A stretch of DNA of 64,000 nucleotides. It comes from Rhodanobacter sp. DHB23 (GTDB lineage: Bacteria; Pseudomonadota; Gammaproteobacteria; Xanthomonadales; Rhodanobacteraceae). The stretch's first letter is position 1. The number at the start of each line of letters is the position of its first letter. The notes under the pieces are model-generated. The model was not told where the DNA came from, searched no databases, and saw only the letters and a list, made by a program, of their open reading frames with translations. The DNA is taken from NCBI RefSeq assembly GCF_014842975.1, contig NZ_JACYXK010000020.1, positions 62,001-126,000 on the forward strand, written 5' to 3'. This document shows, in pieces, positions 1 to 64,000 of this stretch. The position numbers and the translations under genes were made by a program.

Positions 1-1301
1 AAGCCCAGCAATACGGTGCCCAGCAATACGCATGGCACGATGACGAAACTCACGAACGGCACCGCGACGAGGTTGGAGAGCGCCCCCACCAGCGAGGCCT
101 CGCCGAAGAACCAGAGGGTCAGCGGCAACAGCGACAGCGTCATCAGCAGCTGGCCGGCCGTGAGCTCGTGCAGGAAAGCGCGCAGGCCACGACCTCGTGA
201 CTGCAGGCACAGCATCAACAAGGCCACCCCGGTGAACGACAACCAGAAGCCCGCCGCCAGCACCGACAAGGGATCGAACGCGAGGATCGCGATCACGGCC
301 AAGGCCAGCGAATGCGCGCCATGGCCGCCGCGCCGCGAGCAGCGCGCCAGCGCCACCACCGCGATCATCAGCAGCGTGCGCACGGTGGGCAGGCCAAAGC
401 CGGCCAGTGCGCCGTACGCTCCTGCCGCCAGCAAGGCAGCGGCGGCCTGCGCCTGCGCGCGCGGCAGGCGCAGGGCCAATCCCGGCCACAACAGGTACAG
501 CGCGCCGACCAGCCACGCACCGATCACCGCCACCACGCCCACGTGGAAACCGGAAATCGCGATCAGGTGCGGAATGCCGTTGGCGCGCGCGACCTCCCAA
601 TCCTGCTGGCTCAAGCCACGCGTGTCGCCCACCGAGAACGCCCGCAGCAGCGCGGCATCGTGCGGATCGCCGACCCGCGCCGCGATGCCGCGCGAGACGG
701 CATCGCGCACGCCGTCCACGCACCATGCCGCGCGGCCTGTCCGCGCATTGGCGGCATCCCCGCGCACGTAGCCGGTGGCCACGATGCGCCGTTGCAAGGC
801 CGTACGCTCGCCGTCCGACGCACCGGGATCGAGCAGGCCGCGCGGTCGTTTCAGCCGCAGCGACAGGCGCCAGCGCTCGCAGGGAGCCAGCGGCGGCGCG
901 TCGTCGTACCACGACACCATCGTGCGTCCGCGCAAGGGCACCGGTTTGCCGTCCAGCGTGGCGCCATCGACGTACAGCGCGAAGCGGGTGGCGTCCTCGC
1001 GCACCAGCGGCAATTCCGCGATGCGCCCGGTCACCGCGAAGTCGCGCCCCTCCAGGTCCCTCGGCAAACGCGCGTCCATCGCCCCCGCGCCGCAGGCCAT
1101 CGCCCACGACACGCCCGCGCAACCGCACAAGGGCAACCGCCAGCGCGGCCAGCACCAGAAGGCCGCGGCCACAAGGAGCAACGACAGCATCGACAGCCAA
1201 CGCGGCGGCAACGCCGGCAGCCATTGCACGGCAAGCACGCCAAGCAGCAGGACAGGCGCCGCCAGCGTCGCGGTGAACGGTTTGTCGAACGCCAGCGCCA
1301 T
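1..1301 (-). CDS. comEC: DNA internalization competence protein ComEC/Rec2, N-terminal part (cut by window edge)
   Basis: ComEC forms the inner-membrane channel that carries single-stranded DNA into the cytoplasm during natural transformation. The frame is open from an ATG at 1301 to the left edge (about 433 codons); the rest, including the expected C-terminal metallo-beta-lactamase-like domain, lies outside. After MALAFDKPF come two hydrophobic segments (about residues 10-50), a soluble region that fits the OB-like DUF4131 domain, and then the membrane core with the family signatures FGLPTVRTLLM (near residue 297) and DPLSVLAAGFWLSFTG (near residue 343). No frameshift is visible. It is on the same strand as lolC-lolD, but a plus-strand gene pair lies between them. 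Confidence 0.9.
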   Translation of the reverse strand, partial: MALAFDKPFTATLAAPVLLLGVLAVQWLPALPPRWLSMLSLLLVAAAFWCWPRWRLPLCGCAGVSWAMACGAGAMDARLPRDLEGRDFAVTGRIAELPLVREDATRFALYVDGATLDGKPVPLRGRTMVSWYDDAPPLAPCERWRLSLRLKRPRGLLDPGASDGERTALQRRIVATGYVRGDAANARTGRAAWCVDGVRDAVSRGIAARVGDPHDAALLRAFSVGDTRGLSQQDWEVARANGIPHLIAISGFHVGVVAVIGAWLVGALYLLWPGLALRLPRAQAQAAAALLAAGAYGALAGFGLPTVRTLLMIAVVALARCSRRGGHGAHSLALAVIAILAFDPLSVLAAGFWLSFTGVALLMLCLQSRGRGLRAFLHELTAGQLLMTLSLLPLTLWFFGEASLVGALSNLVAVPFVSFVIVPCVLLGTVLLG

Positions 1302-1480
1302 GCTCCGCCCGATGCCGGATGGATCGCATCGAGGCTACCCCGCCTGCGGCGCGGTATCGGACGAAAGGCATGTAGGACTATGCCTTGCCGCAGGCTGGTC
1401 CAGGTTTACTTCACTCTTTGTTGGGACAACATGTCCGAACCTGCTTCGACTTCTACCTGCACGCACTCCAGAGGACCGAC

Positions 1481-2056
1481 ATGAAAGCCACTCGCCCCTT
1501 GATCGCCGTGCTTGCCTGCCTCTTGGGTACAGGCGTGTGTGCCGCCGGCACCAATTTCGCCCCCCCCACCAGTGTCAGCCTCTATGCGAAGCCAGGCATC
1601 GGTGCCGGGCAAAACTGCCTGGCCGGCGCGCAGACCGACGACGACGGCATGAACGAAAAGCCTGTGGTCTATCTCGAAAATTCGTCCGGCACCGCGGCAT
1701 GGCATGTCACCTTGCCTTTACCCGCCCACACCTACCAGGCCAGGGCAACGCATTGTGTCGGCACGCCGTCTACGCTCTATGTGCTGGTGCAAGGCGACAC
1801 GCAGTCCGAACAGACCATATCGCAGACGCTGCTTGAAATCGTCGCACTCGACCGTTCCACCGGCGCTGTCGTGACCTCAACGCCAATCGATGCACCGAAC
1901 GTCGGCGCAGCCCACACGACATGGGTTGATGACGGCGACCAGCACTTCGTCTTGCAGGAAAACAGTTTGATCGTCACGGGAAAATACGCATTGCTTTCCA
2001 ACCGGGATGGGCCCGTGGACTTCTCCCTGAAGGCTCCGATGAACCTGCATCCTTGA
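1481..2056 (+). CDS. Secreted protein of 191 residues, candidate immunity protein for the adjacent T4SS effector
   Basis: I recognise no family. The protein starts MKATRPLIAVLACLLGTGVCAA, a Sec signal peptide with probable type I cleavage after GVCA; the Cys is preceded by Val, so it does not fit a lipobox. The mature part is about 170 residues with two Cys (QNC and THC), which suits a periplasmic disulfide. The start is chosen at 1481 because AGAGGA precedes it and the signal peptide begins there; an upstream in-frame Met would bury the signal. It ends 13 bases before a peptidoglycan-hydrolase effector with an XVIPCD tail. In known X-Tfe/X-Tfi pairs the immunity protein is periplasmic and its gene is adjacent, so immunity is the likely role (inference). 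Confidence 0.6.
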   Translation: MKATRPLIAVLACLLGTGVCAAGTNFAPPTSVSLYAKPGIGAGQNCLAGAQTDDDGMNEKPVVYLENSSGTAAWHVTLPLPAHTYQARATHCVGTPSTLYVLVQGDTQSEQTISQTLLEIVALDRSTGAVVTSTPIDAPNVGAAHTTWVDDGDQHFVLQENSLIVTGKYALLSNRDGPVDFSLKAPMNLHP

Positions 2057-2069
2057 AGGGAAGCGCATC

Positions 2070-3227
2070 ATGAACGAGAAGGAAAGCTTCATTGCCGGGT
2101 TGTATCCAGCGGCTGTTGAAGTCTCCAATGAAACCGGCATGGCCTGGCAAACCATCCTGGCCCAGGCCGCGCAGGAAACCGGTTGGGGACAACACCAGCT
2201 TCCCGGTAGTCACAACATCTTCAACATCAAGGCCGATCCCAGTTGGCACGGGCCGAGCAAGACATTCAATGTCTGGGAGATCGAAAACGGCCAGAAGGTC
2301 TGGAAGGATCAGTCCTTCCGCGTATATGGCTCCGACGAGGAAGCATTACGGGATCGTGTCGAGTTTCTGCGCGACAACCCGCGCTATGCCAAAGCCGGCC
2401 TGTTTGACGAAGGCACCAAGGGCAGCCTTGAAAAAGAATCGGCCGCCCTGCAACAAGCGGGCTATGCCACCGACCCACACTACGCCGAAGGCTTGGTGCG
2501 CGTGTTCAATAGCCCGACCATGCAGAACGCCATCAAGGCAGCGCAAACACTGGAGGCAACCGGATACCACTCGCCGGATAGTCAGCTACATCAGCAAGCG
2601 ATCCTGGAGCAAGGCACCCACGGCACGGCTGTCACCGCCCTGCAAGCTGACCTGGCGAAGTTGGGTTACGGCCAGGATCGAGGCCAGCCCCTCGAAGCCG
2701 ACGGCGACTTCGGCATCCAGACACGCCATGCCGTGGAACGCTTCCAGCACGACCATCATCTTGCTGTGGATGGCAAGGCCGGCCCGCTGACGCAGCAAGC
2801 CATGCGCTCGGCGTTGCAATCGCATACCCGACAGGACGCCCTCCATCATTTGGGCGATCCGCGCAATCCCGATCATGCCCTGTACGAACAGGCGCTGGCG
2901 GGTGTGAGCAAGCTTGATGCGCAACATGGCCGCACTGTTGATGGGCAAAGCCATAACATAGCCGCCGCACTGGTCGTCGAGGCCAAACGTGAAGGCATGA
3001 CACGCATCGACCAGGTAGCCCTTGGGGACGGCAACAGCAGGGTCTTCATCGTCCAGAAGGCCGGTTCACTCATGGAGACCGACAAGTACGGCGCTGTCGA
3101 TACGGTCAAGGCCACGCAAACGGCAATGGCGCAAAGCTCCGATCTCGCCGCCGCTATCCAGCCGCCCGTCACCACTCCCACACCAGGCGTTCAACCGACC
3201 GCGCCATCCCAGGCCATGGTCATCTGA
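2070..3227 (+). CDS. Type IV secretion antibacterial effector: glucosaminidase + PG-binding + XVIPCD
   Basis: A predicted peptidoglycan hydrolase delivered into rival bacteria. Residues about 1-165 form a FlgJ/glucosaminidase-type domain with the signature AQAAQETGWG (probable catalytic Glu36) and NIFNIKAD. Residues about 175-250 are a PG_binding_1 repeat (QGTHGTAVTALQADLAKLGY, then DGDFGIQT and TQQAMRSAL). Residues about 258-355 match the XVIPCD, the C-terminal signal recognised by VirD4 of the Xanthomonadales killing T4SS: GDPRNPDHALYEQ, then LDAQHGR, SHNIAAAL and RIDQVALGD, followed by a Gln/Pro-rich tail. There is no Sec signal peptide, as expected for T4SS substrates. It is preceded at 13 bases by the candidate immunity gene. 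The pair is visibly less GC-rich than its neighbours. Confidence 0.88.
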   Translation: MNEKESFIAGLYPAAVEVSNETGMAWQTILAQAAQETGWGQHQLPGSHNIFNIKADPSWHGPSKTFNVWEIENGQKVWKDQSFRVYGSDEEALRDRVEFLRDNPRYAKAGLFDEGTKGSLEKESAALQQAGYATDPHYAEGLVRVFNSPTMQNAIKAAQTLEATGYHSPDSQLHQQAILEQGTHGTAVTALQADLAKLGYGQDRGQPLEADGDFGIQTRHAVERFQHDHHLAVDGKAGPLTQQAMRSALQSHTRQDALHHLGDPRNPDHALYEQALAGVSKLDAQHGRTVDGQSHNIAAALVVEAKREGMTRIDQVALGDGNSRVFIVQKAGSLMETDKYGAVDTVKATQTAMAQSSDLAAAIQPPVTTPTPGVQPTAPSQAMVI

Positions 3228-3243
3228 CTTTCCTGACTTCGAA

Positions 3244-3265
3244 AAGTGAGGCGGTCAAACCTCAC
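3244..3265 (-). terminator. Possible intrinsic terminator of lolD
   Basis: Read on the minus strand, GTGAGG pairs with CCTCAC across an 8-base loop and is followed by TTTTC. The lolD stop codon lies in the stem. The stem is only 6 bp, so the call is weak. It separates the converging effector gene and lolD. Confidence 0.4.
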
Positions 3266-3990
3266 CCGCGTGCCTGCTCCCGCAACACCCCTTCATGCAA
3301 CACCAGCGTGCGATCCATCCGCGCCGCCAGTCGCGTGTCATGCGTGACCAGGATGAAACTGGTACCCACTTCGCGATTGAGCTCCAGCATCAGCTCGTAG
3401 ACCTGCGCCGCGTTGCCTTCGTCGAGGTTGCCGGTGGGTTCGTCGCCCAGCACGCAGGCCGGCTTGGTCACCAGCGCACGCGCCACCGCGCAGCGCTGGC
3501 GCTCGCCGCCGGAGAGCTCGGCCGGCTTGTGGTCAAGGCGCGCGCCGAGACCCACCCGCTCCAGCAATGCCGATGCCTGCCTGCGCGCATCGGCAATCGC
3601 CGTGCCGCGGATCAGCAGCGGCATGCACACGTTCTCCAGCGCGGTGAACTCGGGCAGCAGGTGGTGGAACTGGTAGACGAAGCCCAGCGAACGGTTGCGC
3701 ACGCGGCCGCGCTCGGCGTCGGAGAGTCTGGAGAGCTGGCGGCCATCCACCTCCACCTCGCCCGCGCTCAACGTGTCCAGGCCGCCCAGGATGTGCAGCA
3801 GGGTGCTCTTGCCGGTGCCGGAGGCACCCACGATGGCCATGGTCTCGCCGCGCTTCAGCTCGAAGCTGACGTCGGCGAGCACCTCGGTGCGCAGGCCGCC
3901 TTCGGCATAGGTCTTGGCCACGCGGGTGGCGCGCAGCACGGGCCCGCTCGACAAAGGTATGTTCGACGGCATCGGGTTCTTCTCACTCAT
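3262..3990 (-). CDS. lolD: Lipoprotein-releasing ABC transporter ATP-binding subunit LolD
   Basis: ATPase of the LolCDE complex, which extracts outer-membrane lipoproteins from the inner membrane and hands them to LolA. The 242-residue protein has Walker [10 protein letters not shown], the Q-loop region [18 protein letters not shown], the signature LSGGERQR and Walker [12 protein letters not shown], which are typical of LolD/MacB ATPases. The ATG at 3990 overlaps the end of lolC by 8 bases, indicating translational coupling; a second Met at codon 7 is an alternative start. Length and operon partner fit LolD rather than FtsE or MacB. Confidence 0.95.
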
Positions 3991-5224
3991 AGCGCAGCGC
4001 CTGCGCCGGCTGCGTGCGCGAGGCGCGCCACGCGGGATACAGGGTGGCCAGCAGCGAGAACGCGAAGGTGACCAGCGCCACCCAGCCCACGTCGCTCCAG
4101 TCCAGCCGGCTGGGCACCTCGCTGATGTAGTACACGTCCGGCGAGAGGAACTGCACGTGGAACACGTGCTCGATCCACTTGACGATGCCCGGCAGCTTCC
4201 ACGACAGCAGCGCGCCCAGCCCGACGCCGATGCCGATGCCGACCAGGCCCACCAGCACGCCCTGTACCATGAACATGGCCATGATGCTGCGCGGCGTGGC
4301 GCCCAGGGTGCGCAGGATGGCAATGTCGGCCTGCTTGTCGGTGACCAGCATCATCAGCATCGAGATCAGGTTGATCACCGCCACCAGCACGATCAGCGAG
4401 AGGATGATGAACATCACCAGCTTCTCCATCGACAAGGCGGAGAACAGGTTGGCGTTGTCCTGGTCCCACGTCCGCACCTGGTAGACCGGCCCCAGCTGGT
4501 CGGCCAGCTCGTGCGCCACCGGGCGGGCGTTGAAGAGGTCGTCCAGCTTCAGGCGGATGCCGCTGGGACCGTCCAGGCTGTTGAGCTTCTCGGCATCCTG
4601 GATGTTGACCAGCGCGAGGCCGGAGTCGAACTGCTCCATGCCCATGGTGAAGGTGCCCACCACGTGGAAGCCGCGCATGCGCGGCACGCCGCCGAACGGG
4701 GTGGCGCGCATTTCCGACACCGCCATCACCACCTGGTCGCCCACGCCCACGCCAAGCTGGGTGGCGAGATCCTGCCCCAGCACGATGTTCCAGCTGCCCG
4801 GCGTGAGTTCGTCGAGCTTGCCGTGCACCATGTGCTGGCCGATGTCGACCACCCTGGGTTCCAGCGCGGGATCGATGCCGCGCACCATCGCGCCGGCCGT
4901 GGCCCGGCCCTGCAGCAGCGCCTGGATTTCCACGTAGGGCGCGGCACCCTTCACGTGCGGGTTGGCCTGGGCGGCTTTCAGTGCAAGCGGCCAGTCCTCC
5001 ATGCCCTGGCCGATGCCGGAGATGGTGGCGTGCGAGATCGCGCCGAGGATGCGCGTCTTCATCTGGTAGCCGAAGCCGTTCATCACCGACATCACGGTGA
5101 TGATCGCGATCACGCTCATCGAGATGCAGACGATGGAAACGGCCGAGATGAAGGAAATGAACTGGTTGCGACGCTTGGCTCGGGTGTAGCGCAGGCCGAT
5201 GAAAAGCTCTAGCGGTCGGAACAT
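3983..5224 (-). CDS. lolC: Lipoprotein-releasing ABC transporter permease LolC/LolE
   Basis: Membrane subunit of the lipoprotein-sorting transporter. The 413-residue protein has the family layout: an N-terminal helix (residues about 20-45, [20 protein letters not shown]), a large periplasmic domain (about 50-260), and three C-terminal helices in the FtsX-like domain, including [19 protein letters not shown] and the cytoplasmic coupling segment [14 protein letters not shown]. It starts [20 protein letters not shown] at 5224, which is the family's normal N-terminus; longer upstream frames are not supported. Only one permease gene is present here, so a single subunit may serve as a LolF-type homodimer or a second gene may lie elsewhere. 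Confidence 0.93.
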
Positions 5225-5331
5225 GGGCAGGTCGCAATAGGAAGTGATGGGCGGCGCGCCCGAAGGAGCCGGCATTATCCGGCATTCGCACAGACAACGC
5301 AGGCAAGGCGAAGTGCCCGCGTGGAAAAGGT

Positions 5332-5769
5332 TCAGATGCGCGCGGCAGCCTGCCCCGCCTGTACCGTGGCGAGGCGCATGCGCAGGCGGCGCCGGGTGTC
5401 CGCGTCGCTGTTGTCGGGCGCCAGCAGCAACACCTGTTCGCCCAGAGCAGCCGTGCGCAGGCGCAGCAGGATGCATGCGCCCAGCACGCGGAACGAGGCC
5501 AGACGGGCCGGCGCGTCGCTGCGGTCGGCAAGGTGCAGGCTCCAGCCGCCTTCGCCGCTCCAGCCTGCAGCCATCACCGGCGAAGCCCGATGGCGGCGCA
5601 CGGCGTGGAATACCAGTGCGACCGCCAGCACGGCCAGGATGAGCTTCAACCAGGTCGGCAGCCCGCAAGAAGCGATGGCGAGCAGCACCAGCATCGCCAG
5701 CGACCACAGCAGTCGCGGCAGCCAGTGCGAGGGACGGTATTCAAAGCCGATGGCGGGCGCGGATGTCAT
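5332..5769 (-). CDS. ygfX: YgfX-like membrane protein, partner of SdhE
   Basis: A 145-residue protein with two adjacent hydrophobic segments near the N-terminus (WLPRLLWSLAMLVLLAIASC and PTWLKLILAVLAVALVFHAV), then a soluble C-terminal half. This layout and its overlap of 29 bases with sdhE match the YgfX/CptA family, which is commonly encoded directly after sdhE. In E. coli the family has been described as affecting cytoskeletal proteins, with SdhE acting as its antitoxin, a role that is disputed. It closes the sdh operon here. Identity rests mainly on topology and context because sequence conservation is low. Confidence 0.75.
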   Translation of the reverse strand: MTSAPAIGFEYRPSHWLPRLLWSLAMLVLLAIASCGLPTWLKLILAVLAVALVFHAVRRHRASPVMAAGWSGEGGWSLHLADRSDAPARLASFRVLGACILLRLRTAALGEQVLLLAPDNSDADTRRRLRMRLATVQAGQAAARI

Positions 5770-5989
5770 CGATGATCGCCTGCCAGTCCGCGCGCGGCGC
5801 CTTCGCGTGTCCCATCACCCAGTCCCACAGGTCTGGGTCCTGCACGTCGAGCAGTTCGTCGAAGGCCTGCTGCTGCGCCTCGTCGGCATGCGGGAAGGCT
5901 TCGTCCAGCCAGCCGCCGAACAGCGCGTCGAGCTCGCGGGTGCCGCGGCGGGTGCGCCAGCGGAGGCGTTTGATGCGGGCAGCTTCCAT
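5741..5989 (-). CDS. sdhE: FAD assembly factor SdhE
   Basis: A small (82-residue) protein that promotes covalent attachment of FAD to SdhA. It has the family's RGxxE motif in RWRTRRGTRELD, followed by FGGWLDEAF, the acidic helix DEAQQQAFDELLDVQDPDLWDW and the conserved end of DUF339 proteins. It lies downstream of sdhB behind a repeat-rich gap of 184 bases and overlaps ygfX. In this operon it acts on the flavoprotein encoded just upstream. Confidence 0.92.
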   Translation of the reverse strand: MEAARIKRLRWRTRRGTRELDALFGGWLDEAFPHADEAQQQAFDELLDVQDPDLWDWVMGHAKAPRADWQAIIDDIRARHRL

Positions 5990-6019
5990 GGGGCAATGCG
6001 CGCGAAGCGCCTCCTTTGC

Positions 6020-6170
6020 CTCCTCTCCCTGCGGGGAGAGGATTGAGGTGAGGGGCCAATCTTGCGGAATGGTTATTCCGGAAAGAGTGCTTTGATTGGC
6101 CTTCCCGCAAGCACCCGCCCCTCATCCGCCCTGCGGGCACCTTCTCCCCGGCGGGGAGAAGGGAAGATGT
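6020..6170. repeat. Intergenic palindromic repeat between sdhB and sdhE
   Basis: The gap holds CTCTCCCTGCGGGGAGAG near 6025-6042 and, facing it, CTTCTCCCCGGCGGGGAGAAG near 6151-6171 with GAGGTGAGGGG/CCCCTCATC and CCAATC/GATTGG between them, so the whole segment can fold into one long interrupted hairpin. It belongs with the CCCTCTCC-type repeats near 23.7, 47.5 and 53.9 kb. It could stabilise the sdhB mRNA end or reduce read-through into sdhE-ygfX (inference). Confidence 0.75.
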
Positions 6171-6173
6171 CTC

Positions 6174-6953
6174 TTACGCGCGGCGCTCCACCATCAGCTT
6201 CTTGATCTCCGCGATTGCCTTGGCCGGGTTCAACCCCTTCGGGCAGGTGCGCGCGCAGTTCATGATGGTGTGGCAGCGGTAGAGCTTGAACGGGTCTTCC
6301 AGGTCGTCCAGGCGCGCGCCGGTGTCCTCGTCGCGGCTGTCCACGATCCAGCGGTAGGCCTGCAGCAGGATGGCCGGGCCGAGATAGCGGTCACCGTTCC
6401 ACCAGTAGCTCGGGCAGCTGGTGGAGCAGCAGGCGCACAGGATGCACTCGTACAGGCCGTCGAGCTTCTTGCGGTCTTCCGGCGACTGCAGGCGCTCGCG
6501 GTCCGGCTTGGCGCTCTGCGTGCGCATCCACGGCTTGATCGAGGCGAACTGCGCGTAGAAATGCGTGAGGTCGGGCACCAGATCCTTCACCACCGGCATG
6601 TGCGGCAGCGGGTAGATCTTCACGTCGCCCTTGGCCACGCTGTCCACGGCGCAGATGCATGCCAGCGTGTTGGTGCCGTCGATGTTCATCGCACACGAAC
6701 CGCAGATGCCCTCGCGACAGGAGCGGCGCAACGTGAGCGTGGGGTCGATCTCGTTCTTGATCTTCAGCAGCGCGTCCAGGACCATCGGGCCGCACGCGGC
6801 CATGTCCACCTCGTAGGTGTCGATGCGCGGGTTCTGGCCGTCGTCCGGGCTCCAGCGATAGATGCGGAAGGTACGAGGCTTCTTCGCATCCTTCGCCGGG
6901 AAGTGCTTGCCGGGCTGGATCTTGGAATTCTTGGGTAGCGAAAACTCTGCCAT
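6174..6953 (-). CDS. sdhB: Succinate dehydrogenase iron-sulfur subunit
   Basis: Carries electrons from FAD in SdhA through [2Fe-2S], [4Fe-4S] and [3Fe-4S] clusters to ubiquinone in complex II. The 259-residue protein shows the plant-type ferredoxin motif [15 protein letters not shown] with a later C (LACIC), then [16 protein letters not shown] and [17 protein letters not shown] for the other two clusters. Length is normal. It follows sdhA by 98 bases; a REP-like palindrome sits in that gap. Confidence 0.97.
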
Positions 6954-6977
6954 ATGCTGAACCCTTCAATCTTGCAT

Positions 6978-7045
6978 GTAGGAGGGGCTTCAGCCCCGAT
7001 CACTGCCTGATGCGGATACCGGTCGCGGCTTGAAGCCGCTCCTAC
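6978..7045. repeat. REPIN-like palindrome between sdhA and sdhB
   Basis: Two inverted REP-like units: GTAGGAGGGGCTTCAGCCCC at the left and, inverted, GGCTTGAAGCCGCTCCTAC at the right, about 25 bases apart. The arms differ internally (GGGG/CCCC versus GCGG/CCGC), so each unit also forms its own small hairpin. The same family occurs inside ccmH (28425) and, more diverged, after rnd (57886). Confidence 0.8.
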
Positions 7046-7051
7046 GGACGA

Positions 7052-8839
7052 TCAATAGACGCGCTTCTTCGGCGGCACCACCTCGACCTCGTCGGTCAGG
7101 GTGTACATGTGCACCGGGCGGAAGTCGAAGCCAACCTTGCCGTCCTCGTCCACCTTGACCATGGTGTGCTTCTGCCAGTTGTGGTCGTCGCGGTCGGGGA
7201 AATCCTCGCGCGCGTGGGCACCGCGGCTCTCGGTGCGCTGCTCGGCAGAGTGCATGGTGCCCACCGCCTGGTCGAGCAGGTTGGCCAGCTCCAGCGTCTC
7301 GATCAGGTCGGAGTTCCACACCAGCGAGCGGTCGCTGGTACGCACGTGCTTGAACGACTCGTGCACGGCGTCGATCTTGGCGCAGCCTTCCTTCAGCGTC
7401 TCGCCGGTGCGGAACACCGCGGCGTCGGACTGCATGGTGCGCTGCATGTCGAGGCGGATCTTCGCGGTCGGCAGTTCGCCGTCGGCATGGCGCAGGCCGT
7501 CGAAGCGGGCCAGCGCCTTGTCCAGTGCACTGGCCGGCAGGTCCTTGTGCGCCAGGCCGGGCTTGATCAGCTCGGCGCAGCGGTGTGACACCGCGCGGCC
7601 GAACACCACCAGGTCGAGCAGCGAGTTGGAACCCAGGCGGTTGGCGCCGTGCACGGACACGCAGGCCGCCTCACCGATGGCGAACAGACCCGGCACCACG
7701 GCATCGACGTCGTCGCCCTTCTTCTGCACCACTTCGCCGTGGTAATTGGTCGGGATGCCGCCCATGTTGTAGTGCACGGTGGGCAGGATCGGGATCGGTT
7801 CCTTGGTCACGTCCACGCCGGCGAAGATGCGCGCCGACTCGGCGATGCCTGGCAGGCGTTCGTGGATGACCTCGGGGCCGAGATGCATCAGGTTGAGGAA
7901 GGCGTGGTCCTTGTGCTCGCCCACGCCGCGGCCTTCGCGCACCTCGATGGTGATGGCGCGGCTGACCACGTCGCGCGAGGCCAGGTCCTTCGCGCTCGGT
8001 GCATAGCGCTCCATGAAGCGCTCGCCATTGGAGTTGGTGAGGTAGCCGCCTTCGCCGCGCACGCCCTCGGTGATCAGGCAGCCCGCGCCGTAGATGCCGG
8101 TGGGATGGAACTGCACGAACTCCAGGTCCTGCAGCGCCAGGCCCGCGCGCAGCACCATGCCGCCGCCGTCGCCGGTGCAGGTATGCGCCGAGGTGGCGCT
8201 GAAGTAGGCGCGGCCGTAGCCGCCGGTGGCCAGCACCACGGCCTGGCCGCGGAACAGGTGCAGCGTGCCCTCGTTCATGTCGAGGGCCAACACGCCGCGG
8301 CAGACGCCTTCGTCGTCGAAGATCAGGTCGATCGCGAAGTATTCGATGAAGAAGGTCGCGTCATGCGCCAGCGCCTGCTGGTACAGCGTGTGCAGGATGG
8401 CGTGGCCGGTGCGGTCCGCCGCGGCGCAGGTGCGCTGCGCGGTGCCCTTGCCGTAATGCGTGGTCATGCCGCCGAACGGGCGCTGGTAGATGCGGCCTTC
8501 GTCGGTGCGCGAGAACGGCACGCCGTAGTGTTCCAGCTCGTAGATCGAGGGGATCGCCTCGCGGCACATGTACTCGATCGCGTCCTGGTCGCCCAGCCAG
8601 TCCGAACCCTTGATGGTGTCGTAGAAATGGAAGCGCCAGTCGTCCTCGCCCATGTTGCCGAGCGCGGCGGCGATGCCGCCCTGCGCCGCGACAGTGTGCG
8701 AGCGGGTCGGGAACACCTTGGTGATGCACGCGGTCTTGAGGCCCTTCTCGGCCAGGCCGAAGGTGGCGCGCAGGCCCGCGCCGCCGGCGCCGACCACGAT
8801 CACGTCGAACTTGTGCTGCTGGATCTTGTAGCTTTCCAC
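7052..8839 (-). CDS. sdhA: Succinate dehydrogenase flavoprotein subunit
   Basis: Oxidises succinate to fumarate in the TCA cycle and feeds the respiratory chain. The 595-residue protein has the dinucleotide-binding start [20 protein letters not shown], the flavinylation segment [17 protein letters not shown] with the FAD-linked His, and the substrate-site segments [21 protein letters not shown] and [18 protein letters not shown]. The C-terminus KKRVY is typical. It starts 4 bases after the end of sdhD and is translated in the order C-D-A-B. Confidence 0.97.
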
Positions 8840-8843
8840 GGTC

Positions 8844-9239
8844 TCAAACTCCCAATGCGATGCGCAGCACGGCCAGCACGCCCGCGAGCGCGCCCAGCAC
8901 CGCGAGGAACTTGATCGCCACCAGCAGGACCACTTCCTTCCAGCGGGTGTGCACGTAGTCTTCGATCACCACCTGCAGGCCGAGCACGGCGTGCCAGAAC
9001 ATGGTGACCACGAACAGGATCAGCAGCAGCGCATTCCACGGCTTCGCCACCGCGGCTTTCGCCGTGGCGTAGTCGGCGTGCGTCAGCGACAGCACGGTGA
9101 ACACGAACCACAGGCCGAGCAGGATCAGCGCGGCGGCGGTGACGCGCTGCGTCCACCAGTGGCCCACGCCCGACTGCGCGGAGCCGAAGCCGCGCGCACG
9201 CTTCAACGGGTTGCGCAGGTCTTTCGCATTCGCGCTCAT
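8844..9239 (-). CDS. sdhD: Succinate dehydrogenase membrane anchor subunit
   Basis: Membrane anchor contributing to the quinone site and haem b pocket of complex II. The 131-residue protein starts [24 protein letters not shown] and has three hydrophobic helices (about residues 32-52, 67-88 and 103-127). The second carries [17 protein letters not shown]; its His and the following Asp-Tyr are the usual haem/quinone residues of this subunit. The ATG at 9239 overlaps the sdhC stop in an ATGA arrangement. Confidence 0.93.
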
Positions 9240-9631
9240 GCGGCACCTCCACAGGTCAGCACGCAGGCCCAGACGACGACGACCAGCAGCAGGCTGACGA
9301 TCACCGACAGCCAGCTCGAACGCACGAACTGCGGGATCGCATAACCCGCGCCGGCGTCCTGCAGCAGGTGACGGGTGCCGTTGCACAGGTGGTAGAACAG
9401 CGCCCAGCTCCAGCCGACCAGCAGGACCATGCCCAGCGGGCTGCCGATGCAGACCTTGAACTGGTCGAAGGCGGCTTCGCCGGCGGCCAGCGAGAGCAGG
9501 CCCCACACCACCAGCAGCGTGCCCACGGCCAACGCGATGCCGGTGGCACGATGCAGGATGGAGGTCACCATCTGCACTTGCCACTTGTAGATCTGTATGT
9601 GCGGAGAGAGCGGTCGTCGCGTGTCTGCCAT
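9236..9631 (-). CDS. sdhC: Succinate dehydrogenase cytochrome b556 subunit
   Basis: Haem-binding membrane subunit of complex II. The 131-residue protein shows the two family signatures, RPLSPHIQIYKWQ...SILHRATG near the N-terminus and HLCNGTRHLLQDAG in the second helix, where His ligates haem b. Three transmembrane helices are visible. It overlaps sdhD by four bases and is preceded at about 85 bases by sdhAF4. Confidence 0.96.
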   Translation of the reverse strand: MADTRRPLSPHIQIYKWQVQMVTSILHRATGIALAVGTLLVVWGLLSLAAGEAAFDQFKVCIGSPLGMVLLVGWSWALFYHLCNGTRHLLQDAGAGYAIPQFVRSSWLSVIVSLLLVVVVWACVLTCGGAA

Positions 9632-9716
9632 GGCGGCTATCCTGAAGTGGAATCGCTGAAGCTGCCTGCCAAGCCGAACCGCCTCCGCACGACGACCCCT
9701 GCCGTCGCGCGACGCA

Positions 9717-9890
9717 TCAGAAATCGATGCAGCGCCCGTTCTTCTCCCAATCGCCGTAGCGGGTGGGATCGAGCGCCGGCCGCTCCGTCGCCGCCTTCTC
9801 CCCCGCGGGTCGCGCGGGCACGGCCACGGTTTCCGCCGGAGCGGAAGCGGGACTGGATTCGGTTGGGCGGGAAGTGTCGGACATGGTCAT
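9717..9890 (-). CDS. SdhAF4-type (DUF1674) succinate dehydrogenase assembly factor
   Basis: A protein of about 57 residues with a disordered Pro/Ala-rich N-terminus and the diagnostic C-terminal motif DPTRYGDWEKNGRCIDF of the DUF1674/SdhAF4 family, which binds flavinylated SdhA and protects it before assembly. The start is uncertain: ATG at 9890 (MTMSDTS) or 9884 (MSDTS); neither has a clear Shine-Dalgarno. It is the first gene of the sdh operon, so both small assembly factors (SdhAF4 and SdhE) flank the four structural genes. Confidence 0.88.
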   Translation of the reverse strand: MTMSDTSRPTESSPASAPAETVAVPARPAGEKAATERPALDPTRYGDWEKNGRCIDF

Positions 9891-9941
9891 CGCAAGCGGC
9901 GGGAGATTAATACTTGCGGCAATGCCGCACAACCTTGACTA

Positions 9942-10200
9942 AGAGCCTGTCCAGTATCTCCGCGTTGCCTTGCCGTGGCCATCGAGTGGCAGTGCGTGGC
10001 GCAGCGCCTGCCCGGTTTGGCAGGCCAAGCCGCGTGCCACTGCATGGCGGCCATGGCAAGGCAACCCATGAGGATCGGGTCTGTTTGCGCGCACGCCGGC
10101 GTCATCACCCGGTCGTGGACGAACGTCCACTTCCCTATTCACCTGGCCTGCGCGCAAACAGCTCCCAGTGCGTGCGATCCGGAGATAGCTGGACAGGCCC
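9942..10200. repeat. Palindromic dispersed element, copy A
   Basis: About 259 bp, bounded by AGAGCCTGTCCAGTATCTCC at the left and GGAGATAGCTGGACAGGCCC at the right (imperfect terminal inverted repeats). Inside are two hairpins. Hairpin I has outer arms GTTGCCTTGCCGTGGCC/GGCCATGGCAAGGCAAC and apical stem CCTGCC/GGCAGG. Hairpin II has 13-bp arms CTGTTTGCGCGCA/TGCGCGCAAACAG enclosing GTGGACG-AA-CGTCCAC. It fills the gap between the divergent sdhAF4 and ygfZ, so it may affect both promoters. Copies B and C are at 19196 and 48944. Confidence 0.85.
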
Positions 10201-10253
10201 CGAGATCGCGACGACTTGCGCTCTGCCCCTGCCGGCCACATCTTGATCCGCCT

Positions 10254-11057
10254 ATGTCGACTCCCCGCCCCGCCGAAACCCTGCTGATCGAAGGCCCCGA
10301 TGCGCTCGCCTTCGCGCACGCGCAATTCAGCAGCAACGTCCAATCGCTCGCCATCGGCGCGTGGCAGTTCAGCGCGTGGCTGAATGCCCAGGGACGCGTG
10401 CGCGTGCTGTTCCATCTCGTGCGCCTCGACGAGCAACGCCTGTTGCTGCTGCTGCGCGGCGGCGAAGCGGATGCGCTGCGCGAAGCACTGCGCCGCTACG
10501 TGTTCCGCTCCAGACTCACGATCACCGCCTCGCCGTGGCGCGTGCCATCCATCGCTGCCGCGCTGCCACTGCATGAAGCACTCGTCGCACGGAACGACAT
10601 CGTGCTTGGCTGCGGCGCGCACGGCTTGCGCATCGCCACGGACGGTGAAGGCGACGTGCGTTGGCGATTGCCGCAACTGCAACTCGGCTGGCCGTGGCTG
10701 CCTCCTTCGACACTCGACACCCTGTTGCCACCCGCGTTGTCGCTGCATCGCCTGCACGCCGTCGCCATCGACAAGGGCTGCTACCCCGGCCAGGAGATCG
10801 TTGCGCGACTGCACTGGCGTGGCGGACACAAACGGCACCTGTGCACAGTGCAGCTGGCATACGACGCGACACCCGGCACCACGTTGCACCGCGAAGGCCA
10901 CGACGTCGGCGTGCTGCTCGATGTCATCGCGCACGACAACTGCATCGATGCACTCGCCGTAGTGAATGACGACATCATGTCGGTGTCCGCAGACGACGCC
11001 ACGCCGCAGTTCGACGACGAGCTCGTACTGCGCTTGCAACATCGATGGGAGAATTGA
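10254..11057 (+). CDS. ygfZ: Folate-binding YgfZ-like iron-sulfur cluster protein
   Basis: YgfZ is a GcvT-like tetrahydrofolate-binding protein that supports assembly or repair of certain iron-sulfur enzymes. The 267-residue protein has the signature KGCYPGQEIVAR, whose Cys is essential in the family, near residue 180, and an N-terminal GcvT-type fold (FAHAQFSSNVQSL). Start at 10254 (MSTPRPAETLL) is preferred because the frame upstream lies in the repeat element. It is divergent from the sdh operon, whose SdhB needs three Fe-S clusters, which suits the neighbourhood. Confidence 0.9.
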   Translation: MSTPRPAETLLIEGPDALAFAHAQFSSNVQSLAIGAWQFSAWLNAQGRVRVLFHLVRLDEQRLLLLLRGGEADALREALRRYVFRSRLTITASPWRVPSIAAALPLHEALVARNDIVLGCGAHGLRIATDGEGDVRWRLPQLQLGWPWLPPSTLDTLLPPALSLHRLHAVAIDKGCYPGQEIVARLHWRGGHKRHLCTVQLAYDATPGTTLHREGHDVGVLLDVIAHDNCIDALAVVNDDIMSVSADDATPQFDDELVLRLQHRWEN

Positions 11058-11519
11058 TTCGCACATCGTCGCGCATCCGTGAACAATCGTTCACTTTCGT
11101 CATCGATTTGTGTGAGTTTGGGGTGAATCGAAACGACGCGGCACTTGCCGCGAAAAAAAACCGCCGCTAGGCTCCCCCAATCCTTTTGGCCCGACACCCG
11201 TCATCGGTGCGGCAGAAACACGCGACGAACCGGAAGATTCCGAATCGGCGCGACCCGGTGAAGACCACCGGATGGAACAACCGCCTGAGTGCGGAAAACG
11301 TCGCAGGCTACACGGCACAGGTACCGCGCAACGCCGCGACAACATCCTTCGATCGGCACAGAGACACCGCCATTCGAACGCCACAATCCCGTGGCACTTC
11401 GCCCAGCCACAAGTTTCGGTTGCGCGATTCAATCCAGGTGGAACGGCCTGCCCGCCCGTCCACCGCAACGGCGCAAAGGACAACGCATCGTCCGCGCGTA
11501 CAGCACGCTGGAGGCAGAA
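11058..11519. other. 462-bp intergenic region with no convincing gene
   Basis: I find no frame with a family match, tRNA, or recognisable structured RNA. It contains a near-perfect palindrome at 11079-11094, a GCGGC/GCCGC hairpin next to an A8 run near 11138-11158, and a Shine-Dalgarno GGAGG just before the next gene. An unrecognised small RNA or a long leader is possible but unsupported. Confidence 0.5.
11079..11094. promoter_or_regulatory. Near-perfect palindrome after ygfZ
   Basis: GTGAACAATCGTTCAC has 6-bp arms and a 4-base centre. Its symmetry suits a dimeric repressor operator, but it lies 20 bases after the ygfZ stop and is followed by TTTCGT, so it could equally be a weak terminator hairpin. 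The regulator is not identifiable. Confidence 0.3.
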
Positions 11520-11954
11520 ATGAAACTTTCCATGTTGTTGTGGCTGACCACCCTGATGCCACAACCCGTCGCAAACCAGGCCTGCCTGGCGACGACGGTG
11601 TACCTGGAGGCGCGCAGCCAACCCACCGTCGGCCAGATGGCCGTTGCCGAAGTGGCGATGCGCCGCCGCGAACGTGGTCAATGGGGCGGCACGGTGTGCG
11701 AGGTCGTGATGGCGCCGCACCAGTTCGCCACCACCACCACACCCGGCTCGTTCGAGATCAACAGCCTCGACTCCTTCCACAAGGCGTGGGAGATCGCAGG
11801 CCAGACGATCCACGACTGGCAATTGCCGGCAAACCGGCGCCGCCTTCTGGTGCCGCACGCCGATCACTTCGCGACCGCCGCGGTGACTCCCGCATGGTCG
11901 CGCAACAAGACCGGCATCACCATCGGCGACCACACGTTCTACGCGGTAAATTGA
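11520..11954 (+). CDS. SleB-like cell wall hydrolase (Hydrolase_2 family)
   Basis: A 144-residue protein with a short hydrophobic N-terminus (MKLSMLLWLTTLMPQ) followed by the Hydrolase_2 fold: CLATTVYLEARSQPTVGQMAVAEV contains the conserved Glu of YxEAR, and WSRNKTGITIGDHTFYAV is the usual C-terminal end. Members cleave peptidoglycan, as in SleB of spore formers; proteobacterial ones are probably cell-wall remodelling enzymes. The start at 11520 follows GGAGG at good spacing. Whether the N-terminus is a cleaved signal or an anchor is not clear. Confidence 0.8.
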   Translation: MKLSMLLWLTTLMPQPVANQACLATTVYLEARSQPTVGQMAVAEVAMRRRERGQWGGTVCEVVMAPHQFATTTTPGSFEINSLDSFHKAWEIAGQTIHDWQLPANRRRLLVPHADHFATAAVTPAWSRNKTGITIGDHTFYAVN

Positions 11955-11969
11955 ATCAACGGAAGCCAC

Positions 11970-12000
11970 AAAAAATGCCCTCTTGCGAGAGCATTTTTCA
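11970..12000. terminator. Bidirectional intrinsic terminator
   Basis: Stem ATGCCCTCT/AGAGCAT (two-base bulge) with loop TGCG, flanked by AAAAA on the left and TTTTTCATTT on the right, so it has a T-tract on each strand. It lies between the converging SleB-like gene and the glycine-zipper gene at 12041. Confidence 0.8.
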
Positions 12001-12040
12001 TTTGGACGTCCAGACATCCATCCGTCCAGACAGCTAACCA

Positions 12041-12532
12041 TCACATCGGATAGACGAGCCCGTTGGCGATCTGCACGTAATCGCCGTTGCGCACGCGTGG
12101 GTCCTCGCGCTGCGTCACCGTGGCGTACTGGCCATTGTCCAGCCGTATCACGATGCGCCACGCGTTGCTGCCGCCGCCGGAGTTCTGTCCGATCTGGTTG
12201 CCGACGACGCCACCCGCCAATGCGCCCACCACCGTGGTGGCCGTGCGGCCATCACCCTTGCCGATGGTGCTGCCGAGTACGCCGCCGGCCACCGCGCCGA
12301 TCACCGCGCCCAGCGCGCCGCCATTCGGGTTGCCGTTGTCGATGTACACCGGCCGCACGTCCTGCACCACGCCACATCCCTGCTGGCAACGGGCGTAGCC
12401 CGCGCCATAGGCCTGACCGTAGCCCTGGCGATAGCCGCCATTGCCGTAGCCCGGATTGGTGACGCAACCGGACAGCGCCAGCCCGATCGCAAGCGCGATC
12501 GCCGGAACCATGCCACGCATGAATGCGTTCAT
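12041..12532 (-). CDS. Glycine-zipper outer-membrane lipoprotein (SlyB/Rick_17kDa-like)
   Basis: A 163-residue lipoprotein: signal MRGMVPAIALAIGLALSGC with lipobox LSGC, a Gly/Tyr/Gln-rich linker (YGNGGYRQGYGQAYGAGY), then two glycine-zipper helices GAVIGAVAGGVLGSTIG and TVVGALAGGVVGNQIGQ, and a small beta C-terminal region ending GLVYPM. The family is anchored in the outer membrane and is associated with envelope stability. The same strand carries a related gene just upstream (12560), 27 bases away, so the two are probably cotranscribed. Confidence 0.85.
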   Translation of the reverse strand: MNAFMRGMVPAIALAIGLALSGCVTNPGYGNGGYRQGYGQAYGAGYARCQQGCGVVQDVRPVYIDNGNPNGGALGAVIGAVAGGVLGSTIGKGDGRTATTVVGALAGGVVGNQIGQNSGGGSNAWRIVIRLDNGQYATVTQREDPRVRNGDYVQIANGLVYPM

Positions 12533-12559
12533 CGCGATGCTCCTTCGACTTCCATTGGA

Positions 12560-13165
12560 TCAGCGCGCATCCGAAACGGCTGTCACGCCTTCCTGCACCT
12601 GCACGCGATCGCCCGGATCGTGGTCCATGCGCGTGGTGCGCGTGACGCCGTTGTACACGTACTGCACGTCGTAGCCGACGATCTTGTCGCTGCCGGCGAC
12701 CGTATTGCACTGGCGCTGCACCGACTGCGTCACCTGCGGCTGATGATGGGCATTCTCGATGCGGTTGCCGGCGTAGCCACCGCCCACCGCGCCAGCCACC
12801 GTGGCCAGGGTGTTGCCCTTGCCGCCGCCGACCATGTGGCCAAGCAGGCCGCCGGCCACCGCGCCGATCGCGGTACCGGCGACGTTATGCTGATCCTTCG
12901 GCGGCGCCGCCTGGTTGACCACCACGTCGTGGCAGACCTGCTGCGACGCGCTCGTCGAATGCACCGGCGTCACGCTGACCACCTGGGCATACTGCGGGCC
13001 GGCCGGCGCCGCCGGGGCGACCGGAGCAGCCGCGGGTGCTGGCGCCGACGAAGCCGCCTGCGCCACCTGCGTGCCGGCATCGGCGCTGCGGTTGCAGGCC
13101 GACAGCCCGACGGCCAGCGCGGCCGCGATACCGACATTGAGTGCATTGACCATTAGCTTTTTCAT
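12560..13165 (-). CDS. Glycine-zipper 2TM lipoprotein
   Basis: A 201-residue protein starting MKKLMVNALNVG after a strong GAGGAGGAG ribosome site; the signal peptide ends at lipobox LSAC (VGLSACNRSADAG). An Ala/Pro-rich spacer leads to the glycine-zipper pair GTAIGAVAGGLLGHMVGGG and TVAGAVGGGYAGNRIE. The C-terminal part has two Cys (QQVC and RQC) that could form a disulfide. Upstream in-frame Met codons are rejected because the ribosome site and the signal peptide fix the start. It probably forms an operon with the gene at 12041. Confidence 0.85.
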   Translation of the reverse strand: MKKLMVNALNVGIAAALAVGLSACNRSADAGTQVAQAASSAPAPAAAPVAPAAPAGPQYAQVVSVTPVHSTSASQQVCHDVVVNQAAPPKDQHNVAGTAIGAVAGGLLGHMVGGGKGNTLATVAGAVGGGYAGNRIENAHHQPQVTQSVQRQCNTVAGSDKIVGYDVQYVYNGVTRTTRMDHDPGDRVQVQEGVTAVSDAR

Positions 13166-13335
13166 GACTCTCCTCCTCTGTTTGTGTTGCGGTCGCGATG
13201 CCGCGGGCATGCAGTTTCTCGCGGCCCTCACATCCATTGAACCTTCATGATTCTGAATAACGCCGGACCGGACGCTACACTAACTTCACCCGGTCCACTG
13301 CCAGCCACGGCACAGAAACGGAGGCCGATCGCGCC

Positions 13336-14115
13336 GTGCCAGTCGACAGCCACGTCCACCTCGACGACCAAGCATTCGACGCCGACCGCGCACAGGTGCT
13401 GCAACGCGCGAACGACGCCGGCGTGCGGCAGTTGGTGATCCCCGCCGTGGACGCGGCGAGCTGGCCGCGCATCCGCGAACTTTGCGCAACCCGTCCAACC
13501 ATGCTGTTCCCCGCCTACGGCCTGCATCCGCTGTACCTGCGTCAGCATGCGCCCGGCGATGTCGACGCCCTGTCGTCATGGTGCGCCTCAAGCGACGCTG
13601 TCGCCATCGGCGAGATCGGGCTGGATTTCCATCAACCCGACCTCGATCCCGACCTGCAGCGCGACTACTTCGCGCGGCAACTGGCGCTGGCCCGCGAACT
13701 CGGCCTGCCGGTGATCGTGCACGCACGGCAGGCACTGGAGGAAGTCATCCTCACCCTGCGACGCCATCCGGGCGTGTGCGGCGTGGTGCACAGCTTCTCC
13801 GGCAGCGAAGAACAGGCGCGAAGGCTGTGGCAACTCGGTTTCCTGGTCGGCATCGGCGGCCCGGTGACCTACGACCGCGCACAGCGCCTGCGCCGCATCG
13901 TCGCCAACATGCCCGGCGAATTCCTGCTGCTGGAAAGCGACGCCCCGGATCAGCCCGACGCGGGCCATCGCGGCCAGCGCAACGAACCGGCGCGCGTCGC
14001 CGAGGTGTTGCGCTGCGTGGCCGCTCTGCGCGGCGAAGCGGAACGCGACGTGGCCGCCGCCACCGCCGCGAACGCCCGACGCCTGTTCCACCTGCCCGCC
14101 CCCGGACTCGACTGA
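13336..14115 (+). CDS. TatD-family metal-dependent hydrolase (DNase)
   Basis: A 259-residue TIM-barrel hydrolase with the TatD ligands: DSHVHLD at the N-terminus, AIGEIGLDFH, PVIVHAR, VVHSFSG and LESDAPD. TatD proteins are 3'-5' DNases acting in DNA repair; the paralogues YcfH and YjjV share the motifs, so the precise subgroup is open. The start is a GTG at 13336, close to GGAGG. It is followed by the marR operon on the same strand. Confidence 0.9.
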   Translation: MPVDSHVHLDDQAFDADRAQVLQRANDAGVRQLVIPAVDAASWPRIRELCATRPTMLFPAYGLHPLYLRQHAPGDVDALSSWCASSDAVAIGEIGLDFHQPDLDPDLQRDYFARQLALARELGLPVIVHARQALEEVILTLRRHPGVCGVVHSFSGSEEQARRLWQLGFLVGIGGPVTYDRAQRLRRIVANMPGEFLLLESDAPDQPDAGHRGQRNEPARVAEVLRCVAALRGEAERDVAAATAANARRLFHLPAPGLD

Positions 14116-14157
14116 CCCGCGACCAGGCACTTGCGCCGCGCTTCCGCGCGCGCCACA

Positions 14158-14177
14158 ATTTCATTCACCAGTGAAAT
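14158..14177. promoter_or_regulatory. Candidate MarR operator upstream of the efflux operon
   Basis: ATTTCATTCACCAGTGAAAT has inverted ends ATTTCA/TGAAAT, and the overlapping TTCAT/ATGAA pair extends the symmetry. It lies 13 bases before the marR start in an otherwise GC-rich area. MarR-family regulators usually bind such AT-rich palindromes over their own promoter. Confidence 0.55.
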
Positions 14178-14190
14178 ATGAATTGATGAA

Positions 14191-14715
14191 ATGACACTGC
14201 TCGGCAATTGCATGGCGATGATGGACGAGGGCATCGGGCGCATGCGCGAGGCCATTTCGCACCTTCCCGCCGAACAGGCCACGCTGTGCCGGCTGATGTC
14301 GATGGTAGGCAAGCGCATGGACGAGGGGCTGGAGGAAAAGCTCAAGCCGCATCAGCTCAACCACAGCGAGTTCCTCACCCTGATGATGCTGTACAGCCGC
14401 CCGGACGGCAGCTCCACGCCGGGTGAACTGTGCGAGTTCACTTCGCAGGGAAGCACCAACATGACGCGCATCGGCAACACGCTGGTAAAGCGCGGCCTGA
14501 TCTCGCGCGGCGCCAGCGCCGAGGACCGCCGCTGCGTGGTGATGCGCATCTCTGCCGCCGGACGTCGTTTCGTGCTGAAGATGCTGCCGCCGATGTTCCC
14601 CCGCCTGGAGGCGATGTTCGCCGGCTTCAGCGCCACCGAACGCAGCCAGCTCAGCCGCCTCCTGCGCAAGCTCGCCAACAACCTCGACCAGCTCGACGCG
14701 GAGGACGCGTCGTGA
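14191..14715 (+). CDS. MarR-family transcriptional regulator of an efflux operon
   Basis: A 174-residue winged-helix regulator. The recognition region reads LNHSEFLTLMMLYSRPDG, then STPGELCEFTSQGSTNMTRI, KRGLISR and DRRCVVMRISAAG, which is the standard MarR wing. It precedes an outer membrane factor, emrA and emrB on the same strand with short gaps, the arrangement of mprA/emrR-emrAB. It probably represses the operon until a toxic compound binds, acting at the palindrome just upstream (inference). Confidence 0.9.
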   Translation: MTLLGNCMAMMDEGIGRMREAISHLPAEQATLCRLMSMVGKRMDEGLEEKLKPHQLNHSEFLTLMMLYSRPDGSSTPGELCEFTSQGSTNMTRIGNTLVKRGLISRGASAEDRRCVVMRISAAGRRFVLKMLPPMFPRLEAMFAGFSATERSQLSRLLRKLANNLDQLDAEDAS

Positions 14716-14726
14716 AGGAGCCCAAG

Positions 14727-16241
14727 ATGACCCTCGCCCCGCCACGCCCGCGCGCAGCCATGGCGCTTGCCGTCATGCTGGCGCTCGCCGGCTGCGCATT
14801 CGCGCCGCCGAAGCTGCAGCACCCCGCGCTGCGCGACGACGTGCCGCTGGCCGGCCTGCAGGGCACCGCCGTCGCCGGCTGGCCGGCCACCGACTGGTGG
14901 CACGGCTACGACGATCCGCAACTCGACGACCTGATGGCCACGGCCTTGGGCCAGTCGCCCGACCTCAGGCAGGCGCAGAGCCGCGTGCACACCGCCGAAC
15001 AGTCGGTGAAGCTCGCCGCCGCGCAGGCCGGGCTGAGCATCAACGGCAGCGCGCAGGTCGCCCGGCAACGGCTGAGCGAACACGGCCTGATGCCGCCGCA
15101 GCTGCTCGGCTTCACCTGGTACAACCAGGCCGACCTCGGCGTGCAGTTCGAGTACGACTTCGACTGGTGGGGCAAGAAGCGCGCCGCGATCGAAAGCGCG
15201 CTGGACCAGGCGCACGCCGCCGAGGCCCAGCGCAGCGAAGCCGCGCTGACGCTGCAGAACGCGGTGGCCGGCACCTATTTCGGCTGGCTGGCCGACGAGG
15301 CGCGCCTGGCCCTGGCCGGGCAATCGCTGGCCGTGCAGCAGCGCCTGCTTCGAATCGCCGAGCTGCGCGTGCGGCAGGGCGTGGACCTGCCCGACACCGT
15401 GCAGGAGGCGCGTGCGCGCATCGCCGGTGTGGAACAGGCGCAGACGGCACTGGAAAGCTCGGCGAAGATCCGCAAGGTGGCGCTGGCCGCCCTGCTCGGC
15501 GTCACGCCCGAGCAGTTGCCGGCACTGTCGCCGCGCCCGCTCCCGGCGATCCACGGCGGTCTGCCCGCCGATGCGAAGCTCGACCTGATCGCCCGCCGCC
15601 CCGACATCGTCGCCAGCCGCTGGCAGGTCGAGTCGGCGCTGCAGCAGACCGACGCGGCGCGCGCGCAATTCTTCCCCGACGTCAGCATCACCGCGCTGGC
15701 CGGCCTGTCCAGCACCAACCAGGCCGCGCCGGCGCTGTTCGGCGGCGGCGGCTCGGGCAACCTCGGCAACGTGTTCAGCGCGGGCAGCCGCGTGTTCGGC
15801 CTCACGCCCGCGTTGCACCTGCCGATCTTCGAAGGCGGCCGCCTGAAGGCCGCCTACGGCATCAGCCGCGCCCAGCTCGACGACGCGGTGGCGCAATACA
15901 ACGCCTCGGTGTTCCATGCCGCCCGCGAAGTCGCCAGCCAGGCACTGGCCGCCGAGCAGTTGGCCGCGACCCGCCAGCAGCAGCAACAGCAGGTCGACGC
16001 CAACGAACAACTCGGCAACACCGCGCGCTCGCGCCTGCAACGCGGCGTGACCGATGCCCGCGAAAGCCTCGCCGCGCAGGCGCAGTTGCTGCAGCAACAG
16101 GACCAGGCCATCGCCCTGCATGCGCAGGCGCTGGGTACCGACCTCGACCTCATCAAGGCGCTGGGCGGCGGCTATCGCCTGCCCGCCGACGCCGACGCGA
16201 ATTCCTCTTCCACGAACAGCCACCGGAGCCCAAGCCCATGA
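14727..16241 (+). CDS. Outer membrane efflux lipoprotein, NodT/OprM family
   Basis: TolC-like channel of a tripartite pump. The 504-residue protein has a lipoprotein signal (AVMLALAGCAF), then WWHGYDDPQLDDLMATAL, the usual start of the NodT family, and two OEP repeats with long alpha-helical segments; LPIFEGGRLKAAYGISRAQLDDAV is the conserved second-repeat motif. ATG at 14727 gives the signal peptide directly. Its stop overlaps the emrA start (ATGA). Confidence 0.92.
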   Translation: MTLAPPRPRAAMALAVMLALAGCAFAPPKLQHPALRDDVPLAGLQGTAVAGWPATDWWHGYDDPQLDDLMATALGQSPDLRQAQSRVHTAEQSVKLAAAQAGLSINGSAQVARQRLSEHGLMPPQLLGFTWYNQADLGVQFEYDFDWWGKKRAAIESALDQAHAAEAQRSEAALTLQNAVAGTYFGWLADEARLALAGQSLAVQQRLLRIAELRVRQGVDLPDTVQEARARIAGVEQAQTALESSAKIRKVALAALLGVTPEQLPALSPRPLPAIHGGLPADAKLDLIARRPDIVASRWQVESALQQTDAARAQFFPDVSITALAGLSSTNQAAPALFGGGGSGNLGNVFSAGSRVFGLTPALHLPIFEGGRLKAAYGISRAQLDDAVAQYNASVFHAAREVASQALAAEQLAATRQQQQQQVDANEQLGNTARSRLQRGVTDARESLAAQAQLLQQQDQAIALHAQALGTDLDLIKALGGGYRLPADADANSSSTNSHRSPSP

Positions 16242-17440
16242 GCGCCACCGAGTCCACCCTGCCGCAGGGCGCCAATGACAGTGGCCTTGCCGCCAAGGAT
16301 CCGCCCAAGCGCCGCCGCGCGCTGCTGATCGTGACGACGGTCTTCGTACTCGCCGCCCTGGCCTGGTTCCTGCTGTGGAAGTTCGTGTTCGCCAACCGCG
16401 AGAACACCGACAACGCCTACGTGGGCGGCAACCAGGTGGGCATTTCCGCACAGGTGCCCGGCACCGTGGTCGCGGTGCTCACCGACGACACGCAGCACGT
16501 CGATGCCGGCCAGGTGCTGGTGAAGCTCGATCCCACCGACGCCGACGTGCGCCTGCGCCAGGCGCGCAGCGCTCTGGCGCTCGCCGTGCGCCAGGTGCGC
16601 GGCCAGACCGACAGCGCCAGCGGCGCCGATGCCGCGGTGGCGGCGCGCAAGGTCGACCTGGCGAAGGCCGAGGCCGACCTCAAGCGCCACCTGCCGCTGG
16701 TGGCCGCGCAGGCGGAATCGCCCGAGATCGTGCAGCACCTGCGCGATGCCGTGGCCGGCGCACAGGCCGCGCTGGATGCGGCGCAGGCGCAGGCGCAGTC
16801 CGCCCATGCGGCCATCGCCGGCACCGACACCGCCGGCAATCCGGCCGTGCAGCAGGCGCGCGCCAACTTCCGCGCCGCCTGGGTGGCCGCGCAGCGCAAC
16901 ACCATCGTGGCACCGGTGTCCGGCTATGTGGCCCAGCGCAGCGTGCAGCTCGGCAACAGCGTGTCGCCCGGCCAGCCGCTGATGAGCGTGATCCCGCTGC
17001 ACCAGCTGTGGGTGGACGCCAACTTCAAGGAAAACCAGCTGGGCCGCATCCGCATCGGCCAGCCGGCGACCATCACCACCGACCTCTACGGCAGCAAGGT
17101 GGAATACCACGGCAAGGTGATCGGCCTGGGCGCCGGCACCGGCAGCGTGTTCTCGCTGCTGCCCGCGCAGAACGCCACCGGCAACTGGATCAAGGTGGTG
17201 CAGCGCGTGCCGGTGCGCATCGCGCTGGACGACCAGGAGCTCGACCGGCATCCGCTGCGCGTGGGCCTGTCCGCCGACGTCACCGTGGACGTCAGCCAGG
17301 ACCAGGGCAAGGTGCTGGCTGCCGGCCCGGCGCAGCCCGCCGCCGAGACCAATGTGTACGACGCCATCGCCAGCCAGGCCGATGCCGAGGCCGACAAGGT
17401 GATCGCGGCCAACCTCGGTGCCGGCGGCAAGTCGCGTTGA
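16238..17440 (+). CDS. emrA: EmrA-type membrane fusion protein
   Basis: Periplasmic adaptor linking EmrB to the outer membrane factor. The 400-residue protein has one N-terminal transmembrane helix (about residues 28-48), the family motif RENTDNAYVGGNQVGISAQVPGTV, a lipoyl half-motif, a coiled-coil hairpin (about 95-210) and the second lipoyl part NTIVAPVSGYVAQRSVQLGN, followed by VDANFKENQLGRIRIGQPA, which is diagnostic for EmrA/HlyD adaptors. Coupled to the gene before it by a four-base overlap. Confidence 0.94.
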   Translation: MSATESTLPQGANDSGLAAKDPPKRRRALLIVTTVFVLAALAWFLLWKFVFANRENTDNAYVGGNQVGISAQVPGTVVAVLTDDTQHVDAGQVLVKLDPTDADVRLRQARSALALAVRQVRGQTDSASGADAAVAARKVDLAKAEADLKRHLPLVAAQAESPEIVQHLRDAVAGAQAALDAAQAQAQSAHAAIAGTDTAGNPAVQQARANFRAAWVAAQRNTIVAPVSGYVAQRSVQLGNSVSPGQPLMSVIPLHQLWVDANFKENQLGRIRIGQPATITTDLYGSKVEYHGKVIGLGAGTGSVFSLLPAQNATGNWIKVVQRVPVRIALDDQELDRHPLRVGLSADVTVDVSQDQGKVLAAGPAQPAAETNVYDAIASQADAEADKVIAANLGAGGKSR

Positions 17441-17446
17441 TGTCCT

Positions 17447-17600
17447 GTCCGTCATACCGGCGCAGGCCGGACAAGCGCTTCGCGCGCAGAACGCCCGCAG
17501 GGCGGCCCCAGAGGGGCGAGCGAAGCGAGTCATCCAGGGCCTCCCCGCCGCCAAACGCAAAGACACTGGACTCCGGCTTGCGCCGGAGTGACGGCCAAAG
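17447..17600. repeat. Inverted repeat between emrA and emrB
   Basis: GTCATACCGGCGCAGGCCGG near 17452 faces CCGGCTTGCGCCGGAGTGAC near 17573, forming the ends of an imperfect inverted repeat, with GCCCGCAGGGCGGCC inside. The arms resemble the common intergenic GTCATTCCGGC repeats of GC-rich proteobacteria. It separates two genes that must be cotranscribed, so it is presumably tolerated as spacer. Confidence 0.65.
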
Positions 17601-17641
17601 CAGTCCCACCCCATAGCTCCAGACACCCGCGCGAGCACCGC

Positions 17642-19195
17642 ATGGCCACCACCCCTGAAAACGCCGCCCCGCTGAAGCCGCTGCACGGCGGCCCGCTGGC
17701 GCTGCTCACCATCGCCGTCGCGTTCAGCACCTTCATGGAGGTGCTGGACATGACCATCGTCAACGTGGCCGTGCCGCACATCTCCGGCAGCCTCGGCGTG
17801 AGCGCCAGCGAAGGCACGTGGACGATCAGTTCCTACTCGCTGGCCAGCGCGATCATGCAGCCGCTCACCGGCTGGCTGGCGCGGCGCTTCGGCGAGGTGC
17901 GCACCTTCGTGGTCTCGGTGCTGCTGTTCGTGGTCTTCTCGATGCTGTGCGGCCTGGCCACCAGCATGCCGATGCTGGTGTTCGCGCGCCTGATGCAGGG
18001 CGCGGGCTCCGGCCCGATGGTTGCGCTGTCGCTGACCCTGCTGCTGACCAGCTACCCGAAGGAGAAACAGGGCATCGCCATGGCGATGTGGGCGATGACC
18101 GTGGTGGTGGCGCCGATCTTCGGCCCGATCCTGGGCGGCTGGCTCACCGACAACTTCTCGTGGCCGTGGATCTTCTACATCAACCTGCCGGTGGGCCTGG
18201 CCGCGGCGGTCATCACCTGGTCGATCCTGCACAAGCGCGAGACGAAGACGGTCAAGGCGCCGATCGACGCGGTGGGCCTGCTGCTGCTGGTGGCCGGCGT
18301 GGGCTGCCTGCAGTTCATGCTGGACAACGGCAACGACCACGACTGGTTCGCCTCGCCGCTGATCCTCACGCTGGGCCTGGTCGCGCTGGTCTGCCTCACT
18401 TTCCTGGTGGTGTGGGAAATCCACGCCAAGCACCCGGTGATCGACCTTTCGCTGTTCAAGCAGCGCAACTTCACCGTGGGCGTGGTGGCGCTGACGCTGG
18501 GCATGTTCGCGTTCTTCGGCATCAACGTGGTGTTCCCGCTGTGGCTGCAGCTCGACCTGGGCTACACCGCCACCTGGGCGGGCCTGGCTACCGCGCCGGT
18601 CGGCGTGCTGGCCTTCCTGCTGTCGCCGATCCTGGGTAAGAACATGCACCGGCTGGACCTGCGCTCGGTGGTGACCTTCGCCTTCATCGTCTTCGCGTTC
18701 ACCTCGTACTGGTTCGCCGGCTTCGACAGCAACGCCTCGTTCGGCACGCTGGTGGTGCCGCGCTTCGTGATGGGCATGGCCATCCCCTGCTTCTTCATCC
18801 CGCTGAACCAGATCTACCTGTCCGGCCTGCCCGCCTCGGAGATCGCCAGCGCCTCGGGCCTGTCCAACTTCTGCCGCACCATGGGCTCCAGCATGTCCAC
18901 CGCGATCACGGTGACGCTGTGGCAGCACCGCGGCGAGCTGCACCATGCCAACCTCACCGAGGACGTCAGCAACGCCAACCCCGCGGCCGCGCAGTTCCTG
19001 CAGGGCCTGGCCCAGCACGGCATGCCGCACACGCAGAGCCTGGGCCTGATCGACCAGCTGGTGAACCGCGAGGCGCTCACCCTGGCGGTGAACGACGTGT
19101 TCTGGGGCTGCGCGGTGCTGTTCGTGCTGCTGATCCCCATCCTGTGGTTCGCCAAGCCTCCGTTCGGCAGCGCCGGCGGGGCGGTCGGCCACTAA
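17642..19195 (+). CDS. emrB: EmrB-type multidrug transporter (MFS, DHA2)
   Basis: Proton-driven drug exporter of the major facilitator superfamily with 14 predicted helices. The 517-residue protein shows MEVLDMTIVNVAVPHISGSL (motif D1 of the DHA2 family), GWLARRFGEVRTF, ARLMQGAGSGPMVALSLTLL and PIFGPILGGWLTDNFSWPWI. ATG at 17642 (MATTPENAAP) is chosen; the reading frame upstream is in the repeat. The stop codon is followed immediately by copy B of the palindromic element. Confidence 0.95.
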   Translation: MATTPENAAPLKPLHGGPLALLTIAVAFSTFMEVLDMTIVNVAVPHISGSLGVSASEGTWTISSYSLASAIMQPLTGWLARRFGEVRTFVVSVLLFVVFSMLCGLATSMPMLVFARLMQGAGSGPMVALSLTLLLTSYPKEKQGIAMAMWAMTVVVAPIFGPILGGWLTDNFSWPWIFYINLPVGLAAAVITWSILHKRETKTVKAPIDAVGLLLLVAGVGCLQFMLDNGNDHDWFASPLILTLGLVALVCLTFLVVWEIHAKHPVIDLSLFKQRNFTVGVVALTLGMFAFFGINVVFPLWLQLDLGYTATWAGLATAPVGVLAFLLSPILGKNMHRLDLRSVVTFAFIVFAFTSYWFAGFDSNASFGTLVVPRFVMGMAIPCFFIPLNQIYLSGLPASEIASASGLSNFCRTMGSSMSTAITVTLWQHRGELHHANLTEDVSNANPAAAQFLQGLAQHGMPHTQSLGLIDQLVNREALTLAVNDVFWGCAVLFVLLIPILWFAKPPFGSAGGAVGH

Positions 19196-19463
19196 AGAGC
19201 CTGTTCCATATCTCCACGTGGCCCGCGTTGCCCATGAATGGCCGCCAGGTGGTCGTGCGCGGCGTAGCGCCTGCCTGACTGGCAGATCAAGCCGCACGCT
19301 GCCGCATGGTGGCCATTCATGGGCAACCCTATGGGCCGAGTCTGTTTGCCCACATGCCGGCGTCATCACTCGGTCGTGGACGGACGTCCACTCCTTCGTT
19401 CTTCCTTAGCCTGCGCGCAAACAGCTTCCGGCGCGGGCCACGTGGAGATATGGAACAGGCTCT
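19196..19463. repeat. Palindromic dispersed element, copy B (best preserved)
   Basis: 268 bp beginning on the base after the emrB stop. The terminal inverted repeats match perfectly over 32 bp; they begin AGAGCCTGTTCCATATCTCC and end GGAGATATGGAACAGGCTCT. Inside, hairpin I has perfect 17-bp arms GTTGCCCATGAATGGCC/GGCCATTCATGGGCAAC with apical CTGCC/GGCAG, and hairpin II has CTGTTTGC/GCAAACAG around GTGGACG-GA-CGTCCAC. No transposase is encoded, and no target-site duplication is evident. Confidence 0.9.
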
Positions 19464-19594
19464 GGGCCGCCGTTTGCTGCAGACCACCGTGTCGCACATC
19501 GCGGCGCCACGGCCATCGCGGAGCAGACCAATTTCCGGACATGCATGCCAGTGGTCTACTGGTGCGGCGCAATATCTTCTGCTAGTTTCGCCGC

Positions 19595-20080
19595 ATGGCA
19601 CAAAACAAACGCACCATCAAGAAGTATCCGAACCGTCGGCTCTACGACACCGAGATCTCCAGCTACATCACGCTGGAAGAGGTGCGCCAGCTGGTGCTGG
19701 ACAACGAGGACTTCGAAGTCCGCGATGCCAAGACCGGCGAGGATCTGACCCGCTCCGTGCTGCTGCAGATCATCTCCGAGCACGAGGAGAAGGGGCAGCC
19801 GATGCTGTCGCCCCAACTGCTCAGCCAGATCATCCGCTTCTACGGCGACTCGCTGCAGGGCTTCATGGGTCCGTACCTGGAACGCAGCCTGCAGGTCTTC
19901 CTCGACCAGCAGCAGCAGTTCCGCACCCAGCTCAACAGCCTGATGGGCCAGACCCCGTGGGCGATGGTGAACGAGCTGACCGAGCGCAACATGGATGCGT
20001 GGAAGACCATGCAGCGCGGCCTGCTCGACGCCGCCGCGCAGATCACCCCGCCAGGCGGCCGCGGCAAGAAACCCGGCTGA
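19595..20080 (+). CDS. phaR: Polyhydroxyalkanoate synthesis repressor PhaR
   Basis: Represses phasin and PHA genes and binds PHA granules. The 161-residue protein has the N-terminal DNA/PHB-binding domain (KKYPNRRLYDTEISSYITL) and the PHB accumulation regulatory domain (LLSQIIRFYGDSLQGFMGPY), then a Gln-rich helix and the basic end GRGKKPG. Length is typical. phaB follows on the same strand after a terminator and a tandem repeat. Confidence 0.95.
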   Translation: MAQNKRTIKKYPNRRLYDTEISSYITLEEVRQLVLDNEDFEVRDAKTGEDLTRSVLLQIISEHEEKGQPMLSPQLLSQIIRFYGDSLQGFMGPYLERSLQVFLDQQQQFRTQLNSLMGQTPWAMVNELTERNMDAWKTMQRGLLDAAAQITPPGGRGKKPG

Positions 20081-20102
20081 TCCCCTCCATCCAGTTCATC
20101 CA

Positions 20103-20133
20103 CGCGCCGCCTCGAGCGGCGCGTTTTATTTTG
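20103..20133 (+). terminator. Intrinsic terminator of phaR
   Basis: Stem CGCGCCGC/GCGGCGCG with loop CTCGA followed by TTTTATTTT, 23 bases after the phaR stop. Confidence 0.9.
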
Positions 20134-20136
20134 AAG

Positions 20137-20258
20137 AGTGCGGCCATGGATGGCCGCCCGTGTGATTCATGCGGTCAGGGACGATCGCAAAGATATTGAA
20201 AGTGCGGCCACGGATGGCCGCCCGTGTGATTTAAGCGATCAAGGACGATCGCAAAAAC
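20137..20258. repeat. Tandem repeat, two 64-base units, before phaB
   Basis: Unit 1 starts at 20137 and unit 2 at 20201 (AGTGCGGCCA, GGATGGCCGCCCGTGTGATT, ACGATCGCAAA shared). Each unit holds the short hairpin CGGCCA..TGGCCG and ends in GATCGCAAA, which recurs once more at 20267-20275. The duplication separates phaR from phaB and could be a regulatory site array. Confidence 0.8.
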
Positions 20259-20288
20259 ACCGCCCGATCGCAAAGCAACGGAAACCCC

Positions 20289-21047
20289 ATGAACGCACCT
20301 GTCACCTCCCGCCTGGCCCTGGTCACCGGCGGCCTCGGCGGCCTCGGCGCCGAAATCTGCCGCCAACTGGCGCAGGCCGGCCGCCGCGTGATCGCCGCGG
20401 ACCTGCCCGCCAGCGAAACCCGCCTTGCCGCCTTCCGGGAAGCCACTGCCGCATTCGGCGACGCCATCCGCTACGAACCGATGGACGTCAGCGACCACTC
20501 GGCCTGCGCGGCGGTGATCGGCCGCCACGAGCGCGAGCACGGTGGCGTGGACATCCTGGTCAACGCCGCCGGCATCACCCGTGACGCCAGCCTGCGCAAG
20601 ATGACGCCGGCGCAATGGCACGACCTGATGCGCGTGAACCTCGACGGGGTGTTCAACACCAGCCATGCCGTGCTGGAAGGCATGACCGCGCGCGGCTTCG
20701 GCCGCATCGTCAACATCAGCTCGGTGAATGGCCAGACCGGCCAGTTCGGCCAGGCCAACTACTCCGCCGCCAAGGCCGGCGTGCACGGCTTCAGCATGGC
20801 GCTGGCGCGCGAGACCGCGCGCAAGGGCGTCACCGTCAACACCGTCTCGCCCGGCTACTGCGACACGCCGATGGTGGCTGCGGTGCCCGCCGAGATCCGC
20901 GCCCAGATCATCGCCGGCATCCCGGTGGGCCGGCTGGGCCAGCCCGCCGACATCGCCCGCGCCGTGACCTTCCTCACGGCCGACGACGCGGGTTACCTCA
21001 CCGGCGTCAACCTGCCGGTGAACGGCGGGTATTTCATGAGCTTCTGA
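20289..21047 (+). CDS. phaB: Acetoacetyl-CoA reductase
   Basis: NADPH-dependent reduction of acetoacetyl-CoA to (R)-3-hydroxybutyryl-CoA in PHB synthesis. The 252-residue short-chain dehydrogenase has TGGLGGLG (cofactor loop), NAAGITRD, NISSVNGQTGQFGQ with the catalytic Ser, YSAAK with Tyr and Lys, and SPGYCDTPMV, which is typical of PhaB. The proximity of PhaR supports the assignment over FabG. No phaC or phaA is in the window. Confidence 0.9.
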   Translation: MNAPVTSRLALVTGGLGGLGAEICRQLAQAGRRVIAADLPASETRLAAFREATAAFGDAIRYEPMDVSDHSACAAVIGRHEREHGGVDILVNAAGITRDASLRKMTPAQWHDLMRVNLDGVFNTSHAVLEGMTARGFGRIVNISSVNGQTGQFGQANYSAAKAGVHGFSMALARETARKGVTVNTVSPGYCDTPMVAAVPAEIRAQIIAGIPVGRLGQPADIARAVTFLTADDAGYLTGVNLPVNGGYFMSF

Positions 21048-21123
21048 GGCGCATAGCGCGGCGCGTATTGCAGTCGCGCGCCGCTTGCGGAACAGTGGGC
21101 GGACCACTTTCCCGGTACGCGAC

Positions 21124-22533
21124 ATGACGCAAGCTACTCGCATCACCCTCATCGGCGGCGGCCTGGTCGGCGCCCTGCTGGCGCGGCAACTGGCACAGCA
21201 CGGCTTTGCGGTGGAGGTGTTCGAGAAGCGGCCCGACCCGCGCCGTGCGGGTTTCCTCGGCGGGCGTTCGATCAACCTCGCGCTGGCCGAACGCGGCCTG
21301 CAGGCGCTGCGCACGGCGGGACTGGCCGACGAGGTGCTGCGACGCGCGGTGATGATGCGCGGGCGCATGGTGCATGCGCACGGCAGTGCCAGCGGCCTGC
21401 AGCGCTACGGCGTGGACGACAGCGAGGTGATCTGGTCGGTGTCGCGCGGCGCGCTGAACATGCTGCTGCTGGATGCCGCCGAAGTGTCCGGCGTGCGTTT
21501 CCATTTCGGCCAGTCGCTGCTGGGCGCGGATTTCGACCGGTGCCGCATCCGGCTGGCCGACGAGGCCGGCACGGCGCGCGAGCACGATGCCGGCCTGCTG
21601 ATCGGCGCCGACGGTGCGGGTTCGATGCTGCGCGCGGCGATGAACGCCCATGCGCCGCTGGGCGAGCGCATCGAACCGCTAGGCCACGGCTACAAGGAGC
21701 TGGAGATACCCAACGCCGGCACCCTTCCGCCCGCACTGGTGCAACAGTCCGGCGGCGCAGGCCATTTCGCGCTGGAGCCGCATGCACTGCACATCTGGCC
21801 GCGCGGCGGCTACATGTGCATCGCGCTGCCGAACGCCGAGGGCAGTTTCACGGTGACGCTGTTCCTGCCCGCGCAAGGCGCGCATCCCAGTTTCGCCACC
21901 CTGCCCGATGCTGCGGCGGCGCGCGCGTTCTTCGCCGCGGACTTCCCCGACCTGCTGCCGCTGATCCCGCGCTTCGACGCGGACTACGCGGAGCACCCGA
22001 TGGGCACGCTCTCCACGCTGTACCTCGACCGCTGGCACCTGGACGGACGCGCCCTGCTGGTCGGCGACGCGGCGCACGCCATCGTGCCGTTCCACGGCCA
22101 GGGCATGAACTGCGGCTTCGAGGACACGGTGACGCTGACCGAGCTGCTCGCCGCCGCGCCCGGCGACAGCGCCGGCGTGTTCGCCGAGTTCCAGCGCATC
22201 CGCCAGCCCAATGCGAACGCGATCGCCACGATGGCGCTGGAGAACTACGTGGAGATGCGCGACTCGGTGGCCGACCCGCACTACCTCGCCAAACGCACGC
22301 TGGGCGCGCAGCTGGCCGAACGCGCGCCGCGACACTTCATGGCGCGCTACCGCATGGTCACCTTCACGCATCTGCCTTACAGCTACGCGCTGGAGCGGGG
22401 CCGCCTGCAGGACGCGCTGCTGGAGGAAATCCTGCGCGACGCGCCGGACGCTGGCGCCGTCGATCTCGACGCGGCGGCGCGCATGCTGCAAGCTCGGCTT
22501 TCGCTCCTGCCCGCGCCACTACGCCATGAATGA
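21124..22533 (+). CDS. kmo: Kynurenine 3-monooxygenase
   Basis: FAD-dependent hydroxylation of L-kynurenine to 3-hydroxykynurenine in tryptophan degradation or de novo NAD synthesis. The 469-residue protein has GGGLVGALLARQL (FAD-binding), FLGGRSINLALAERG (the KMO signature), LIGADGAGSMLR and LLVGDAAHAIVPFHGQGMN. ATG at 21124 (MTQATRI) is the family-like start. The next gene overlaps by 8 bases. No other kynurenine-pathway gene is in the window. Confidence 0.94.
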   Translation: MTQATRITLIGGGLVGALLARQLAQHGFAVEVFEKRPDPRRAGFLGGRSINLALAERGLQALRTAGLADEVLRRAVMMRGRMVHAHGSASGLQRYGVDDSEVIWSVSRGALNMLLLDAAEVSGVRFHFGQSLLGADFDRCRIRLADEAGTAREHDAGLLIGADGAGSMLRAAMNAHAPLGERIEPLGHGYKELEIPNAGTLPPALVQQSGGAGHFALEPHALHIWPRGGYMCIALPNAEGSFTVTLFLPAQGAHPSFATLPDAAAARAFFAADFPDLLPLIPRFDADYAEHPMGTLSTLYLDRWHLDGRALLVGDAAHAIVPFHGQGMNCGFEDTVTLTELLAAAPGDSAGVFAEFQRIRQPNANAIATMALENYVEMRDSVADPHYLAKRTLGAQLAERAPRHFMARYRMVTFTHLPYSYALERGRLQDALLEEILRDAPDAGAVDLDAAARMLQARLSLLPAPLRHE

Positions 22534-22933
22534 GTTCCTGCTCGAAGACTTCCGCAACACCACCTACCACGTGGTGCTCGACACGGTGCGCTGGGCGGCG
22601 ATCCGCATCGACCTGCCGCTGCCAGCCGAGCTGGCGGCCGTCGTCGGCGCGCGACCATGGGGCTTCATCACCGCCTGGAACCCGCAGGCCCGCCGCCGTC
22701 CCCAGGCGGAGAACCTCGCCGCGCAGCAGGCGCTGGTCGATGCCCTGGGCAAGCTGCCGGACGTCGCCGTGTATCCCGCCATCGGCGTGGGCCAGACCGG
22801 CTGGAGCGAACCCAGCCTGTTCGTGATCGGCGCCGACGTGCCCACGCTGGACGGGCTGATGCGCGAGCACGCGCAACTGTCCTACGTGCATGGCGAGGCC
22901 GACGGCCCCGCCGAACTGCGCATGCTGGGTTGA
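22526..22933 (+). CDS. DUF3293-domain protein
   Basis: A 135-residue cytoplasmic protein with the DUF3293 pattern: WGFITAWNPQARRRPQAENLAAQQAL, then YPAIGVGQTGWSEPSLFVIG. Function is unknown for the family. It overlaps the kmo stop by 8 bases and precedes ccmA by 64 bases, so it lies within the same transcription unit. Confidence 0.85.
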   Translation: MNEFLLEDFRNTTYHVVLDTVRWAAIRIDLPLPAELAAVVGARPWGFITAWNPQARRRPQAENLAAQQALVDALGKLPDVAVYPAIGVGQTGWSEPSLFVIGADVPTLDGLMREHAQLSYVHGEADGPAELRMLG

Positions 22934-22997
22934 GCGGCTCTGCAGCGGCAGCCCGCCGCATGGACAAGCTCGCCGGCCATTGCGGAGAATGCGGCGG

Positions 22998-23630
22998 ATG
23001 ACCGCAGCCACCGCCACTCCCCTGCTCGAAGCGCATCGCCTGAGCTTCCACCGCCAGGACGAGCCGGTGTTCGCGCCGCTGGATTTCCGCCTGCACGCAG
23101 GCGAACTGGCCCTGGTCGAGGGCGACAACGGCAGCGGCAAGACCACCCTGCTGCGCCTGCTGGCCGGCCTGCTGCATGCGAGCGAAGGCGAATTGCGCTG
23201 GCGCGGCGAACCGCTGCAACGCGACGCCTGCGCGAACGAGATCCTGTTCCTCGGCCACCAGTTGGGCCAGAAGCACGAGTTGAGCCCGCGCGAGAACCTG
23301 GCCTTCGCCGCCGGCCTGCACGGTTGCCGCGCCGGCATCACGCCGGATGCGGTGCTGGACGAAGTGGGTCTGCGCGGTTACGAGGACGAACCGGTGCGGC
23401 GTCTTTCCGCGGGGCAGAAGAAACGCGCCGCGCTGGCACGCCTGCTGCTGCTTCCGGCCACGCTGTGGTTGCTGGACGAGCCTTACGCGAACCTCGACCG
23501 GCATGGCATTGCGCTGGTCAACCGGTTGCTGGAGCGGCACGTGGCCGACGGCGGCACCGCGCTGGTGAGCAGCCACGGCGCCGTCGGGTTCCATGGCGGG
23601 GAACCGCAGCGGATACGCATGCATGCGTAA
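22998..23630 (+). CDS. ccmA: Haem exporter ATP-binding protein CcmA
   Basis: ATPase of the CcmABC complex, which releases holo-CcmE during System I cytochrome c maturation. The 210-residue ABC protein has Walker A GDNGSGKTTLLRLLAG, FLGHQLGQKHELSPRENL (Q-loop), signature RRLSAGQKKRAALARL and Walker B LWLLDEPYANLD. The LSAGQ form of the signature is typical for CcmA. An alternative start is ATG at 22989. Confidence 0.95.
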   Translation: MTAATATPLLEAHRLSFHRQDEPVFAPLDFRLHAGELALVEGDNGSGKTTLLRLLAGLLHASEGELRWRGEPLQRDACANEILFLGHQLGQKHELSPRENLAFAAGLHGCRAGITPDAVLDEVGLRGYEDEPVRRLSAGQKKRAALARLLLLPATLWLLDEPYANLDRHGIALVNRLLERHVADGGTALVSSHGAVGFHGGEPQRIRMHA

Positions 23631-23649
23631 AGGGCCATGGTCTTTCCCT

Positions 23650-23735
23650 GCCAGCAGGCACGCGCCTTGCTCCCCTCGCCCGCTTGCGGGAGAGGGGGCG
23701 GGGGAGCGGGGCCTTTCCGCCCTTGCCGCAAGCAA
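23650..23735. repeat. CCCCTCGCCC/GGGAGAGGG palindromic repeat between ccmA and ccmB
   Basis: Contains CTCGCCCGCTTGCGGGAGAG and flanking CTCCCC/GGGGAG sequence that can fold as a hairpin. Related in sequence to repeats near 6.1, 47.5 and 53.9 kb. The 144-base gap is unusual in this operon, whose other genes overlap or nearly touch. Confidence 0.6.
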
Positions 23736-23774
23736 CAAGGCAGTTGCAGCCGTGACGTTGCCGGGTCGCATGCC

Positions 23775-24458
23775 ATGAGCGCCTCGCTCGTGCCCGCCTG
23801 CTCCGCGATGCTTCGACGCGACCTCACGCTGGCGTGGCGGCGGCGGGGGGACATGGCGATGCCGGTGCTGTATGCGGTGATCGTGGTGGTGCTGTTTCCG
23901 TTTGCGCTGGGGCCGGATCTGGCGTTGCTGCAGCGGATCGCGGGCGGCGTGGTGCTGGTGACGGTGTTGCTGGCGATGCTGCTGGCGCTGGACGGGATGT
24001 TCGCCAGCGACATCGAGGACGGCTCGCTGGAGCAACTGGTATTGGCGCCGCAGCCGCTGGCGCTGATGCTGGGCATGAAGGTCCTCGCGCACTGGCTGAC
24101 CACGGCGTTGCCGCTGATCGTGATCGCGCCGCTGCTGGCCGGCATGCTGCACCTGCCCGCGGCGGCCATGCCGGCGCTGCTGCTGGCGCTGCTGCTGGCG
24201 ACGCCGCTGCTCAGCCTGCTCGGCGCGGTGCTGGTGGCGCTGACGGCCGGCACGCGGCGCTCTGGTATGCTGCTGGCACTGATGTTGCTGCCGCTGTGCG
24301 TGCCGGTGGTGATCTTCGCGGCCGGCGCGGTGGCAGCCGCCCAAGAGGGCCTTCCGTGGGTTGCTCCGGTCGCGTGGCTGGCCGCCGCACTCATCCTCTG
24401 CGTAGTGTTGGCGCCGCTCGCCTGCGCGGCGGCCTTGCGTATTGCCCTGGATTCGTAA
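23775..24458 (+). CDS. ccmB: Haem exporter permease CcmB
   Basis: Integral membrane partner of CcmA. The 227-residue protein has six hydrophobic segments; it opens MLRRDLTLAWRRRGDMAMPVLYAVIVVVLFPFALGP, the family's conserved N-terminal region, and contains FASDIEDGSLEQLVLAPQPL. The start at 23775 (MSASLVPAC) is used because the upstream frame lies in repeat DNA. It ends 3 bases before ccmC. Confidence 0.93.
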   Translation: MSASLVPACSAMLRRDLTLAWRRRGDMAMPVLYAVIVVVLFPFALGPDLALLQRIAGGVVLVTVLLAMLLALDGMFASDIEDGSLEQLVLAPQPLALMLGMKVLAHWLTTALPLIVIAPLLAGMLHLPAAAMPALLLALLLATPLLSLLGAVLVALTAGTRRSGMLLALMLLPLCVPVVIFAAGAVAAAQEGLPWVAPVAWLAAALILCVVLAPLACAAALRIALDS

Positions 24459-24461
24459 GTC

Positions 24462-25220
24462 ATGGCCACCTGGATCCCGCTCTGGTTGCACAAGCTCGGC
24501 TCACCGCCGACGTTCTACCGTTTCGCGGGTGCGGTCATGCCGTGGGCGATGGGGCTGGCGCTGCTGTTCGGCGTCATCGGCCTGTACGGCGGGCTGGTGC
24601 TGGCGCCGCCGGATTACCAGCAGGGCGATGCCTACCGGATCATCTTCATCCACGTGCCCAGCGCGTGGATGAGCATGTTCGTCTACGCGGCGATGGGCGT
24701 GTCCGGCTTCGTCGCGCTGGTGTGGCGCATCAAGCTGGCCGAGGTGGTGGCGATGGAATCGGCGCCGATCGGCGCGGCCTTCGCCTTCATCACCCTGGTC
24801 ACCGGCTCGCTGTGGGGCAAGCCGATGTGGGGCACGTGGTGGACGTGGGATGCGCGGCTCACCTCCGAGCTGGTGCTGCTGTTCCTCTACCTTGGCGTGA
24901 TCGGGCTCTACCACGCGTTCGAGGATCGCCGCCAGGGCGCGCGCGCCGCGAGCTTCCTCGCCATCATCGGCGTCATCAACGTGCCCATCGTGCATTTCTC
25001 GGTGGTGTGGTGGAACACCCTGCACCAGGGCAGCACGGTGAACATCTTCGGCCACTCCAAGATGCCGTGGGAAATGTTGTGGCCGCTGCTGGCGATGACG
25101 CTGGCGACCAAATGCTGGTACGCGGCCAGCCTGTGCCGCCGCGCGCGCACTGACATCCTTGCACTGGAAGGCGGCAAGGACTGGGTGCGCGCGATCGCCG
25201 AGGCGGAGGGCGCCCGATGA
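24462..25220 (+). CDS. ccmC: Haem-handling protein CcmC
   Basis: Loads haem onto CcmE. The 252-residue, six-helix protein has the tryptophan-rich WWD motif WGTWWTWDARLTSELVL and conserved periplasmic His in IFIHVPSAWMS and VHFSVVWWNTLHQG. Overlaps ccmD by four bases (ATGA). Confidence 0.96.
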   Translation: MATWIPLWLHKLGSPPTFYRFAGAVMPWAMGLALLFGVIGLYGGLVLAPPDYQQGDAYRIIFIHVPSAWMSMFVYAAMGVSGFVALVWRIKLAEVVAMESAPIGAAFAFITLVTGSLWGKPMWGTWWTWDARLTSELVLLFLYLGVIGLYHAFEDRRQGARAASFLAIIGVINVPIVHFSVVWWNTLHQGSTVNIFGHSKMPWEMLWPLLAMTLATKCWYAASLCRRARTDILALEGGKDWVRAIAEAEGAR

Positions 25221-25414
25221 GCGCGCTGCAGCACTTCCTCGCGATGGGTGGCTACGCCATGTATGTGTGGCCGGCCTATGCCGTGTTCTTCGCGGTGCTG
25301 GTCGTCGACGGCGTGGCACCACGGCTGCGCCGCCGCCGCATCCTGCGCGAACTGCGCGGCCGCCTGGCGCGGCAAGCCGCGCGCGAACGCCGCCCGTCCC
25401 CTCCAGCGAACTGA
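25217..25414 (+). CDS. ccmD: Haem exporter small subunit CcmD
   Basis: A 65-residue protein with one membrane helix (YAMYVWPAYAVFFAVLVVDG) and a strongly basic C-terminal tail (RLRRRRILRELRGRLARQ), the standard CcmD plan; it stabilises the CcmABC-CcmE complex. Start overlaps the ccmC stop; ccmE follows after 6 bases. Confidence 0.92.
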   Translation: MSALQHFLAMGGYAMYVWPAYAVFFAVLVVDGVAPRLRRRRILRELRGRLARQAARERRPSPPAN

Positions 25415-25420
25415 TCCGCC

Positions 25421-25894
25421 ATGCCGATGAACCCCACTCGCAAGCGCAGGCTCACCATCGTGATCGTGGTCGCGGTTGCCGCGGCACTGGCGATCAGCCT
25501 GGTGGTGTACGCGCTGCAGCAGAACATGAACTACCTGTTCACCCCCAGCCAGGTGCAGTCGGGACAGGCGACGCAGTACAAGACCTTCCGCCTCGGCGGC
25601 ATGGTCAAGGCCGGCTCGATCCAGCGCAGCAAGGATTCACTGCAGGTCACCTTCACCGTGGTCGACGCCGGCGGCGCGATGCCGGTGGAGTACACCGGCA
25701 TCCTGCCCGACCTGTTCCGCGACAACCAGTCGGTGATCGCCACCGGGCACATGGACGGCGCGCGCTTCGTCGCCACCGAGGTATTGGCCAAGCACGACGA
25801 GACCTACATGCCGAAGGAACTGAAGGATGCGATGGCCAAGGCGCATGCGGACGCGCAGGTGAAGGAAGCCGCCGCGCAGGACAAGAGCCCATGA
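25421..25894 (+). CDS. ccmE: Cytochrome c maturation haem chaperone CcmE
   Basis: Periplasmic, membrane-anchored protein that binds haem covalently and passes it to apocytochrome c. The 157-residue protein has an N-terminal anchor (residues about 11-31), the OB-fold with [19 protein letters not shown], and the haem-binding [12 protein letters not shown], in which His is the attachment residue. Overlaps ccmF by four bases. Confidence 0.96.
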
Positions 25895-27870
25895 CCCCCG
25901 AACTCGGCCAGCTCGCGCTGGTACTCGCCTTCCTGCTCGCCATCGCGCAGGGCGTGCTGCCGCTGCTCGGCGCATGGCGCGGCAACCGCGCGCTGATGGC
26001 GGTGGCGCGGCCCGCCGCGGCGGGCCAGGCGGTGTTCGTGGCGATGGCGTTCGGCATACTCGCGTGGGCGTTCCTGCACTTCGATTTCTCGGTGCAGTAC
26101 GTGGCCGACAACTCCAACCTCGCGCTGCCGTGGTACTACCGCATCGCCGCGGTGTGGGGCGCGCACGAGGGTTCGCTGCTGCTGTGGATCCTGATCCTCA
26201 ACCTGTGGACGGTGGCGCTGGCCGCGCTCAGCCACCGCCTGCCGGAGGCGTTCGCCGCGCGCGTGATCGGCGTGATGGGTCTGATCGCGATCGGCTTCCT
26301 CGCCTTCATCCTGTTCACCTCCGATCCGTTCGGCCGACTGCTGCCGATGCCGGCCGACGGCGCCGACCTCAACCCGGTGCTGCAGGACCCCGGCATGACC
26401 TTCCACCCGCCCGTGCTGTACATGGGCTACGTGGGTTTCTCGGTCGCGTTCGCGTTCTCCATCGCCGCCCTGCTCGGCGGCGAAGTGGAACAGGCCTGGG
26501 TGCGCTGGGCACGGCCGTGGACAAACGCCGCGTGGGGCTTCCTCACACTTGGCATCGTGGCCGGCAGCTGGTGGGCCTATGCCGAGCTGGGCTGGGGCGG
26601 CTGGTGGTTCTGGGACCCGGTGGAGAACGCCAGCTTCATGCCGTGGCTGGTCGGCGCGGCGCTGATCCACGCGCAGGCGATCACCGAGAAGCGCGGCGGC
26701 CTGCGCGCGTGGACGCTGCTGCTGTCGATCTTCGCGTTCTCGCTGTCGCTGCTGGGCACCTTCCTGGTGCGCTCGGGCGTGCTCACTTCGGTGCACGCGT
26801 TCGCCTCCGATCCGCGCCGCGGCATCTTCATCCTGATCTTCCTCACCATCGTGGTGGGCGGCTCGCTGCTGCTCTACGCGTTGCGCGCGCCCAAGGTGGC
26901 GGGCGGCAAGCCGTTCAACGTCGTCTCGCGCGAAACGGCGCTGCTGATCGGCAACCTGCTGCTGGCCACGGCTTCGGCGATGGTGCTGCTGGGCACGCTG
27001 TTCCCGCTGATCGGGGACGCGTTGCACCTCGGCCGCATCTCGGTGGGGCCGCCCTACTTCGGCCTGCTGTTTCCGCTGCTGATGGCGCCGGTGGTGGCGC
27101 TGTTGCCGTTCGGACCGTTCCTGCACTGGGGCAAGGCCGATGGCGGCGTGCTGAAGCAGGTGATGTTGCGCGCCGGCATCGCCGCGGTGGCTTGCGCCAT
27201 CGTGGCGGCGTTCTTCGTGCAGGGGCAACTGAAAGCCATCGTGGGCGTGGCATCGGCAGTGTGGATCGCCGTGGGCGTGCTGCTGTACGCGCTGAAGCGC
27301 TGGCGTGAAATGCCGCGCGGTCGTCGCTATCCCGCCGAGATGGCCGGCATGCTGCTGGCGCACCTCGGCGTGGGCGTGTTCGTGGTCGGCGTACTGCTGT
27401 CCGAGTCGTTGAGCGTCACCCACGACGTGCGCCTCACGCCGGGCCAGAGCGAAAGCGTGGCCGGCTACGACTTCCGCTTCGACGGCGTGCACCGCACCGT
27501 CGGCCCGAACTGGCATGCCGACCAGGGCGTGGTCACCGTACTGCGCGACGGCGCCACCGTGGCGACGATGCATCCGCAGAAGCGCACCTATTCGCACGAG
27601 CAGGTGCAGACCGAATCGGCGGTGGACGCCGGCGTGTTCCGCGACCTGTACGTGGCGCTGGGCGAGCCGATGGACGCCAACGACATCGAAGGCGCGTGGG
27701 CGCTGCGGCTGTACTACAAGCCCTTCGTGCGCTGGATCTGGGGCGGTGGCCTGCTGATGATGCTGGGCGGTTTCGTCTGCGCCGGCGACCGCCGCTTCCG
27801 CATCAAGCGCATCGCCGCCGAGGCCGCCCTGCCCGTCGCGGCAGCTTCGCCGCAGGAATCGCCGGCATGA
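25891..27870 (+). CDS. ccmF: Cytochrome c haem lyase subunit CcmF
   Basis: Large membrane protein (659 residues) of the haem ligation complex. It shows the WWD motif [20 protein letters not shown], the start [36 protein letters not shown], and a periplasmic C-terminal loop ([20 protein letters not shown]). ATG at 25891 overlaps the ccmE stop, which fixes the start. Confidence 0.96.
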
Positions 27871-28409
27871 AGCGCTTCGTGCCGCTCATCGTGTTCATGG
27901 CGCTGGTGGGCCTGTTCGGCTTCGGCATCTGGTGGAACACCTGGCACGACGCACGCTACGTGCCCTCGCCGCTGATCAACAAACCCGCGCCCGACTTCGC
28001 GCTGCCGAAGCTGGATGCGCCGGAGCAGACCGTCACCAAGGCCAGCCTGCTCGGCAAGCCCTACCTGCTCAACGTGTTCGGCAGCTGGTGCGTGGCCTGC
28101 GCCGAGGAACACCCGGTGCTGATGAGCGACGGCCACCAGCTCGGCATCGCGCTGGTGGGCTACGACTACAAGGACGCGCCCGACGACGCCAGACGCTGGC
28201 TGCGCGACCGCGGCAACCCGTATGACCTGGTGATCGCCGACCAGCCCGGCCGCACCGCGATCGACTTCGGCGTGTATGGCGCGCCGGAGAGTTTCCTGGT
28301 CGATGCGAAGGGCGTGATCCGCTACAAGCACATCGGCCCGCTCACGTCCGAGGTGATCGCGCAGGAACTGCAGCCGGCGATCGATGCCGTGAAGCGGGAG
28401 ACGCCATGA
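27867..28409 (+). CDS. ccmG: Thiol:disulfide oxidoreductase CcmG/DsbE
   Basis: Membrane-anchored thioredoxin-like protein that reduces apocytochrome or CcmH disulfides. The 180-residue protein has an N-terminal anchor (residues 5-22), active site FGSWCVACAEEHP and the CcmG-specific GVYGAPESFLVDAKG. It overlaps both neighbours by four bases. Confidence 0.95.
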   Translation: MKRFVPLIVFMALVGLFGFGIWWNTWHDARYVPSPLINKPAPDFALPKLDAPEQTVTKASLLGKPYLLNVFGSWCVACAEEHPVLMSDGHQLGIALVGYDYKDAPDDARRWLRDRGNPYDLVIADQPGRTAIDFGVYGAPESFLVDAKGVIRYKHIGPLTSEVIAQELQPAIDAVKRETP

Positions 28410-28954
28410 CCGCCCGGATCTCACGCAGGAGCGGCTTCAGCCGCGATTCTTCGCCACGCCGGTCGCGGCTGAAGCCGCTCCTGCATGTCACGCTGCTGGC
28501 GCTGCTGGCCTTCGCCGGCCACGCCTTCGCGGCCACCGGCGCGATCGAGCCGCTGCCGTTCAAGGATCACGCCCAGGAAGTGCGCTTCCAGAACCTGACG
28601 AAGCAGCTGCGCTGCATGGTCTGCCAGAACGAGAACCTGGCCGACTCCAACGCCGACCTCGCCCGCGACCTGCGGCTGGAAGTGTTCCAGCTGATGCAGC
28701 AGGGCAAGTCCGACGACCAGATCAAGCAGTACCTGGTGGACCGCTATTCCGATTTCGTGCTGTACAAGCCGCCGCTGAAACCCGGCACCTGGCTGCTGTG
28801 GTTCGGGCCGTTGGCGATCCTGCTGGCCGGCGGCGCGGTGGTGGTGGTGGCGATACGCCGGCGCAACCGCGACGACGGCGCCATCGATGATGACAAGCCT
28901 GCCGATGGCAGGCGGGCCGGCAACGAACCGGCCGACACGGGGGACGACTGGTGA
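28406..28954 (+). CDS. ccmH: Cytochrome c maturation protein CcmH (with REPIN-encoded leader)
   Basis: Thiol protein that holds apocytochrome c for haem attachment. The 182-residue protein has the CXXC motif LRCMVCQNENLADSNADLARD and a C-terminal membrane helix (WLLWFGPLAILLAGGAVVVVA). The start overlaps the ccmG stop as ATGA. Oddly, residues about 7-26 (RRSGFSRDSSPRRSRLKPLL) are encoded by a perfect 22-bp-armed palindrome; the hydrophobic signal (VTLLALLAFAGHAFA) begins just after. There is no ATG between the palindrome and CMVC, so the leader is apparently translated, giving a long, very basic n-region. Confidence 0.93.
   Translation: MTARISRRSGFSRDSSPRRSRLKPLLHVTLLALLAFAGHAFAATGAIEPLPFKDHAQEVRFQNLTKQLRCMVCQNENLADSNADLARDLRLEVFQLMQQGKSDDQIKQYLVDRYSDFVLYKPPLKPGTWLLWFGPLAILLAGGAVVVVAIRRRNRDDGAIDDDKPADGRRAGNEPADTGDDW
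28425..28484. repeat. REPIN inside ccmH coding sequence
   Basis: Perfect inverted arms of 22 bp (28425-28446 and 28463-28484; the left one begins GCAGGAGCGGCTTCAGCCGC) around a 16-base spacer. The length of 60 bp is divisible by 3 and the frame stays open through it. Confidence 0.92.
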
Positions 28955-29991
28955 AGCTCGCGTTCTATCTGGTCGCCGCCGCGATGGTCGCGGTGGCGCT
29001 GGCCCTGCTGCTGCTGCCCTTGCTGCGCGAAGGCCGCCGGCACGGCCGCCCGCGCGGCGTGTTCGCGCTTGCGCTGGGCATCGCCCTGCTGCTGCCGATC
29101 GGCGCCGGTGCGCTGTACCTGCACATCGGAACGCCCGTCGCGCTGGACGGCGTGCCCGCCGCCCCCAGGCGCATGGACTTCCAGCAGGCACTGACCGAAC
29201 TGCGCACGCATCTCCAGCAACAGCCTGACGATGCACAGGGTTGGGCCTTGCTGGCCGAAGCCACCACTGCACTCAAGCAACCCGCGGACGCACGCGATGC
29301 CTGGGGCCACGTGCTGAAGATCACGCCGAACGACGTGGCCGCCATGGTGGGCTGGGCCGAAACCGATTCGATGGCGCGCAGCGACCACCTGATCGAAGGC
29401 CGCGCACTCGACCTGCTGCACCGCGCGCTGGAGCTGCAGCCGGACAGCCAGCGCGCGCTGTGGCTGCTCGGCATCAGCCAGTTCCAGCACGCGCAGTACG
29501 CGGATGCCGCCGCCACCTGGCGCAAGCTGCAACCGCTGCTGGAACCCGGCTCCACCGTGGCCAAGACCGTGGCCGAGCAGATCGCGAACGCCGATGCGCG
29601 CGCCGGCATCAAGCCTTCGGCTGAACCCGCACCGGCCGCGAGCCAGGGTGCCGCGCTGAAGGTGGAAGTGAGCCTGGCACCCGCACTCAAGGACAAGCTG
29701 CACCCGGGCGACCAGCTCTACGTCTACGCCCGTGCAGCGAGCGGCCCGCCGATGCCGCTGGCGGTGGCGAAGCTGGCGGCCGACGCGCTGCCGGCCACGG
29801 TCACGCTCACCGACGCGATGGCGATGACGCCGGAGCTGAAGCTCTCCTCGGTGGCGCGCGTGGTGGTGGCGGCGCGGATCAGCCACAGCGGCGAGCCGAT
29901 CGCCCAGCCGGGCGACCTGGAAGGCAGCGCCGGCATCGTCGACACCAACCGCAAGACACCCATCGCCATCGCCATCGACAAGGTGCATTGA
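28951..29991 (+). CDS. ccmI: Cytochrome c biogenesis protein CcmI
   Basis: Apocytochrome c chaperone. The 346-residue protein has two N-terminal membrane helices separated by a basic loop (LREGRRHGRPRG), then a TPR region (about 70-200, e.g. GWALLAEATTALKQPADARDAW) and a C-terminal beta-rich domain (LKVEVSLAPALKDKLHPGDQ) with YVYARAASGPPMPLAV, as in CcmI/CycH. GTG start at 28951 overlaps the ccmH stop. Confidence 0.9.
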   Translation: MKLAFYLVAAAMVAVALALLLLPLLREGRRHGRPRGVFALALGIALLLPIGAGALYLHIGTPVALDGVPAAPRRMDFQQALTELRTHLQQQPDDAQGWALLAEATTALKQPADARDAWGHVLKITPNDVAAMVGWAETDSMARSDHLIEGRALDLLHRALELQPDSQRALWLLGISQFQHAQYADAAATWRKLQPLLEPGSTVAKTVAEQIANADARAGIKPSAEPAPAASQGAALKVEVSLAPALKDKLHPGDQLYVYARAASGPPMPLAVAKLAADALPATVTLTDAMAMTPELKLSSVARVVVAARISHSGEPIAQPGDLEGSAGIVDTNRKTPIAIAIDKVH

Positions 29992-29993
29992 GC

Positions 29994-31124
29994 ATGGCCG
30001 CCGAACCCGTCGCCGACGCCCGCCAGTACTGTGCCCTGCCCTCGCCGTTCGCCATGAAGCGCGGCGGCGCGCTGCACGGTGCGCGCGTGGCCTACGAGAC
30101 CTGGGGCACGTTGAATGCCGCGCGCGACAACGCGCTGCTGGTGCTCACCGGTCTGTCGCCCAGCGCGCACATGACGTCCAGCGCGGAAGATCCCGCGCCT
30201 GGCTGGTGGGAAGACATGGCCGGCCCCGGCAAGGCTATCGACACCGACCGCTGGTTCGTGATCTGCGTGAACTCGCTGGGCAGCGACAAGGGCTCCACCT
30301 GCCCAGCCTCGACCAACCCCGCCACCGGCGCAGCCTACCGGCTGGACTTCCCCGAACTGTCGCTGGAAGACGTGGCCAACGCGGCGCACGCCGTGGTGCG
30401 GGCACTCGGCATCGACAAGCTGGCCTGCCTGCTCGGCTGCTCGATGGGCGGCATGGCCGCGCTGGCCTACATGCTGCTGCATCCCGGCACGGTGCGCGCC
30501 CACGTCAGCGTGGACACCGCACCGCAGGCGCAGCCCTTCGCCATCGCGATCCGTTCGCTGCAGCGCGAGGCGATCCGGCTCGATCCCGACTGGGCCGGCG
30601 GCAACTACGACATCCACGGCGACGGCGAGCGCTATCCCGACATGGGCATGAGCATCGCGCGCAAGCTCGGCGTGATCACCTACCGCTCGGCGATGGAGTG
30701 GAACGGCCGCTTCGCGCGCATCCGCCTCGACGCCGAGCAGCGCGAGGAGCAACAGCCCTTCGGCTTCGAGTTCCAGGTGGAGTCCTACCTCGAAGGCCAC
30801 GCCCGGCGCTTCGTGCGCAGCTTCGACCCGAACAGCTATCTCTACCTCTCGCGCGCCAGCGACTGGTTCGACACCGCCGAATACGGCGGCGGCAACGTGA
30901 TGGAGGGGTTGAAGCGTATCCGCGTCGAACGCGCGCTGGTCATCGGCGTCAGCACCGACATCCTGTTTCCGCTGGAACAGCAGGAGCAGATCGCCGAAGG
31001 CCTGGCAGCCGCCGGCGCCGCCGTGGACTTCGTGGCGCTGGATTCGCCGCAGGGCCACGACGCCTTCCTAGTCGACATCGAAAATTACAGCCGCGCCATC
31101 GGCGGTTTCCTGGCGAAGCTTTGA
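29994..31124 (+). CDS. metX: Homoserine/serine O-acyltransferase, MetX family
   Basis: Alpha/beta-hydrolase that acylates homoserine (methionine pathway) or, in some Xanthomonadales members, serine with succinyl-CoA. The 376-residue protein has nucleophile LLGCSMGGMAAL, GVSTDILFP with the catalytic Asp, and SPQGHDAFLVD with His. Acyl-donor and substrate residues cannot be settled by eye. ATG at 29994 lies 2 bases after the ccmI stop; a TTG two codons earlier is possible. It is evidently the last gene of the ccm transcription unit, an unusual companion. Confidence 0.88.
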   Translation: MAAEPVADARQYCALPSPFAMKRGGALHGARVAYETWGTLNAARDNALLVLTGLSPSAHMTSSAEDPAPGWWEDMAGPGKAIDTDRWFVICVNSLGSDKGSTCPASTNPATGAAYRLDFPELSLEDVANAAHAVVRALGIDKLACLLGCSMGGMAALAYMLLHPGTVRAHVSVDTAPQAQPFAIAIRSLQREAIRLDPDWAGGNYDIHGDGERYPDMGMSIARKLGVITYRSAMEWNGRFARIRLDAEQREEQQPFGFEFQVESYLEGHARRFVRSFDPNSYLYLSRASDWFDTAEYGGGNVMEGLKRIRVERALVIGVSTDILFPLEQQEQIAEGLAAAGAAVDFVALDSPQGHDAFLVDIENYSRAIGGFLAKL

Positions 31125-31351
31125 ATCCAGCGCGGATTACGGTGACGACTGAATAGCGTCCCGGCATGCCCTGAACAACACGCCGGTGTCGCCCACCCTG
31201 CAGCTGCCCAATTCGGGTCATCCTGAAAGGACTGCCGTGGGTCGAGACAGACACTTTCCCTATCCTCAATGACGCAGGTTGATCGCCCTGCCCTTCGGCA
31301 GCGCCTTGCTTGCACCACCGCCCCTTCCTCCCGTCGTGTCCGAGGAATCGT

Positions 31352-31377
31352 TTGTCAACTATATCCATAGTTGACAA
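31352..31377. promoter_or_regulatory. BlaI-type operator 1
   Basis: Perfect 11-bp arms TTGTCAACTAT/ATAGTTGACAA around ATCC. Shares the core ACTATATCCATAGT with operator 2 (one base differs). Centres are 40 bp apart. The right arm contains the promoter's TTGACA. Confidence 0.85.
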
Positions 31378-31398
31378 GCCGACGGACGCGAGTATCTA
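31371..31398 (+). promoter_or_regulatory. Candidate promoter of the blaI-like operon
   Basis: A consensus -35 TTGACA at 31371-31376, 16 bases, then TATCTA at 31393-31398. The -35 is in operator 1 and the -10 in operator 2, so a bound repressor would cover both. Confidence 0.6.
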
Positions 31399-31415
31399 CT
31401 ATGTCCATAGTAGAT
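31394..31415. promoter_or_regulatory. BlaI-type operator 2
   Basis: Perfect 9-bp arms ATCTACTAT/ATAGTAGAT around GTCC, ending 13 bases before the blaI-like start codon at 31429. Confidence 0.85.
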
Positions 31416-31428
31416 GATGCGCCGGTGC

Positions 31429-31806
31429 ATGAAGATTTCCCTCACCGATCGAGAAGCCGACATCATGCAGGCCCTGTGGGACCACGGGCCTTCGTTGGTC
31501 GCCGAAGTTCGCGAACGTCTGAGCGACGAGCTCGCCTACACGACGGTGCTTACCGTACTACGTACGCTCGAAGGCAAGGGCTATGTAGGGCATGACGAGG
31601 AAGGACGCGGGCATCGCTACTTCGCCAGCATCAAGCAGCAGGCTGCACGCAAGAATGCGGTGCAGCACCTGACCGACAAGCTGTTCAAGGGCTCGGCGGA
31701 GTTGCTCTTCTCGCACCTGGTGTCGGAACAGAAGCTCAGCGCCGAGCAGATACGTCGCATGCGGCAGCTGCTGGCCGAACGCTCCGCCAAGGACGAGTCC
31801 CGATGA
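31429..31806 (+). CDS. BlaI/MecI-family transcriptional repressor
   Basis: A 125-residue winged-helix repressor (LTDREADIMQALWDHGPSLVAEV, then AYTTVLTVLRTLEGKGYVGHDEEGRGHRY), the usual BlaI pattern, with a helical C-terminal dimerisation part. Start chosen at 31429 (MKISLTDREAD); an ATG at 31414 lies inside operator 2. It overlaps the M56 protease gene by four bases. The family represses its own operon until cleaved by the partner protease. Confidence 0.9.
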   Translation: MKISLTDREADIMQALWDHGPSLVAEVRERLSDELAYTTVLTVLRTLEGKGYVGHDEEGRGHRYFASIKQQAARKNAVQHLTDKLFKGSAELLFSHLVSEQKLSAEQIRRMRQLLAERSAKDESR

Positions 31807-33392
31807 TTGCCTGGATGCTCTATGCCGTCCTGGTCACGCTGGCGTTGAGTGCGGCCGCACTCCTGGCGGAACGGGCGGCCAAAGTTCGCGGAGCCGTAAC
31901 GCGATGGTTGTGGATCGCATCGCTCATCGGTTCGCTGGTGCTGCCAATGGTGATTGCCTACGCATCGATACGACTTCCCGACAACCTCAAATCCGGCGAG
32001 GCGCCGACGTCGATTGTCCTGCGCAATGCCACATCGATACGGATGCCATCGGTGCTGCTCGATCTTGAGGACGTCCGGCCGTACGCCATGTCCACCAGCA
32101 TCGATGCGCTGGCACGCACCATCTGGGCTATAGCCTCGGTATTGATGGCGCTGATGCTCGCCGTGGGTTCCACGCTGTTGCAGCGACGCAAGCGCGGTTG
32201 GCATGAAGGAGTTCTATGTGGCGAGCGCGTTCTGGTCGCGCCTAGCGCGGGGCCTGCGGTCGTCGGCTTGATGCGCCCGCGCATCGTTGTACCTGCGTGG
32301 CTGCTGCACGCAAGCGAGGAACAGCAGCGATGCACGCTCGCCCATGAACGTTCGCATCTGGACGCACGCGATCCGCAAGTCATCGCGCTCGCCTTGGCAT
32401 TGCTGACGCTGATGCCATGGAATCCATTGCTGTGGTGGCAATTCCGCCGCCTGCGCCGCGCGATCGAGGTGGACTGCGATGCCCGCGTCCTGCTGGGTGG
32501 GCACGACATCACCGCGTATTGCGAAACGCTGATCCAGGTCGGCCAGCGCCAGTCGGGTCGCATCGCCGTGGTACCCGCGATGTCCGATTCCGCGTCGTTC
32601 CTTGAACTGCGGATCCGCCAGATGCTGCGCAAGCCGGGCAAAGGGGCGCGCGCTTCGGCGGCCGCACTGGTTTGCGCTTCGCTGGGCATGGCGATCTTTG
32701 CGGCGCAGGTAACACCGCCCGATTCCGGCCGCCGGAACGCGCAGGCCACTGTCGTGCTGGGCAACGACACGCTTGACCGCTACACCGGCTTTTACCAGAT
32801 CAGCCCGATCTCGCTTATCGCCGTGACGCGTGCCGGCAACGGTCTCACCGTCAGTATCAGCGGGCAGATCGCCGCACCGAAGCCGTTCCATATCGTCCCG
32901 ATCGGCGAGACCCGATTTGCCGTGGAAGGCAAGGATGGCGCCAGTGTGCACTTCGTCACGGACGTCCATGGATACGCCTCGCGACTGGTCGCCACGCAGA
33001 ACGGGCGCGTTGTCCTCGACCGACCGCGTATCGACAAGGCCACCGCCGACCGGATCAACGCCGCGCTTGCGGCTCGCATCAAGGCGCAGAAACCGTTCCC
33101 GGGCAGCGAGAAGGCATTGCAATTGCTGCTCAGCGATCCCGACAGCGGCGCCGGCATGAGCCCCGACCTGGCCTGGGTGCGCGAGCAGCAGAAGGCGTCG
33201 AGGGAAAAGTATCTCGCCGAGATCGGACCGGTCGAATCCTACACATTCACGGGCGTCAGCAAGTTCGGTTCGGACACCTACCTCGTCAAGCGCCAGCACG
33301 GCGAGGAAAGGATCCTGCTGGTGGTCGACGCGGATGGAACCCTGGCCACCGCCGTTCGGTTTTCCTCGATGACTCCCGCACCGAAGAGCTGA
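31803..33392 (+). CDS. M56-family membrane metalloprotease (BlaR1-like) with DUF3471-like C-terminus
   Basis: A 529-residue protein with N-terminal membrane helices (about residues 3-22, 37-55 and 103-122), the zinc protease motif LAHERSHLDARDPQ (HExxH) and a further helix near 280-300. Instead of a BlaR1 penicillin-sensor domain, the C-terminal half carries a beta-rich region (about 320-400: LDRYTGFYQISPISLIAVTR, ETRFAVEG, RLVATQNG) that resembles DUF3471, a domain usually attached to serine beta-lactamase-like hydrolases. It probably senses an envelope signal and inactivates the repressor encoded upstream (inference from the family). Confidence 0.82.
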   Translation: MIAWMLYAVLVTLALSAAALLAERAAKVRGAVTRWLWIASLIGSLVLPMVIAYASIRLPDNLKSGEAPTSIVLRNATSIRMPSVLLDLEDVRPYAMSTSIDALARTIWAIASVLMALMLAVGSTLLQRRKRGWHEGVLCGERVLVAPSAGPAVVGLMRPRIVVPAWLLHASEEQQRCTLAHERSHLDARDPQVIALALALLTLMPWNPLLWWQFRRLRRAIEVDCDARVLLGGHDITAYCETLIQVGQRQSGRIAVVPAMSDSASFLELRIRQMLRKPGKGARASAAALVCASLGMAIFAAQVTPPDSGRRNAQATVVLGNDTLDRYTGFYQISPISLIAVTRAGNGLTVSISGQIAAPKPFHIVPIGETRFAVEGKDGASVHFVTDVHGYASRLVATQNGRVVLDRPRIDKATADRINAALAARIKAQKPFPGSEKALQLLLSDPDSGAGMSPDLAWVREQQKASREKYLAEIGPVESYTFTGVSKFGSDTYLVKRQHGEERILLVVDADGTLATAVRFSSMTPAPKS

Positions 33393-33480
33393 CCAGCCCC
33401 CCCATGCCCGACCTGTCTGTGGCCATGCCGAATGGCCGCAACGGTACCCCTGTGCAACCTTTTCCTTCTGGAGGGACATC

Positions 33481-34575
33481 ATGAAACGTGCAGCATCACG
33501 CTACGCCACCAAGATCTGTCTCGCATTGGCCGCTTGTATCGGCATGGCCTCCTTGCCTGTGCATGCAAGCGAGCTGCAGCCGGGTGTCCATACCGGGACG
33601 CTGCAGGGCGCCCTTTACCGCATCGATATCCCGGCAAACTGGAATGGCGACCTGGTCATGCTGATGCACGGCTACCAGCCCGTGGGTGCCCCCATAAAGA
33701 CGCCGATGACAGCCGCCGATGCCACGCCCGACTTTCTCAAGGAAGGCTATGCCGTTGCCCAGAGCCAGTACGCATCGCAAGGCTGGGCGGTAGGTGATGC
33801 CATCGTCGACAATGAACACCTCCGCCAATATTTCGTTCGTACCTTCGCCCATCCTGCCCACACCTATATCTACGGCTTCTCGTTGGGCGGCTTGGAGGTG
33901 GCGGCGAGCATCGAGCGTTACCCACACACCTACACGGGCGCGATGATCACGTGCGGCCTGACCGTCTCGACACCGGAATTCATGGCGCGTGGCGTGCTCA
34001 CTCCCTTGGTGGCGTTCGATGCCTTGATTCCCGGCGTCCTGCCGGATCTGGCAGCGCCCGATTCACCGTCCTTCATCCCCGAGGATATTTTCGCCAAGGC
34101 GCTGCAAGCACACCCGAAGGAGGCCGCCTTGTTGAAAAAGCGTCTGCAGGAAGCGCCAGGAACGCAGCTGCCGCTCTCGCTCTATTACATGGCGTTTCGC
34201 GAATTCGAGCGGCGTGCCGGTGGCATGCCGGTGGACAACCGCAAGACGATTTATCACGGGTTCGGCGACGATGCCGCTTTCAACCGCCAGGTGCATCGCT
34301 ATGCCGGCTCACCCGCCGCGATGACCTATGCCCGGCGCAACGTCACCCTGACCGGCCGCATCGACATACCGTTGGTGATGCAATGGAATCCCTCCGATCC
34401 CACCGTCCCTGCGCGGTTTCATGACATCTATCCGGACCAGGTCCGTGCGGCAGGCAACGGCAAGTGGCTGACTGTCCTGGCTCCGACTGGCAGTGGCCAC
34501 TGCAACTTCACCGATGTACAAACCACTGCGGCGTTCGACACGCTCGTGCACAAGGCAAACGCTGGTAGTCATTGA
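33481..34575 (+). CDS. Secreted alpha/beta hydrolase
   Basis: A 364-residue exported protein (signal peptide about residues 1-29, ending PVHAS). The fold is indicated by VMLMHGYQPVG (oxyanion strand), the nucleophile elbow IYGFSLGGLEV with Ser134, an Asp candidate in VMQWNPSDPTVPARF, and a C-terminal His in PTGSGHCNF. The substrate is unknown. It starts 88 bases after the M56 gene and has its own GGAGGG ribosome site, so it may be the output gene of the BlaI-type system. Confidence 0.75.
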   Translation: MKRAASRYATKICLALAACIGMASLPVHASELQPGVHTGTLQGALYRIDIPANWNGDLVMLMHGYQPVGAPIKTPMTAADATPDFLKEGYAVAQSQYASQGWAVGDAIVDNEHLRQYFVRTFAHPAHTYIYGFSLGGLEVAASIERYPHTYTGAMITCGLTVSTPEFMARGVLTPLVAFDALIPGVLPDLAAPDSPSFIPEDIFAKALQAHPKEAALLKKRLQEAPGTQLPLSLYYMAFREFERRAGGMPVDNRKTIYHGFGDDAAFNRQVHRYAGSPAAMTYARRNVTLTGRIDIPLVMQWNPSDPTVPARFHDIYPDQVRAAGNGKWLTVLAPTGSGHCNFTDVQTTAAFDTLVHKANAGSH

Positions 34576-34666
34576 CACCTCTGACACTTGTGGCCAGCAC
34601 CAGCAGGGCATTCTCAGCGCCTGCCGGATTCGATGTTCGATCCAACCGGAATCCGCACCCGAATTC

Positions 34667-36160
34667 TCAGCGCCCTTTCTGCGTCTTCCACGCAGTCACG
34701 CGCTGGCGAATGTATGCCTCGTAGTCATCCTCGCTGCGCAGCGACGTACGATCAGGTTTGGTCGCGGCGACCGGCAAAGCTGCTGCCAGATCGGCGTACA
34801 CCTCCTGCAGATGCGAAGGCTTGCCGGCGGCGGGATTCGTCCCGCTGGAAACGGGCACGACGACTCCGGCGAGTGGATCGTCGGTGCGCGCCGCCGCCAG
34901 CGTGAGCACGCCGCCGACATCTAGCGCTGCCGCGTCGCGCGCGGTCAGCGCCGGCAGGCTCCAGCGCAGCTCGATCGTCTTGAGGATGGACGTGTGATCG
35001 AACGGCATCGCGCCAGTCGCCACACGGAACACCGTGCCCGCCGCGATCAGCGGCGAAACCAGCAGCGTGGGCACGCGCGGCCCGAAGCGCTTGAAGTCGA
35101 AACCGAACTCGCCCGCCGTGGCATCCGGCGGTACGGCATTGGTCGGCGGCGACACATGGTCGTAGCAGCCGCCGTGCTCGTCGTACGTGACGATCAGCAG
35201 TGTCTCGTTCCAGGCCGGCCCGTTGCGCAACGCGTAGTAGACGTCGTGGATCAGCTGCTCGCCCAGCGCGACGTCGTAGTTGGGGTGCTGGCTGTTGCCG
35301 CTCGATCCCCAGCTGGGTTCGAGGAAGGTATACGCGGCCAGTTGGCCCTGCTTTGCCTCCGCCTGGAAATCGGTGAACTCGCCGAAATGCGCATCCGCCG
35401 CGCTCGCCGTGTCGCTGAAGGTCAGCCGGGTCAGCGGGTCGGCGTCGTAGCCGTAGATCATCCAGTCGATATTGTTCTGCGAGAGCAGGCCGTAGATCGT
35501 CGGCGCGGTGAACGACTTGGTCTTGTCGTCCATGTGGCCCTGCGAAGTCGCCGCATGGACGAAGGAGCGGTTGGGCAGGGTCTCGGTGGGCGCCGAGCCG
35601 AACCAGTGGTCGCACACGGCAAAGCCGCGGGCCAGCGCTGACAGCACCGGCAGGGTCGCAGGCGTGTGCATCGCCATGATGTCGGTGGCGACGGTGCCCG
35701 GGTAGATCGATTCCTTTTCCCTGATCTCCGTCGCCAGGGTGGCGGCGAAGTCGTTGACGAAACCGGCGTTGGTCGCCACCGGCGGCACGGGTGGCGTGTT
35801 GCTGCCGAACAACTGCGCGTTCGTCGCCACGTAGCCCTCGCCGGGATCGGCGCCGGGCAGGAAGTAGGTGTTCGCCTGGCCGGGTTGGATCTGCGCTACC
35901 GCGACGCTGCTGCCGCTCGCGCCGTCGGGGTTCGACTCCTTGCCGGTCAGGCCCTCGAACGGCTGTCCGGCGGGCGAGACGTTATCCGCGTCGGCGTAGA
36001 GGAAGCCGAGCATGTGGTCGAACGAACGGTTCTCCAGCATCAGCACCACGATATGGCTGATCGCGGCCAGCCCGTTCGCGACCGGTCCGGACGTGCCCGG
36101 CTGCGGGTTCCGGGTCGGATTCCCGTTGCCGCCGTTTCCGCGTTTCGCATGAGTGCCCAT
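34667..36160 (-). CDS. Phosphoesterase family protein (phospholipase C / acid phosphatase type)
   Basis: A 497-residue member of the PLC/AcpA phosphoesterase family: SHIVVLMLENRSFDHMLGFL supplies metal ligands and the active region; LPNRSFVHAATSQG and VTYDEHGGCYDHVSPP are the other family motifs, and the C-terminal third has FDHTSILKTIELRW. Secreted relatives carry a Tat or Sec signal; here the N-terminus (MGTHAKRGNGGNGNPTRNPQ) has none, so the protein is either cytoplasmic or exported another way. It converges with the secreted hydrolase. Confidence 0.85.
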   Translation of the reverse strand: MGTHAKRGNGGNGNPTRNPQPGTSGPVANGLAAISHIVVLMLENRSFDHMLGFLYADADNVSPAGQPFEGLTGKESNPDGASGSSVAVAQIQPGQANTYFLPGADPGEGYVATNAQLFGSNTPPVPPVATNAGFVNDFAATLATEIREKESIYPGTVATDIMAMHTPATLPVLSALARGFAVCDHWFGSAPTETLPNRSFVHAATSQGHMDDKTKSFTAPTIYGLLSQNNIDWMIYGYDADPLTRLTFSDTASAADAHFGEFTDFQAEAKQGQLAAYTFLEPSWGSSGNSQHPNYDVALGEQLIHDVYYALRNGPAWNETLLIVTYDEHGGCYDHVSPPTNAVPPDATAGEFGFDFKRFGPRVPTLLVSPLIAAGTVFRVATGAMPFDHTSILKTIELRWSLPALTARDAAALDVGGVLTLAAARTDDPLAGVVVPVSSGTNPAAGKPSHLQEVYADLAAALPVAATKPDRTSLRSEDDYEAYIRQRVTAWKTQKGR

Positions 36161-36290
36161 GGCCGTCTCCTCGAAGCTGCGTCCCGTCGAGCATAGGCAC
36201 GCCTCGATTAACCACGGTACAAGCGCATCGCGACATTCCCGTGTCCGCTCCCGGACCGCTGGCGCAGCCGTGGGGGCCTCTCATGACCAT

Positions 36291-36319
36291 TCGTCATTAG
36301 CGGCCACCGAACCTATAAT
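36291..36319 (+). promoter_or_regulatory. Candidate promoter of the cupin gene
   Basis: A perfect -10 TATAAT at 36314-36319 with a weak -35 TCGTCA 17 bases upstream. The gene starts 35 bases later. Confidence 0.5.
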
Positions 36320-36353
36320 GACCGTACCGTTTCACGCTACGCCCGGAGTCACC

Positions 36354-36935
36354 ATGCTCACCACCGAATTCCCCGGCTGTCGCCAGCTGATCGCCGCCAT
36401 CGACACCGCCGTCGCCCAGGGCAGCACGCCTGCGATCACCGACAGCCTGCGCAACAGCTTGTGCCGGCTGATCCGCGGCAATGAAATCCAGTTGCCCGAA
36501 TGCGTGCTGGAAACCGCCGAAGGCCGCTACGCGCGGCGCGAGCTGTACCGCAGTGATGACCACGGCTACTGCGTGGTGGCGATGACCTGGGGCCCCGGCC
36601 AGGGCACGCCGATCCACGACCATGCCGGCATGTGGTGCGTCGAAGGCGTGTGGCGCGGTGCGCTGGACGTGGTGCAGTACGAGCGCCTCAGCGACACCGA
36701 CGGCCACTGCCACTTCCAGCCCGTGGGCTCGGTGCAGGCCGGCCCCGGCTCCGCCGGCAGCCTGATCCCGCCGCACGAGTACCACACCATCCGCAACCCC
36801 AGCGACCAGGACATCGCGGTCAGCCTGCACATCTACTCCGGCAACATGACCCACTGCGCGGTGTTCCAGCCGCTGGCCGGCGACGACGGCTACGAATGCT
36901 GCGACCGCCAGCTGGGCCTCGACCCGGTGCACTGA
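36354..36935 (+). CDS. Cysteine dioxygenase-like thiol dioxygenase (cupin)
   Basis: A 193-residue non-haem iron cupin. The iron site is visible as GTPIHDHAGMWCVEGVWRG (His-x-His, with the Cys of CDO-type enzymes nearby) and PPHEYHTIRN for the third His. The protein could oxidise cysteine or 3-mercaptopropionate; the two subfamilies cannot be separated by eye. The start at 36354 follows GGAG at good spacing; another ATG at 36318 overlaps the promoter's -10. Confidence 0.8.
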   Translation: MLTTEFPGCRQLIAAIDTAVAQGSTPAITDSLRNSLCRLIRGNEIQLPECVLETAEGRYARRELYRSDDHGYCVVAMTWGPGQGTPIHDHAGMWCVEGVWRGALDVVQYERLSDTDGHCHFQPVGSVQAGPGSAGSLIPPHEYHTIRNPSDQDIAVSLHIYSGNMTHCAVFQPLAGDDGYECCDRQLGLDPVH

Positions 36936-36960
36936 TCACGGCATAATGCGCAGCTCACGT

Positions 36961-37046
36961 GCCGGTGTGGCGGAATGGTAGACGCGGCGGACTCAAAATC
37001 CGCTTCTGGCGACAGAGTGGAGGTTCGAGTCCTCTCACCGGTACCA
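36961..37046 (+). tRNA. tRNA-Leu (CAA)
   Basis: 86 bases including the encoded CCA. Acceptor GCCGGTG pairs with CACCGGT (one G-T pair), anticodon arm GCGGA-CTCAAAA-TCCGC gives anticodon CAA, the long variable arm is typical of leucine tRNAs, and the T-arm contains GGTTCGAGTCC. Decodes UUG. Confidence 0.97.
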
Positions 37047-37074
37047 CGCGAGAAATCGAATAGCTGCATTGACG

Positions 37075-37102
37075 AGAGCCGCCATCGAGCGGCTTTTGTT
37101 TT
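37075..37102 (+). terminator. Terminator after tRNA-Leu
   Basis: Stem AGCCGC/GCGGCT with loop CATCGA, followed by TTTGTTTT. Confidence 0.85.
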
Positions 37103-37118
37103 GCTTCGCACCCGGGCG

Positions 37119-38021
37119 TCACGCATCGAACGGTCGCTTGCCCAGCGTCTCGGCCACGTGATCCACGAAACAGGTGATCCGCGCGGCCAGCGCGGTGTTG
37201 CGGTAGTAGACCGCATTGATCGATTGGCGCACGTCCAGCGTCTGCCGCGGAAAGAGCTGCACCAGCTTGCCGCCACGGCGGTCCTCGCGCGTCATGAAGT
37301 CCGAAAGACAGACGATGCCCAGGCCCGCCAGGGCCATGTGGCGCAGCGTTTCGCCGCTGGAGGAGGCCAGCGCCGGCCGGATGCGCAGGACGTTGCCGTC
37401 CGCGTCGCGCAGCGGCCAGTCGTTCAAGGTTTCGGGCTGGGTGAAGCCCAGCAGCGTGTGCCGGTCGAGCTGAGCCGGCCTGGTCGGCGTGCCATGGCGC
37501 CTTAGGTAGGCAGGGCTGGCCAGTACCCGCACGCGGCTGGTGCCCACGGGGCGGGCATGCAGGCTGGAATCCTTGAGCACGCCGATGCGGAAGGCCACGT
37601 CGGTGTGCTTCTGGATCAGGTCGATGATGCCCTCGTTGGAATTCAGCTCCAGCTCCACCTCGGGATAGCGGGCGCGGAAACTGGCCAGCAACGGCACCAG
37701 CACGTGCAGCATGAAGGGCGTGGCCGCATCGACGCGCAGCCGCCCGGCCGGGCGCATCCGTCGCGCCGCCATATGTTCCTCGGCCTCGTCCACCGAGGCC
37801 AGGATCGCGCGCGCATGCTGCAGGAAACCGGCGCCCTCCTCGGTCAGCTCCAGCCGCCGCGTGGTACGGCGCAGCAGGGTGGTCTGCAGCTTTTCCTCCA
37901 GCCGGCCCAGCGTGCGGCTGGTGGCCGAGATCGTCAGCCCCAGCCGTTCCGAGGCGGCGGTGATCGAGCCCGTGTCCACGATGGCCACGAAGGCCTGCAG
38001 TTCGTCCAGGGTCGTTTTCAT
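37119..38021 (-). CDS. LysR-family transcriptional regulator
   Basis: A 300-residue LysR protein with helix-turn-helix LDELQAFVAIVDTGSITAASERLGLTIS and effector domain from about residue 90. It is divergent from an MFS exporter and DkgB-type aldo/keto reductase. E. coli yafC, also LysR-type, neighbours dkgB, so a similar regulatory role on the divergent pair is likely. The 75-base gap is AT-rich (GAATTTGG, CAAATATTAACC) and probably holds both promoters. Confidence 0.92.
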   Translation of the reverse strand: MKTTLDELQAFVAIVDTGSITAASERLGLTISATSRTLGRLEEKLQTTLLRRTTRRLELTEEGAGFLQHARAILASVDEAEEHMAARRMRPAGRLRVDAATPFMLHVLVPLLASFRARYPEVELELNSNEGIIDLIQKHTDVAFRIGVLKDSSLHARPVGTSRVRVLASPAYLRRHGTPTRPAQLDRHTLLGFTQPETLNDWPLRDADGNVLRIRPALASSSGETLRHMALAGLGIVCLSDFMTREDRRGGKLVQLFPRQTLDVRQSINAVYYRNTALAARITCFVDHVAETLGKRPFDA

Positions 38022-38096
38022 TATTGAATCCAGGTCAAATGAATTTGGCAGATACCTGACTTAATCCGCAAATATTAACCGGGCACACTGCGCGGC

Positions 38097-39275
38097 ATGA
38101 AATCCCCACGCCTAGCCCTGCTCTCCCTCGCTGTCGGCGCGTTCGCCATCGGCACCACCGAATTCACCCCGATGGGCCTGCTGCCCGTGATCGCCGACGG
38201 CGTCCACGTGAGCATTCCCCGCGCGGGCATGCTGGTCTCCGCCTATGCAGTGGGCGTCATGCTCGGCGCGCCGGTGATGACGCTGCTGTTCAGCCGCTTC
38301 GGCAAGCGCGCGGCGCTGATGTCGCTGATGCTCGTCTTCACCCTCGGCAACCTGCTGTCGGCATTCGCGCCCAGCTATGCGACCCTGCTGCTGTCGCGCC
38401 TCATCACCAGCCTGAACCATGGCGCCTTCTTCGGCATCGGTGCGGTGGTGGCGGCCAGCGTGGTGCCCAGGGAAAAGCAGGCCAGCGCGATCGCCGCCAT
38501 GTTCATGGGCCTGACCGTGGCCAACGTCGGCGGCGTGCCGGCGGCGACCTGGGTCGGGCAGCAGGTGGGCTGGCGCCTTGCGTTCGGCGGCACGGCCCTG
38601 CTCGGCCTGCTCACCATCGCTTCGTTGTGGCTGGTACTGCCCAAGGGCGAACCCGGCACGCGCCCCGACGTGCGCCGCGAGCTGGCGGTGCTGACGCGCC
38701 CGGAGGTGCTGCTGGCCATGGGTACCACCGTGCTCGGTGCGGGTGCCATGTTTGCGCTCTACACCTACGTGGCGCCGGTGCTCGCCGCCATCACGCACGC
38801 CAGCCCGGGCTTCGTGGCCTTCGCGCTGGTGCTGATCGGCATCGGTTTCACGCTGGGCAACAGCCTGGGCGGCCGCCTGGCCGACTGGTCGCTGGATGGC
38901 GCGGCCAAGCTCATCCTCGCGTCGCTCGCATTCATCATGCTCGTGCTGCCGCTGGTGCTGACCACCCATGTGGGCGCGGCGATCGGGCTGGTGGTCTGGG
39001 GCGCCGCGTCCTTCGGCATCGTGCCGCCGGTGCAGATGCGCGTGATGCAGGCTGCGGAGCAGGCACCGGGGCTGGCGTCGTCCGTCAACATCGGCGCGTT
39101 CAATCTCGGCAACGCGGTCGGCGCCGCGCTGGGCGGAGCCGTCATCAGCCAGGGGCTGGGTTATTCGGCGGTGCTCTGGGCCGGCGCGGCGCTCGCCGCC
39201 GGCGGCTTCGGCCTGGTCTGGCTGGGCCACAGCCATGCCCGCCGCCGCGTGCCGCTGCCCTCTTCTTCCGTCTGA
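38097..39275 (+). CDS. MFS transporter (DHA1, YdhP/AraJ-like)
   Basis: A 392-residue, 12-helix major facilitator protein. It opens LSLAVGAFAIGTTEFTPMGLLPVIADG, the conserved N-terminus of the sugar/drug exporters YdhP and AraJ, and has motif A as FSRFGKRAALMS. Substrate unknown; family members export sugars, arabinose derivatives or drugs. The next gene, dkgB, starts 15 bases downstream. Confidence 0.9.
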   Translation: MKSPRLALLSLAVGAFAIGTTEFTPMGLLPVIADGVHVSIPRAGMLVSAYAVGVMLGAPVMTLLFSRFGKRAALMSLMLVFTLGNLLSAFAPSYATLLLSRLITSLNHGAFFGIGAVVAASVVPREKQASAIAAMFMGLTVANVGGVPAATWVGQQVGWRLAFGGTALLGLLTIASLWLVLPKGEPGTRPDVRRELAVLTRPEVLLAMGTTVLGAGAMFALYTYVAPVLAAITHASPGFVAFALVLIGIGFTLGNSLGGRLADWSLDGAAKLILASLAFIMLVLPLVLTTHVGAAIGLVVWGAASFGIVPPVQMRVMQAAEQAPGLASSVNIGAFNLGNAVGAALGGAVISQGLGYSAVLWAGAALAAGGFGLVWLGHSHARRRVPLPSSSV

Positions 39276-39290
39276 GCCAAGGAAACCTCG

Positions 39291-40097
39291 ATGAACACCA
39301 TCCCCTCTTTCGGCGTCGGCACGTTCCGCCTGACCGGCCAGACCGTGATCGACTCGCTGCGCAACGCGCTGGACGTGGGCTATCGCGCCATCGACACGGC
39401 GCAGATCTACGGCAACGAGGCCGAAGTCGGCCAGGCGATCGCCGAGAGCGGCGTGAAGCGCTCCGAGCTGTTCGTGACCACCAAGATCTGGACCGACAAC
39501 TACGCACGGGCCAAGCTGGTACCCAGCCTGCGCGAGAGCCTGGCGAAGCTGCGCACCGACCAGGTGGACCTGACCCTGATCCACTGGCCCGCACCGGGCA
39601 ACGGCGTGGCGCTGCCCGAATACATGGAAGCGCTGGCCGAGGCCAAGGCGCTGGGCCTGACCCGCCGTATCGGCATTTCCAACTTCAACATCGAGCTGAC
39701 GGAGCAGGCCGTGGCCGTGGTCGGCAAGGGCGAGATCGCCACCAACCAGATCGAGCTGAGCCCCTACCTGCAGAACCGTACGCTGACCGCCTTCCTCGAG
39801 GAGCAAGGCATTGCCGTGACCTCGTACATGACCCTGGCCTACGGCAAGGTGCTGCAGGATCCGGTGCTGGCGAGGATCGCGGACAAGCACCGGGCCACCG
39901 CGGCGCAGGTGGCGCTGGCCTGGGCACTGCAACTGGGTTATGCGGTGATTCCGTCCTCGACCCGGCGCGAGAACCTGGCCAGCAACCTGCTCGCCCGCGA
40001 CCTGAAGCTCGATGCCGACGACATGGCGCAGATCGCCGCGCTGGAGCGCAACGGCCGCGAAGTCAGCCCAGCGGGTTTGTCGCCGGCATGGGATTGA
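39291..40097 (+). CDS. dkgB: Aldo/keto reductase, 2,5-didehydrogluconate reductase DkgB type
   Basis: NADPH-dependent reductase (268 residues) of the AKR family: catalytic tetrad visible as DTAQIYGNE (Asp, Tyr), TTKIWTDN (Lys) and TLIHWP (His), with [11 protein letters not shown] for cofactor phosphate binding. [14 protein letters not shown] is the DkgB-type start. Reduces 2,5-diketogluconate or small aldehydes such as methylglyoxal. Cotranscribed with the MFS gene. Confidence 0.9.
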
Positions 40098-40197
40098 CGG
40101 GACGCTGAAGCCGATCCATGCACTCCTTTCTGCAGCGGGTTTCCGGCCAGGCAGGAGCATGCGGGATACGCGCCATGGCGATGTACGCAAAGCCCCC

Positions 40198-40224
40198 GAA
40201 GCCCGCATGACTGCGGGCTTCTTC
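40198..40224 (+). terminator. Terminator after dkgB
   Basis: Perfect stem GAAGCCCGCA/TGCGGGCTTC with loop TGAC; the following TTCAT is a poor T-tract. Confidence 0.65.
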
Positions 40225-40318
40225 ATATCGGAGGCCGCCTCCCGCCAAGCCTCTGGCACGACCGGAACTCATCGTGCAGCCCACTCCCGGGCATTTTCCG
40301 CGCATGTTGCGTCACGAC

Positions 40319-40334
40319 TTGACACCGGTGTCAA
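40319..40334. promoter_or_regulatory. Perfect 16-bp palindrome upstream of glk, LacI-type operator
   Basis: TTGACACCGGTGTCAA is fully symmetrical with the central CG expected for LacI-family operators, and lies 15 bases before the glk start. LacI-type amino-sugar regulators in gammaproteobacteria bind similar TGACA-centred palindromes (from memory). A LacI regulator gene is at 51948. Confidence 0.7.
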
Positions 40335-40349
40335 CAACGTTTCAAGCTG

Positions 40350-41417
40350 ATGGCGAATCCATTGCGGGGGAGCGCGCTGGACGTGGCAATCGACCATCCG
40401 GATCGACAGGCGGGGATACCGACGACGCCGTTTCTGGCCGCCGACATCGGCGGCACGCACGCACGCGTCGCGCTGGTGCGCTCAGCGCACCACGGGATCG
40501 AGACGCTCGCCTATCGCAAGTTCGTGTGCGCGGAGTTCACCACGCTGTCGGCGCTGCTGCGCGCCTTCGTCGATGCCGACGCGCAGGTGCCGCTGCGGCA
40601 CTGCGTGCTGGCTTGCGCGGGGCAGCTGATGGGCGACGAGGTGGTGAACGACAACCTCGCCTGGCCCATCCACCTGTCGCAGTTGCGCGAAGCGCTGGCG
40701 CTGGATGATGTTGCCGTGCTCAACGATTTCGAGGCGCTGGGCCATGCACTGGATGGCGCGCTGGCCCACGAGGGCCGCCACCTCTGCGGGCCGCGCACGC
40801 GCGGCGTTGGCCCGACCCTGGTGATCGGCCCCGGCACCGGCCTCGGCGCCGCCGTCCACGTCCCCGGCCCGGCAGGCGGCTTCGTGCTGACGACGGAGGC
40901 CGGGCAGATGGACTACGCGCCGAACTCGGTGCGCGAGCGTGCGATCCTCGCGCAGCTCGCCCCGGATGGCGGCTACGTGGAGTTCGAGCGCATCGTCTCC
41001 GGCCCCGGCCTGCTGACCGCCTACCAGGCCCTGTGCGCCTTGCAGGGGGAAACGCCGGAACACGCCACGCCGCAGGCCGTCACCCTCGCAGCCGCTGCCG
41101 GCAACGATGCGCGCGCAACGGAAGCCGTGGAGGTTTTCTGTGCGTCGCTGGGCAGCCTGGTCGGCAACCTCGCGCTGGCGTTCATGGCGACCGGCGGCGT
41201 GTACCTGGCCGGCGGCTTCCTGTCCTCCATGTTCGCGCTGCTCGAGCGCAGTGCTTTCGAAGAACGTTTCCTGCACGGGCGCAGCGCACGCGCGCTGCTC
41301 GCGCAGGTGCCGGTGTGGGTGACGGAACACGGCCACCATGGCGTGCTGGGCGCGGCGCGCTGGTATCTGCGGCGCGGCGTGCCGGGCGGGGTCATCGCAA
41401 GCGGGCTGGTCGCATGA
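40350..41417 (+). CDS. glk: Glucokinase-family sugar kinase
   Basis: A 355-residue kinase of the bacterial glucokinase family: AADIGGTHARVALVR (ATP phosphate loop), VLNDFEALGHAL (catalytic Asp), VIGPGTGLGAAVHV, and MATGGVYLAGGF in the C-terminal half. It is translationally coupled to the GH20 hexosaminidase gene by a four-base overlap, so its natural substrate may be an amino sugar rather than glucose (inference). Confidence 0.85.
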   Translation: MANPLRGSALDVAIDHPDRQAGIPTTPFLAADIGGTHARVALVRSAHHGIETLAYRKFVCAEFTTLSALLRAFVDADAQVPLRHCVLACAGQLMGDEVVNDNLAWPIHLSQLREALALDDVAVLNDFEALGHALDGALAHEGRHLCGPRTRGVGPTLVIGPGTGLGAAVHVPGPAGGFVLTTEAGQMDYAPNSVRERAILAQLAPDGGYVEFERIVSGPGLLTAYQALCALQGETPEHATPQAVTLAAAAGNDARATEAVEVFCASLGSLVGNLALAFMATGGVYLAGGFLSSMFALLERSAFEERFLHGRSARALLAQVPVWVTEHGHHGVLGAARWYLRRGVPGGVIASGLVA

Positions 41418-43741
41418 GCCGCGTCGCGCCATCCCGGCTTTTCCGCTGCATGGCCGTGGCCTGGCTGGCGACGGCGGGCGGCGCGGCCGCTGCGTCCGAC
41501 ACGCCCGCCTGGTCGCTGATGCCGCAGCCGGCAAGCATGCAGCCGGCAGCCTCCGGCTCGTTCGACGTCGCGGACGGCGCCGAGGTCGTGGTGTATGGCG
41601 CCGGGCTGCAATCCATCGCGGATCGTTTCGTGCAAAGGGTCGCCGACACCGGCGGATTGCATCTGCGCATGGCCACGGCGGCCAGCGCGCATCCGGCGAT
41701 CACGTTCGAGCTGGACCCGCATGCCGACGTGGTGGGCGACGCCGGCTATCGCATCACGGTGGGCGACCAGGGCATACGGGTCGTCTCGCGCACGCCGCGC
41801 GGCGCGTTCTACGGCGGCGTCACCCTGTGGCAACTGCTGACGCCGCCCGGCTGGATGCGTGGCGCGCCGGCCGCGGTGGCCGATGGCGTCATCGACGATC
41901 ATCCGCGTTTCGCCTGGCGTGCGCTGTTGCTCGACTCCGGACGGCATTTCCAGAGCGTCGCCGACATCGAGAAGCTGATCGACTGGATGTCGCAGGGCAA
42001 GCTCGACGTGCTGCTCTGGCACGTGACCGAGGACCAGGGCTGGCGCCTGCAGATTCCAGAATATCCCGAGCTGACGCGCGTCGGCGCATGCCGCAAGGCG
42101 GTGGGCCTGGACGCCGAACTGACCGGTTCCGCCGACAAGCCCTATTGCGGCTACTACACCGAGGCCGAGGTGCGCGAGATCGTGCGCTATGCCACCGAAC
42201 GCTACGTGGACGTGGTGCCGGAAATCGACCTGCCCGGCCATTCGCAGGCGGCCATCGCCGCCTATCCGTGGCTGGGCGTGACCGGCCGGCGTCCGGCCGT
42301 GTGGACCGATTGGGGCGTCAGTCCATGGCTGCTCGATCCGAATGAAAAGACCCTGCGCTTCGTCGATGACGTGCTCGACGAGGTGATGCGGCTGTTCCCG
42401 TCGAAGTACATCTCGCTGGGCGGCGACGAGGCCGACAAGCAGCAGTGGAACGCATCGCCCGAGGTGCGCGCGCAGATGCACAGTCTGGGCCTGGCGAACA
42501 TGGACCAACTGCAGGGCTGGTTCATGGGCCGGCTTGCCGACTACCTCGTGCGACACGGGCGCAGGCCGGTGGGCTGGGACGACGAGATCGTCGCCGGCGC
42601 GACGCTGCCGGCCACGCAGCTGGTGATGTCGTGGCACGGCGACGACAACGAACGCGTGGCGTTGCAGGCGGCCAGGCAAGGCCACGACGTGGTGATGACG
42701 CCGCAGGAATCGCTGTACTTCGACCACTACCAGTCCAGCCTGCCGGACGAGTGGGCCGGCCCGCCGCCCGCGGCGACGCTGCGGCAGGCCTACGACACGG
42801 CCATCATCCCGCCCGGCGCGAATGCCGCCGAGGCCCGGCGCATCGTCGGCGTGCAGGCCAGTCTGTGGACCGAGCAGATGCCGACGTTCGCGCACGACCA
42901 GCACGCGCTGTTCCCGCGCCTCGCGGCGATGTCGGAACTGGCCTGGTCGCCGGCGGACGCACATGACTGGAACGGTTTCCTGCAGCGCATGCCGGCCGAA
43001 CTGGCGCGTTGGCGCGCGCTCGGCATCGGCTATGCCGACAGCGCGTTTGCGCCGGCCTTCCAGGTGGCAGCCGGTGCCGATGGCGCGTTCCGCGTCACGC
43101 TCTCCACCCAGGCGGGACCCGGGACGATCCGCTACACGACGGATGGCTCCGCACCCGGCATCCACTCCACGCCATACACGCAACCGCTCACGCTCACGGA
43201 CAGGACGACGCTGCGGGCCGCGGCATTCGCACCGGACGGCTTCGAGCTCGCTGCGCCGCGCACGCAGGTGCTGGACGAGGCCACCTCGCTGAGCCGCGAC
43301 GGCGGCGCGCTGGCAACCTGCTCCGGCCAACCCGCTTCGCGCCTCGACGGCAGCCGGCCGGCCCAGGGCACGAGGCCGGTCTATGCCGTGGACATCGGCA
43401 ATGCCTGCTGGCTGTGGCCGCAGGCGCAGTTGTCCGGCATCAGGCATGTCGCCCTGGCCGTGGAGCGCATTGCGTGGCGCTTCGGCGACGAGGCCAGGGA
43501 CGCCACCGTGCGCCGCAAGGCCAGCGCGGCCGGCGAGTTCGAGATCCATGCCGGTTCCTGCACGGGCCCGCTGCTTGCCAGCCTGCCGCTGGAGCGCGCG
43601 GCGCCGGCCAAGGGACAGATCCATCTGGATGCAGACGTTGCGTTGCCGGCGGGAGCCGGCGTCCGCGACTTGTGCATCTACGCCACCGGCGATCCACGCG
43701 ATGGCCAGTGGGCGTTGGCGCACGTGGCGTTTTCGAAATAA
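41414..43741 (+). CDS. Secreted GH20 beta-N-acetylhexosaminidase
   Basis: Removes terminal GlcNAc (or GalNAc) from chitooligosaccharides. The 775-residue protein has a signal peptide ending AAAAS (about residue 26), a GH20b domain (about 30-155) and the catalytic TIM barrel with FPSKYISLGGDEADKQQW, in which Asp338-Glu339 are the substrate-assisted catalytic pair. Further motifs: HVTEDQGWRLQIPEYPELT and LPGHSQAAIAAYPWLG. The C-terminal part has a chitobiase-type domain (TIRYTTDGSAPG) and a carbohydrate-binding-like beta domain (about 640-775). Confidence 0.93.
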   Translation: MSRVAPSRLFRCMAVAWLATAGGAAAASDTPAWSLMPQPASMQPAASGSFDVADGAEVVVYGAGLQSIADRFVQRVADTGGLHLRMATAASAHPAITFELDPHADVVGDAGYRITVGDQGIRVVSRTPRGAFYGGVTLWQLLTPPGWMRGAPAAVADGVIDDHPRFAWRALLLDSGRHFQSVADIEKLIDWMSQGKLDVLLWHVTEDQGWRLQIPEYPELTRVGACRKAVGLDAELTGSADKPYCGYYTEAEVREIVRYATERYVDVVPEIDLPGHSQAAIAAYPWLGVTGRRPAVWTDWGVSPWLLDPNEKTLRFVDDVLDEVMRLFPSKYISLGGDEADKQQWNASPEVRAQMHSLGLANMDQLQGWFMGRLADYLVRHGRRPVGWDDEIVAGATLPATQLVMSWHGDDNERVALQAARQGHDVVMTPQESLYFDHYQSSLPDEWAGPPPAATLRQAYDTAIIPPGANAAEARRIVGVQASLWTEQMPTFAHDQHALFPRLAAMSELAWSPADAHDWNGFLQRMPAELARWRALGIGYADSAFAPAFQVAAGADGAFRVTLSTQAGPGTIRYTTDGSAPGIHSTPYTQPLTLTDRTTLRAAAFAPDGFELAAPRTQVLDEATSLSRDGGALATCSGQPASRLDGSRPAQGTRPVYAVDIGNACWLWPQAQLSGIRHVALAVERIAWRFGDEARDATVRRKASAAGEFEIHAGSCTGPLLASLPLERAAPAKGQIHLDADVALPAGAGVRDLCIYATGDPRDGQWALAHVAFSK

Positions 43742-43946
43742 GCGGTACGCGGGCGCACGTCCCGCACAAGTGGCACCGAAGGGAATGACCGTGGCCTGCA
43801 GGGCCATGGCCGGGGAGATCGAGAGAGCAGAGAGATTGCATCGCGTCGGCGCACGAAACATGCGGGCGCCGCCGGATCACACGCATTTTGGAGCACCGCG
43901 AAGCATCCGAGGTTAGACAGGCACCAACAACTAGAGGTCAAGGCCC

Positions 43947-46900
43947 ATGTCCACCGTACATCGCAAGCATCCCTTGTCGTTCGCCATCACCATGTCGCTG
44001 TTCGCCGTCGTGTCGACGTCGGTCGCGGCGTCACCGTTCGCCGACGCCCAGTCGGACGGACAGGCGACGCAGGCCGCCACGGCGCAGACCGCGCCATCGA
44101 CACCGGCGGCTTCGACGCCCGACGCCAGGAAGGCCAATGGCAAGGACAAGAACAGCGCTGCCGACAAGAACGCAGTCACGCTGTCCACCGTGAACGTCTC
44201 CGGCGTGCGCGCGTCGCAGGAGCGCGCGATCGACGTGAAACGCCAGGCGCCGAACATCCAGGACAGCATCACCGCGGAAAACATCGGCGCCCTGCCCGAC
44301 ACCACCATCACCGACTCGCTGCAGCGCGTCACCGGCGTGCAGATCGACCGCGATGCCGGCGTGGGCACGTCGGTCTCCGTGCGCGGCCTGCCGCAGGTCG
44401 GCACGATGTTGAACGGCGAGGTGTTCATCACCGCGGACCAGATCGACTCGCAGCAGCCGGACTTCACCATGCTGCCCTCGACGCTGTTCCACGGCGTGGA
44501 CGTGGTCAAGTCGACCACCGCCAGCGAGACCGACGGCGGCATCAGCGGCGCGGTCGACCTGCACACCTACCGCCCCTGGGACTTGCCCAGCGGCTTCACC
44601 TACAGCTACTCCGCCAACGGCGAGCGCGGCAGCACCACCGACCGCTGGGGCCCCGAGGCCAACGGCCTGATCTCGTACAACGACGACGGCAAGTGGGGCC
44701 TGCTGGTCTCCGCCGACTTCTCCAACACCACGCGCGAGAACTCCACCGAGGGCCTCGACCAGTACGGCGTGGTGCTGAACGGCGAGAACGCCACCAGCGC
44801 GGGCGGCTACGGTGGCTTCCTGACGTCGTGGAACGGCGCGCCGATCCCCTCGCAGATCCACCAGAACGCCGACGGCAGCGTGGACGTCAACGGCGACGGC
44901 AAGTCCAACGGCGTGTTCATGGGCAGCCAGAACATCGGCATCTACGACACCGTCACCCAGCGCAAGCGCAAGTCCGCCAACATGTCGTTCCAGGCGGACC
45001 TCGGCAACGGCTTCAGCCTGACCAGCGACTTCTTCTACTCGCAGCAGCGCGAGTGGGATACCAACGTCGGCATCCAGTTCAACTCCACCGACTGGCAGGG
45101 CGCGACCTACGTGCCGCTGCAGTCGCGCAACACCGGCAGCCCCGCGCTCGGCGCCTACGGCACGCCACAGCCTGGCTGGGAAGGCTCGCAGCTGTACACC
45201 ACACAGGTGTACGAGAAGTGGCCGGGCGACGTGGAGTCGTTCTCGCAGATCACCCAGAAGAGCTCCAACGCGAAGAACTTCAACCTGCAGCTGGACTACG
45301 ACAACGGCGGCTCGTTCACCTTCGGCCTGCGCGGCGTGCACGACACGGCGTTCCAGTCGAACGTGGAAACCGACCTCAACATCTCCGACTCCGACGGCGG
45401 GCTGTGGCCCAACGTGCTGAGCGACGGCAGCACCACGCCGGGCACCACGATGATCTATCCGTCGCAACTCGGCGGCGACCGCGTGTTCAACGCCAACGGC
45501 ATACCGCAGAACACCCTGCCGATCATTGCCAACTTCGGCGGACGCTACCTCACCATCAGCATGCCGCAGACGATGATCAACGATTTCGCCAACCCCGCCG
45601 GCTGGACGATGAAGACGATCGAATCCTCCGGCGACTACGACCGCCAGGTGAGCCTCAACGCGCTGCGCTTCGACGGCAAGTACGATTTCCAGGACGGCAT
45701 CCAGCTCGAATTCGGCCTGCGCGACAGCATCCGCAGCGCCAACAACGTCGGCTGGACCCTGGAAACGCCGGTGTATGCCGGCATGGGCGCCACCGATCCG
45801 AACGGCTGCCTGGTGCGCTACGTCGGCGCCGACGTGGTGATGAATACCGGTTCGTGCACCGCCGGCAACGCCGAGGGCTACTACCGCGCGGGGCCGTTGT
45901 CCGCGATCTCGATGCCGGACACGGCCGCGCCGCTGTCGGGCAACTGGAAGGAATACACCAACCTGCTCGGCTCGGGCATCAACTTCTGGGCGGTCAACCC
46001 GAACGCACTGGTCAACCCCATTTCGTACTGGAAGTCGCTCTATCCCGACACCGTCATCGCGGACGATCCCAGCACCACCTGGGGCGTGGGCCTGCGCGAG
46101 CTGACCGGCTACATGCAAGGGGATTTCAGCGGCACCATCGGCGACATGCCGTACAGCGGCAACGTCGGCGTGCGCATGATCCACACCGACCTCAACGTGA
46201 CCCAGCACCTGGTCGGCGCGCCGGGCGCGTACGGCGACGTGTCGCAACCCAACGGCACGGCCATCACCAACCGCAGCTACCAGGACGTGCTGCCCTCGGC
46301 CAACTTCTCGCTGGATATCACCGACACCCTGAAGTTCCGCCTCGCCGCTTCCAAGAACATGATGCCGCTGGATCTGAGCCAGTGGTCCGGCGGCCTGCAG
46401 TTGAACTACTCGTTGATGGAAACGCCGCAGGGGCCGCTCTATCGCGTCTCCAGCGGGCAGTCCGCGGGCAACCCGAACCTCAACCCGTGGCGCTCCACCA
46501 ACTACGGCGCGTCGCTGGAGTGGTACATCAACCCCACCAGCATGATGAGCCTCGCGCTGTTCCGCATCGACATGGAGAGCTTCATCGTCAACGGCAACGT
46601 GACCAACTGCGGCTACCCGGACGAGGACGGCGTGGTGCGCGACCACTGCATCACGATCCAGGAGCCTGTGCAGGGCAGCGGCAACAGCATCCAGGGCGCG
46701 GAATACGACTACCGCCAGGGCTTCACCTTCCTGCCGGGCTTCCTGTCCAAGACCGGTATCGAGGTGAACGCCACCTACGCGCCCAGCAACACGGGCCTGC
46801 GGGACCTGTCCGGCGCGAAGATTCCGTTCCAGGACAACTCCACCAAGTCCGGCAACTTCATCGTGTGGTACCAGGACAACCGCTTCGAGGCGCGCCTTGC

Positions 46901-47153
46901 CTACAACTATCGCTCGCGCCGCGCGGTGGAGCAGGACGTGGGCAACATCACCGGCCTGGAGATGTACGAAGCGCCGCAGAAGTATCTGGACGCATCGGTG
47001 TCGTACAAGCTCAACAAGTACGCCACGATCTTCCTCGACGGCACCAACCTCACCAACGAGTACCAGAAGTATTACCTCGTATGGCCCGACCAGGCCGCGC
47101 ACTCGCAGTACTCCGAGCGCATGGTCATGCTGGGCATACGCGGGCAATGGTGA
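43947..47153 (+). CDS. TonB-dependent receptor (Xanthomonas/Caulobacter type)
   Basis: Outer-membrane active transporter (1068 residues) for large oligosaccharides. After a signal peptide (ending VAASP, about residue 30) and a low-complexity linker, the plug domain reads NIQDSITAENIGALPDTTITDSLQRVTGVQIDRDAGVGTSVSVRG in parts; the TonB box is probably TLSTVNVSG. The C-terminus ends in the barrel strand MVMLGIRGQW. In this locus it probably imports chitin- or chitosan-derived oligosaccharides. Confidence 0.93.
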   Translation: MSTVHRKHPLSFAITMSLFAVVSTSVAASPFADAQSDGQATQAATAQTAPSTPAASTPDARKANGKDKNSAADKNAVTLSTVNVSGVRASQERAIDVKRQAPNIQDSITAENIGALPDTTITDSLQRVTGVQIDRDAGVGTSVSVRGLPQVGTMLNGEVFITADQIDSQQPDFTMLPSTLFHGVDVVKSTTASETDGGISGAVDLHTYRPWDLPSGFTYSYSANGERGSTTDRWGPEANGLISYNDDGKWGLLVSADFSNTTRENSTEGLDQYGVVLNGENATSAGGYGGFLTSWNGAPIPSQIHQNADGSVDVNGDGKSNGVFMGSQNIGIYDTVTQRKRKSANMSFQADLGNGFSLTSDFFYSQQREWDTNVGIQFNSTDWQGATYVPLQSRNTGSPALGAYGTPQPGWEGSQLYTTQVYEKWPGDVESFSQITQKSSNAKNFNLQLDYDNGGSFTFGLRGVHDTAFQSNVETDLNISDSDGGLWPNVLSDGSTTPGTTMIYPSQLGGDRVFNANGIPQNTLPIIANFGGRYLTISMPQTMINDFANPAGWTMKTIESSGDYDRQVSLNALRFDGKYDFQDGIQLEFGLRDSIRSANNVGWTLETPVYAGMGATDPNGCLVRYVGADVVMNTGSCTAGNAEGYYRAGPLSAISMPDTAAPLSGNWKEYTNLLGSGINFWAVNPNALVNPISYWKSLYPDTVIADDPSTTWGVGLRELTGYMQGDFSGTIGDMPYSGNVGVRMIHTDLNVTQHLVGAPGAYGDVSQPNGTAITNRSYQDVLPSANFSLDITDTLKFRLAASKNMMPLDLSQWSGGLQLNYSLMETPQGPLYRVSSGQSAGNPNLNPWRSTNYGASLEWYINPTSMMSLALFRIDMESFIVNGNVTNCGYPDEDGVVRDHCITIQEPVQGSGNSIQGAEYDYRQGFTFLPGFLSKTGIEVNATYAPSNTGLRDLSGAKIPFQDNSTKSGNFIVWYQDNRFEARLAYNYRSRRAVEQDVGNITGLEMYEAPQKYLDASVSYKLNKYATIFLDGTNLTNEYQKYYLVWPDQAAHSQYSERMVMLGIRGQW

Positions 47154-47179
47154 GCCGGACGGTTCCCCTCGCTGCCCGG

Positions 47180-47420
47180 ATCGTCCTCCCCTCCCCCTCC
47201 GGGGGCTTGATTCGGCGTCGAGTCTCAGCGGTGAGCCGATTTGCTCCTCCCCCTGCTTGCAGGGGGGAGGTTGGGAGGGGGTGAAACCTTGCGAAAGACG
47301 CTCATGGATTGCCTTCGCAAGCGCTTGACCCCACCCCAGCCCTCCCCTGCACGCAGGGGAGGGAGACAGAACATGGCACGACCGAGACTCGACGCTGATC
47401 AGACCTCCGGGGGAGGAGTT
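47180..47420. repeat. Large nested palindromic repeat after the TonB receptor gene
   Basis: Outer arms: CCTCCGGGGGCTTGATTCGG near 47196 and its counterpart near 47393-47415 (GATCAGACCTCCGGGGGAGG) with CGTCGAGTCTC/GAGACTCGACG inside. Inner arms: CCCCCTGCTTGCAGGGGGGA and CCCTCCCCTGCACGCAGGGG. The segment can fold as one long hairpin and may form the mRNA 3' end of the receptor gene. Confidence 0.75.
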
Positions 47421-47423
47421 TGG

Positions 47424-47545
47424 GGAGAGGGTCCGGCTGAAGCGCGATACTGAAGTCTCGCGCAAGCCATCGACACTTCGCTCCGCCCGGACCCTCTCCC
47501 GCCCTTCGGGCACCCTCTCCCGGAGGGAGAGGGATTCACCGGGAC
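47424..47545 (-). repeat. CCCTCTCC-type palindromic element (copy 1, inverted)
   Basis: Reading on the minus strand: CGGTGAATCCCTCTCCCTCC, GGGAGAGGGTGCCCGAAGGG, then GAGAGGGTCCGGGCGGAG and, about 60 bases on, CAGCCGGACCCTCTCCCC. The same element lies in direct orientation at 53869, with matching changes in its inner arms. Confidence 0.8.
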
Positions 47546-47566
47546 ACACACGACAACAAGGCCACC

Positions 47567-48958
47567 ATGCAGGATTCCAGCGCGCCCCAGCCCGTCCGCG
47601 GCAACGGCTTCCACCGCTCCATCGGCCTGTTCTCGGGCACCGCGATCAACATGACGCAGATGTGCGGCATCGGGCCGTTCATCACCATCCCCATCATGGT
47701 CGCCGCGATGGGCGGCCCGCAGGCGGTGATCGGCTGGATCGCCGGCGCCATCCTCGCGATGGCCGACGGCCTGGTCTGGGCCGAGCTGGGCGCGGCCATG
47801 CCCGGCTCCGGCGGCACCTACGTCTACCTGCGCGAAGCGTTCCAGTACCGCACCGGCAAGCTGATGCCGTTCCTGTTCATCTGGACGATGCTGCTGGCGA
47901 TTCCGTTGCTGATGTCCACCGGCATCATCGGCATGGTGGAGTACCTGGAGTTCTTCTTCCCCGGCCTCGGCTGGTGGCCGGTGCACCTCATCGGCGTGGC
48001 GGCGACCGCGCTAGTCACCTGGCTGCTGTATCGGCGCATCGAGTCGGTGCGCGCGATCACCGTCGCGCTGTGGGTGATCATGCTGGTCTCGGTCGTCGGC
48101 GTGGCCGCGGCGGGCTTCTCGCATTTCAACGCGGGCTACGCCTTCGCCTGGCCGGCCGGCGCGTTCGGCAGCAAGTTCTTCATGGGACTGGGCGCGGGGC
48201 TAGTGATCGGCATCTACGACTACCTCGGCTACAACACCACCGCCTACATCGGCGACGAGCTGCGCAACCCGGGCCGCACGATGCCCGGCTCGATCATCAT
48301 CTCGGTGATCGCGATGATGTTCGTCTACCTCGCGCTCAACATCAGCGTGCTCGGCGTGGCGCCGTGGCAGGAAATCGCGCAATCGAAATCCGTGGCCTCG
48401 CTGGTGGTGGAACGCAGCTGGGGGCATGCGGCCGCAGCGGTGATGACCGTGCTCATCATCGTGACCGCGTTCGCCTCGGTGTTCACCGGCCTGCTGGGCG
48501 GTTCGCGCGTGCCGTTCCAGGCGGCGCAGGAGAAGGTGTTCCTGTCCGTGTTCGGGCGCCTGCACGCCAGGCTCGGTTTCCCGCACGTGGCCCTGCTCAC
48601 GATGGGCGTGGCGACGGCGATCGGCACGTTCTTCGACCTCACCGAAGTCATCAACATGCTGCTGGCCGCGACCATCATCGTGCAGTCGGTGGCGCAGATC
48701 GCCGCGCTGGTGGTGTTGCGCAAGCGCCAGCCGCAACTGGAACGACCGTACAAGCAGTGGCTTTACCCCGTGCCATGCGTGATCGCGCTGGCGGGCTGGA
48801 TCTACGTCTACGTCTCCGCATCCGCCTTGTCGCTGATCCTGTCCGGCGTGTGGATACTCGCCGGGCTGGCAGTGTTCGCGATCTGGGCCAGGGCCAGCCG
48901 CTCGTGGCCGTTCGCGCCGGTCGAAATACATGAAGCCTATTCAAGAGCCTGTTCATGA
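47567..48958 (+). CDS. APC-family permease, C-terminus formed by repeat element
   Basis: A 463-residue, 12-helix amino acid/polyamine/organocation permease: INMTQMCGIGPFITIPIMVAAMGG (first helix), ADGLVWAELGAAMPGSGGTYVYL, GYNTTAYIGDELRNPGRTMPGSIIIS and FTGLLGGSRVPFQAAQE. Substrate unknown; its position between a TonB receptor and exo-glucosaminidase suggests import of glucosamine or a related amino compound (inference). The last five residues (RACS with the preceding Ser, then stop) are encoded by the left end of element copy C, so the natural C-terminus was probably longer or different. Confidence 0.85.
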   Translation: MQDSSAPQPVRGNGFHRSIGLFSGTAINMTQMCGIGPFITIPIMVAAMGGPQAVIGWIAGAILAMADGLVWAELGAAMPGSGGTYVYLREAFQYRTGKLMPFLFIWTMLLAIPLLMSTGIIGMVEYLEFFFPGLGWWPVHLIGVAATALVTWLLYRRIESVRAITVALWVIMLVSVVGVAAAGFSHFNAGYAFAWPAGAFGSKFFMGLGAGLVIGIYDYLGYNTTAYIGDELRNPGRTMPGSIIISVIAMMFVYLALNISVLGVAPWQEIAQSKSVASLVVERSWGHAAAAVMTVLIIVTAFASVFTGLLGGSRVPFQAAQEKVFLSVFGRLHARLGFPHVALLTMGVATAIGTFFDLTEVINMLLAATIIVQSVAQIAALVVLRKRQPQLERPYKQWLYPVPCVIALAGWIYVYVSASALSLILSGVWILAGLAVFAIWARASRSWPFAPVEIHEAYSRACS

Positions 48959-49211
48959 TCTCCACATGGCCCGCGTTGCCTTGCATGGGTCGCCAGGTGG
49001 TAGCGCGTGGCGCAGCGCCTGACTGGCGGTCAGGTCAAGCCGCGTGCTGCCGCATGGCGGCCACTCGATGGCAACCCGCAGGGCCGGGTCTGTTTGCCCG
49101 CATGCCGGCGTCATCACTCGGTCGTGGACGGACGTCCACTCCCCCCTTCTTCCTTGGCCTGCGCGCAAACAGCTCCCGGCGCGGGCCATGCGGAGACCAT
49201 GAACAGGCTCT
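48944..49211. repeat. Palindromic dispersed element, copy C
   Basis: 268 bp; ends AGAGCCTGTTCATGATCTCC and GACCATGAACAGGCTCT are inverted with two mismatches in 32 bp. Hairpin I apical stem is CCTGAC/GTCAGG, hairpin II has CTGTTTGC/GCAAACAG with GTGGACG-GA-CGTCCAC. It overlaps the permease 3' end and fills the gap to the GH2 gene. Confidence 0.9.
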
Positions 49212-49228
49212 AAGGAAGCACTGACGCC

Positions 49229-51931
49229 ATGCGCATTTCGACCCAACATGCCTGCTCGACGATCGCCACGCTGATGCTGGCCGCACCGCTCGCCTGCGCC
49301 CAGACGGCTTACGCGCCCACACGGGCGGACGGCGACGCGGGCTCGATCACCACCATCGGCCACTGGCAGATCCAGGACAGCGCGAAGGCGCAGCAAGGCG
49401 GCGACGAAATCTCCGCGAGCGGCTACTCCACCAAGGGCTGGTATCCGGTCAGCGGCCGCGCGACGGTCATGGCCGGCCTGCTGGAGAACGACGTGTACAA
49501 GGACGTGTTCCACAGCGACAACCTGCGCGCGGTAGAGGTGCCCGACTCCAGCGGCGACCTGTTCGTGACGCCGTGGTGGTACCGCAGCGGATTCACCCTG
49601 ACGAGAAGCGCACAGGGCATGCACACGCTGTTGCGCACCAACGGCATGATCGCCAGCGCCGACCTGTGGGTGAACGGCCACTTGGTCGCCGACCACGTGG
49701 CCATCGCCGGCGCCTACCCCGTCAACGAATTCGACGTGACGCGCTGGGTGCATGCCGGTGAGAACACCGTCGCCCTGCGCGTGCATCCGGCCGATCCGCG
49801 CATGGCATTGACGACGAGCTGGGTGGACTGGAACCCAACACCGCCGGACAACAACATGGGGCCGTGGCGCGGCGTGGACATCGTGCAGGCCGGGCCGGTC
49901 GAACTGCGCTGGCCGCAGGTTGGCTCGTCGCTGTCTCCCGATCTCTCGCATGCTGACCTGGGCGTGCAGGTGGAGGCGAGGAACCTCGACAAGGTGGCGC
50001 ATGACGCGACGATCACCGGCACGGTGGCCGGCGTGCCGCTGCAACAGACCATCCACCTCGCCCCCGGGCAGACACTGGTGGTTGCGTTCTCACCAAAGAC
50101 CACGCCGGGCCTCGCACTGGATCACCCGAGGATCTGGTGGCCGGTCGGCATGGGCGCGCATCCGCTGTACCAGCTCGACATGACTGCCGCGGTCGACGGC
50201 GCGACTTCCGACAAGGCCGGCACCACGTTCGGCATACGCAGTGTCAGCTCCAGCCTCACCAAGCAGGGTTACCGCCAGTTCTTCGTCAACGGCAAACCGC
50301 TGCTGATCCGCGGTGCGGGCTGGGCGCCGGACATGTTCCTGCGCGACGATCCCGCACGCATGGAGGCCGAGTTCGGCTACGTGCGCAACCTCGGCCTCAA
50401 CACCATCCGCAGCGAGGGCAAGCTGGAGGACCAGCGCTTCTACGAGCTCGCCGACCGCGACGGCATCCTGATACTCGCGGGCTGGGAGTGCTGCGACAAA
50501 TGGGAGTCCGCCGCGAAGACCGGCGGTGAACCGTGGAACGCCGCCGACGAAAAGGTGGCCGCGGATTCGATGGCCAGCGAAGCCCGCCTGCTGCGCAACC
50601 ATCCCTCGGTGATCGGCTTCCTGATCGGCAGCGACAACGCGCCGCCGCCGGCCATAGCGAAGATGTACGCGGACACGCTGCGCGCCGCGGACTGGCCGTT
50701 GCCGATCGTCTCGGCCGCCTCCGACCAAGCGACCGCGGAAACCGGCCCTTCCGGCATGAAGATGGCCGGGCCGTACGACTGGATCCCGCCCGCGTACTGG
50801 TATGCCGACAAGCTGGGCGGCGCGTTCGGCTTCGACTCCGAGGTCAGCGCGGGCGCCACCATCCCGCGGCTGGAAGACCTGCAGCGCATGCTGTCGCCGC
50901 AGGAGCAGGAGGCGCTGTGGAAGTACCCGGAGCTGCGCCAGTACCACGCCTCCGCCGCGTGGTCGCCGTTCGCGGTGCTGACGCCGTTCGACAACGCCCT
51001 CGCCCACCGCTACGGCGCCCCCACCGATCTCGCCGACTACGCCGCCAAGGCCCAACTCGACAACTACGACAACGTGCGCGCGGAATTCGAGGCGTTCAAC
51101 GCGCACATGGATGCGGCCAACCCGTCCACCGGCGTGATCTACTGGATGCTCAACAACGCCTGGCCCTCGCTGCACTGGCACCTGTACGACTGGTACATGA
51201 ATCCGGCCGGCGCCTACTTCGGCGCGAAGAAGGCGAACGAGCCGCTGCACATCCAGTATTCGTACGACGCGAACGCCATCGTGCTGGTGAACCACACGCT
51301 GGACGATGCGCACGGCCTGCAGGCGAACATCCGAGTGCGCAACCTCGATGGCAGCGTACGCTACGAGAAACACTTGCAGGGCATCGCCCTCGCGGGCAAC
51401 CACACGCAGCAAGTGGCGACGCTGCCGACGCTGGCGGGCCTGTCGCCCACGTATTTCGTCGAGCTCGATCTTTCCGCTTCCGATGGCAAGCCCGTCAGCC
51501 GCAACGTCTACTGGCTTTCCACCCGGGCAGATGTGCTCGACTGGGCAAAGTCGAACTGGTACCTCACTCCGCTGACGCAGTACGCGGACCTCACCGCGCT
51601 GAAGTCCCTGCCGACCGCGACCAGCGAGGCCCATGCGACGACGCGGCGCGAAGGCAACGAGGACGTCACCACCGTCACCCTGACAGTGCCCGCGTCGTCC
51701 AGGGCCGTGGCCCTGTTCCAGCACGTGTCGATCCGGCGCGGCGCGCACGGCGACCTCGCGCTGCCTATCGTGTGGAACGACAATGACGTCACGCTGTGGC
51801 CCGGCGAGTCCATCGTGCTGGTCGCGCACTACGCATCACAGGGCGGCGCGGCGCCGGTCGTCGAAGTGGATGGCTGGAACGTTCCGGCACAAGGCGTCCC
51901 GGCCGCCGCCTCACAGGAAACCACCCATTGA
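49229..51931 (+). CDS. Secreted GH2 exo-beta-D-glucosaminidase-like enzyme
   Basis: Releases glucosamine from chitosan oligomer ends (family expectation). The 900-residue protein has a signal peptide (LMLAAPLACA), then GWYPVSGRATVMAGLLENDVYKD, characteristic of the CsxA/exo-glucosaminidase branch of GH2, a sandwich domain, and the TIM barrel with LILAGWECCDKWES, FLIGSDNAPPP (acid/base Asp469) and AFGFDSEVSAGATIPRLEDL (nucleophile Glu538). Use of Asp as acid/base instead of Glu is a feature of this branch. Beta-mannosidase is the main alternative and is less likely. Confidence 0.88.
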   Translation: MRISTQHACSTIATLMLAAPLACAQTAYAPTRADGDAGSITTIGHWQIQDSAKAQQGGDEISASGYSTKGWYPVSGRATVMAGLLENDVYKDVFHSDNLRAVEVPDSSGDLFVTPWWYRSGFTLTRSAQGMHTLLRTNGMIASADLWVNGHLVADHVAIAGAYPVNEFDVTRWVHAGENTVALRVHPADPRMALTTSWVDWNPTPPDNNMGPWRGVDIVQAGPVELRWPQVGSSLSPDLSHADLGVQVEARNLDKVAHDATITGTVAGVPLQQTIHLAPGQTLVVAFSPKTTPGLALDHPRIWWPVGMGAHPLYQLDMTAAVDGATSDKAGTTFGIRSVSSSLTKQGYRQFFVNGKPLLIRGAGWAPDMFLRDDPARMEAEFGYVRNLGLNTIRSEGKLEDQRFYELADRDGILILAGWECCDKWESAAKTGGEPWNAADEKVAADSMASEARLLRNHPSVIGFLIGSDNAPPPAIAKMYADTLRAADWPLPIVSAASDQATAETGPSGMKMAGPYDWIPPAYWYADKLGGAFGFDSEVSAGATIPRLEDLQRMLSPQEQEALWKYPELRQYHASAAWSPFAVLTPFDNALAHRYGAPTDLADYAAKAQLDNYDNVRAEFEAFNAHMDAANPSTGVIYWMLNNAWPSLHWHLYDWYMNPAGAYFGAKKANEPLHIQYSYDANAIVLVNHTLDDAHGLQANIRVRNLDGSVRYEKHLQGIALAGNHTQQVATLPTLAGLSPTYFVELDLSASDGKPVSRNVYWLSTRADVLDWAKSNWYLTPLTQYADLTALKSLPTATSEAHATTRREGNEDVTTVTLTVPASSRAVALFQHVSIRRGAHGDLALPIVWNDNDVTLWPGESIVLVAHYASQGGAAPVVEVDGWNVPAQGVPAAASQETTH

Positions 51932-51947
51932 ACACGGACAGCACCCC

Positions 51948-52955
51948 ATGTCGCGCGTGACCATCAACGATGTCGCCCGCGCCTCGGGCACCTCGAAAAA
52001 GACCGTGTCGCGGGTGCTCAACAGCGAGCCGAACGTGCGCGACACGGTGCGCGACCGCGTGCTGGCGGCCATGGCCGAACTCAACTACCGCCCGCTCACC
52101 TCGGCGCGCAGCCTGGCGACCAACCGCTCCTTCATGATCGGCCTGCTGTACGACAACCTGTCACCCAGCTACATCATGGAAGTGCAGGCCGGCGTGCTCG
52201 AGGCCTGCGAGGCGCAGCACTACAGCATGATGGTGCAGCCGCTGGTGTCGAGCGCGCCGGACCTGGTCGGGCGCGTCGAGGACATCCTGTCGCGGCACCG
52301 GCCCGACGGGCTGATCCTCACGCCGCCGATCACCGACCATCCGCAGTTGCTGGAGCACCTGCGCAGGAACGACCTGCCGTTCGCCTCCATCGCCCCGCTG
52401 CACCCCAAGGATTGCATCGGCGTGATGCTGCGCGAGCGCGAGGCCGCCGCGGCCATGGTGGCGCACCTGGTGGCGCTTGGACATCGCCGCATCGCGCACA
52501 TCATCGGCGACCCCAAGCATGGCGGCGGCGTCTGGCGCCTCGCCGGCTTCCGCGACGGCATGCAGCGCGCCGGACTGAAGGAAAACCCGAAGTACATGGT
52601 GCAGGGCGAGTTCTCCTTCGAGTCGGGCGTGGCGGCCGCGCGCAAGCTGCTGGCGCTGAAGCAGCGCCCCACCGCCATCTTCGCGGCGGACGACGACATG
52701 GCCACCGGCGTGATCTGGGCCGCCGCCGAAGCCGGCGTGTCGGTGCCCGGCGAAATCTCCGTCTGCGGCTTCGACGACACCCCCATCGCCACCCAGGTGT
52801 GGCCGCCGCTGACCACCATCCGCCAGCCCGTGCACGAGATGGGCCGGCGCGCCACCGAGGAACTGCTGCTGCGCGTGCAGGGCAAGGGCGAGGCCACGAT
52901 GGTCGAGGTCGGCTACGAAATGCGCATCCGCGCCTCGACGGCGCCCGCGCCATGA
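51948..52955 (+). CDS. LacI-family transcriptional regulator
   Basis: A 335-residue repressor: N-terminal headpiece VTINDVARASGTSKKTVSRVLN, hinge and a periplasmic-binding-like effector domain (e.g. RIAHIIGDPKHGGGVWRLAGF, AIFAADDDMATGVIWAAAEAG, ISVCGFDDTPIATQVWPPLTTI). It follows the GH2 gene by 16 bases. It probably controls the amino-sugar genes around it; the palindrome at 40319 is the best candidate site. Confidence 0.93.
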   Translation: MSRVTINDVARASGTSKKTVSRVLNSEPNVRDTVRDRVLAAMAELNYRPLTSARSLATNRSFMIGLLYDNLSPSYIMEVQAGVLEACEAQHYSMMVQPLVSSAPDLVGRVEDILSRHRPDGLILTPPITDHPQLLEHLRRNDLPFASIAPLHPKDCIGVMLREREAAAAMVAHLVALGHRRIAHIIGDPKHGGGVWRLAGFRDGMQRAGLKENPKYMVQGEFSFESGVAAARKLLALKQRPTAIFAADDDMATGVIWAAAEAGVSVPGEISVCGFDDTPIATQVWPPLTTIRQPVHEMGRRATEELLLRVQGKGEATMVEVGYEMRIRASTAPAP

Positions 52956-53006
52956 ACCGGACGCTATCCTGCAACCGACGCCACCTGACCCGCGGAGAGT
53001 GTCCAC

Positions 53007-53843
53007 ATGCCTGATGCCAGCCAGTCGTCACGGAAGTTCCATTTCATCTCCGGCCTGCCGCGCTCCGGCACCACCCTGCTGGCCGCCATCCTCAACCAGA
53101 ACCCGCGCTTCCGCGCCGGCATGACCAGCCCGCTGGCCGACATCATGGGCGTGGTGATCGCGGAGGCGAGCAGCAAGAACGATTTCTCGTTCGACGTTTC
53201 CGACGAACAGCGCGTCGCGCTGCTGCGCGGGCTGGTCGAGAACTTCTACTCCGTGCAGGCCGGCGCCGGCGTGGTGTTCGACACCAGCCGCCTGTGGTGC
53301 AGCCGCATGCAGCTGCTCGACGTGCTGTTCCCCGGCGTGAAGGTGATCGCCTGCGTGCGCCAGCTGGCCTGGGTGCTGGACAGCATGGAGCGGCTGGTAC
53401 GCCGGCAGCCGGTCAGCGTCAGCAAGGTGTTCCGCTTCGACACCAACACCACGGTGTACTCGCGCGTCGAGGCGCTGACCGATCCGCGCGGCATGGTGGG
53501 CTTCGCCTACCAGGCCACCAAGGACGCGTTCTACGGCCAGCACGCACGGGACCACCTGCTGCTGCTGACCTACGAGACCCTGGTGCGCGACCCTGCCACG
53601 GCGATGCGCGCGGTCTACCGCTTCCTCGACGAGCCGTGGTTCGAACACGACTTCGACAACGTCGAATACCACGCCGACGAGTTCGATGCGCGCGTGGGCA
53701 TGCCGGGCCTGCATACCGTGCGCCGCAAGGTGGCGGCGGTCGAGCAGGCGCCCATCCTGCCGCGCGAGGTCTTCGGCCGCTTCGCGAACGAGGCGTTCTG
53801 GCTGGAGCCGAAGAACAACGTCAACCAGGTGCCGATCGTGTAA
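53007..53843 (+). CDS. Sulfotransferase family protein
   Basis: A 278-residue PAPS-dependent sulfotransferase-like protein. The 5'-phosphosulfate loop reads FISGLPRSGTTLLAAILNQNP; a 3'-phosphate-binding region is likely near CVRQLAWVLDSMERLVRR. No signal peptide. Acceptor unknown. It follows the LacI gene by 51 bases with a clear ribosome site GGAGAG, so it may be part of the amino-sugar locus or simply adjacent. Confidence 0.85.
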   Translation: MPDASQSSRKFHFISGLPRSGTTLLAAILNQNPRFRAGMTSPLADIMGVVIAEASSKNDFSFDVSDEQRVALLRGLVENFYSVQAGAGVVFDTSRLWCSRMQLLDVLFPGVKVIACVRQLAWVLDSMERLVRRQPVSVSKVFRFDTNTTVYSRVEALTDPRGMVGFAYQATKDAFYGQHARDHLLLLTYETLVRDPATAMRAVYRFLDEPWFEHDFDNVEYHADEFDARVGMPGLHTVRRKVAAVEQAPILPREVFGRFANEAFWLEPKNNVNQVPIV

Positions 53844-53868
53844 GCAACGCAATCCGCGTGAGCACTGC

Positions 53869-53989
53869 GGGTGAATCCCTCTCCCTCCGGGAGAGGGTGC
53901 CCGCAGGGCGGGAAAGGATTCGGTCGAAGCGCGGCGATGGTGACTTGCGAAAGATGTCGGCAACGCGCTCCGACCGAACCCTCTCCCCC
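53869..53989 (+). repeat. CCCTCTCC-type palindromic element (copy 2)
   Basis: Begins CGGGTGAATCCCTCTCCCTC, continues GGGAGAGGGTGCCCGCAGGG, inner arms GATTCGGTCG/CGACCGAACC, ends CCCTCTCCCC. Inverted relative to 47424. A further hairpin GGGCCATCCATGGCCC follows near 54010. Confidence 0.8.
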
Positions 53990-54113
53990 AACCCCTCTTC
54001 CTCGCTCCTCAAAGCAGGGCCATCCATGGCCCTTCCCCGCGTCCGAAGGGAGAAGGGAGACGAGCCGCCACGAAAATATTCCGGACAGCAGCGAGCCTGC
54101 GTCACGATGACCA

Positions 54114-54149
54114 TCCAAAAACAACAAAGGCCGCTTGCGCGGCCTTTGT
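54114..54149 (-). terminator. Terminator of the HU-like gene
   Basis: Minus strand: ACAAAGGCCGC/GCGGCCTTTGT with loop GCAA, then TTGTTTTTGG. Confidence 0.85.
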
Positions 54150-54195
54150 CGTATCGGGATTCGCGCCACCCGCATCGCGGGCGGCGCGAAGGCGC

Positions 54196-54585
54196 TCAGA
54201 CCGCGGCGTCCTTCAGCTTCTTCAGCGGGCGCACCTTCACCTTCACGGTGGCCGGCTTGGCGGCGAACACCTGTTCCTGCTTGGTGAACGGGTTGATGCC
54301 GGTGCGCTTCGGCTTGGCCGGCACCTTCACCGCGTTGACCTTGAACAGGCCCGGCAGGGTGAACTGGCCGACGCCCTTCTTGTGCAGCGAACCGAGCACG
54401 ACGTGCTCCAGCGAGGCGAGCACGGCCTTGACGTGCTTGGCTTCGACGCCGGCGTGCTGGGCGATGTGGGCGATCAGGCCGGACTTGCTCAGCGCGTCGC
54501 TGATCGGCTTGACGGCGGCGGGGGCCTTCGGCGCCGGCTTGGCGGCCTTGGCGGGGGCTTTCTTGGCAGTGGTCTTGGTAGCCAT
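54196..54585 (-). CDS. HU-family DNA-binding protein with Lys/Ala/Pro-rich N-terminal tail
   Basis: Nucleoid-associated protein of 129 residues. About 30 residues of Lys/Ala/Pro-rich tail (TTAKKAPAKAAKPAPKAP) precede the HU/IHF fold: ALSKSGLIAHIAQHAGVEAKHVKAVLASL, VGQFTLPGLFKV and the DNA-binding arm KRTGINPFTKQEQVF. Eukaryotic histone-tail-like extensions of HU are known in some GC-rich bacteria. Start at 54585 (MATKTT); 54591 is the alternative. Confidence 0.88.
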   Translation of the reverse strand: MATKTTAKKAPAKAAKPAPKAPAAVKPISDALSKSGLIAHIAQHAGVEAKHVKAVLASLEHVVLGSLHKKGVGQFTLPGLFKVNAVKVPAKPKRTGINPFTKQEQVFAAKPATVKVKVRPLKKLKDAAV

Positions 54586-54695
54586 GGGCATCCATCTATG
54601 GTGATTGAGGCACCGCCTCCAACGAGGCGACGGCCATTCGGCATGCACAATCTACGCGAATTTAAGGCGTTTGGTGTAGTTGCAACGCGACAAAT

Positions 54696-56633
54696 TTAAA
54701 GTTCCCGCACCACGCGGAAACCGACGCGCCCGCTGCGCAGGCCGGCATCGGCACCCTGCCGCCATGCCGAGCGCGCCTGGTCGGGCGAACTGCCCCACGA
54801 TCCGCCGCGCAGCACGCGCATGCTGCAACCGGGATTGAGCCACGCGCTGCCGTCGACGGGCGCGCGGATGTAGTTGTCGTGCCAGCAGTCGGCCGTCCAC
54901 TCGGTGACGTTGCCGCCCATGTCGTACAGGCCGAACGGATTGGGCGCGAAGCTCATCACCGGCGCCGGCCCCCAGTAGCCGTCGCCGTAGTCGCGGAACG
55001 CGTTGTTCCAGCGCCGGCCGCTGGGCGAGCGGTCGCGCGAACCGGTGAGGTTTTCCGGCTTGCCCCTGGGCGTGCCGTCGCCCCACCAGTAGCGCGTGGT
55101 GGTGCCGGCGCGCAACGCATAGGCGAACTCGGCCTCGCTGGGCAGGCGATAGGTCTTGCCGGTGCGCTTGCCCAGCCAGTCGGCATAGGCCTTGGCGTCG
55201 CCCCAGGAAACGTTGACCACCGGCAGGCTGTCGGCCGCCTTGCGGCCGGCATAGTCGTCCTGCCAGCTGGCGTTGCCGTCGTCGTGCATGGTCCCGCTGC
55301 GCTCGTCGTAGACGCTGGCTCCGCCATGCTTCACCGAGTCCGGCACGTAGCCGCTCAGGCGCACGAACTCGCGGAACTGGCCCACGGTGATCGCGCTGCG
55401 CGACATCGCGAAACCCTGCGCCATGTCGACCTTGTGCTGCGGCTGCTCGTCCGCGTTGCGGCCGTTGTCGGCGCCGGACGCGCCCATCAGGAAACTGCCG
55501 GTGGGGACCACCACCATCGCCGGCGACTGTCCGGCCACGTCCACGTAGCGGTCGCTGAACACCTGGCCCGGCTTGTGGCTGTCGTAGACCTGCGCGTTGA
55601 GCAGTTGCTGGTCGAACGCGGCGAGGTCGTCCAGTTGCGGCCAGGTGGCGCGCGCCTGCCCGGCAAGCTGCCTCGCCACCGCGAGGTTGCCGGCATCCAG
55701 CGCGGAACGCGCCTGGTCCAGCAGGCCGCCGGCGCGCGTCGCGCGCATGTCGCCCACGCGCTGGCGCACGTCGTACAGCTGCTGCGAGCCAGGGCGGATC
55801 AGCTGCGCCTCGGCCAGCACCTTGTCGGCGCTGGCGAAGTCGTTCTGCGCCAGGGCGGCCAGCGCGCGATCCAGCACCGCGTGCTGCACGTCGAGGATGC
55901 CCTGCTCCGCCACCGCGTTCTGCGGGTCGAGCTGCTGCACCTGGCGGTAGATGTCCAGCGCGCTGCGTCCGGCGGGCTGGTCCGCCTTGCCCTGCTGCAG
56001 CAGGCCCGCCGCCTTGGCCAGCAGCGGGCGCACTTCGGTGAGCGTCTTGAGCGCGGCCGTCAGGCGCGCCGCGTCGTCCATGCTGTCGGGCAGCTGCTGC
56101 AGCGCCGCCAGCAGGTCGCCAGCATCCTCGGCGTTGCCCAGCGCGATGTCGCGCTCGGCCTGCGCCACCAGGCGGGAACGCACGTCGATCAGGCCCTGCG
56201 CGGCGCGGCGGCTGTCGGGCTTGTCCTTCGCCGCCTGCAGGAAGAGCGTGGCGGCGCTGTCCTGGTCGCCCGCCAGGTGGTCGGCGGCAAGCGCCTTGTC
56301 GGCCCGCTCCAGCAACGCGCGCACCTGCGGCGTGTCGGGCGTCAGCTGGCGCGGCAGCTTCGCGTGTTCGTGGTTCAGCCGCGCGGCGATCACGGCGGTG
56401 GGCGCAAGGGTGATCGGCGGCCCCGCGTTCAACTGGTCGTCGGCCAGTTCGTCCGCCGCCGCCGCATGGCCGGGCGCCACCGGCGGCGCCGGCACGTTGG
56501 GGCGCGCGACCTCGACCGGTTCGGCGTGGAACAGGCCCGGGAAGAAGTGGTAGCCCAGGCCGAAGGCCAACACAATGATGCCGACCACGCCGCCCAGCGT
56601 GCGTTGACGTTGCAGCGTGCTGTTGCTCGGCAT
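54696..56633 (-). CDS. SUMF1/formylglycine-enzyme-like domain protein with membrane anchor and helical repeats
   Basis: A 645-residue protein: one N-terminal helix (about residues 13-32, LGGVVGIIVLAFGLGYHFF), a long alpha-helical region with TPR-like repeats (about 90-350) and a C-terminal SUMF1 domain (about 380-645: MVVVPTGSFLMGASG, PVVNVSWGDAKAYADWLG, RLPSEAEFAYALRAG, NPFGLYDMGGNVTEWTADCW, RVLRGGSWGS). The Cys pair used by genuine formylglycine-generating enzymes is not seen at the expected C-terminal place, so the role is more likely structural or signalling. Divergent from rnd. Confidence 0.85.
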   Translation of the reverse strand: MPSNSTLQRQRTLGGVVGIIVLAFGLGYHFFPGLFHAEPVEVARPNVPAPPVAPGHAAAADELADDQLNAGPPITLAPTAVIAARLNHEHAKLPRQLTPDTPQVRALLERADKALAADHLAGDQDSAATLFLQAAKDKPDSRRAAQGLIDVRSRLVAQAERDIALGNAEDAGDLLAALQQLPDSMDDAARLTAALKTLTEVRPLLAKAAGLLQQGKADQPAGRSALDIYRQVQQLDPQNAVAEQGILDVQHAVLDRALAALAQNDFASADKVLAEAQLIRPGSQQLYDVRQRVGDMRATRAGGLLDQARSALDAGNLAVARQLAGQARATWPQLDDLAAFDQQLLNAQVYDSHKPGQVFSDRYVDVAGQSPAMVVVPTGSFLMGASGADNGRNADEQPQHKVDMAQGFAMSRSAITVGQFREFVRLSGYVPDSVKHGGASVYDERSGTMHDDGNASWQDDYAGRKAADSLPVVNVSWGDAKAYADWLGKRTGKTYRLPSEAEFAYALRAGTTTRYWWGDGTPRGKPENLTGSRDRSPSGRRWNNAFRDYGDGYWGPAPVMSFAPNPFGLYDMGGNVTEWTADCWHDNYIRAPVDGSAWLNPGCSMRVLRGGSWGSSPDQARSAWRQGADAGLRSGRVGFRVVREL

Positions 56634-56733
56634 GCTTGGGCGTTCCCGGATCGGCCTGTTATCGTCGTCCGCCCACCTTATGCCACGACCGATGACGGGG
56701 CAATGCACGCCCCGCCCTTTCCAAGGAATCCGC

Positions 56734-57846
56734 ATGCCCCCATCCGACGCCACCGCCGACTGGATCGCCGATCGCGCCACGCTGCAAGCCTGGCTGGACG
56801 AGGTGCCGGCGGACGCCGTGGTCGGCATGGACACCGAGTTCATGCGCCGCGACAGCTTCCATCCGCAGCTCGCCCTGCTGCAGCTGGGTTGCCGCGGCCG
56901 CCATGCGCTGGTCGATCCGCTGGCCTTCGCGATCGACGACACGCTGCGGCCCAGGCTGGGCAGCGGCGACGCCATCACCGTGATGCACAGTGCCGGCGAG
57001 GACCTGGAGACGCTGGCGCCGCTGCTGCCCGACGGCCCGCGCGTGCTGTTCGATACCCAGATCGCCGCCGCCTTCGTCGGCATGGGGCTGGGCATCAGCT
57101 ACCGCGCGCTGGTGGCGGAACTCTGCGGCGACGAACTGGACAAGGGCGAGACGCGCTCGGACTGGATGCAGCGCCCGCTCACCGCCTCGCAGCGCAGCTA
57201 CGCCGCGCTGGACGTGGTGTACCTCGAATCCATCCACGCCCAGCTTGCCGGGCGCCTGCACCAGCGCGGCCGCGGCGACTGGTTCGCCGAAGACTGCGAA
57301 CGCCTGAAGCGCCGCGCCAGCCATCGCGACGGCGACCCGCAACCGCAGCGCGCGCTGCGCGGCGCCGCCGAGTGGCCGGCGGAACGGCAGGCCCTGCTGC
57401 GCCGCGTCCTGCTGTGGCGCGACCGCAGCGCACGCATGCTGGACCGTCCGCGGCCGTGGCTGCTCGACGACGCGCTCGCCCTGAGCCTGGCCCAGCAGCC
57501 ACCCGCCAGCCTCGCCGAGCTCGAACAACGCGGCCGCGGCCAGCGCGCCCTGCGCAGCGCCCAGCGCGGCGAACTGTTCGCCCTGCTGCGCGAACCCGTC
57601 GAAGCCGACGAGATCACAGCCACCCGCCCCATCCCGGCCCATCCGCAGGGCGAGGCAAAAAAGGCGCTGGGCGCGATGAAGGAGCTGATCGACAAACGCG
57701 CCGCCGAACTCGACCTGCCCCCCGGCCTGCTCTGCCCGCGCAAGGTGCTGGAGGAATACGTGGTCACCGCCGAATGGCCGGACTTCCTCGACGGCTGGCG
57801 CGGCGAGGTGCTGCGCGAGCACCTGCCCACCCTGCTGCCGGCCTGA
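56734..57846 (+). CDS. rnd: Ribonuclease D
   Basis: 3'-5' exoribonuclease for tRNA 3'-end maturation. The 370-residue protein has DEDD motifs: VGMDTEFMRRDSFHPQLALLQL (Exo I), MHSAGEDLETL (Exo II) and RSYAALDVVYLESI (Exo III with Tyr), followed by HRDC domains (about 205-290 and 295-370). Start at 56734 follows AAGGAA. tRNA-Ala is 180 bases downstream. Confidence 0.94.
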   Translation: MPPSDATADWIADRATLQAWLDEVPADAVVGMDTEFMRRDSFHPQLALLQLGCRGRHALVDPLAFAIDDTLRPRLGSGDAITVMHSAGEDLETLAPLLPDGPRVLFDTQIAAAFVGMGLGISYRALVAELCGDELDKGETRSDWMQRPLTASQRSYAALDVVYLESIHAQLAGRLHQRGRGDWFAEDCERLKRRASHRDGDPQPQRALRGAAEWPAERQALLRRVLLWRDRSARMLDRPRPWLLDDALALSLAQQPPASLAELEQRGRGQRALRSAQRGELFALLREPVEADEITATRPIPAHPQGEAKKALGAMKELIDKRAAELDLPPGLLCPRKVLEEYVVTAEWPDFLDGWRGEVLREHLPTLLPA

Positions 57847-57885
57847 GAGCCTTCCGCAACGAGCACACAAGTCCATGCGGCCCCT

Positions 57886-57959
57886 GTAGGAGCACCCTGT
57901 GCTCGATGGCTCTCGCTTCGACCGGGCACCAGGGCATCGCGCACAGGGTGCGTTCCTAC
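57886..57959. repeat. REPIN-like palindrome, diverged form
   Basis: GTAGGAGCACCCTGTGC and, inverted, GCACAGGGTGCGTTCCTAC enclosing about 36 bases. Shares the GTAGGA/TCCTAC ends with the units at 6978 and 28425 but has a different core. Confidence 0.8.
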
Positions 57960-58024
57960 GATTACATGGCCGTGGCCAGGCTTGCCCGCCCCAGTTCGAG
58001 CGGCTATCATGCGCCTTCCCTTTC

Positions 58025-58100
<76 letters not shown>

Positions 58101-58105
58101 ATAAG

Positions 58106-58140
58106 AGGCCGTAGACCAATGGTTTACGGCCTTTTTTCTT
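58106..58140 (+). terminator. Terminator after tRNA-Ala
   Basis: Stem AGGCCGTA/TACGGCCT extended by ACC/GGT, then TTTTTTCTT. Confidence 0.92.
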
Positions 58141-58158
58141 ACCTGTTGCTTGACGGCT

Positions 58159-58263
58159 TCAAGGCTGATTCGCAACGGTGTTGATGGATTCCCCGGAGAA
58201 GACTTCGAGGGGCGTTTTGAATCCGGGCACCTTGCGTGGCCGGGCGAGCTCATGCGCCAATCG
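58159..58263 (-). pseudogene. IS30-family transposase, C-terminal remnant
   Basis: The minus strand encodes LAHELARPRKVPGFKTPLEV followed by FSGESINTVANQP and a stop. The RPRK..G.KTP.EVF pattern is the conserved C-terminal end of IS30-family transposases. About 34 residues are left; upstream sequence is unrelated. It lies between tRNA-Ala and the toxin-like gene. Confidence 0.7.
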
Positions 58264-58271
58264 CACAGGCG

Positions 58272-58296
58272 CACGCGGAGATATGGGACAGGCGCT
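58272..58296. repeat. Possible solo end of the palindromic dispersed element
   Basis: GCGGAGATATGGGACAGGCG resembles the right terminus of copy B (GTGGAGATATGGAACAGGCTCT in two parts) with few mismatches. No left end or hairpins are recognisable nearby. It abuts the toxin gene's stop codon. Confidence 0.5.
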
Positions 58297-58991
58297 TATG
58301 CCATACCGATGGCAGCGGCCAGTCTTTCGCGCCAGTGGGTATCGATGTGCATGCGCTGGCATGCCTCGGCCCATTTGGCAGGGTGATTGCGCAGCGTGTC
58401 ACGGACCGTGGCGAATGCCCGATCAACGTGTGTGCCGTAGGCCACGCGAGCCTTCTGCCAAGCGGCGTCCGGAATGGGACCCCAGGTAGCGATCATGGCC
58501 GCCAGATCAATCATGTCCCGGTACAGAATCGCCCCGTCGGTACCCCGATCCGCATTCGCCAGGAGTTTCTCGGCGTAGAGATCGGTACGGTTGAGCACCG
58601 GCACGGGGAGCGATGCGACCGCACCGCCGGACACATCGATGCGATCTTCGTGAACCAGTTCAAGTTTGATGTTGACGCCGTCGACGTTCACCACGGTGCG
58701 CACGCCGTATCGGTCGGAGAGCACCTCCCGCTGCAACACCAGTTGAATGTCTGGTTTCAGGAGCGCGCCCAGACTGTGGCTGGTCACGGTCTCCCGCAGC
58801 GCGCGCATCCCATCGCGGGTGGCGCACAGGAAATCGATATCGACCGACTCGCGGTGTTCGCCCACCAGAAGGGCGATCGCGGTGCCGCCAGCGAAATAGC
58901 ATGAACACGCGGCCAGCGCCTCCGGGTCGAACGCGGAGAGCGCCGTCATGACGCGTTGGTGGTGCGGACGGTCAGCCGTTGAAGACGCCAT
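58296..58991 (-). CDS. AbiEii-like nucleotidyltransferase (toxin family)
   Basis: A 231-residue nucleotidyltransferase of the AbiEii/DUF1814 type, with CYFAGGTAIALLVGEHRESVDIDFL (GG..AL...G..R.S.DIDF motif), VNIKLELVHEDRID and a C-terminal helical part. Family members act as toxins of type IV-like toxin-antitoxin or abortive infection systems, or as tRNA-modifying nucleotidyltransferases. It overlaps by 20 bases a small upstream gene that may be its antitoxin. Confidence 0.8.
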   Translation of the reverse strand: MASSTADRPHHQRVMTALSAFDPEALAACSCYFAGGTAIALLVGEHRESVDIDFLCATRDGMRALRETVTSHSLGALLKPDIQLVLQREVLSDRYGVRTVVNVDGVNIKLELVHEDRIDVSGGAVASLPVPVLNRTDLYAEKLLANADRGTDGAILYRDMIDLAAMIATWGPIPDAAWQKARVAYGTHVDRAFATVRDTLRNHPAKWAEACQRMHIDTHWRERLAAAIGMA

Positions 58992-59184
58992 GACCGACTT
59001 CCCTGATCAGGGTATTGAGCAGCGTCCGCTCGGCGTCGTTCATGTGCTGCCGATCCAGACGGCGTGCGTCCCGCTCATACAATCCCAACGCCTCCGCTGG
59101 CGTGACCCGGGCGGTCTCCGGGAGATGCCGGGCGGCCAAGCGCAGTTCGGGGTAGCGTTTGATCGGGATGGTCTTGGGGAGCAT
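58972..59184 (-). CDS. Small protein, candidate partner/antitoxin of the AbiEii-like gene
   Basis: 70 residues (MLPKTIPIKRYPELRLAARH, then TPAEALGLYERDARRLDRQH), largely helical and charged. No family recognised; it is far shorter than AbiEi antitoxins. The overlap of 20 bases with the nucleotidyltransferase gene and the shared strand indicate coexpression. Antitoxin role is inference. Confidence 0.6.
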   Translation of the reverse strand: MLPKTIPIKRYPELRLAARHLPETARVTPAEALGLYERDARRLDRQHMNDAERTLLNTLIREVGHGVFNG

Positions 59185-59334
59185 GGGGTCATCTTACCCG
59201 CCTCGGCGTCGGGCGCGACTGCGGCGCTGTCTTCACCAGCCCGGTCGGGACGTTGCGGAGTTCCCATGGGCGGCATTTTTCATGGACGGCCGGGGCGATC
59301 CCTCCCCGCACGGAGATGAGCCGCACGACCCAGC

Positions 59335-60303
59335 CTAGTGCGCGCCGCCTGCCGCAGCATCCGGCGCGTCATCGGACACGCCGTCCAGGAACGCCGCGGT
59401 CGGCACGAAGAACAGCGTGCCGGTCACCGCCCTGCTCACGTCCAGCAGCCGGTCGTAGTTGCCGGGCGGCAGGCCCACGAACATGTTCTCGAGCATGCGT
59501 TCGATGCGGCTGGGCGAGCGCGCGTAGCCGATGAAATACGTGCCGAACTCGCCCTTGCCGATCTCGCCGAACGGCATGTTCGCCCGCACGATCTGCAGTT
59601 GCTGCCCGTTCTCCTCGATGTTGGTCAGCACGTTGTGCGCATAGGCCTGCTTGGCATGCTCCGCCAGCTCGATGTCGGACAGTTTCCTGCGGCCTATCAC
59701 GCCCTCCTGGTACTCGACCGGCATGGCGTTCCAGGCCTGCAGGTCGTGCAGGTACTTCTGCGTGATCACGTAGCTGCCGCCCGCGAAGGCCGGGTCCTCG
59801 TCGCCGATCGCCGCCGCGTCCATGGCCGCCTGCCCGACCGGGTTCTCCGTGCCGTCGACGAAGCCCAGCAGGTCGCGCTCGTCGAAGTACTTGAAGCCGT
59901 GCACCTCGTCGACCACCTTCGCCACGCCGCCGATCCGCTCCATGATGGCGCCGGCCATCTCGAAGCACAGGTCCATCCGGTCGGCGCGGATATGGAACAG
60001 CAGGTCGCCCGGCGTGGAGACGGCATGGTGGACGCCGCGGATCTCGCGGAACGGATGCAGTTCCGCGGGCCTGGGCTTGCCGAACAGCCGGTCCCAGGCC
60101 GCCGAGCCGACCCCCATGACGCACGACAGGCGCCCGTCCTGGACGCGGAACCCGACGCCGCGCAGCAGCGAGGAAAGGTCGGCGCAAAGCCCCTTCACCG
60201 CCGTCTCGGGCCCGGCGCCCGGATCCAGGGTCACCACCAGGAAAATGGCCGCCTGCGTGAGCTTGGCGGTCAAGGGTTGCGAATTGACGGAAGACACGTT
60301 CAA
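59335..60303 (-). CDS. Dyp-type haem peroxidase
   Basis: A 322-residue dye-decolourising peroxidase: distal motif LLGFVDGTENPVG (GxxDG, catalytic Asp), proximal His candidate in ELAEHAKQAYAHN, and GTYFIGYARSPSRIERMLENMF. Resembles the cytoplasmic P/B-type (YfeX) branch; no signal peptide. The start is probably TTG at 60303, which follows AGAGGATCG; a GTG two codons on is possible. Confidence 0.9.
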   Translation of the reverse strand: MNVSSVNSQPLTAKLTQAAIFLVVTLDPGAGPETAVKGLCADLSSLLRGVGFRVQDGRLSCVMGVGSAAWDRLFGKPRPAELHPFREIRGVHHAVSTPGDLLFHIRADRMDLCFEMAGAIMERIGGVAKVVDEVHGFKYFDERDLLGFVDGTENPVGQAAMDAAAIGDEDPAFAGGSYVITQKYLHDLQAWNAMPVEYQEGVIGRRKLSDIELAEHAKQAYAHNVLTNIEENGQQLQIVRANMPFGEIGKGEFGTYFIGYARSPSRIERMLENMFVGLPPGNYDRLLDVSRAVTGTLFFVPTAAFLDGVSDDAPDAAAGGAH

Positions 60304-60471
60304 CGATCCTCTGGGTGTGTTGGGGCGAGGCCTCGAACCGGCCGTGGGGTGCGTTGCCGTTTTAACTCATCTTGCCGGGGAACGTCGCCTCCCGTCGCCT
60401 TCACGGGAAGGGCCGGGGCTCGTTCGCAAGCAAGGTTGGCGCATGCCCCCTCGGCGACATGCGCGGAGGGC

Positions 60472-61206
60472 TCATGCCTGCGGAGCTTTCGCCAGTGCGT
60501 CCTGCGTCGCCACGAAGATGCGCGCGACGTCGTCCGCGCCAAGCGCGCGCCACGCGCCCGCAGCCAGGTCGCCCAGCGTGAGGGCTCCCACGGCCACGCG
60601 CTCCAGCGTTTCGACATGGTTGCCGGTGGCGGCGAACATGCGGCGCACCTGGTGGTAGCGGCCTTCGGTGACGGTGAGGCGCGCGTGGCGCGGACCGAGC
60701 GCCTCCAGCATGGCGGGGGCCAGCGGCGTGGTCTCGGATTCCAGCAGCAGCGTGCCGCTGGCGAACAGCGCGGCTTCGTCGCCGCGCAGGTCCTGCGCCA
60801 GCGTGGCCTCGTAGACCTTGGTCACCTCGGCCCTGGGCGAGATGATCCGGTGCAGCAGCGCGCCGTCGTCGGTGAACAACAGCAGGCCCGAAGTGTCGCG
60901 GTCGAGCCGGCCCACGCTGGAGAGCGCGGGTTCGCGCACGCGGTAGCGCGGCGGCAGCAGGTCGTAGACCACGCGGCCGGGGTCCTTGCGCGAGCAGGTG
61001 ACGCCCAGCGGCTTGTGCATCGCCAGCACCAGGCCGGGCGGCGGGTCGAGCGGCTCGCCGTCGACGTGGATACGCGCGGGTTCCACCTTGTCGTCGGCGT
61101 ACAGCACTTCGCCGTCGCCGTCGGTGATGCGGCCCTCGCGGAACATCCACGCCACGTCCTTGCGGCTGCCGTAGCCGAGGTTGGCGATCAGCTTGACCAG
61201 TTTCAT
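60472..61206 (-). CDS. rsuA: 16S rRNA pseudouridine516 synthase RsuA-like
   Basis: A 244-residue pseudouridine synthase: an N-terminal S4 domain (KLVKLIANLGYGSRKDVAWM), catalytic motif SSVGRLDRDTSGLLLFTDDG with Asp, and EGRYHQVRRMFAATGNHVE near the C-terminus, which is characteristic of RsuA. It overlaps by four bases the methyltransferase gene upstream. Confidence 0.9.
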   Translation of the reverse strand: MKLVKLIANLGYGSRKDVAWMFREGRITDGDGEVLYADDKVEPARIHVDGEPLDPPPGLVLAMHKPLGVTCSRKDPGRVVYDLLPPRYRVREPALSSVGRLDRDTSGLLLFTDDGALLHRIISPRAEVTKVYEATLAQDLRGDEAALFASGTLLLESETTPLAPAMLEALGPRHARLTVTEGRYHQVRRMFAATGNHVETLERVAVGALTLGDLAAGAWRALGADDVARIFVATQDALAKAPQA

Positions 61207-62273
61207 GCGCGCAGGCTCCTTGCCTCGATCACCTTGAAGCCGTCCTGCAGCGCGAGCTGGCGCACCTCGGCGAAGCGCGCGGCGAGCAAGTCCTCGTACG
61301 GCAGATGGCGGTTCGCCACGATCAGCAGGCGCCCCTGCGACGTGAGCGCATCGGCGGCGCTGGTGATGAACGCGCGGCCGAGTTCGGGCAAGTCCGCTCG
61401 ACCGAGATGGAACGGCGGGTTGCTGACGATGACGTCGTAACGGTCCAGCAGCCCGCGGGTGACATCGTGCCAATGCACGTTCATATGCAACCCATGGCCT
61501 GACTTGGCCACGGCGTTGGCCACGTTACGGTGCAAAGGCTCCAGGGCACGCCCTTCCGCCTCGTACAAATCCAGCGCCGCGAGACGAGGGCAGCGCTCGA
61601 TCAGCTGTGTCGAGAGATAGCCGTAGCCGGCGCCAAGATCGGCCATGCGACCGTGCAGATCTTCGGGGAAATGCTCGGCGAGCAAGGCTGAGGCACGATC
61701 CACGCGATCCCACGCGAACAGGCCGGGCCGGCTCCACCAGCCCTCGGCGGTTTCGCGCGGCGCGTCCAGCGCGCGCCATGCGTCCTGCAGGGCACGGTCG
61801 ATGGCACCCGGCCGCGGGGTGGTCCAGAACACCCGGCAATGATGCTTGGACAGACTGCCCACCGCACCGGCGAGTCGCTTCAGGTCGGCCTCGCTGGACT
61901 TCGCACCTTCGGCGTTCGGCATGCTCGCCACCAGCGTGCCGCCCGGTGCGAGATGGTCCAGCGCACGGGTGAACAGCGCGCGCGCCTCGTCGCGCTGGCG
62001 CGGCGGCAGCAGCAGCACCAGCGGAAAGGTTTCCCCCTCGCCCGCTTCGCCCACGCGCAGGCCGCAGCGCGCCAGCTCGTCGGCGAACGGCAGGAAGCTC
62101 TGCTCGCACAGCCAGCCCGGCTGCGCCAGCTCGCGCAGACGCACGCCGGCGCGGGCACGCAGGAACAGCGCGCGGCCGTCCGTCGGCAGCGGCAAGCCGC
62201 CGCTGGCGAACGCTACGAACAAGGCATCCAGCGCCGCCTCGGGCGCGGCCGCGGAGAAACCGGCTGCAGTCAC
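61203..62273 (-). CDS. RsmC-like 16S rRNA (guanine-N2) methyltransferase
   Basis: A 356-residue SAM-dependent methyltransferase with the RsmC/RlmG plan: a degenerate N-terminal half and a C-terminal MTS domain with MADLGAGYGYLSTQLIE (SAM loop) and YDVIVSNPPFHLG (catalytic NPPF). The start is a GTG at 62273 (VTAAGFSAAAPEAALDAL) with no clear ribosome site; longer frames would overlap the HNH gene. Coupled to rsuA, so two small-subunit rRNA modification enzymes are coexpressed. Confidence 0.85.
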   Translation of the reverse strand: MTAAGFSAAAPEAALDALFVAFASGGLPLPTDGRALFLRARAGVRLRELAQPGWLCEQSFLPFADELARCGLRVGEAGEGETFPLVLLLPPRQRDEARALFTRALDHLAPGGTLVASMPNAEGAKSSEADLKRLAGAVGSLSKHHCRVFWTTPRPGAIDRALQDAWRALDAPRETAEGWWSRPGLFAWDRVDRASALLAEHFPEDLHGRMADLGAGYGYLSTQLIERCPRLAALDLYEAEGRALEPLHRNVANAVAKSGHGLHMNVHWHDVTRGLLDRYDVIVSNPPFHLGRADLPELGRAFITSAADALTSQGRLLIVANRHLPYEDLLAARFAEVRQLALQDGFKVIEARSLRA

Positions 62274-62331
62274 GGTGATATCGGATGGAAACGGGCGGCC
62301 ATTGTACGGTGCCCGCGCGAGGCGACGGCGT

Positions 62332-62718
62332 TCAGCGCCCGCCCTTCGCTTCCAGCATCGCCTTGAGGTCGGCGAACGGGTTGCCGGTGGCGGGCGCCTG
62401 TTCGGGCGCGGCAAGGTCGTAGCCGGCGCCGCGCACATGGTCGATGTGGCGCGAATGCTCGTTGTCGTGGCAATACACGCAGAGCAGCTCCCAGTTGCTG
62501 CCGTCGGCGGGGTTGTCGTCGTGGTTGTGGTTGCGGTGGTGCACGGTGAGCTCGCGCACGTTCGCGCGGGTGAACTCGCGGCCGCAACGGCCGCAGACCC
62601 ACGGGTACATCTTCAACGCGCGCTCGCGATAGCCCAGCTCGCGCTGCTCGGCCGCGCGACGCGCCTCGGCCACGATGCGGTCGAGCCTGCTGTCGTCGGG
62701 GATCTTCGGGCTGGGCAT
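62332..62718 (-). CDS. YajD-type HNH nuclease
   Basis: A 128-residue HNH endonuclease-fold protein: zinc pair WVCGRCGREF and LLCVYCHDNEH, with the HNH core ELTVHHRNHNHDDNPADGSN. Matches the YajD family. Start at 62718 (MPSPKIPDDSRLDRIV). Cellular role unknown. Confidence 0.9.
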   Translation of the reverse strand: MPSPKIPDDSRLDRIVAEARRAAEQRELGYRERALKMYPWVCGRCGREFTRANVRELTVHHRNHNHDDNPADGSNWELLCVYCHDNEHSRHIDHVRGAGYDLAAPEQAPATGNPFADLKAMLEAKGGR

Positions 62719-62794
62719 GGTGCGGGCTGTCCGGTGAATCGCGGCGAGCATTATGCGATGGTCGCGACCCGCCCGGACATCCCGCGGCAAGCGG

Positions 62795-63136
62795 TCACGC
62801 CCCGCTGTGCGTGGCCACCGCGTCCATCACGCGCGCCGAGTACACCAGCGCGGCGCCGGCGTTCATCGCCACGGCCACGCCCAGCGCCTCGGCGATCTCC
62901 TCGCGCGTCGCGCCATGCTTCAGCGCCTCGCCCGTGTGCACGGTGATGCAGCCGTCGCAGCGGGTGGTGACCGCCACCGCCAGCGAGATCAGCTCGCGGG
63001 TCTTGGCGTCCAGGTGGCCGGTCTCGGCGCCGGCCTTGGACAGGGTCTGGTAGCCGGCCAGCGTGCCGGGGCTGAGCTTGCCGATCTCGCCGATGCGGGC
63101 GAGCAGTTCCTTGCGGTATCCGAGCCAGTCGAGCAT
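62795..63136 (-). CDS. Carboxymuconolactone decarboxylase / AhpD-like protein
   Basis: A 113-residue protein with the CxxC peroxidase-like motif TTRCDGCITVHTGEALKHGA and AEALGVAVAMNAGAALVYS. Single-domain members are AhpD-like reductases or decarboxylases; which one cannot be said. Preceded by GGGGGAGACTTCC before the ATG. Confidence 0.88.
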   Translation of the reverse strand: MLDWLGYRKELLARIGEIGKLSPGTLAGYQTLSKAGAETGHLDAKTRELISLAVAVTTRCDGCITVHTGEALKHGATREEIAEALGVAVAMNAGAALVYSARVMDAVATHSGA

Positions 63137-63186
63137 GGAAGTCTCCCCCTTGCGCGTGAAGGACGGGCAGTATCGCCCGCGCGTCG

Positions 63187-64000
63187 TCAAGGCGGCGTCG
63201 GCGCCGATGCGCTCGCTGCCGGCAACTCGTCCACCATCTGCGCCGCCAGCGGCTGGTAGCCGCCTTCGAAGTGATGGTCGCCGTTCTTGGCGTGCACCGT
63301 CACCCACGTGGGCAGTTTTGGATCGGTGCACAGCGCATCGTCGGCTTCATCCTTGCCGTAGTAGCAGATCACGGGGAACTGGTTGTGGAGCGCGACCAGC
63401 GGCGGCAGCGCGTCGTAGTGCTCCACCTTGTTGAACTTCTCCAGCACGGTCTTCACGAAGGCCTTGAAGCGGCCCTGCGTGATCATGTAGCCCTCGAACT
63501 GGATCTCGAAGCTGGTGTCGTGGCTGGGCGACAGCAGCACCAGCTGGGTGATGCGCGCGCGGTTGGCGGGGCTCAGCTTGTCGATGATGGTGGGCAGCAC
63601 GTCGGCGCCGAAGGAGAAACCCACCAGCCACACGCGCGGCTTGTGCCACTGGTCGACGTACTTGCTCATCAGCGCGTCGAGTTGCGCGGCGGATTCGTCG
63701 GGCGTGCGGTTGCGCCAGAAATACTTGAACGCGTTGATGCCCAGCACCGGGATGCCGTCCGCCGCGAAGGCGTTGCCGAGCTGCTTGTCGAGGTCGGCCC
63801 AGCCGCCGTCGCCGGAATACAGGATGGTGAGCACGTCGCCCTTGCCCGCCGGCGCCTGCGCGCCGGCCGCGGGCGCCAGCACGATGGTGGAATCCTCCAG
63901 GCTGGGCCTGGAGAACGGTGTCCACACCAGCAGGGCCAGGCCCAGCACGCACGCACCCACGCCTGACCCCATGATCCACTTGCCTCTCTTCGACTTGCTC
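63187..64000 (-). CDS. AcvB/VirJ-family serine hydrolase-like protein (5' end cut)
   Basis: Periplasmic virulence/lipid-linked protein family of alpha/beta-hydrolase fold: VLTILYSGDGGWADLDKQL (family signature), VWLVGFSFGADVLP (nucleophile elbow) and a C-terminal GDHHFEGGYQPLA with His. A Met at 63972 could start it, but the frame is open to the window edge and reads SKSKRGKWIMGSGVGACVLG, so a positively charged N-terminus with a membrane helix probably begins just outside. AcvB/VirJ proteins in Rhizobiales act on lysyl-phosphatidylglycerol. Confidence 0.85.
   Translation of the reverse strand, partial: SKSKRGKWIMGSGVGACVLGLALLVWTPFSRPSLEDSTIVLAPAAGAQAPAGKGDVLTILYSGDGGWADLDKQLGNAFAADGIPVLGINAFKYFWRNRTPDESAAQLDALMSKYVDQWHKPRVWLVGFSFGADVLPTIIDKLSPANRARITQLVLLSPSHDTSFEIQFEGYMITQGRFKAFVKTVLEKFNKVEHYDALPPLVALHNQFPVICYYGKDEADDALCTDPKLPTWVTVHAKNGDHHFEGGYQPLAAQMVDELPAASASAPTPP

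Follow-up and report, generated by a model that had tools for sequence, protein, structure and literature searches.

What is the palindromic element that recurs in this DNA, and why do its two arms change together from copy to copy? The window, meaning the whole stretch of 64,000 nucleotides analysed here, holds copies at 9942–10200 (copy A), 19196–19463 (copy B) and 48944–49211 (copy C). All three are assigned to the plus strand, defined as the strand on which hairpin I tolerates G–U pairs. A sequence-only reading had described them as three dispersed copies with terminal inverted repeats, and they are indeed all present. Copy B is a complete element of 268 bp and serves as the reference. Its terminal stem is built from a left arm (positions 1–31, 19196–19226) starting with AGAGCCTGTTC and a right arm (positions 238–268, 19433–19463). 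Both arms are delimited by covariation and by a perfect 32-bp inverted repeat, as had been claimed for this copy and as our inverted-repeat search recovers. Hairpin I (positions 32–132, 19227–19327) is defined by an inverted repeat, the fold and covariation, and comprises within this interval a freely covarying lower stem (positions 32–46), a G–U-rich upper stem (positions 47–68) and an apical stem (positions 76–80/86–90). A mini-hairpin (positions 133–139, 19328–19334), recognized from the fold and from copies in a second bacterial family, where it usually reads CCCGAAG followed by GG, joins it to hairpin II. The latter (positions 140–237, 19335–19432) is seen in the fold, in covariation and in the second-family copies; an outer stem (positions 140–154/222–237) and an apical stem (positions 181–186/191–196) within it are both supported, and it carries the conserved blocks GCGTCATC.CTC and TCTTCCTTG.

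The other two copies are less regular. Copy A is decayed, with a 9-base gap in its left terminal arm and a shorter terminal match than in copy B, and lies between divergent genes as called by a home-made gene caller. Copy C is complete, with co-directional genes on either side and 32-bp termini that are 94% complementary. The open reading frame upstream of it (47567–48958) ends 15 bases into the element (48944–48958), which supplies its last codons and stop. Copies A and B both yield inverted repeats corresponding to hairpin I and the outer part of hairpin II. Copy C yields hairpin II, and hairpin I is absent from its inverted-repeat list owing to lower arms that do not match in their central part, a disagreement that had been spotted before. 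This mismatch looks like what recombination between copies would leave behind. The predicted fold of copy B has an energy of −178 kcal/mol, compared with −108.3 kcal/mol (s.d. 5.1) in 200 shuffles (z = −13.7), so the structure is not due to chance. A chance palindrome is thus ruled out by the fold energy, together with the inverted repeats and the multicopy matches described below.

The copies belong to a family of ∼268-bp elements that extends from the window genome to the level of the order. In the window genome (3.97 Mb, 29 contigs) at least 16 matches span 214 or more of the 268 copy B positions, next to further fragments; 40 of 77 first-look candidates were scored, so that this copy count is a lower bound. 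Matches are found in 12 of the 15 genomes of the genus. Within the same bacterial family 65 of 147 genomes match, belonging to 16 of 26 genera (five candidates scored per genome), and within the order 96 of 398, belonging to 29 of 98 genera (two candidates scored per genome). The order-level matches comprise 65 genomes of the same family, 26 of a second family (f2) and five weak ones elsewhere. Hosts picked up by an exact search for a core pattern include Rhodanobacter, Fulvimonas, Frateuria and Luteimonas. A plasmid or phage origin was considered and rejected, as no record in the plasmid or the phage collection searched with copy B gave a match.

For the alignment, copies were retrieved through BLAST with copy B or L033 or through the exact core pattern, and divergent copies are therefore under-sampled. 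Hits below 50 bits and 35 partial ones were left out, and 237 distinct copies were kept. A separate set of 29 second-family copies represents 29 of 30 loci (L462, a short match, was left out) from 15 genomes chosen because the order-wide search had already matched them.

The element is a miniature inverted-repeat transposable element (MITE), a class of repeats in bacteria commonly regarded as deletion remnants of insertion sequences (ISs). At 268 bp it is too small to encode a transposase of its own; it is present in at least 16 near-full-length copies and has 32-bp inverted palindromic ends, a TNA target duplication and an empty site in relatives. Identical TNA triplets are found on both flanks of 56 of the 147 copies with both ends intact (out of 154 considered), where shuffled flanks give a mean of 21.1 and a maximum of 33 in 2000 shuffles; the three bases compared include the terminal A/T. 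Flank preferences point to CTNAG as the target, and most copies with GGGCC tips lie in CTAG. The empty site was followed for one copy, L012. Of the 15 genomes of the genus, 12 contain its joined flanks unbroken, matching 187 or 188 of 188 bases; in the window genome the flanks are separated. Nine of these 12 stretches were cut out. One (L470) did not span the junction, and the other eight read CTGA at the junction, with no second TGA, and carry two to three more bases beside it than the window genome does. The single TGA of the relatives is the stop codon of the upstream gene, and in the window genome the arrangement is TGA–element–TGA. The suspicion that this is a dispersed mobile element is borne out by copy number, target duplication and empty site alike.

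A transposase with matching ends is found in relatives, on IS5-type elements carrying DUF4096 and DDE_Tnp_1 genes whose ends and duplication are like those of the MITE; the latter thus has the ends and target expected of an IS5-type derivative. In particular, the IS at L141 in a genome of the same genus (G022) encodes DUF4096 and DDE_Tnp_1 proteins between ends of the type GAGCCTGTTCAAAGTCTC, which agree with each other at 21 of 22 positions and match the tips of some copies. The outermost ends of this IS are flanked by TGA/TGA, and in other genomes the flanks are TGA/TGA at L142, TAA/TAA at L143 and TCA/TCA at L156; a single IS end was found at L147 and at L162. PF13340, the one profile used in the transposase search, was found in 20 of 117 genomes and not in the window genome. 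The profile of the element had no match in the 30 IS loci L134–L163. An IS with the same tip was also sought in the window genome itself: the 23 tip matches include five places outside the scored copies (L129–L133), which show tips or short fragments (with open reading frames listed for two of the five), and this candidate was dropped. Mobilization by a matching IS is probable from the shared ends and duplication.

Several loci around these searches are peculiar. L131 (near 2942) and L133 (near 3027) begin with the element tip followed by a short piece of the arm, and the core is missing directly behind; they are possibly minimal derivatives. L015 of the window genome (G000:C21, near 504432–504644) has the same core between very different tips (AGGGTGTGTCCATACATACG) with a TAA duplication, and carries an exchanged set of ends. 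Genome G016, from the same family, has 17 DUF4096 matches, with matching tips at L143, L156 and, at one end, L162. It has no match to copy B or L033, and is an IS-rich host without the non-autonomous element.

Next, the predicted fold was compared with the variation among copies. The top 26 column pairs by APC-corrected mutual information over the 237 copies, ranked by this score alone, all lie in the predicted fold of copy B (26 of 26). Watson–Crick pairs were then counted between each copy's own arms and between shuffled arms, the copies having been aligned by sequence alone. Own arms clearly exceed shuffled arms in the terminal stem (positions 12–31; 4249 versus 2993), in the lower stem of hairpin I (3375 versus 2343) and in the apices of hairpin I (1138 versus 944) and hairpin II (1383 versus 1190). 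The more conserved upper stem of hairpin I (3360 versus 3208) and outer stem of hairpin II (2940 versus 2879) have a slight excess only. The inner pairs of hairpin II (positions 160–178) are at the shuffled level in the 237 copies (1061 observed, 1067 shuffled), and their pairing is unsupported. Of the two internal hairpins proposed earlier, hairpin I and the outer stem and apex of hairpin II hold, and the inner part of hairpin II does not. The 29 second-family copies have other tips and about 70–81% identity in the core, and the same helices pair in them (92–99% canonical). When the partners are slid by one to three columns, canonical pairing drops from 92–99% to 12–67% in both bacterial families.

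The effect of common ancestry was lessened by using disjoint sister pairs of copies that are alike outside the stem under test. Double changes from one Watson–Crick pair to another are far more frequent than expected in the terminal stem (284, with 60.7 expected), in the lower stem (101; 14.8), upper stem (27; 11.4) and apex (18; 1.5) of hairpin I, and in the outer stem (8; 1.6) and apex (10; 0.5) of hairpin II. The arm-to-arm compensation first noticed in three copies therefore extends to the set of 237. This suggests, from the alignments, that the core is under pairing constraint and that its shape, possibly as RNA, is the reason it is kept.

Matched changes could also arise without any function or selection if one arm templates the other, by quasipalindrome correction, folded-strand mismatch repair or conversion. 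Such correction would account for the terminal stem, where double Watson–Crick changes (284) outnumber single-sided ones (260) and 194 distinct left arms (positions 9–26) are found among 237 copies, a diversity for which a protein reading a fixed sequence cannot supply the matching partners. It should however also have removed mismatches that are left uncorrected. At pair 25/244 of the terminal stem A–C is the commonest state (45 of 97 copies), and in hairpin I T–G is the commonest state at 55/109 (87 of 97), 58/106 (65 of 97), 61/103 (66 of 97) and 65/99 (75 of 97). As these states are common to very many copies, simple gene conversion is disfavoured as the only agent. The sequence-only reading had left the choice between a selected structure and gene conversion between arms. 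What stands is that the arms stay complementary, whether selected or templated; what falls is simple gene conversion acting alone.

The two layers of the element are separated by a strand preference. Among one-step variants of Watson–Crick pairs in hairpin I, those present in at least five copies are 16 G–U and two A–C, compared with 17 G–U and 27 A–C among rare variants (Fisher p = 5 × 10⁻⁴, common versus rare; p = 0.07 against the singletons alone, six and five). The common variants are 12 G–U and 10 A–C in the terminal stem (p = 0.035 for hairpin I versus terminal stem) and five and six in hairpin II. In the sister pairs the G–U to A–C counts are 156 to 14 in the upper stem of hairpin I, 43 to 21 in its lower stem and 3 to 5 in its apex, 35 to 13 in the outer stem and 2 to 9 in the apex of hairpin II, and 97 to 123 in the terminal stem. 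The second family behaves similarly, with 122 to 5 in the upper stem of hairpin I and 25 to 23 in the terminal stem. Since a G–U pair on one strand is an A–C pair on the other, the plus strand is the folding strand of the long hairpin I stem. The terminal stem shows no strand preference and hairpin II no clear one. A mutation bias behind the G–U excess was considered and set aside, as the rare variants lack this excess.

The plus strand also runs preferentially with the neighbouring genes. It is co-directional with both neighbours in 104 copies and opposed to both in 41 (p = 1.7 × 10⁻⁷), with divergent neighbours in 37 and convergent ones in 24. This count covers 226 of the 237 copies (those with at least 500 bases on each side), of which 20 lack a called neighbour on at least one side, and relies on the home-made gene caller, a first version of which gave 100:40. 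The ratio is 25:12 in copies with exact duplications (p = 0.047) and 79:29 in those without; it is 12:2 in the window genome and weaker, at 25:17, in copies fetched from other genera. Of the left-hand plus-strand genes, 65 of 132 stop at the edge of the element. A replication-strand bias was looked for in the complete genome G069, where plus strands are leading in nine of 21 copies by hand tally with the origin assumed at coordinate 1. This explanation was rejected, on the weak ground of one genome with an assumed origin.

Neither the one-strand G–U preference of hairpin I nor the gene-orientation bias can be explained by correction between arms, with which the lack of a strand preference in the terminal stem, in common types (12 and 10) and sister pairs alike, agrees well. 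We therefore keep templated correction above all for the terminal stem; alone it is insufficient, and as a full account of the element we consider it unlikely. The alternatives offered by the earlier reading need not exclude each other, since the sequence comparisons point to a terminal stem maintained at the DNA level and a long hairpin I stem that is one-stranded and probably RNA-like.

A further explanation takes the entire fold for a single-stranded DNA substrate, similar to a folded recombination site, that is read in transposition or replication and to which RNA is irrelevant. Single-stranded DNA also tolerates G–T better than A–C, and a terminal stem that is diverse in sequence and conserved in shape fits such a substrate. 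The bias, however, follows gene direction, and the plus strands do not lie on one replication strand in the hand tally of G069 (nine of 21 leading, origin assumed). Furthermore, derivatives lacking intact hairpins spread, so that the terminal stem alone could serve as the substrate. We regard a purely DNA-level role for the whole fold as quite improbable.

These derivatives were found in genome G080, which holds eight of them (121, 132, 160 and 161 bp), all with CT..AG flanks and none with both hairpins whole. The 161-bp derivative keeps hairpin I and the other seven keep neither hairpin whole. The four 160-bp derivatives share their deletion or nearly so and the two 132-bp derivatives share theirs, at different sites. 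The derivatives have thus spread without intact hairpins, which are not needed for spreading. The tips are retained because the derivatives were found by their tips, and this retention is no evidence that tips or terminal stem are needed; stretches with a single tip also exist. Several copies carry a smaller hairpin insert around GAGTCCATCCATGGACTCTCCCCGCGTG (L014 at 1501–1813, L019, L020, L023, L024, L025 and L028), located either in the loop of the mini-hairpin or after the apex of hairpin II. It looks like a second tiny repeat inside the first.

Copies that have come to rest tell where the constraint acts. Two-sided flank matches gave ten pairs, of which 28/83 and 118/139 were dropped as their flanks match at an offset, leaving eight same-site comparisons between species, three of them within one triple. 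Among the 20 changed pairs of 5/8, 71/110, 74/85 and 95/122 there is no double change, and the same holds for the five changed pairs of 4/15. Three double changes each are seen in 4/14 and 14/15, and four that keep Watson–Crick pairing plus one other in 21/126. Copies fixed at one site in two species therefore decay mostly uncompensated, which also fits arm correction confined to movement. Rare variants do not track orientation (29:25 in co-directional and 12:14 in antisense copies). Selection in place after insertion was sought in both the same-site comparisons and the rare variants by orientation, and was seen in neither. Copies with exact duplications have terminal stems no better than the others (p = 0.48), so that an age effect on this stem was likewise discarded. 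Their upper hairpin I stem is slightly worse, with more non-canonical pairs (p = 0.002), and their lower hairpin I stem has fewer non-Watson–Crick pairs (p = 0.01). Together, the uncompensated decay, the orientation-blind rare variants and the stems of the exact-duplication copies speak against preservation of the structure by the host at individual sites. The constraint then acts on the multiplying lineage of copies: at landing, at movement or at both.

From the computed fold and covariation, the one-strand G–U tolerance of hairpin I, the sense bias and the target duplication, we propose a non-autonomous IS5-type MITE whose ends act at the DNA level and whose core is selected partly as an RNA that buffers insertions into operons. 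In the first layer, a 31-bp terminal stem with tips of the GAGCCTGTTC or GGGCC type would be moved by an IS5-type transposase acting in trans into CTNAG or CTAG, in many cases where an upstream gene has its stop codon. During movement the terminal stem would stay self-complementary at the DNA level, through selection for pairing or through templated correction, while its sequence drifts freely. In the second layer, co-transcription of the element with its neighbours would let hairpins I and II form in the plus-strand RNA, and the shape of the core would determine which copies persist and multiply further. Most likely, landing inside an operon would be made harmless to the joined message by a stable, processed or insulating intercistronic spacer. 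Transcription with the operon and folding as RNA in the cell are probable in light of the strand preference and the sense bias, and hairpin II is presumably part of the same RNA as hairpin I. That the core buffers operon insertions, or prevents polarity, is a guess. Two points reduce our confidence in this explanation, the ambiguous strand signal of hairpin II and the tip-based selection of the derivatives, and we give the proposal as a whole an even chance.

A more far-reaching reading is an order-wide mobile RNA: a structured domain of ∼200 nt that travels between operons inside freely changing IS5-type ends and is maintained, for its own spread, through folding in polycistronic host messages, for instance by preventing polarity or by excising itself from the joint. 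This would amount to a new class of transposon-borne RNA. We offer it tentatively, as clearly less probable than the buffered MITE and yet a real possibility.

An ordinary MITE, with message hairpins serving as RNase III or decay sites as in Correia/NEMIS and ERIC and conserved through recent ancestry, would match in size, ends and stable transcripts what PMC10969869 and PMC2229807 describe as typical of MITEs, and is doubtful in much the same degree as the single-stranded DNA substrate, since sister-pair double changes far above chance and the same fold with unrelated arms in a second family exceed shared ancestry.

The pairing constraint on core and ends is in our judgement typical in strength of functional RNA families, and it is found in two bacterial families. 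If our proposal is correct, this would be a selfish element carrying an RNA that makes its own insertions tolerable, and the role of MITE cores would become directly testable. The copies also form a natural data set of hundreds of hairpins that are diverse in sequence and conserved in shape.

The earlier reading recognized no family, and this agrees with our searches. Rfam 15 run over the window returns, at gathering scores, nothing over the copies and two tRNAs only (RF00005, at 36961–37043 and 58025–58097). In five loci searched up to E = 5 no match reaches its gathering score; over an element the top hit is MIR1432 (E = 0.02), and outside the elements MIR8622 (E = 7 × 10⁻⁶) ranks first. A described RNA family was rejected on this basis, and a literature search that reached few subscription journals found no paper describing the element.

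Among known systems the closest is the IS5-type IS with DUF4096 and DDE_Tnp_1 genes, presumably of the IS1031/IS427-like group. It shares with the element its ends (GAGCCTGTTCAAAGTCTC, in some copies) and its TNA duplication, but is ∼850 bp long, carries transposase genes, has matched ends of only ∼20 bp and gives no match to the MITE profile. REP/BIME sequences are palindromic intergenic repeats consisting of short single palindromes and associated with a tyrosine-type transposase. The element, in contrast to these general features, is 268 bp long, duplicates its target and has ends of the IS5 type.

ERIC/RU-1 and YPAL/RU-2 of enterobacteria are likewise intergenic repeats, of 127 and 168 bp and with other ends and duplications. 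Genes and ERIC are transcribed together, and the orientation of ERIC determines how it affects the message (PMC2229807). RNase III cleavage within the ends is reported for Correia transcripts, and MITE transcripts form stable stem-loops (PMC10969869 and PMC2229807). Correia/NEMIS of Neisseria resembles the element as a MITE with long inverted ends and a transcribed hairpin, but has sizes of about 107 and 155 bp and contiguous ends of 24 bp (PMC2229807); the sections consulted of PMC2229807 and PMC10969869 mention no covarying core. The CIR repeats of Caulobacter and Brucella have two long arms and a conserved predicted RNA shape, as does the element, but the table in PMC2229807 lists no terminal inverted repeats for them, and they carry a GANTC site. 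Strong covariation, exchangeable ends and order-wide spread set the element apart from the MITEs described in the sections consulted of PMC10969869 and PMC2229807.
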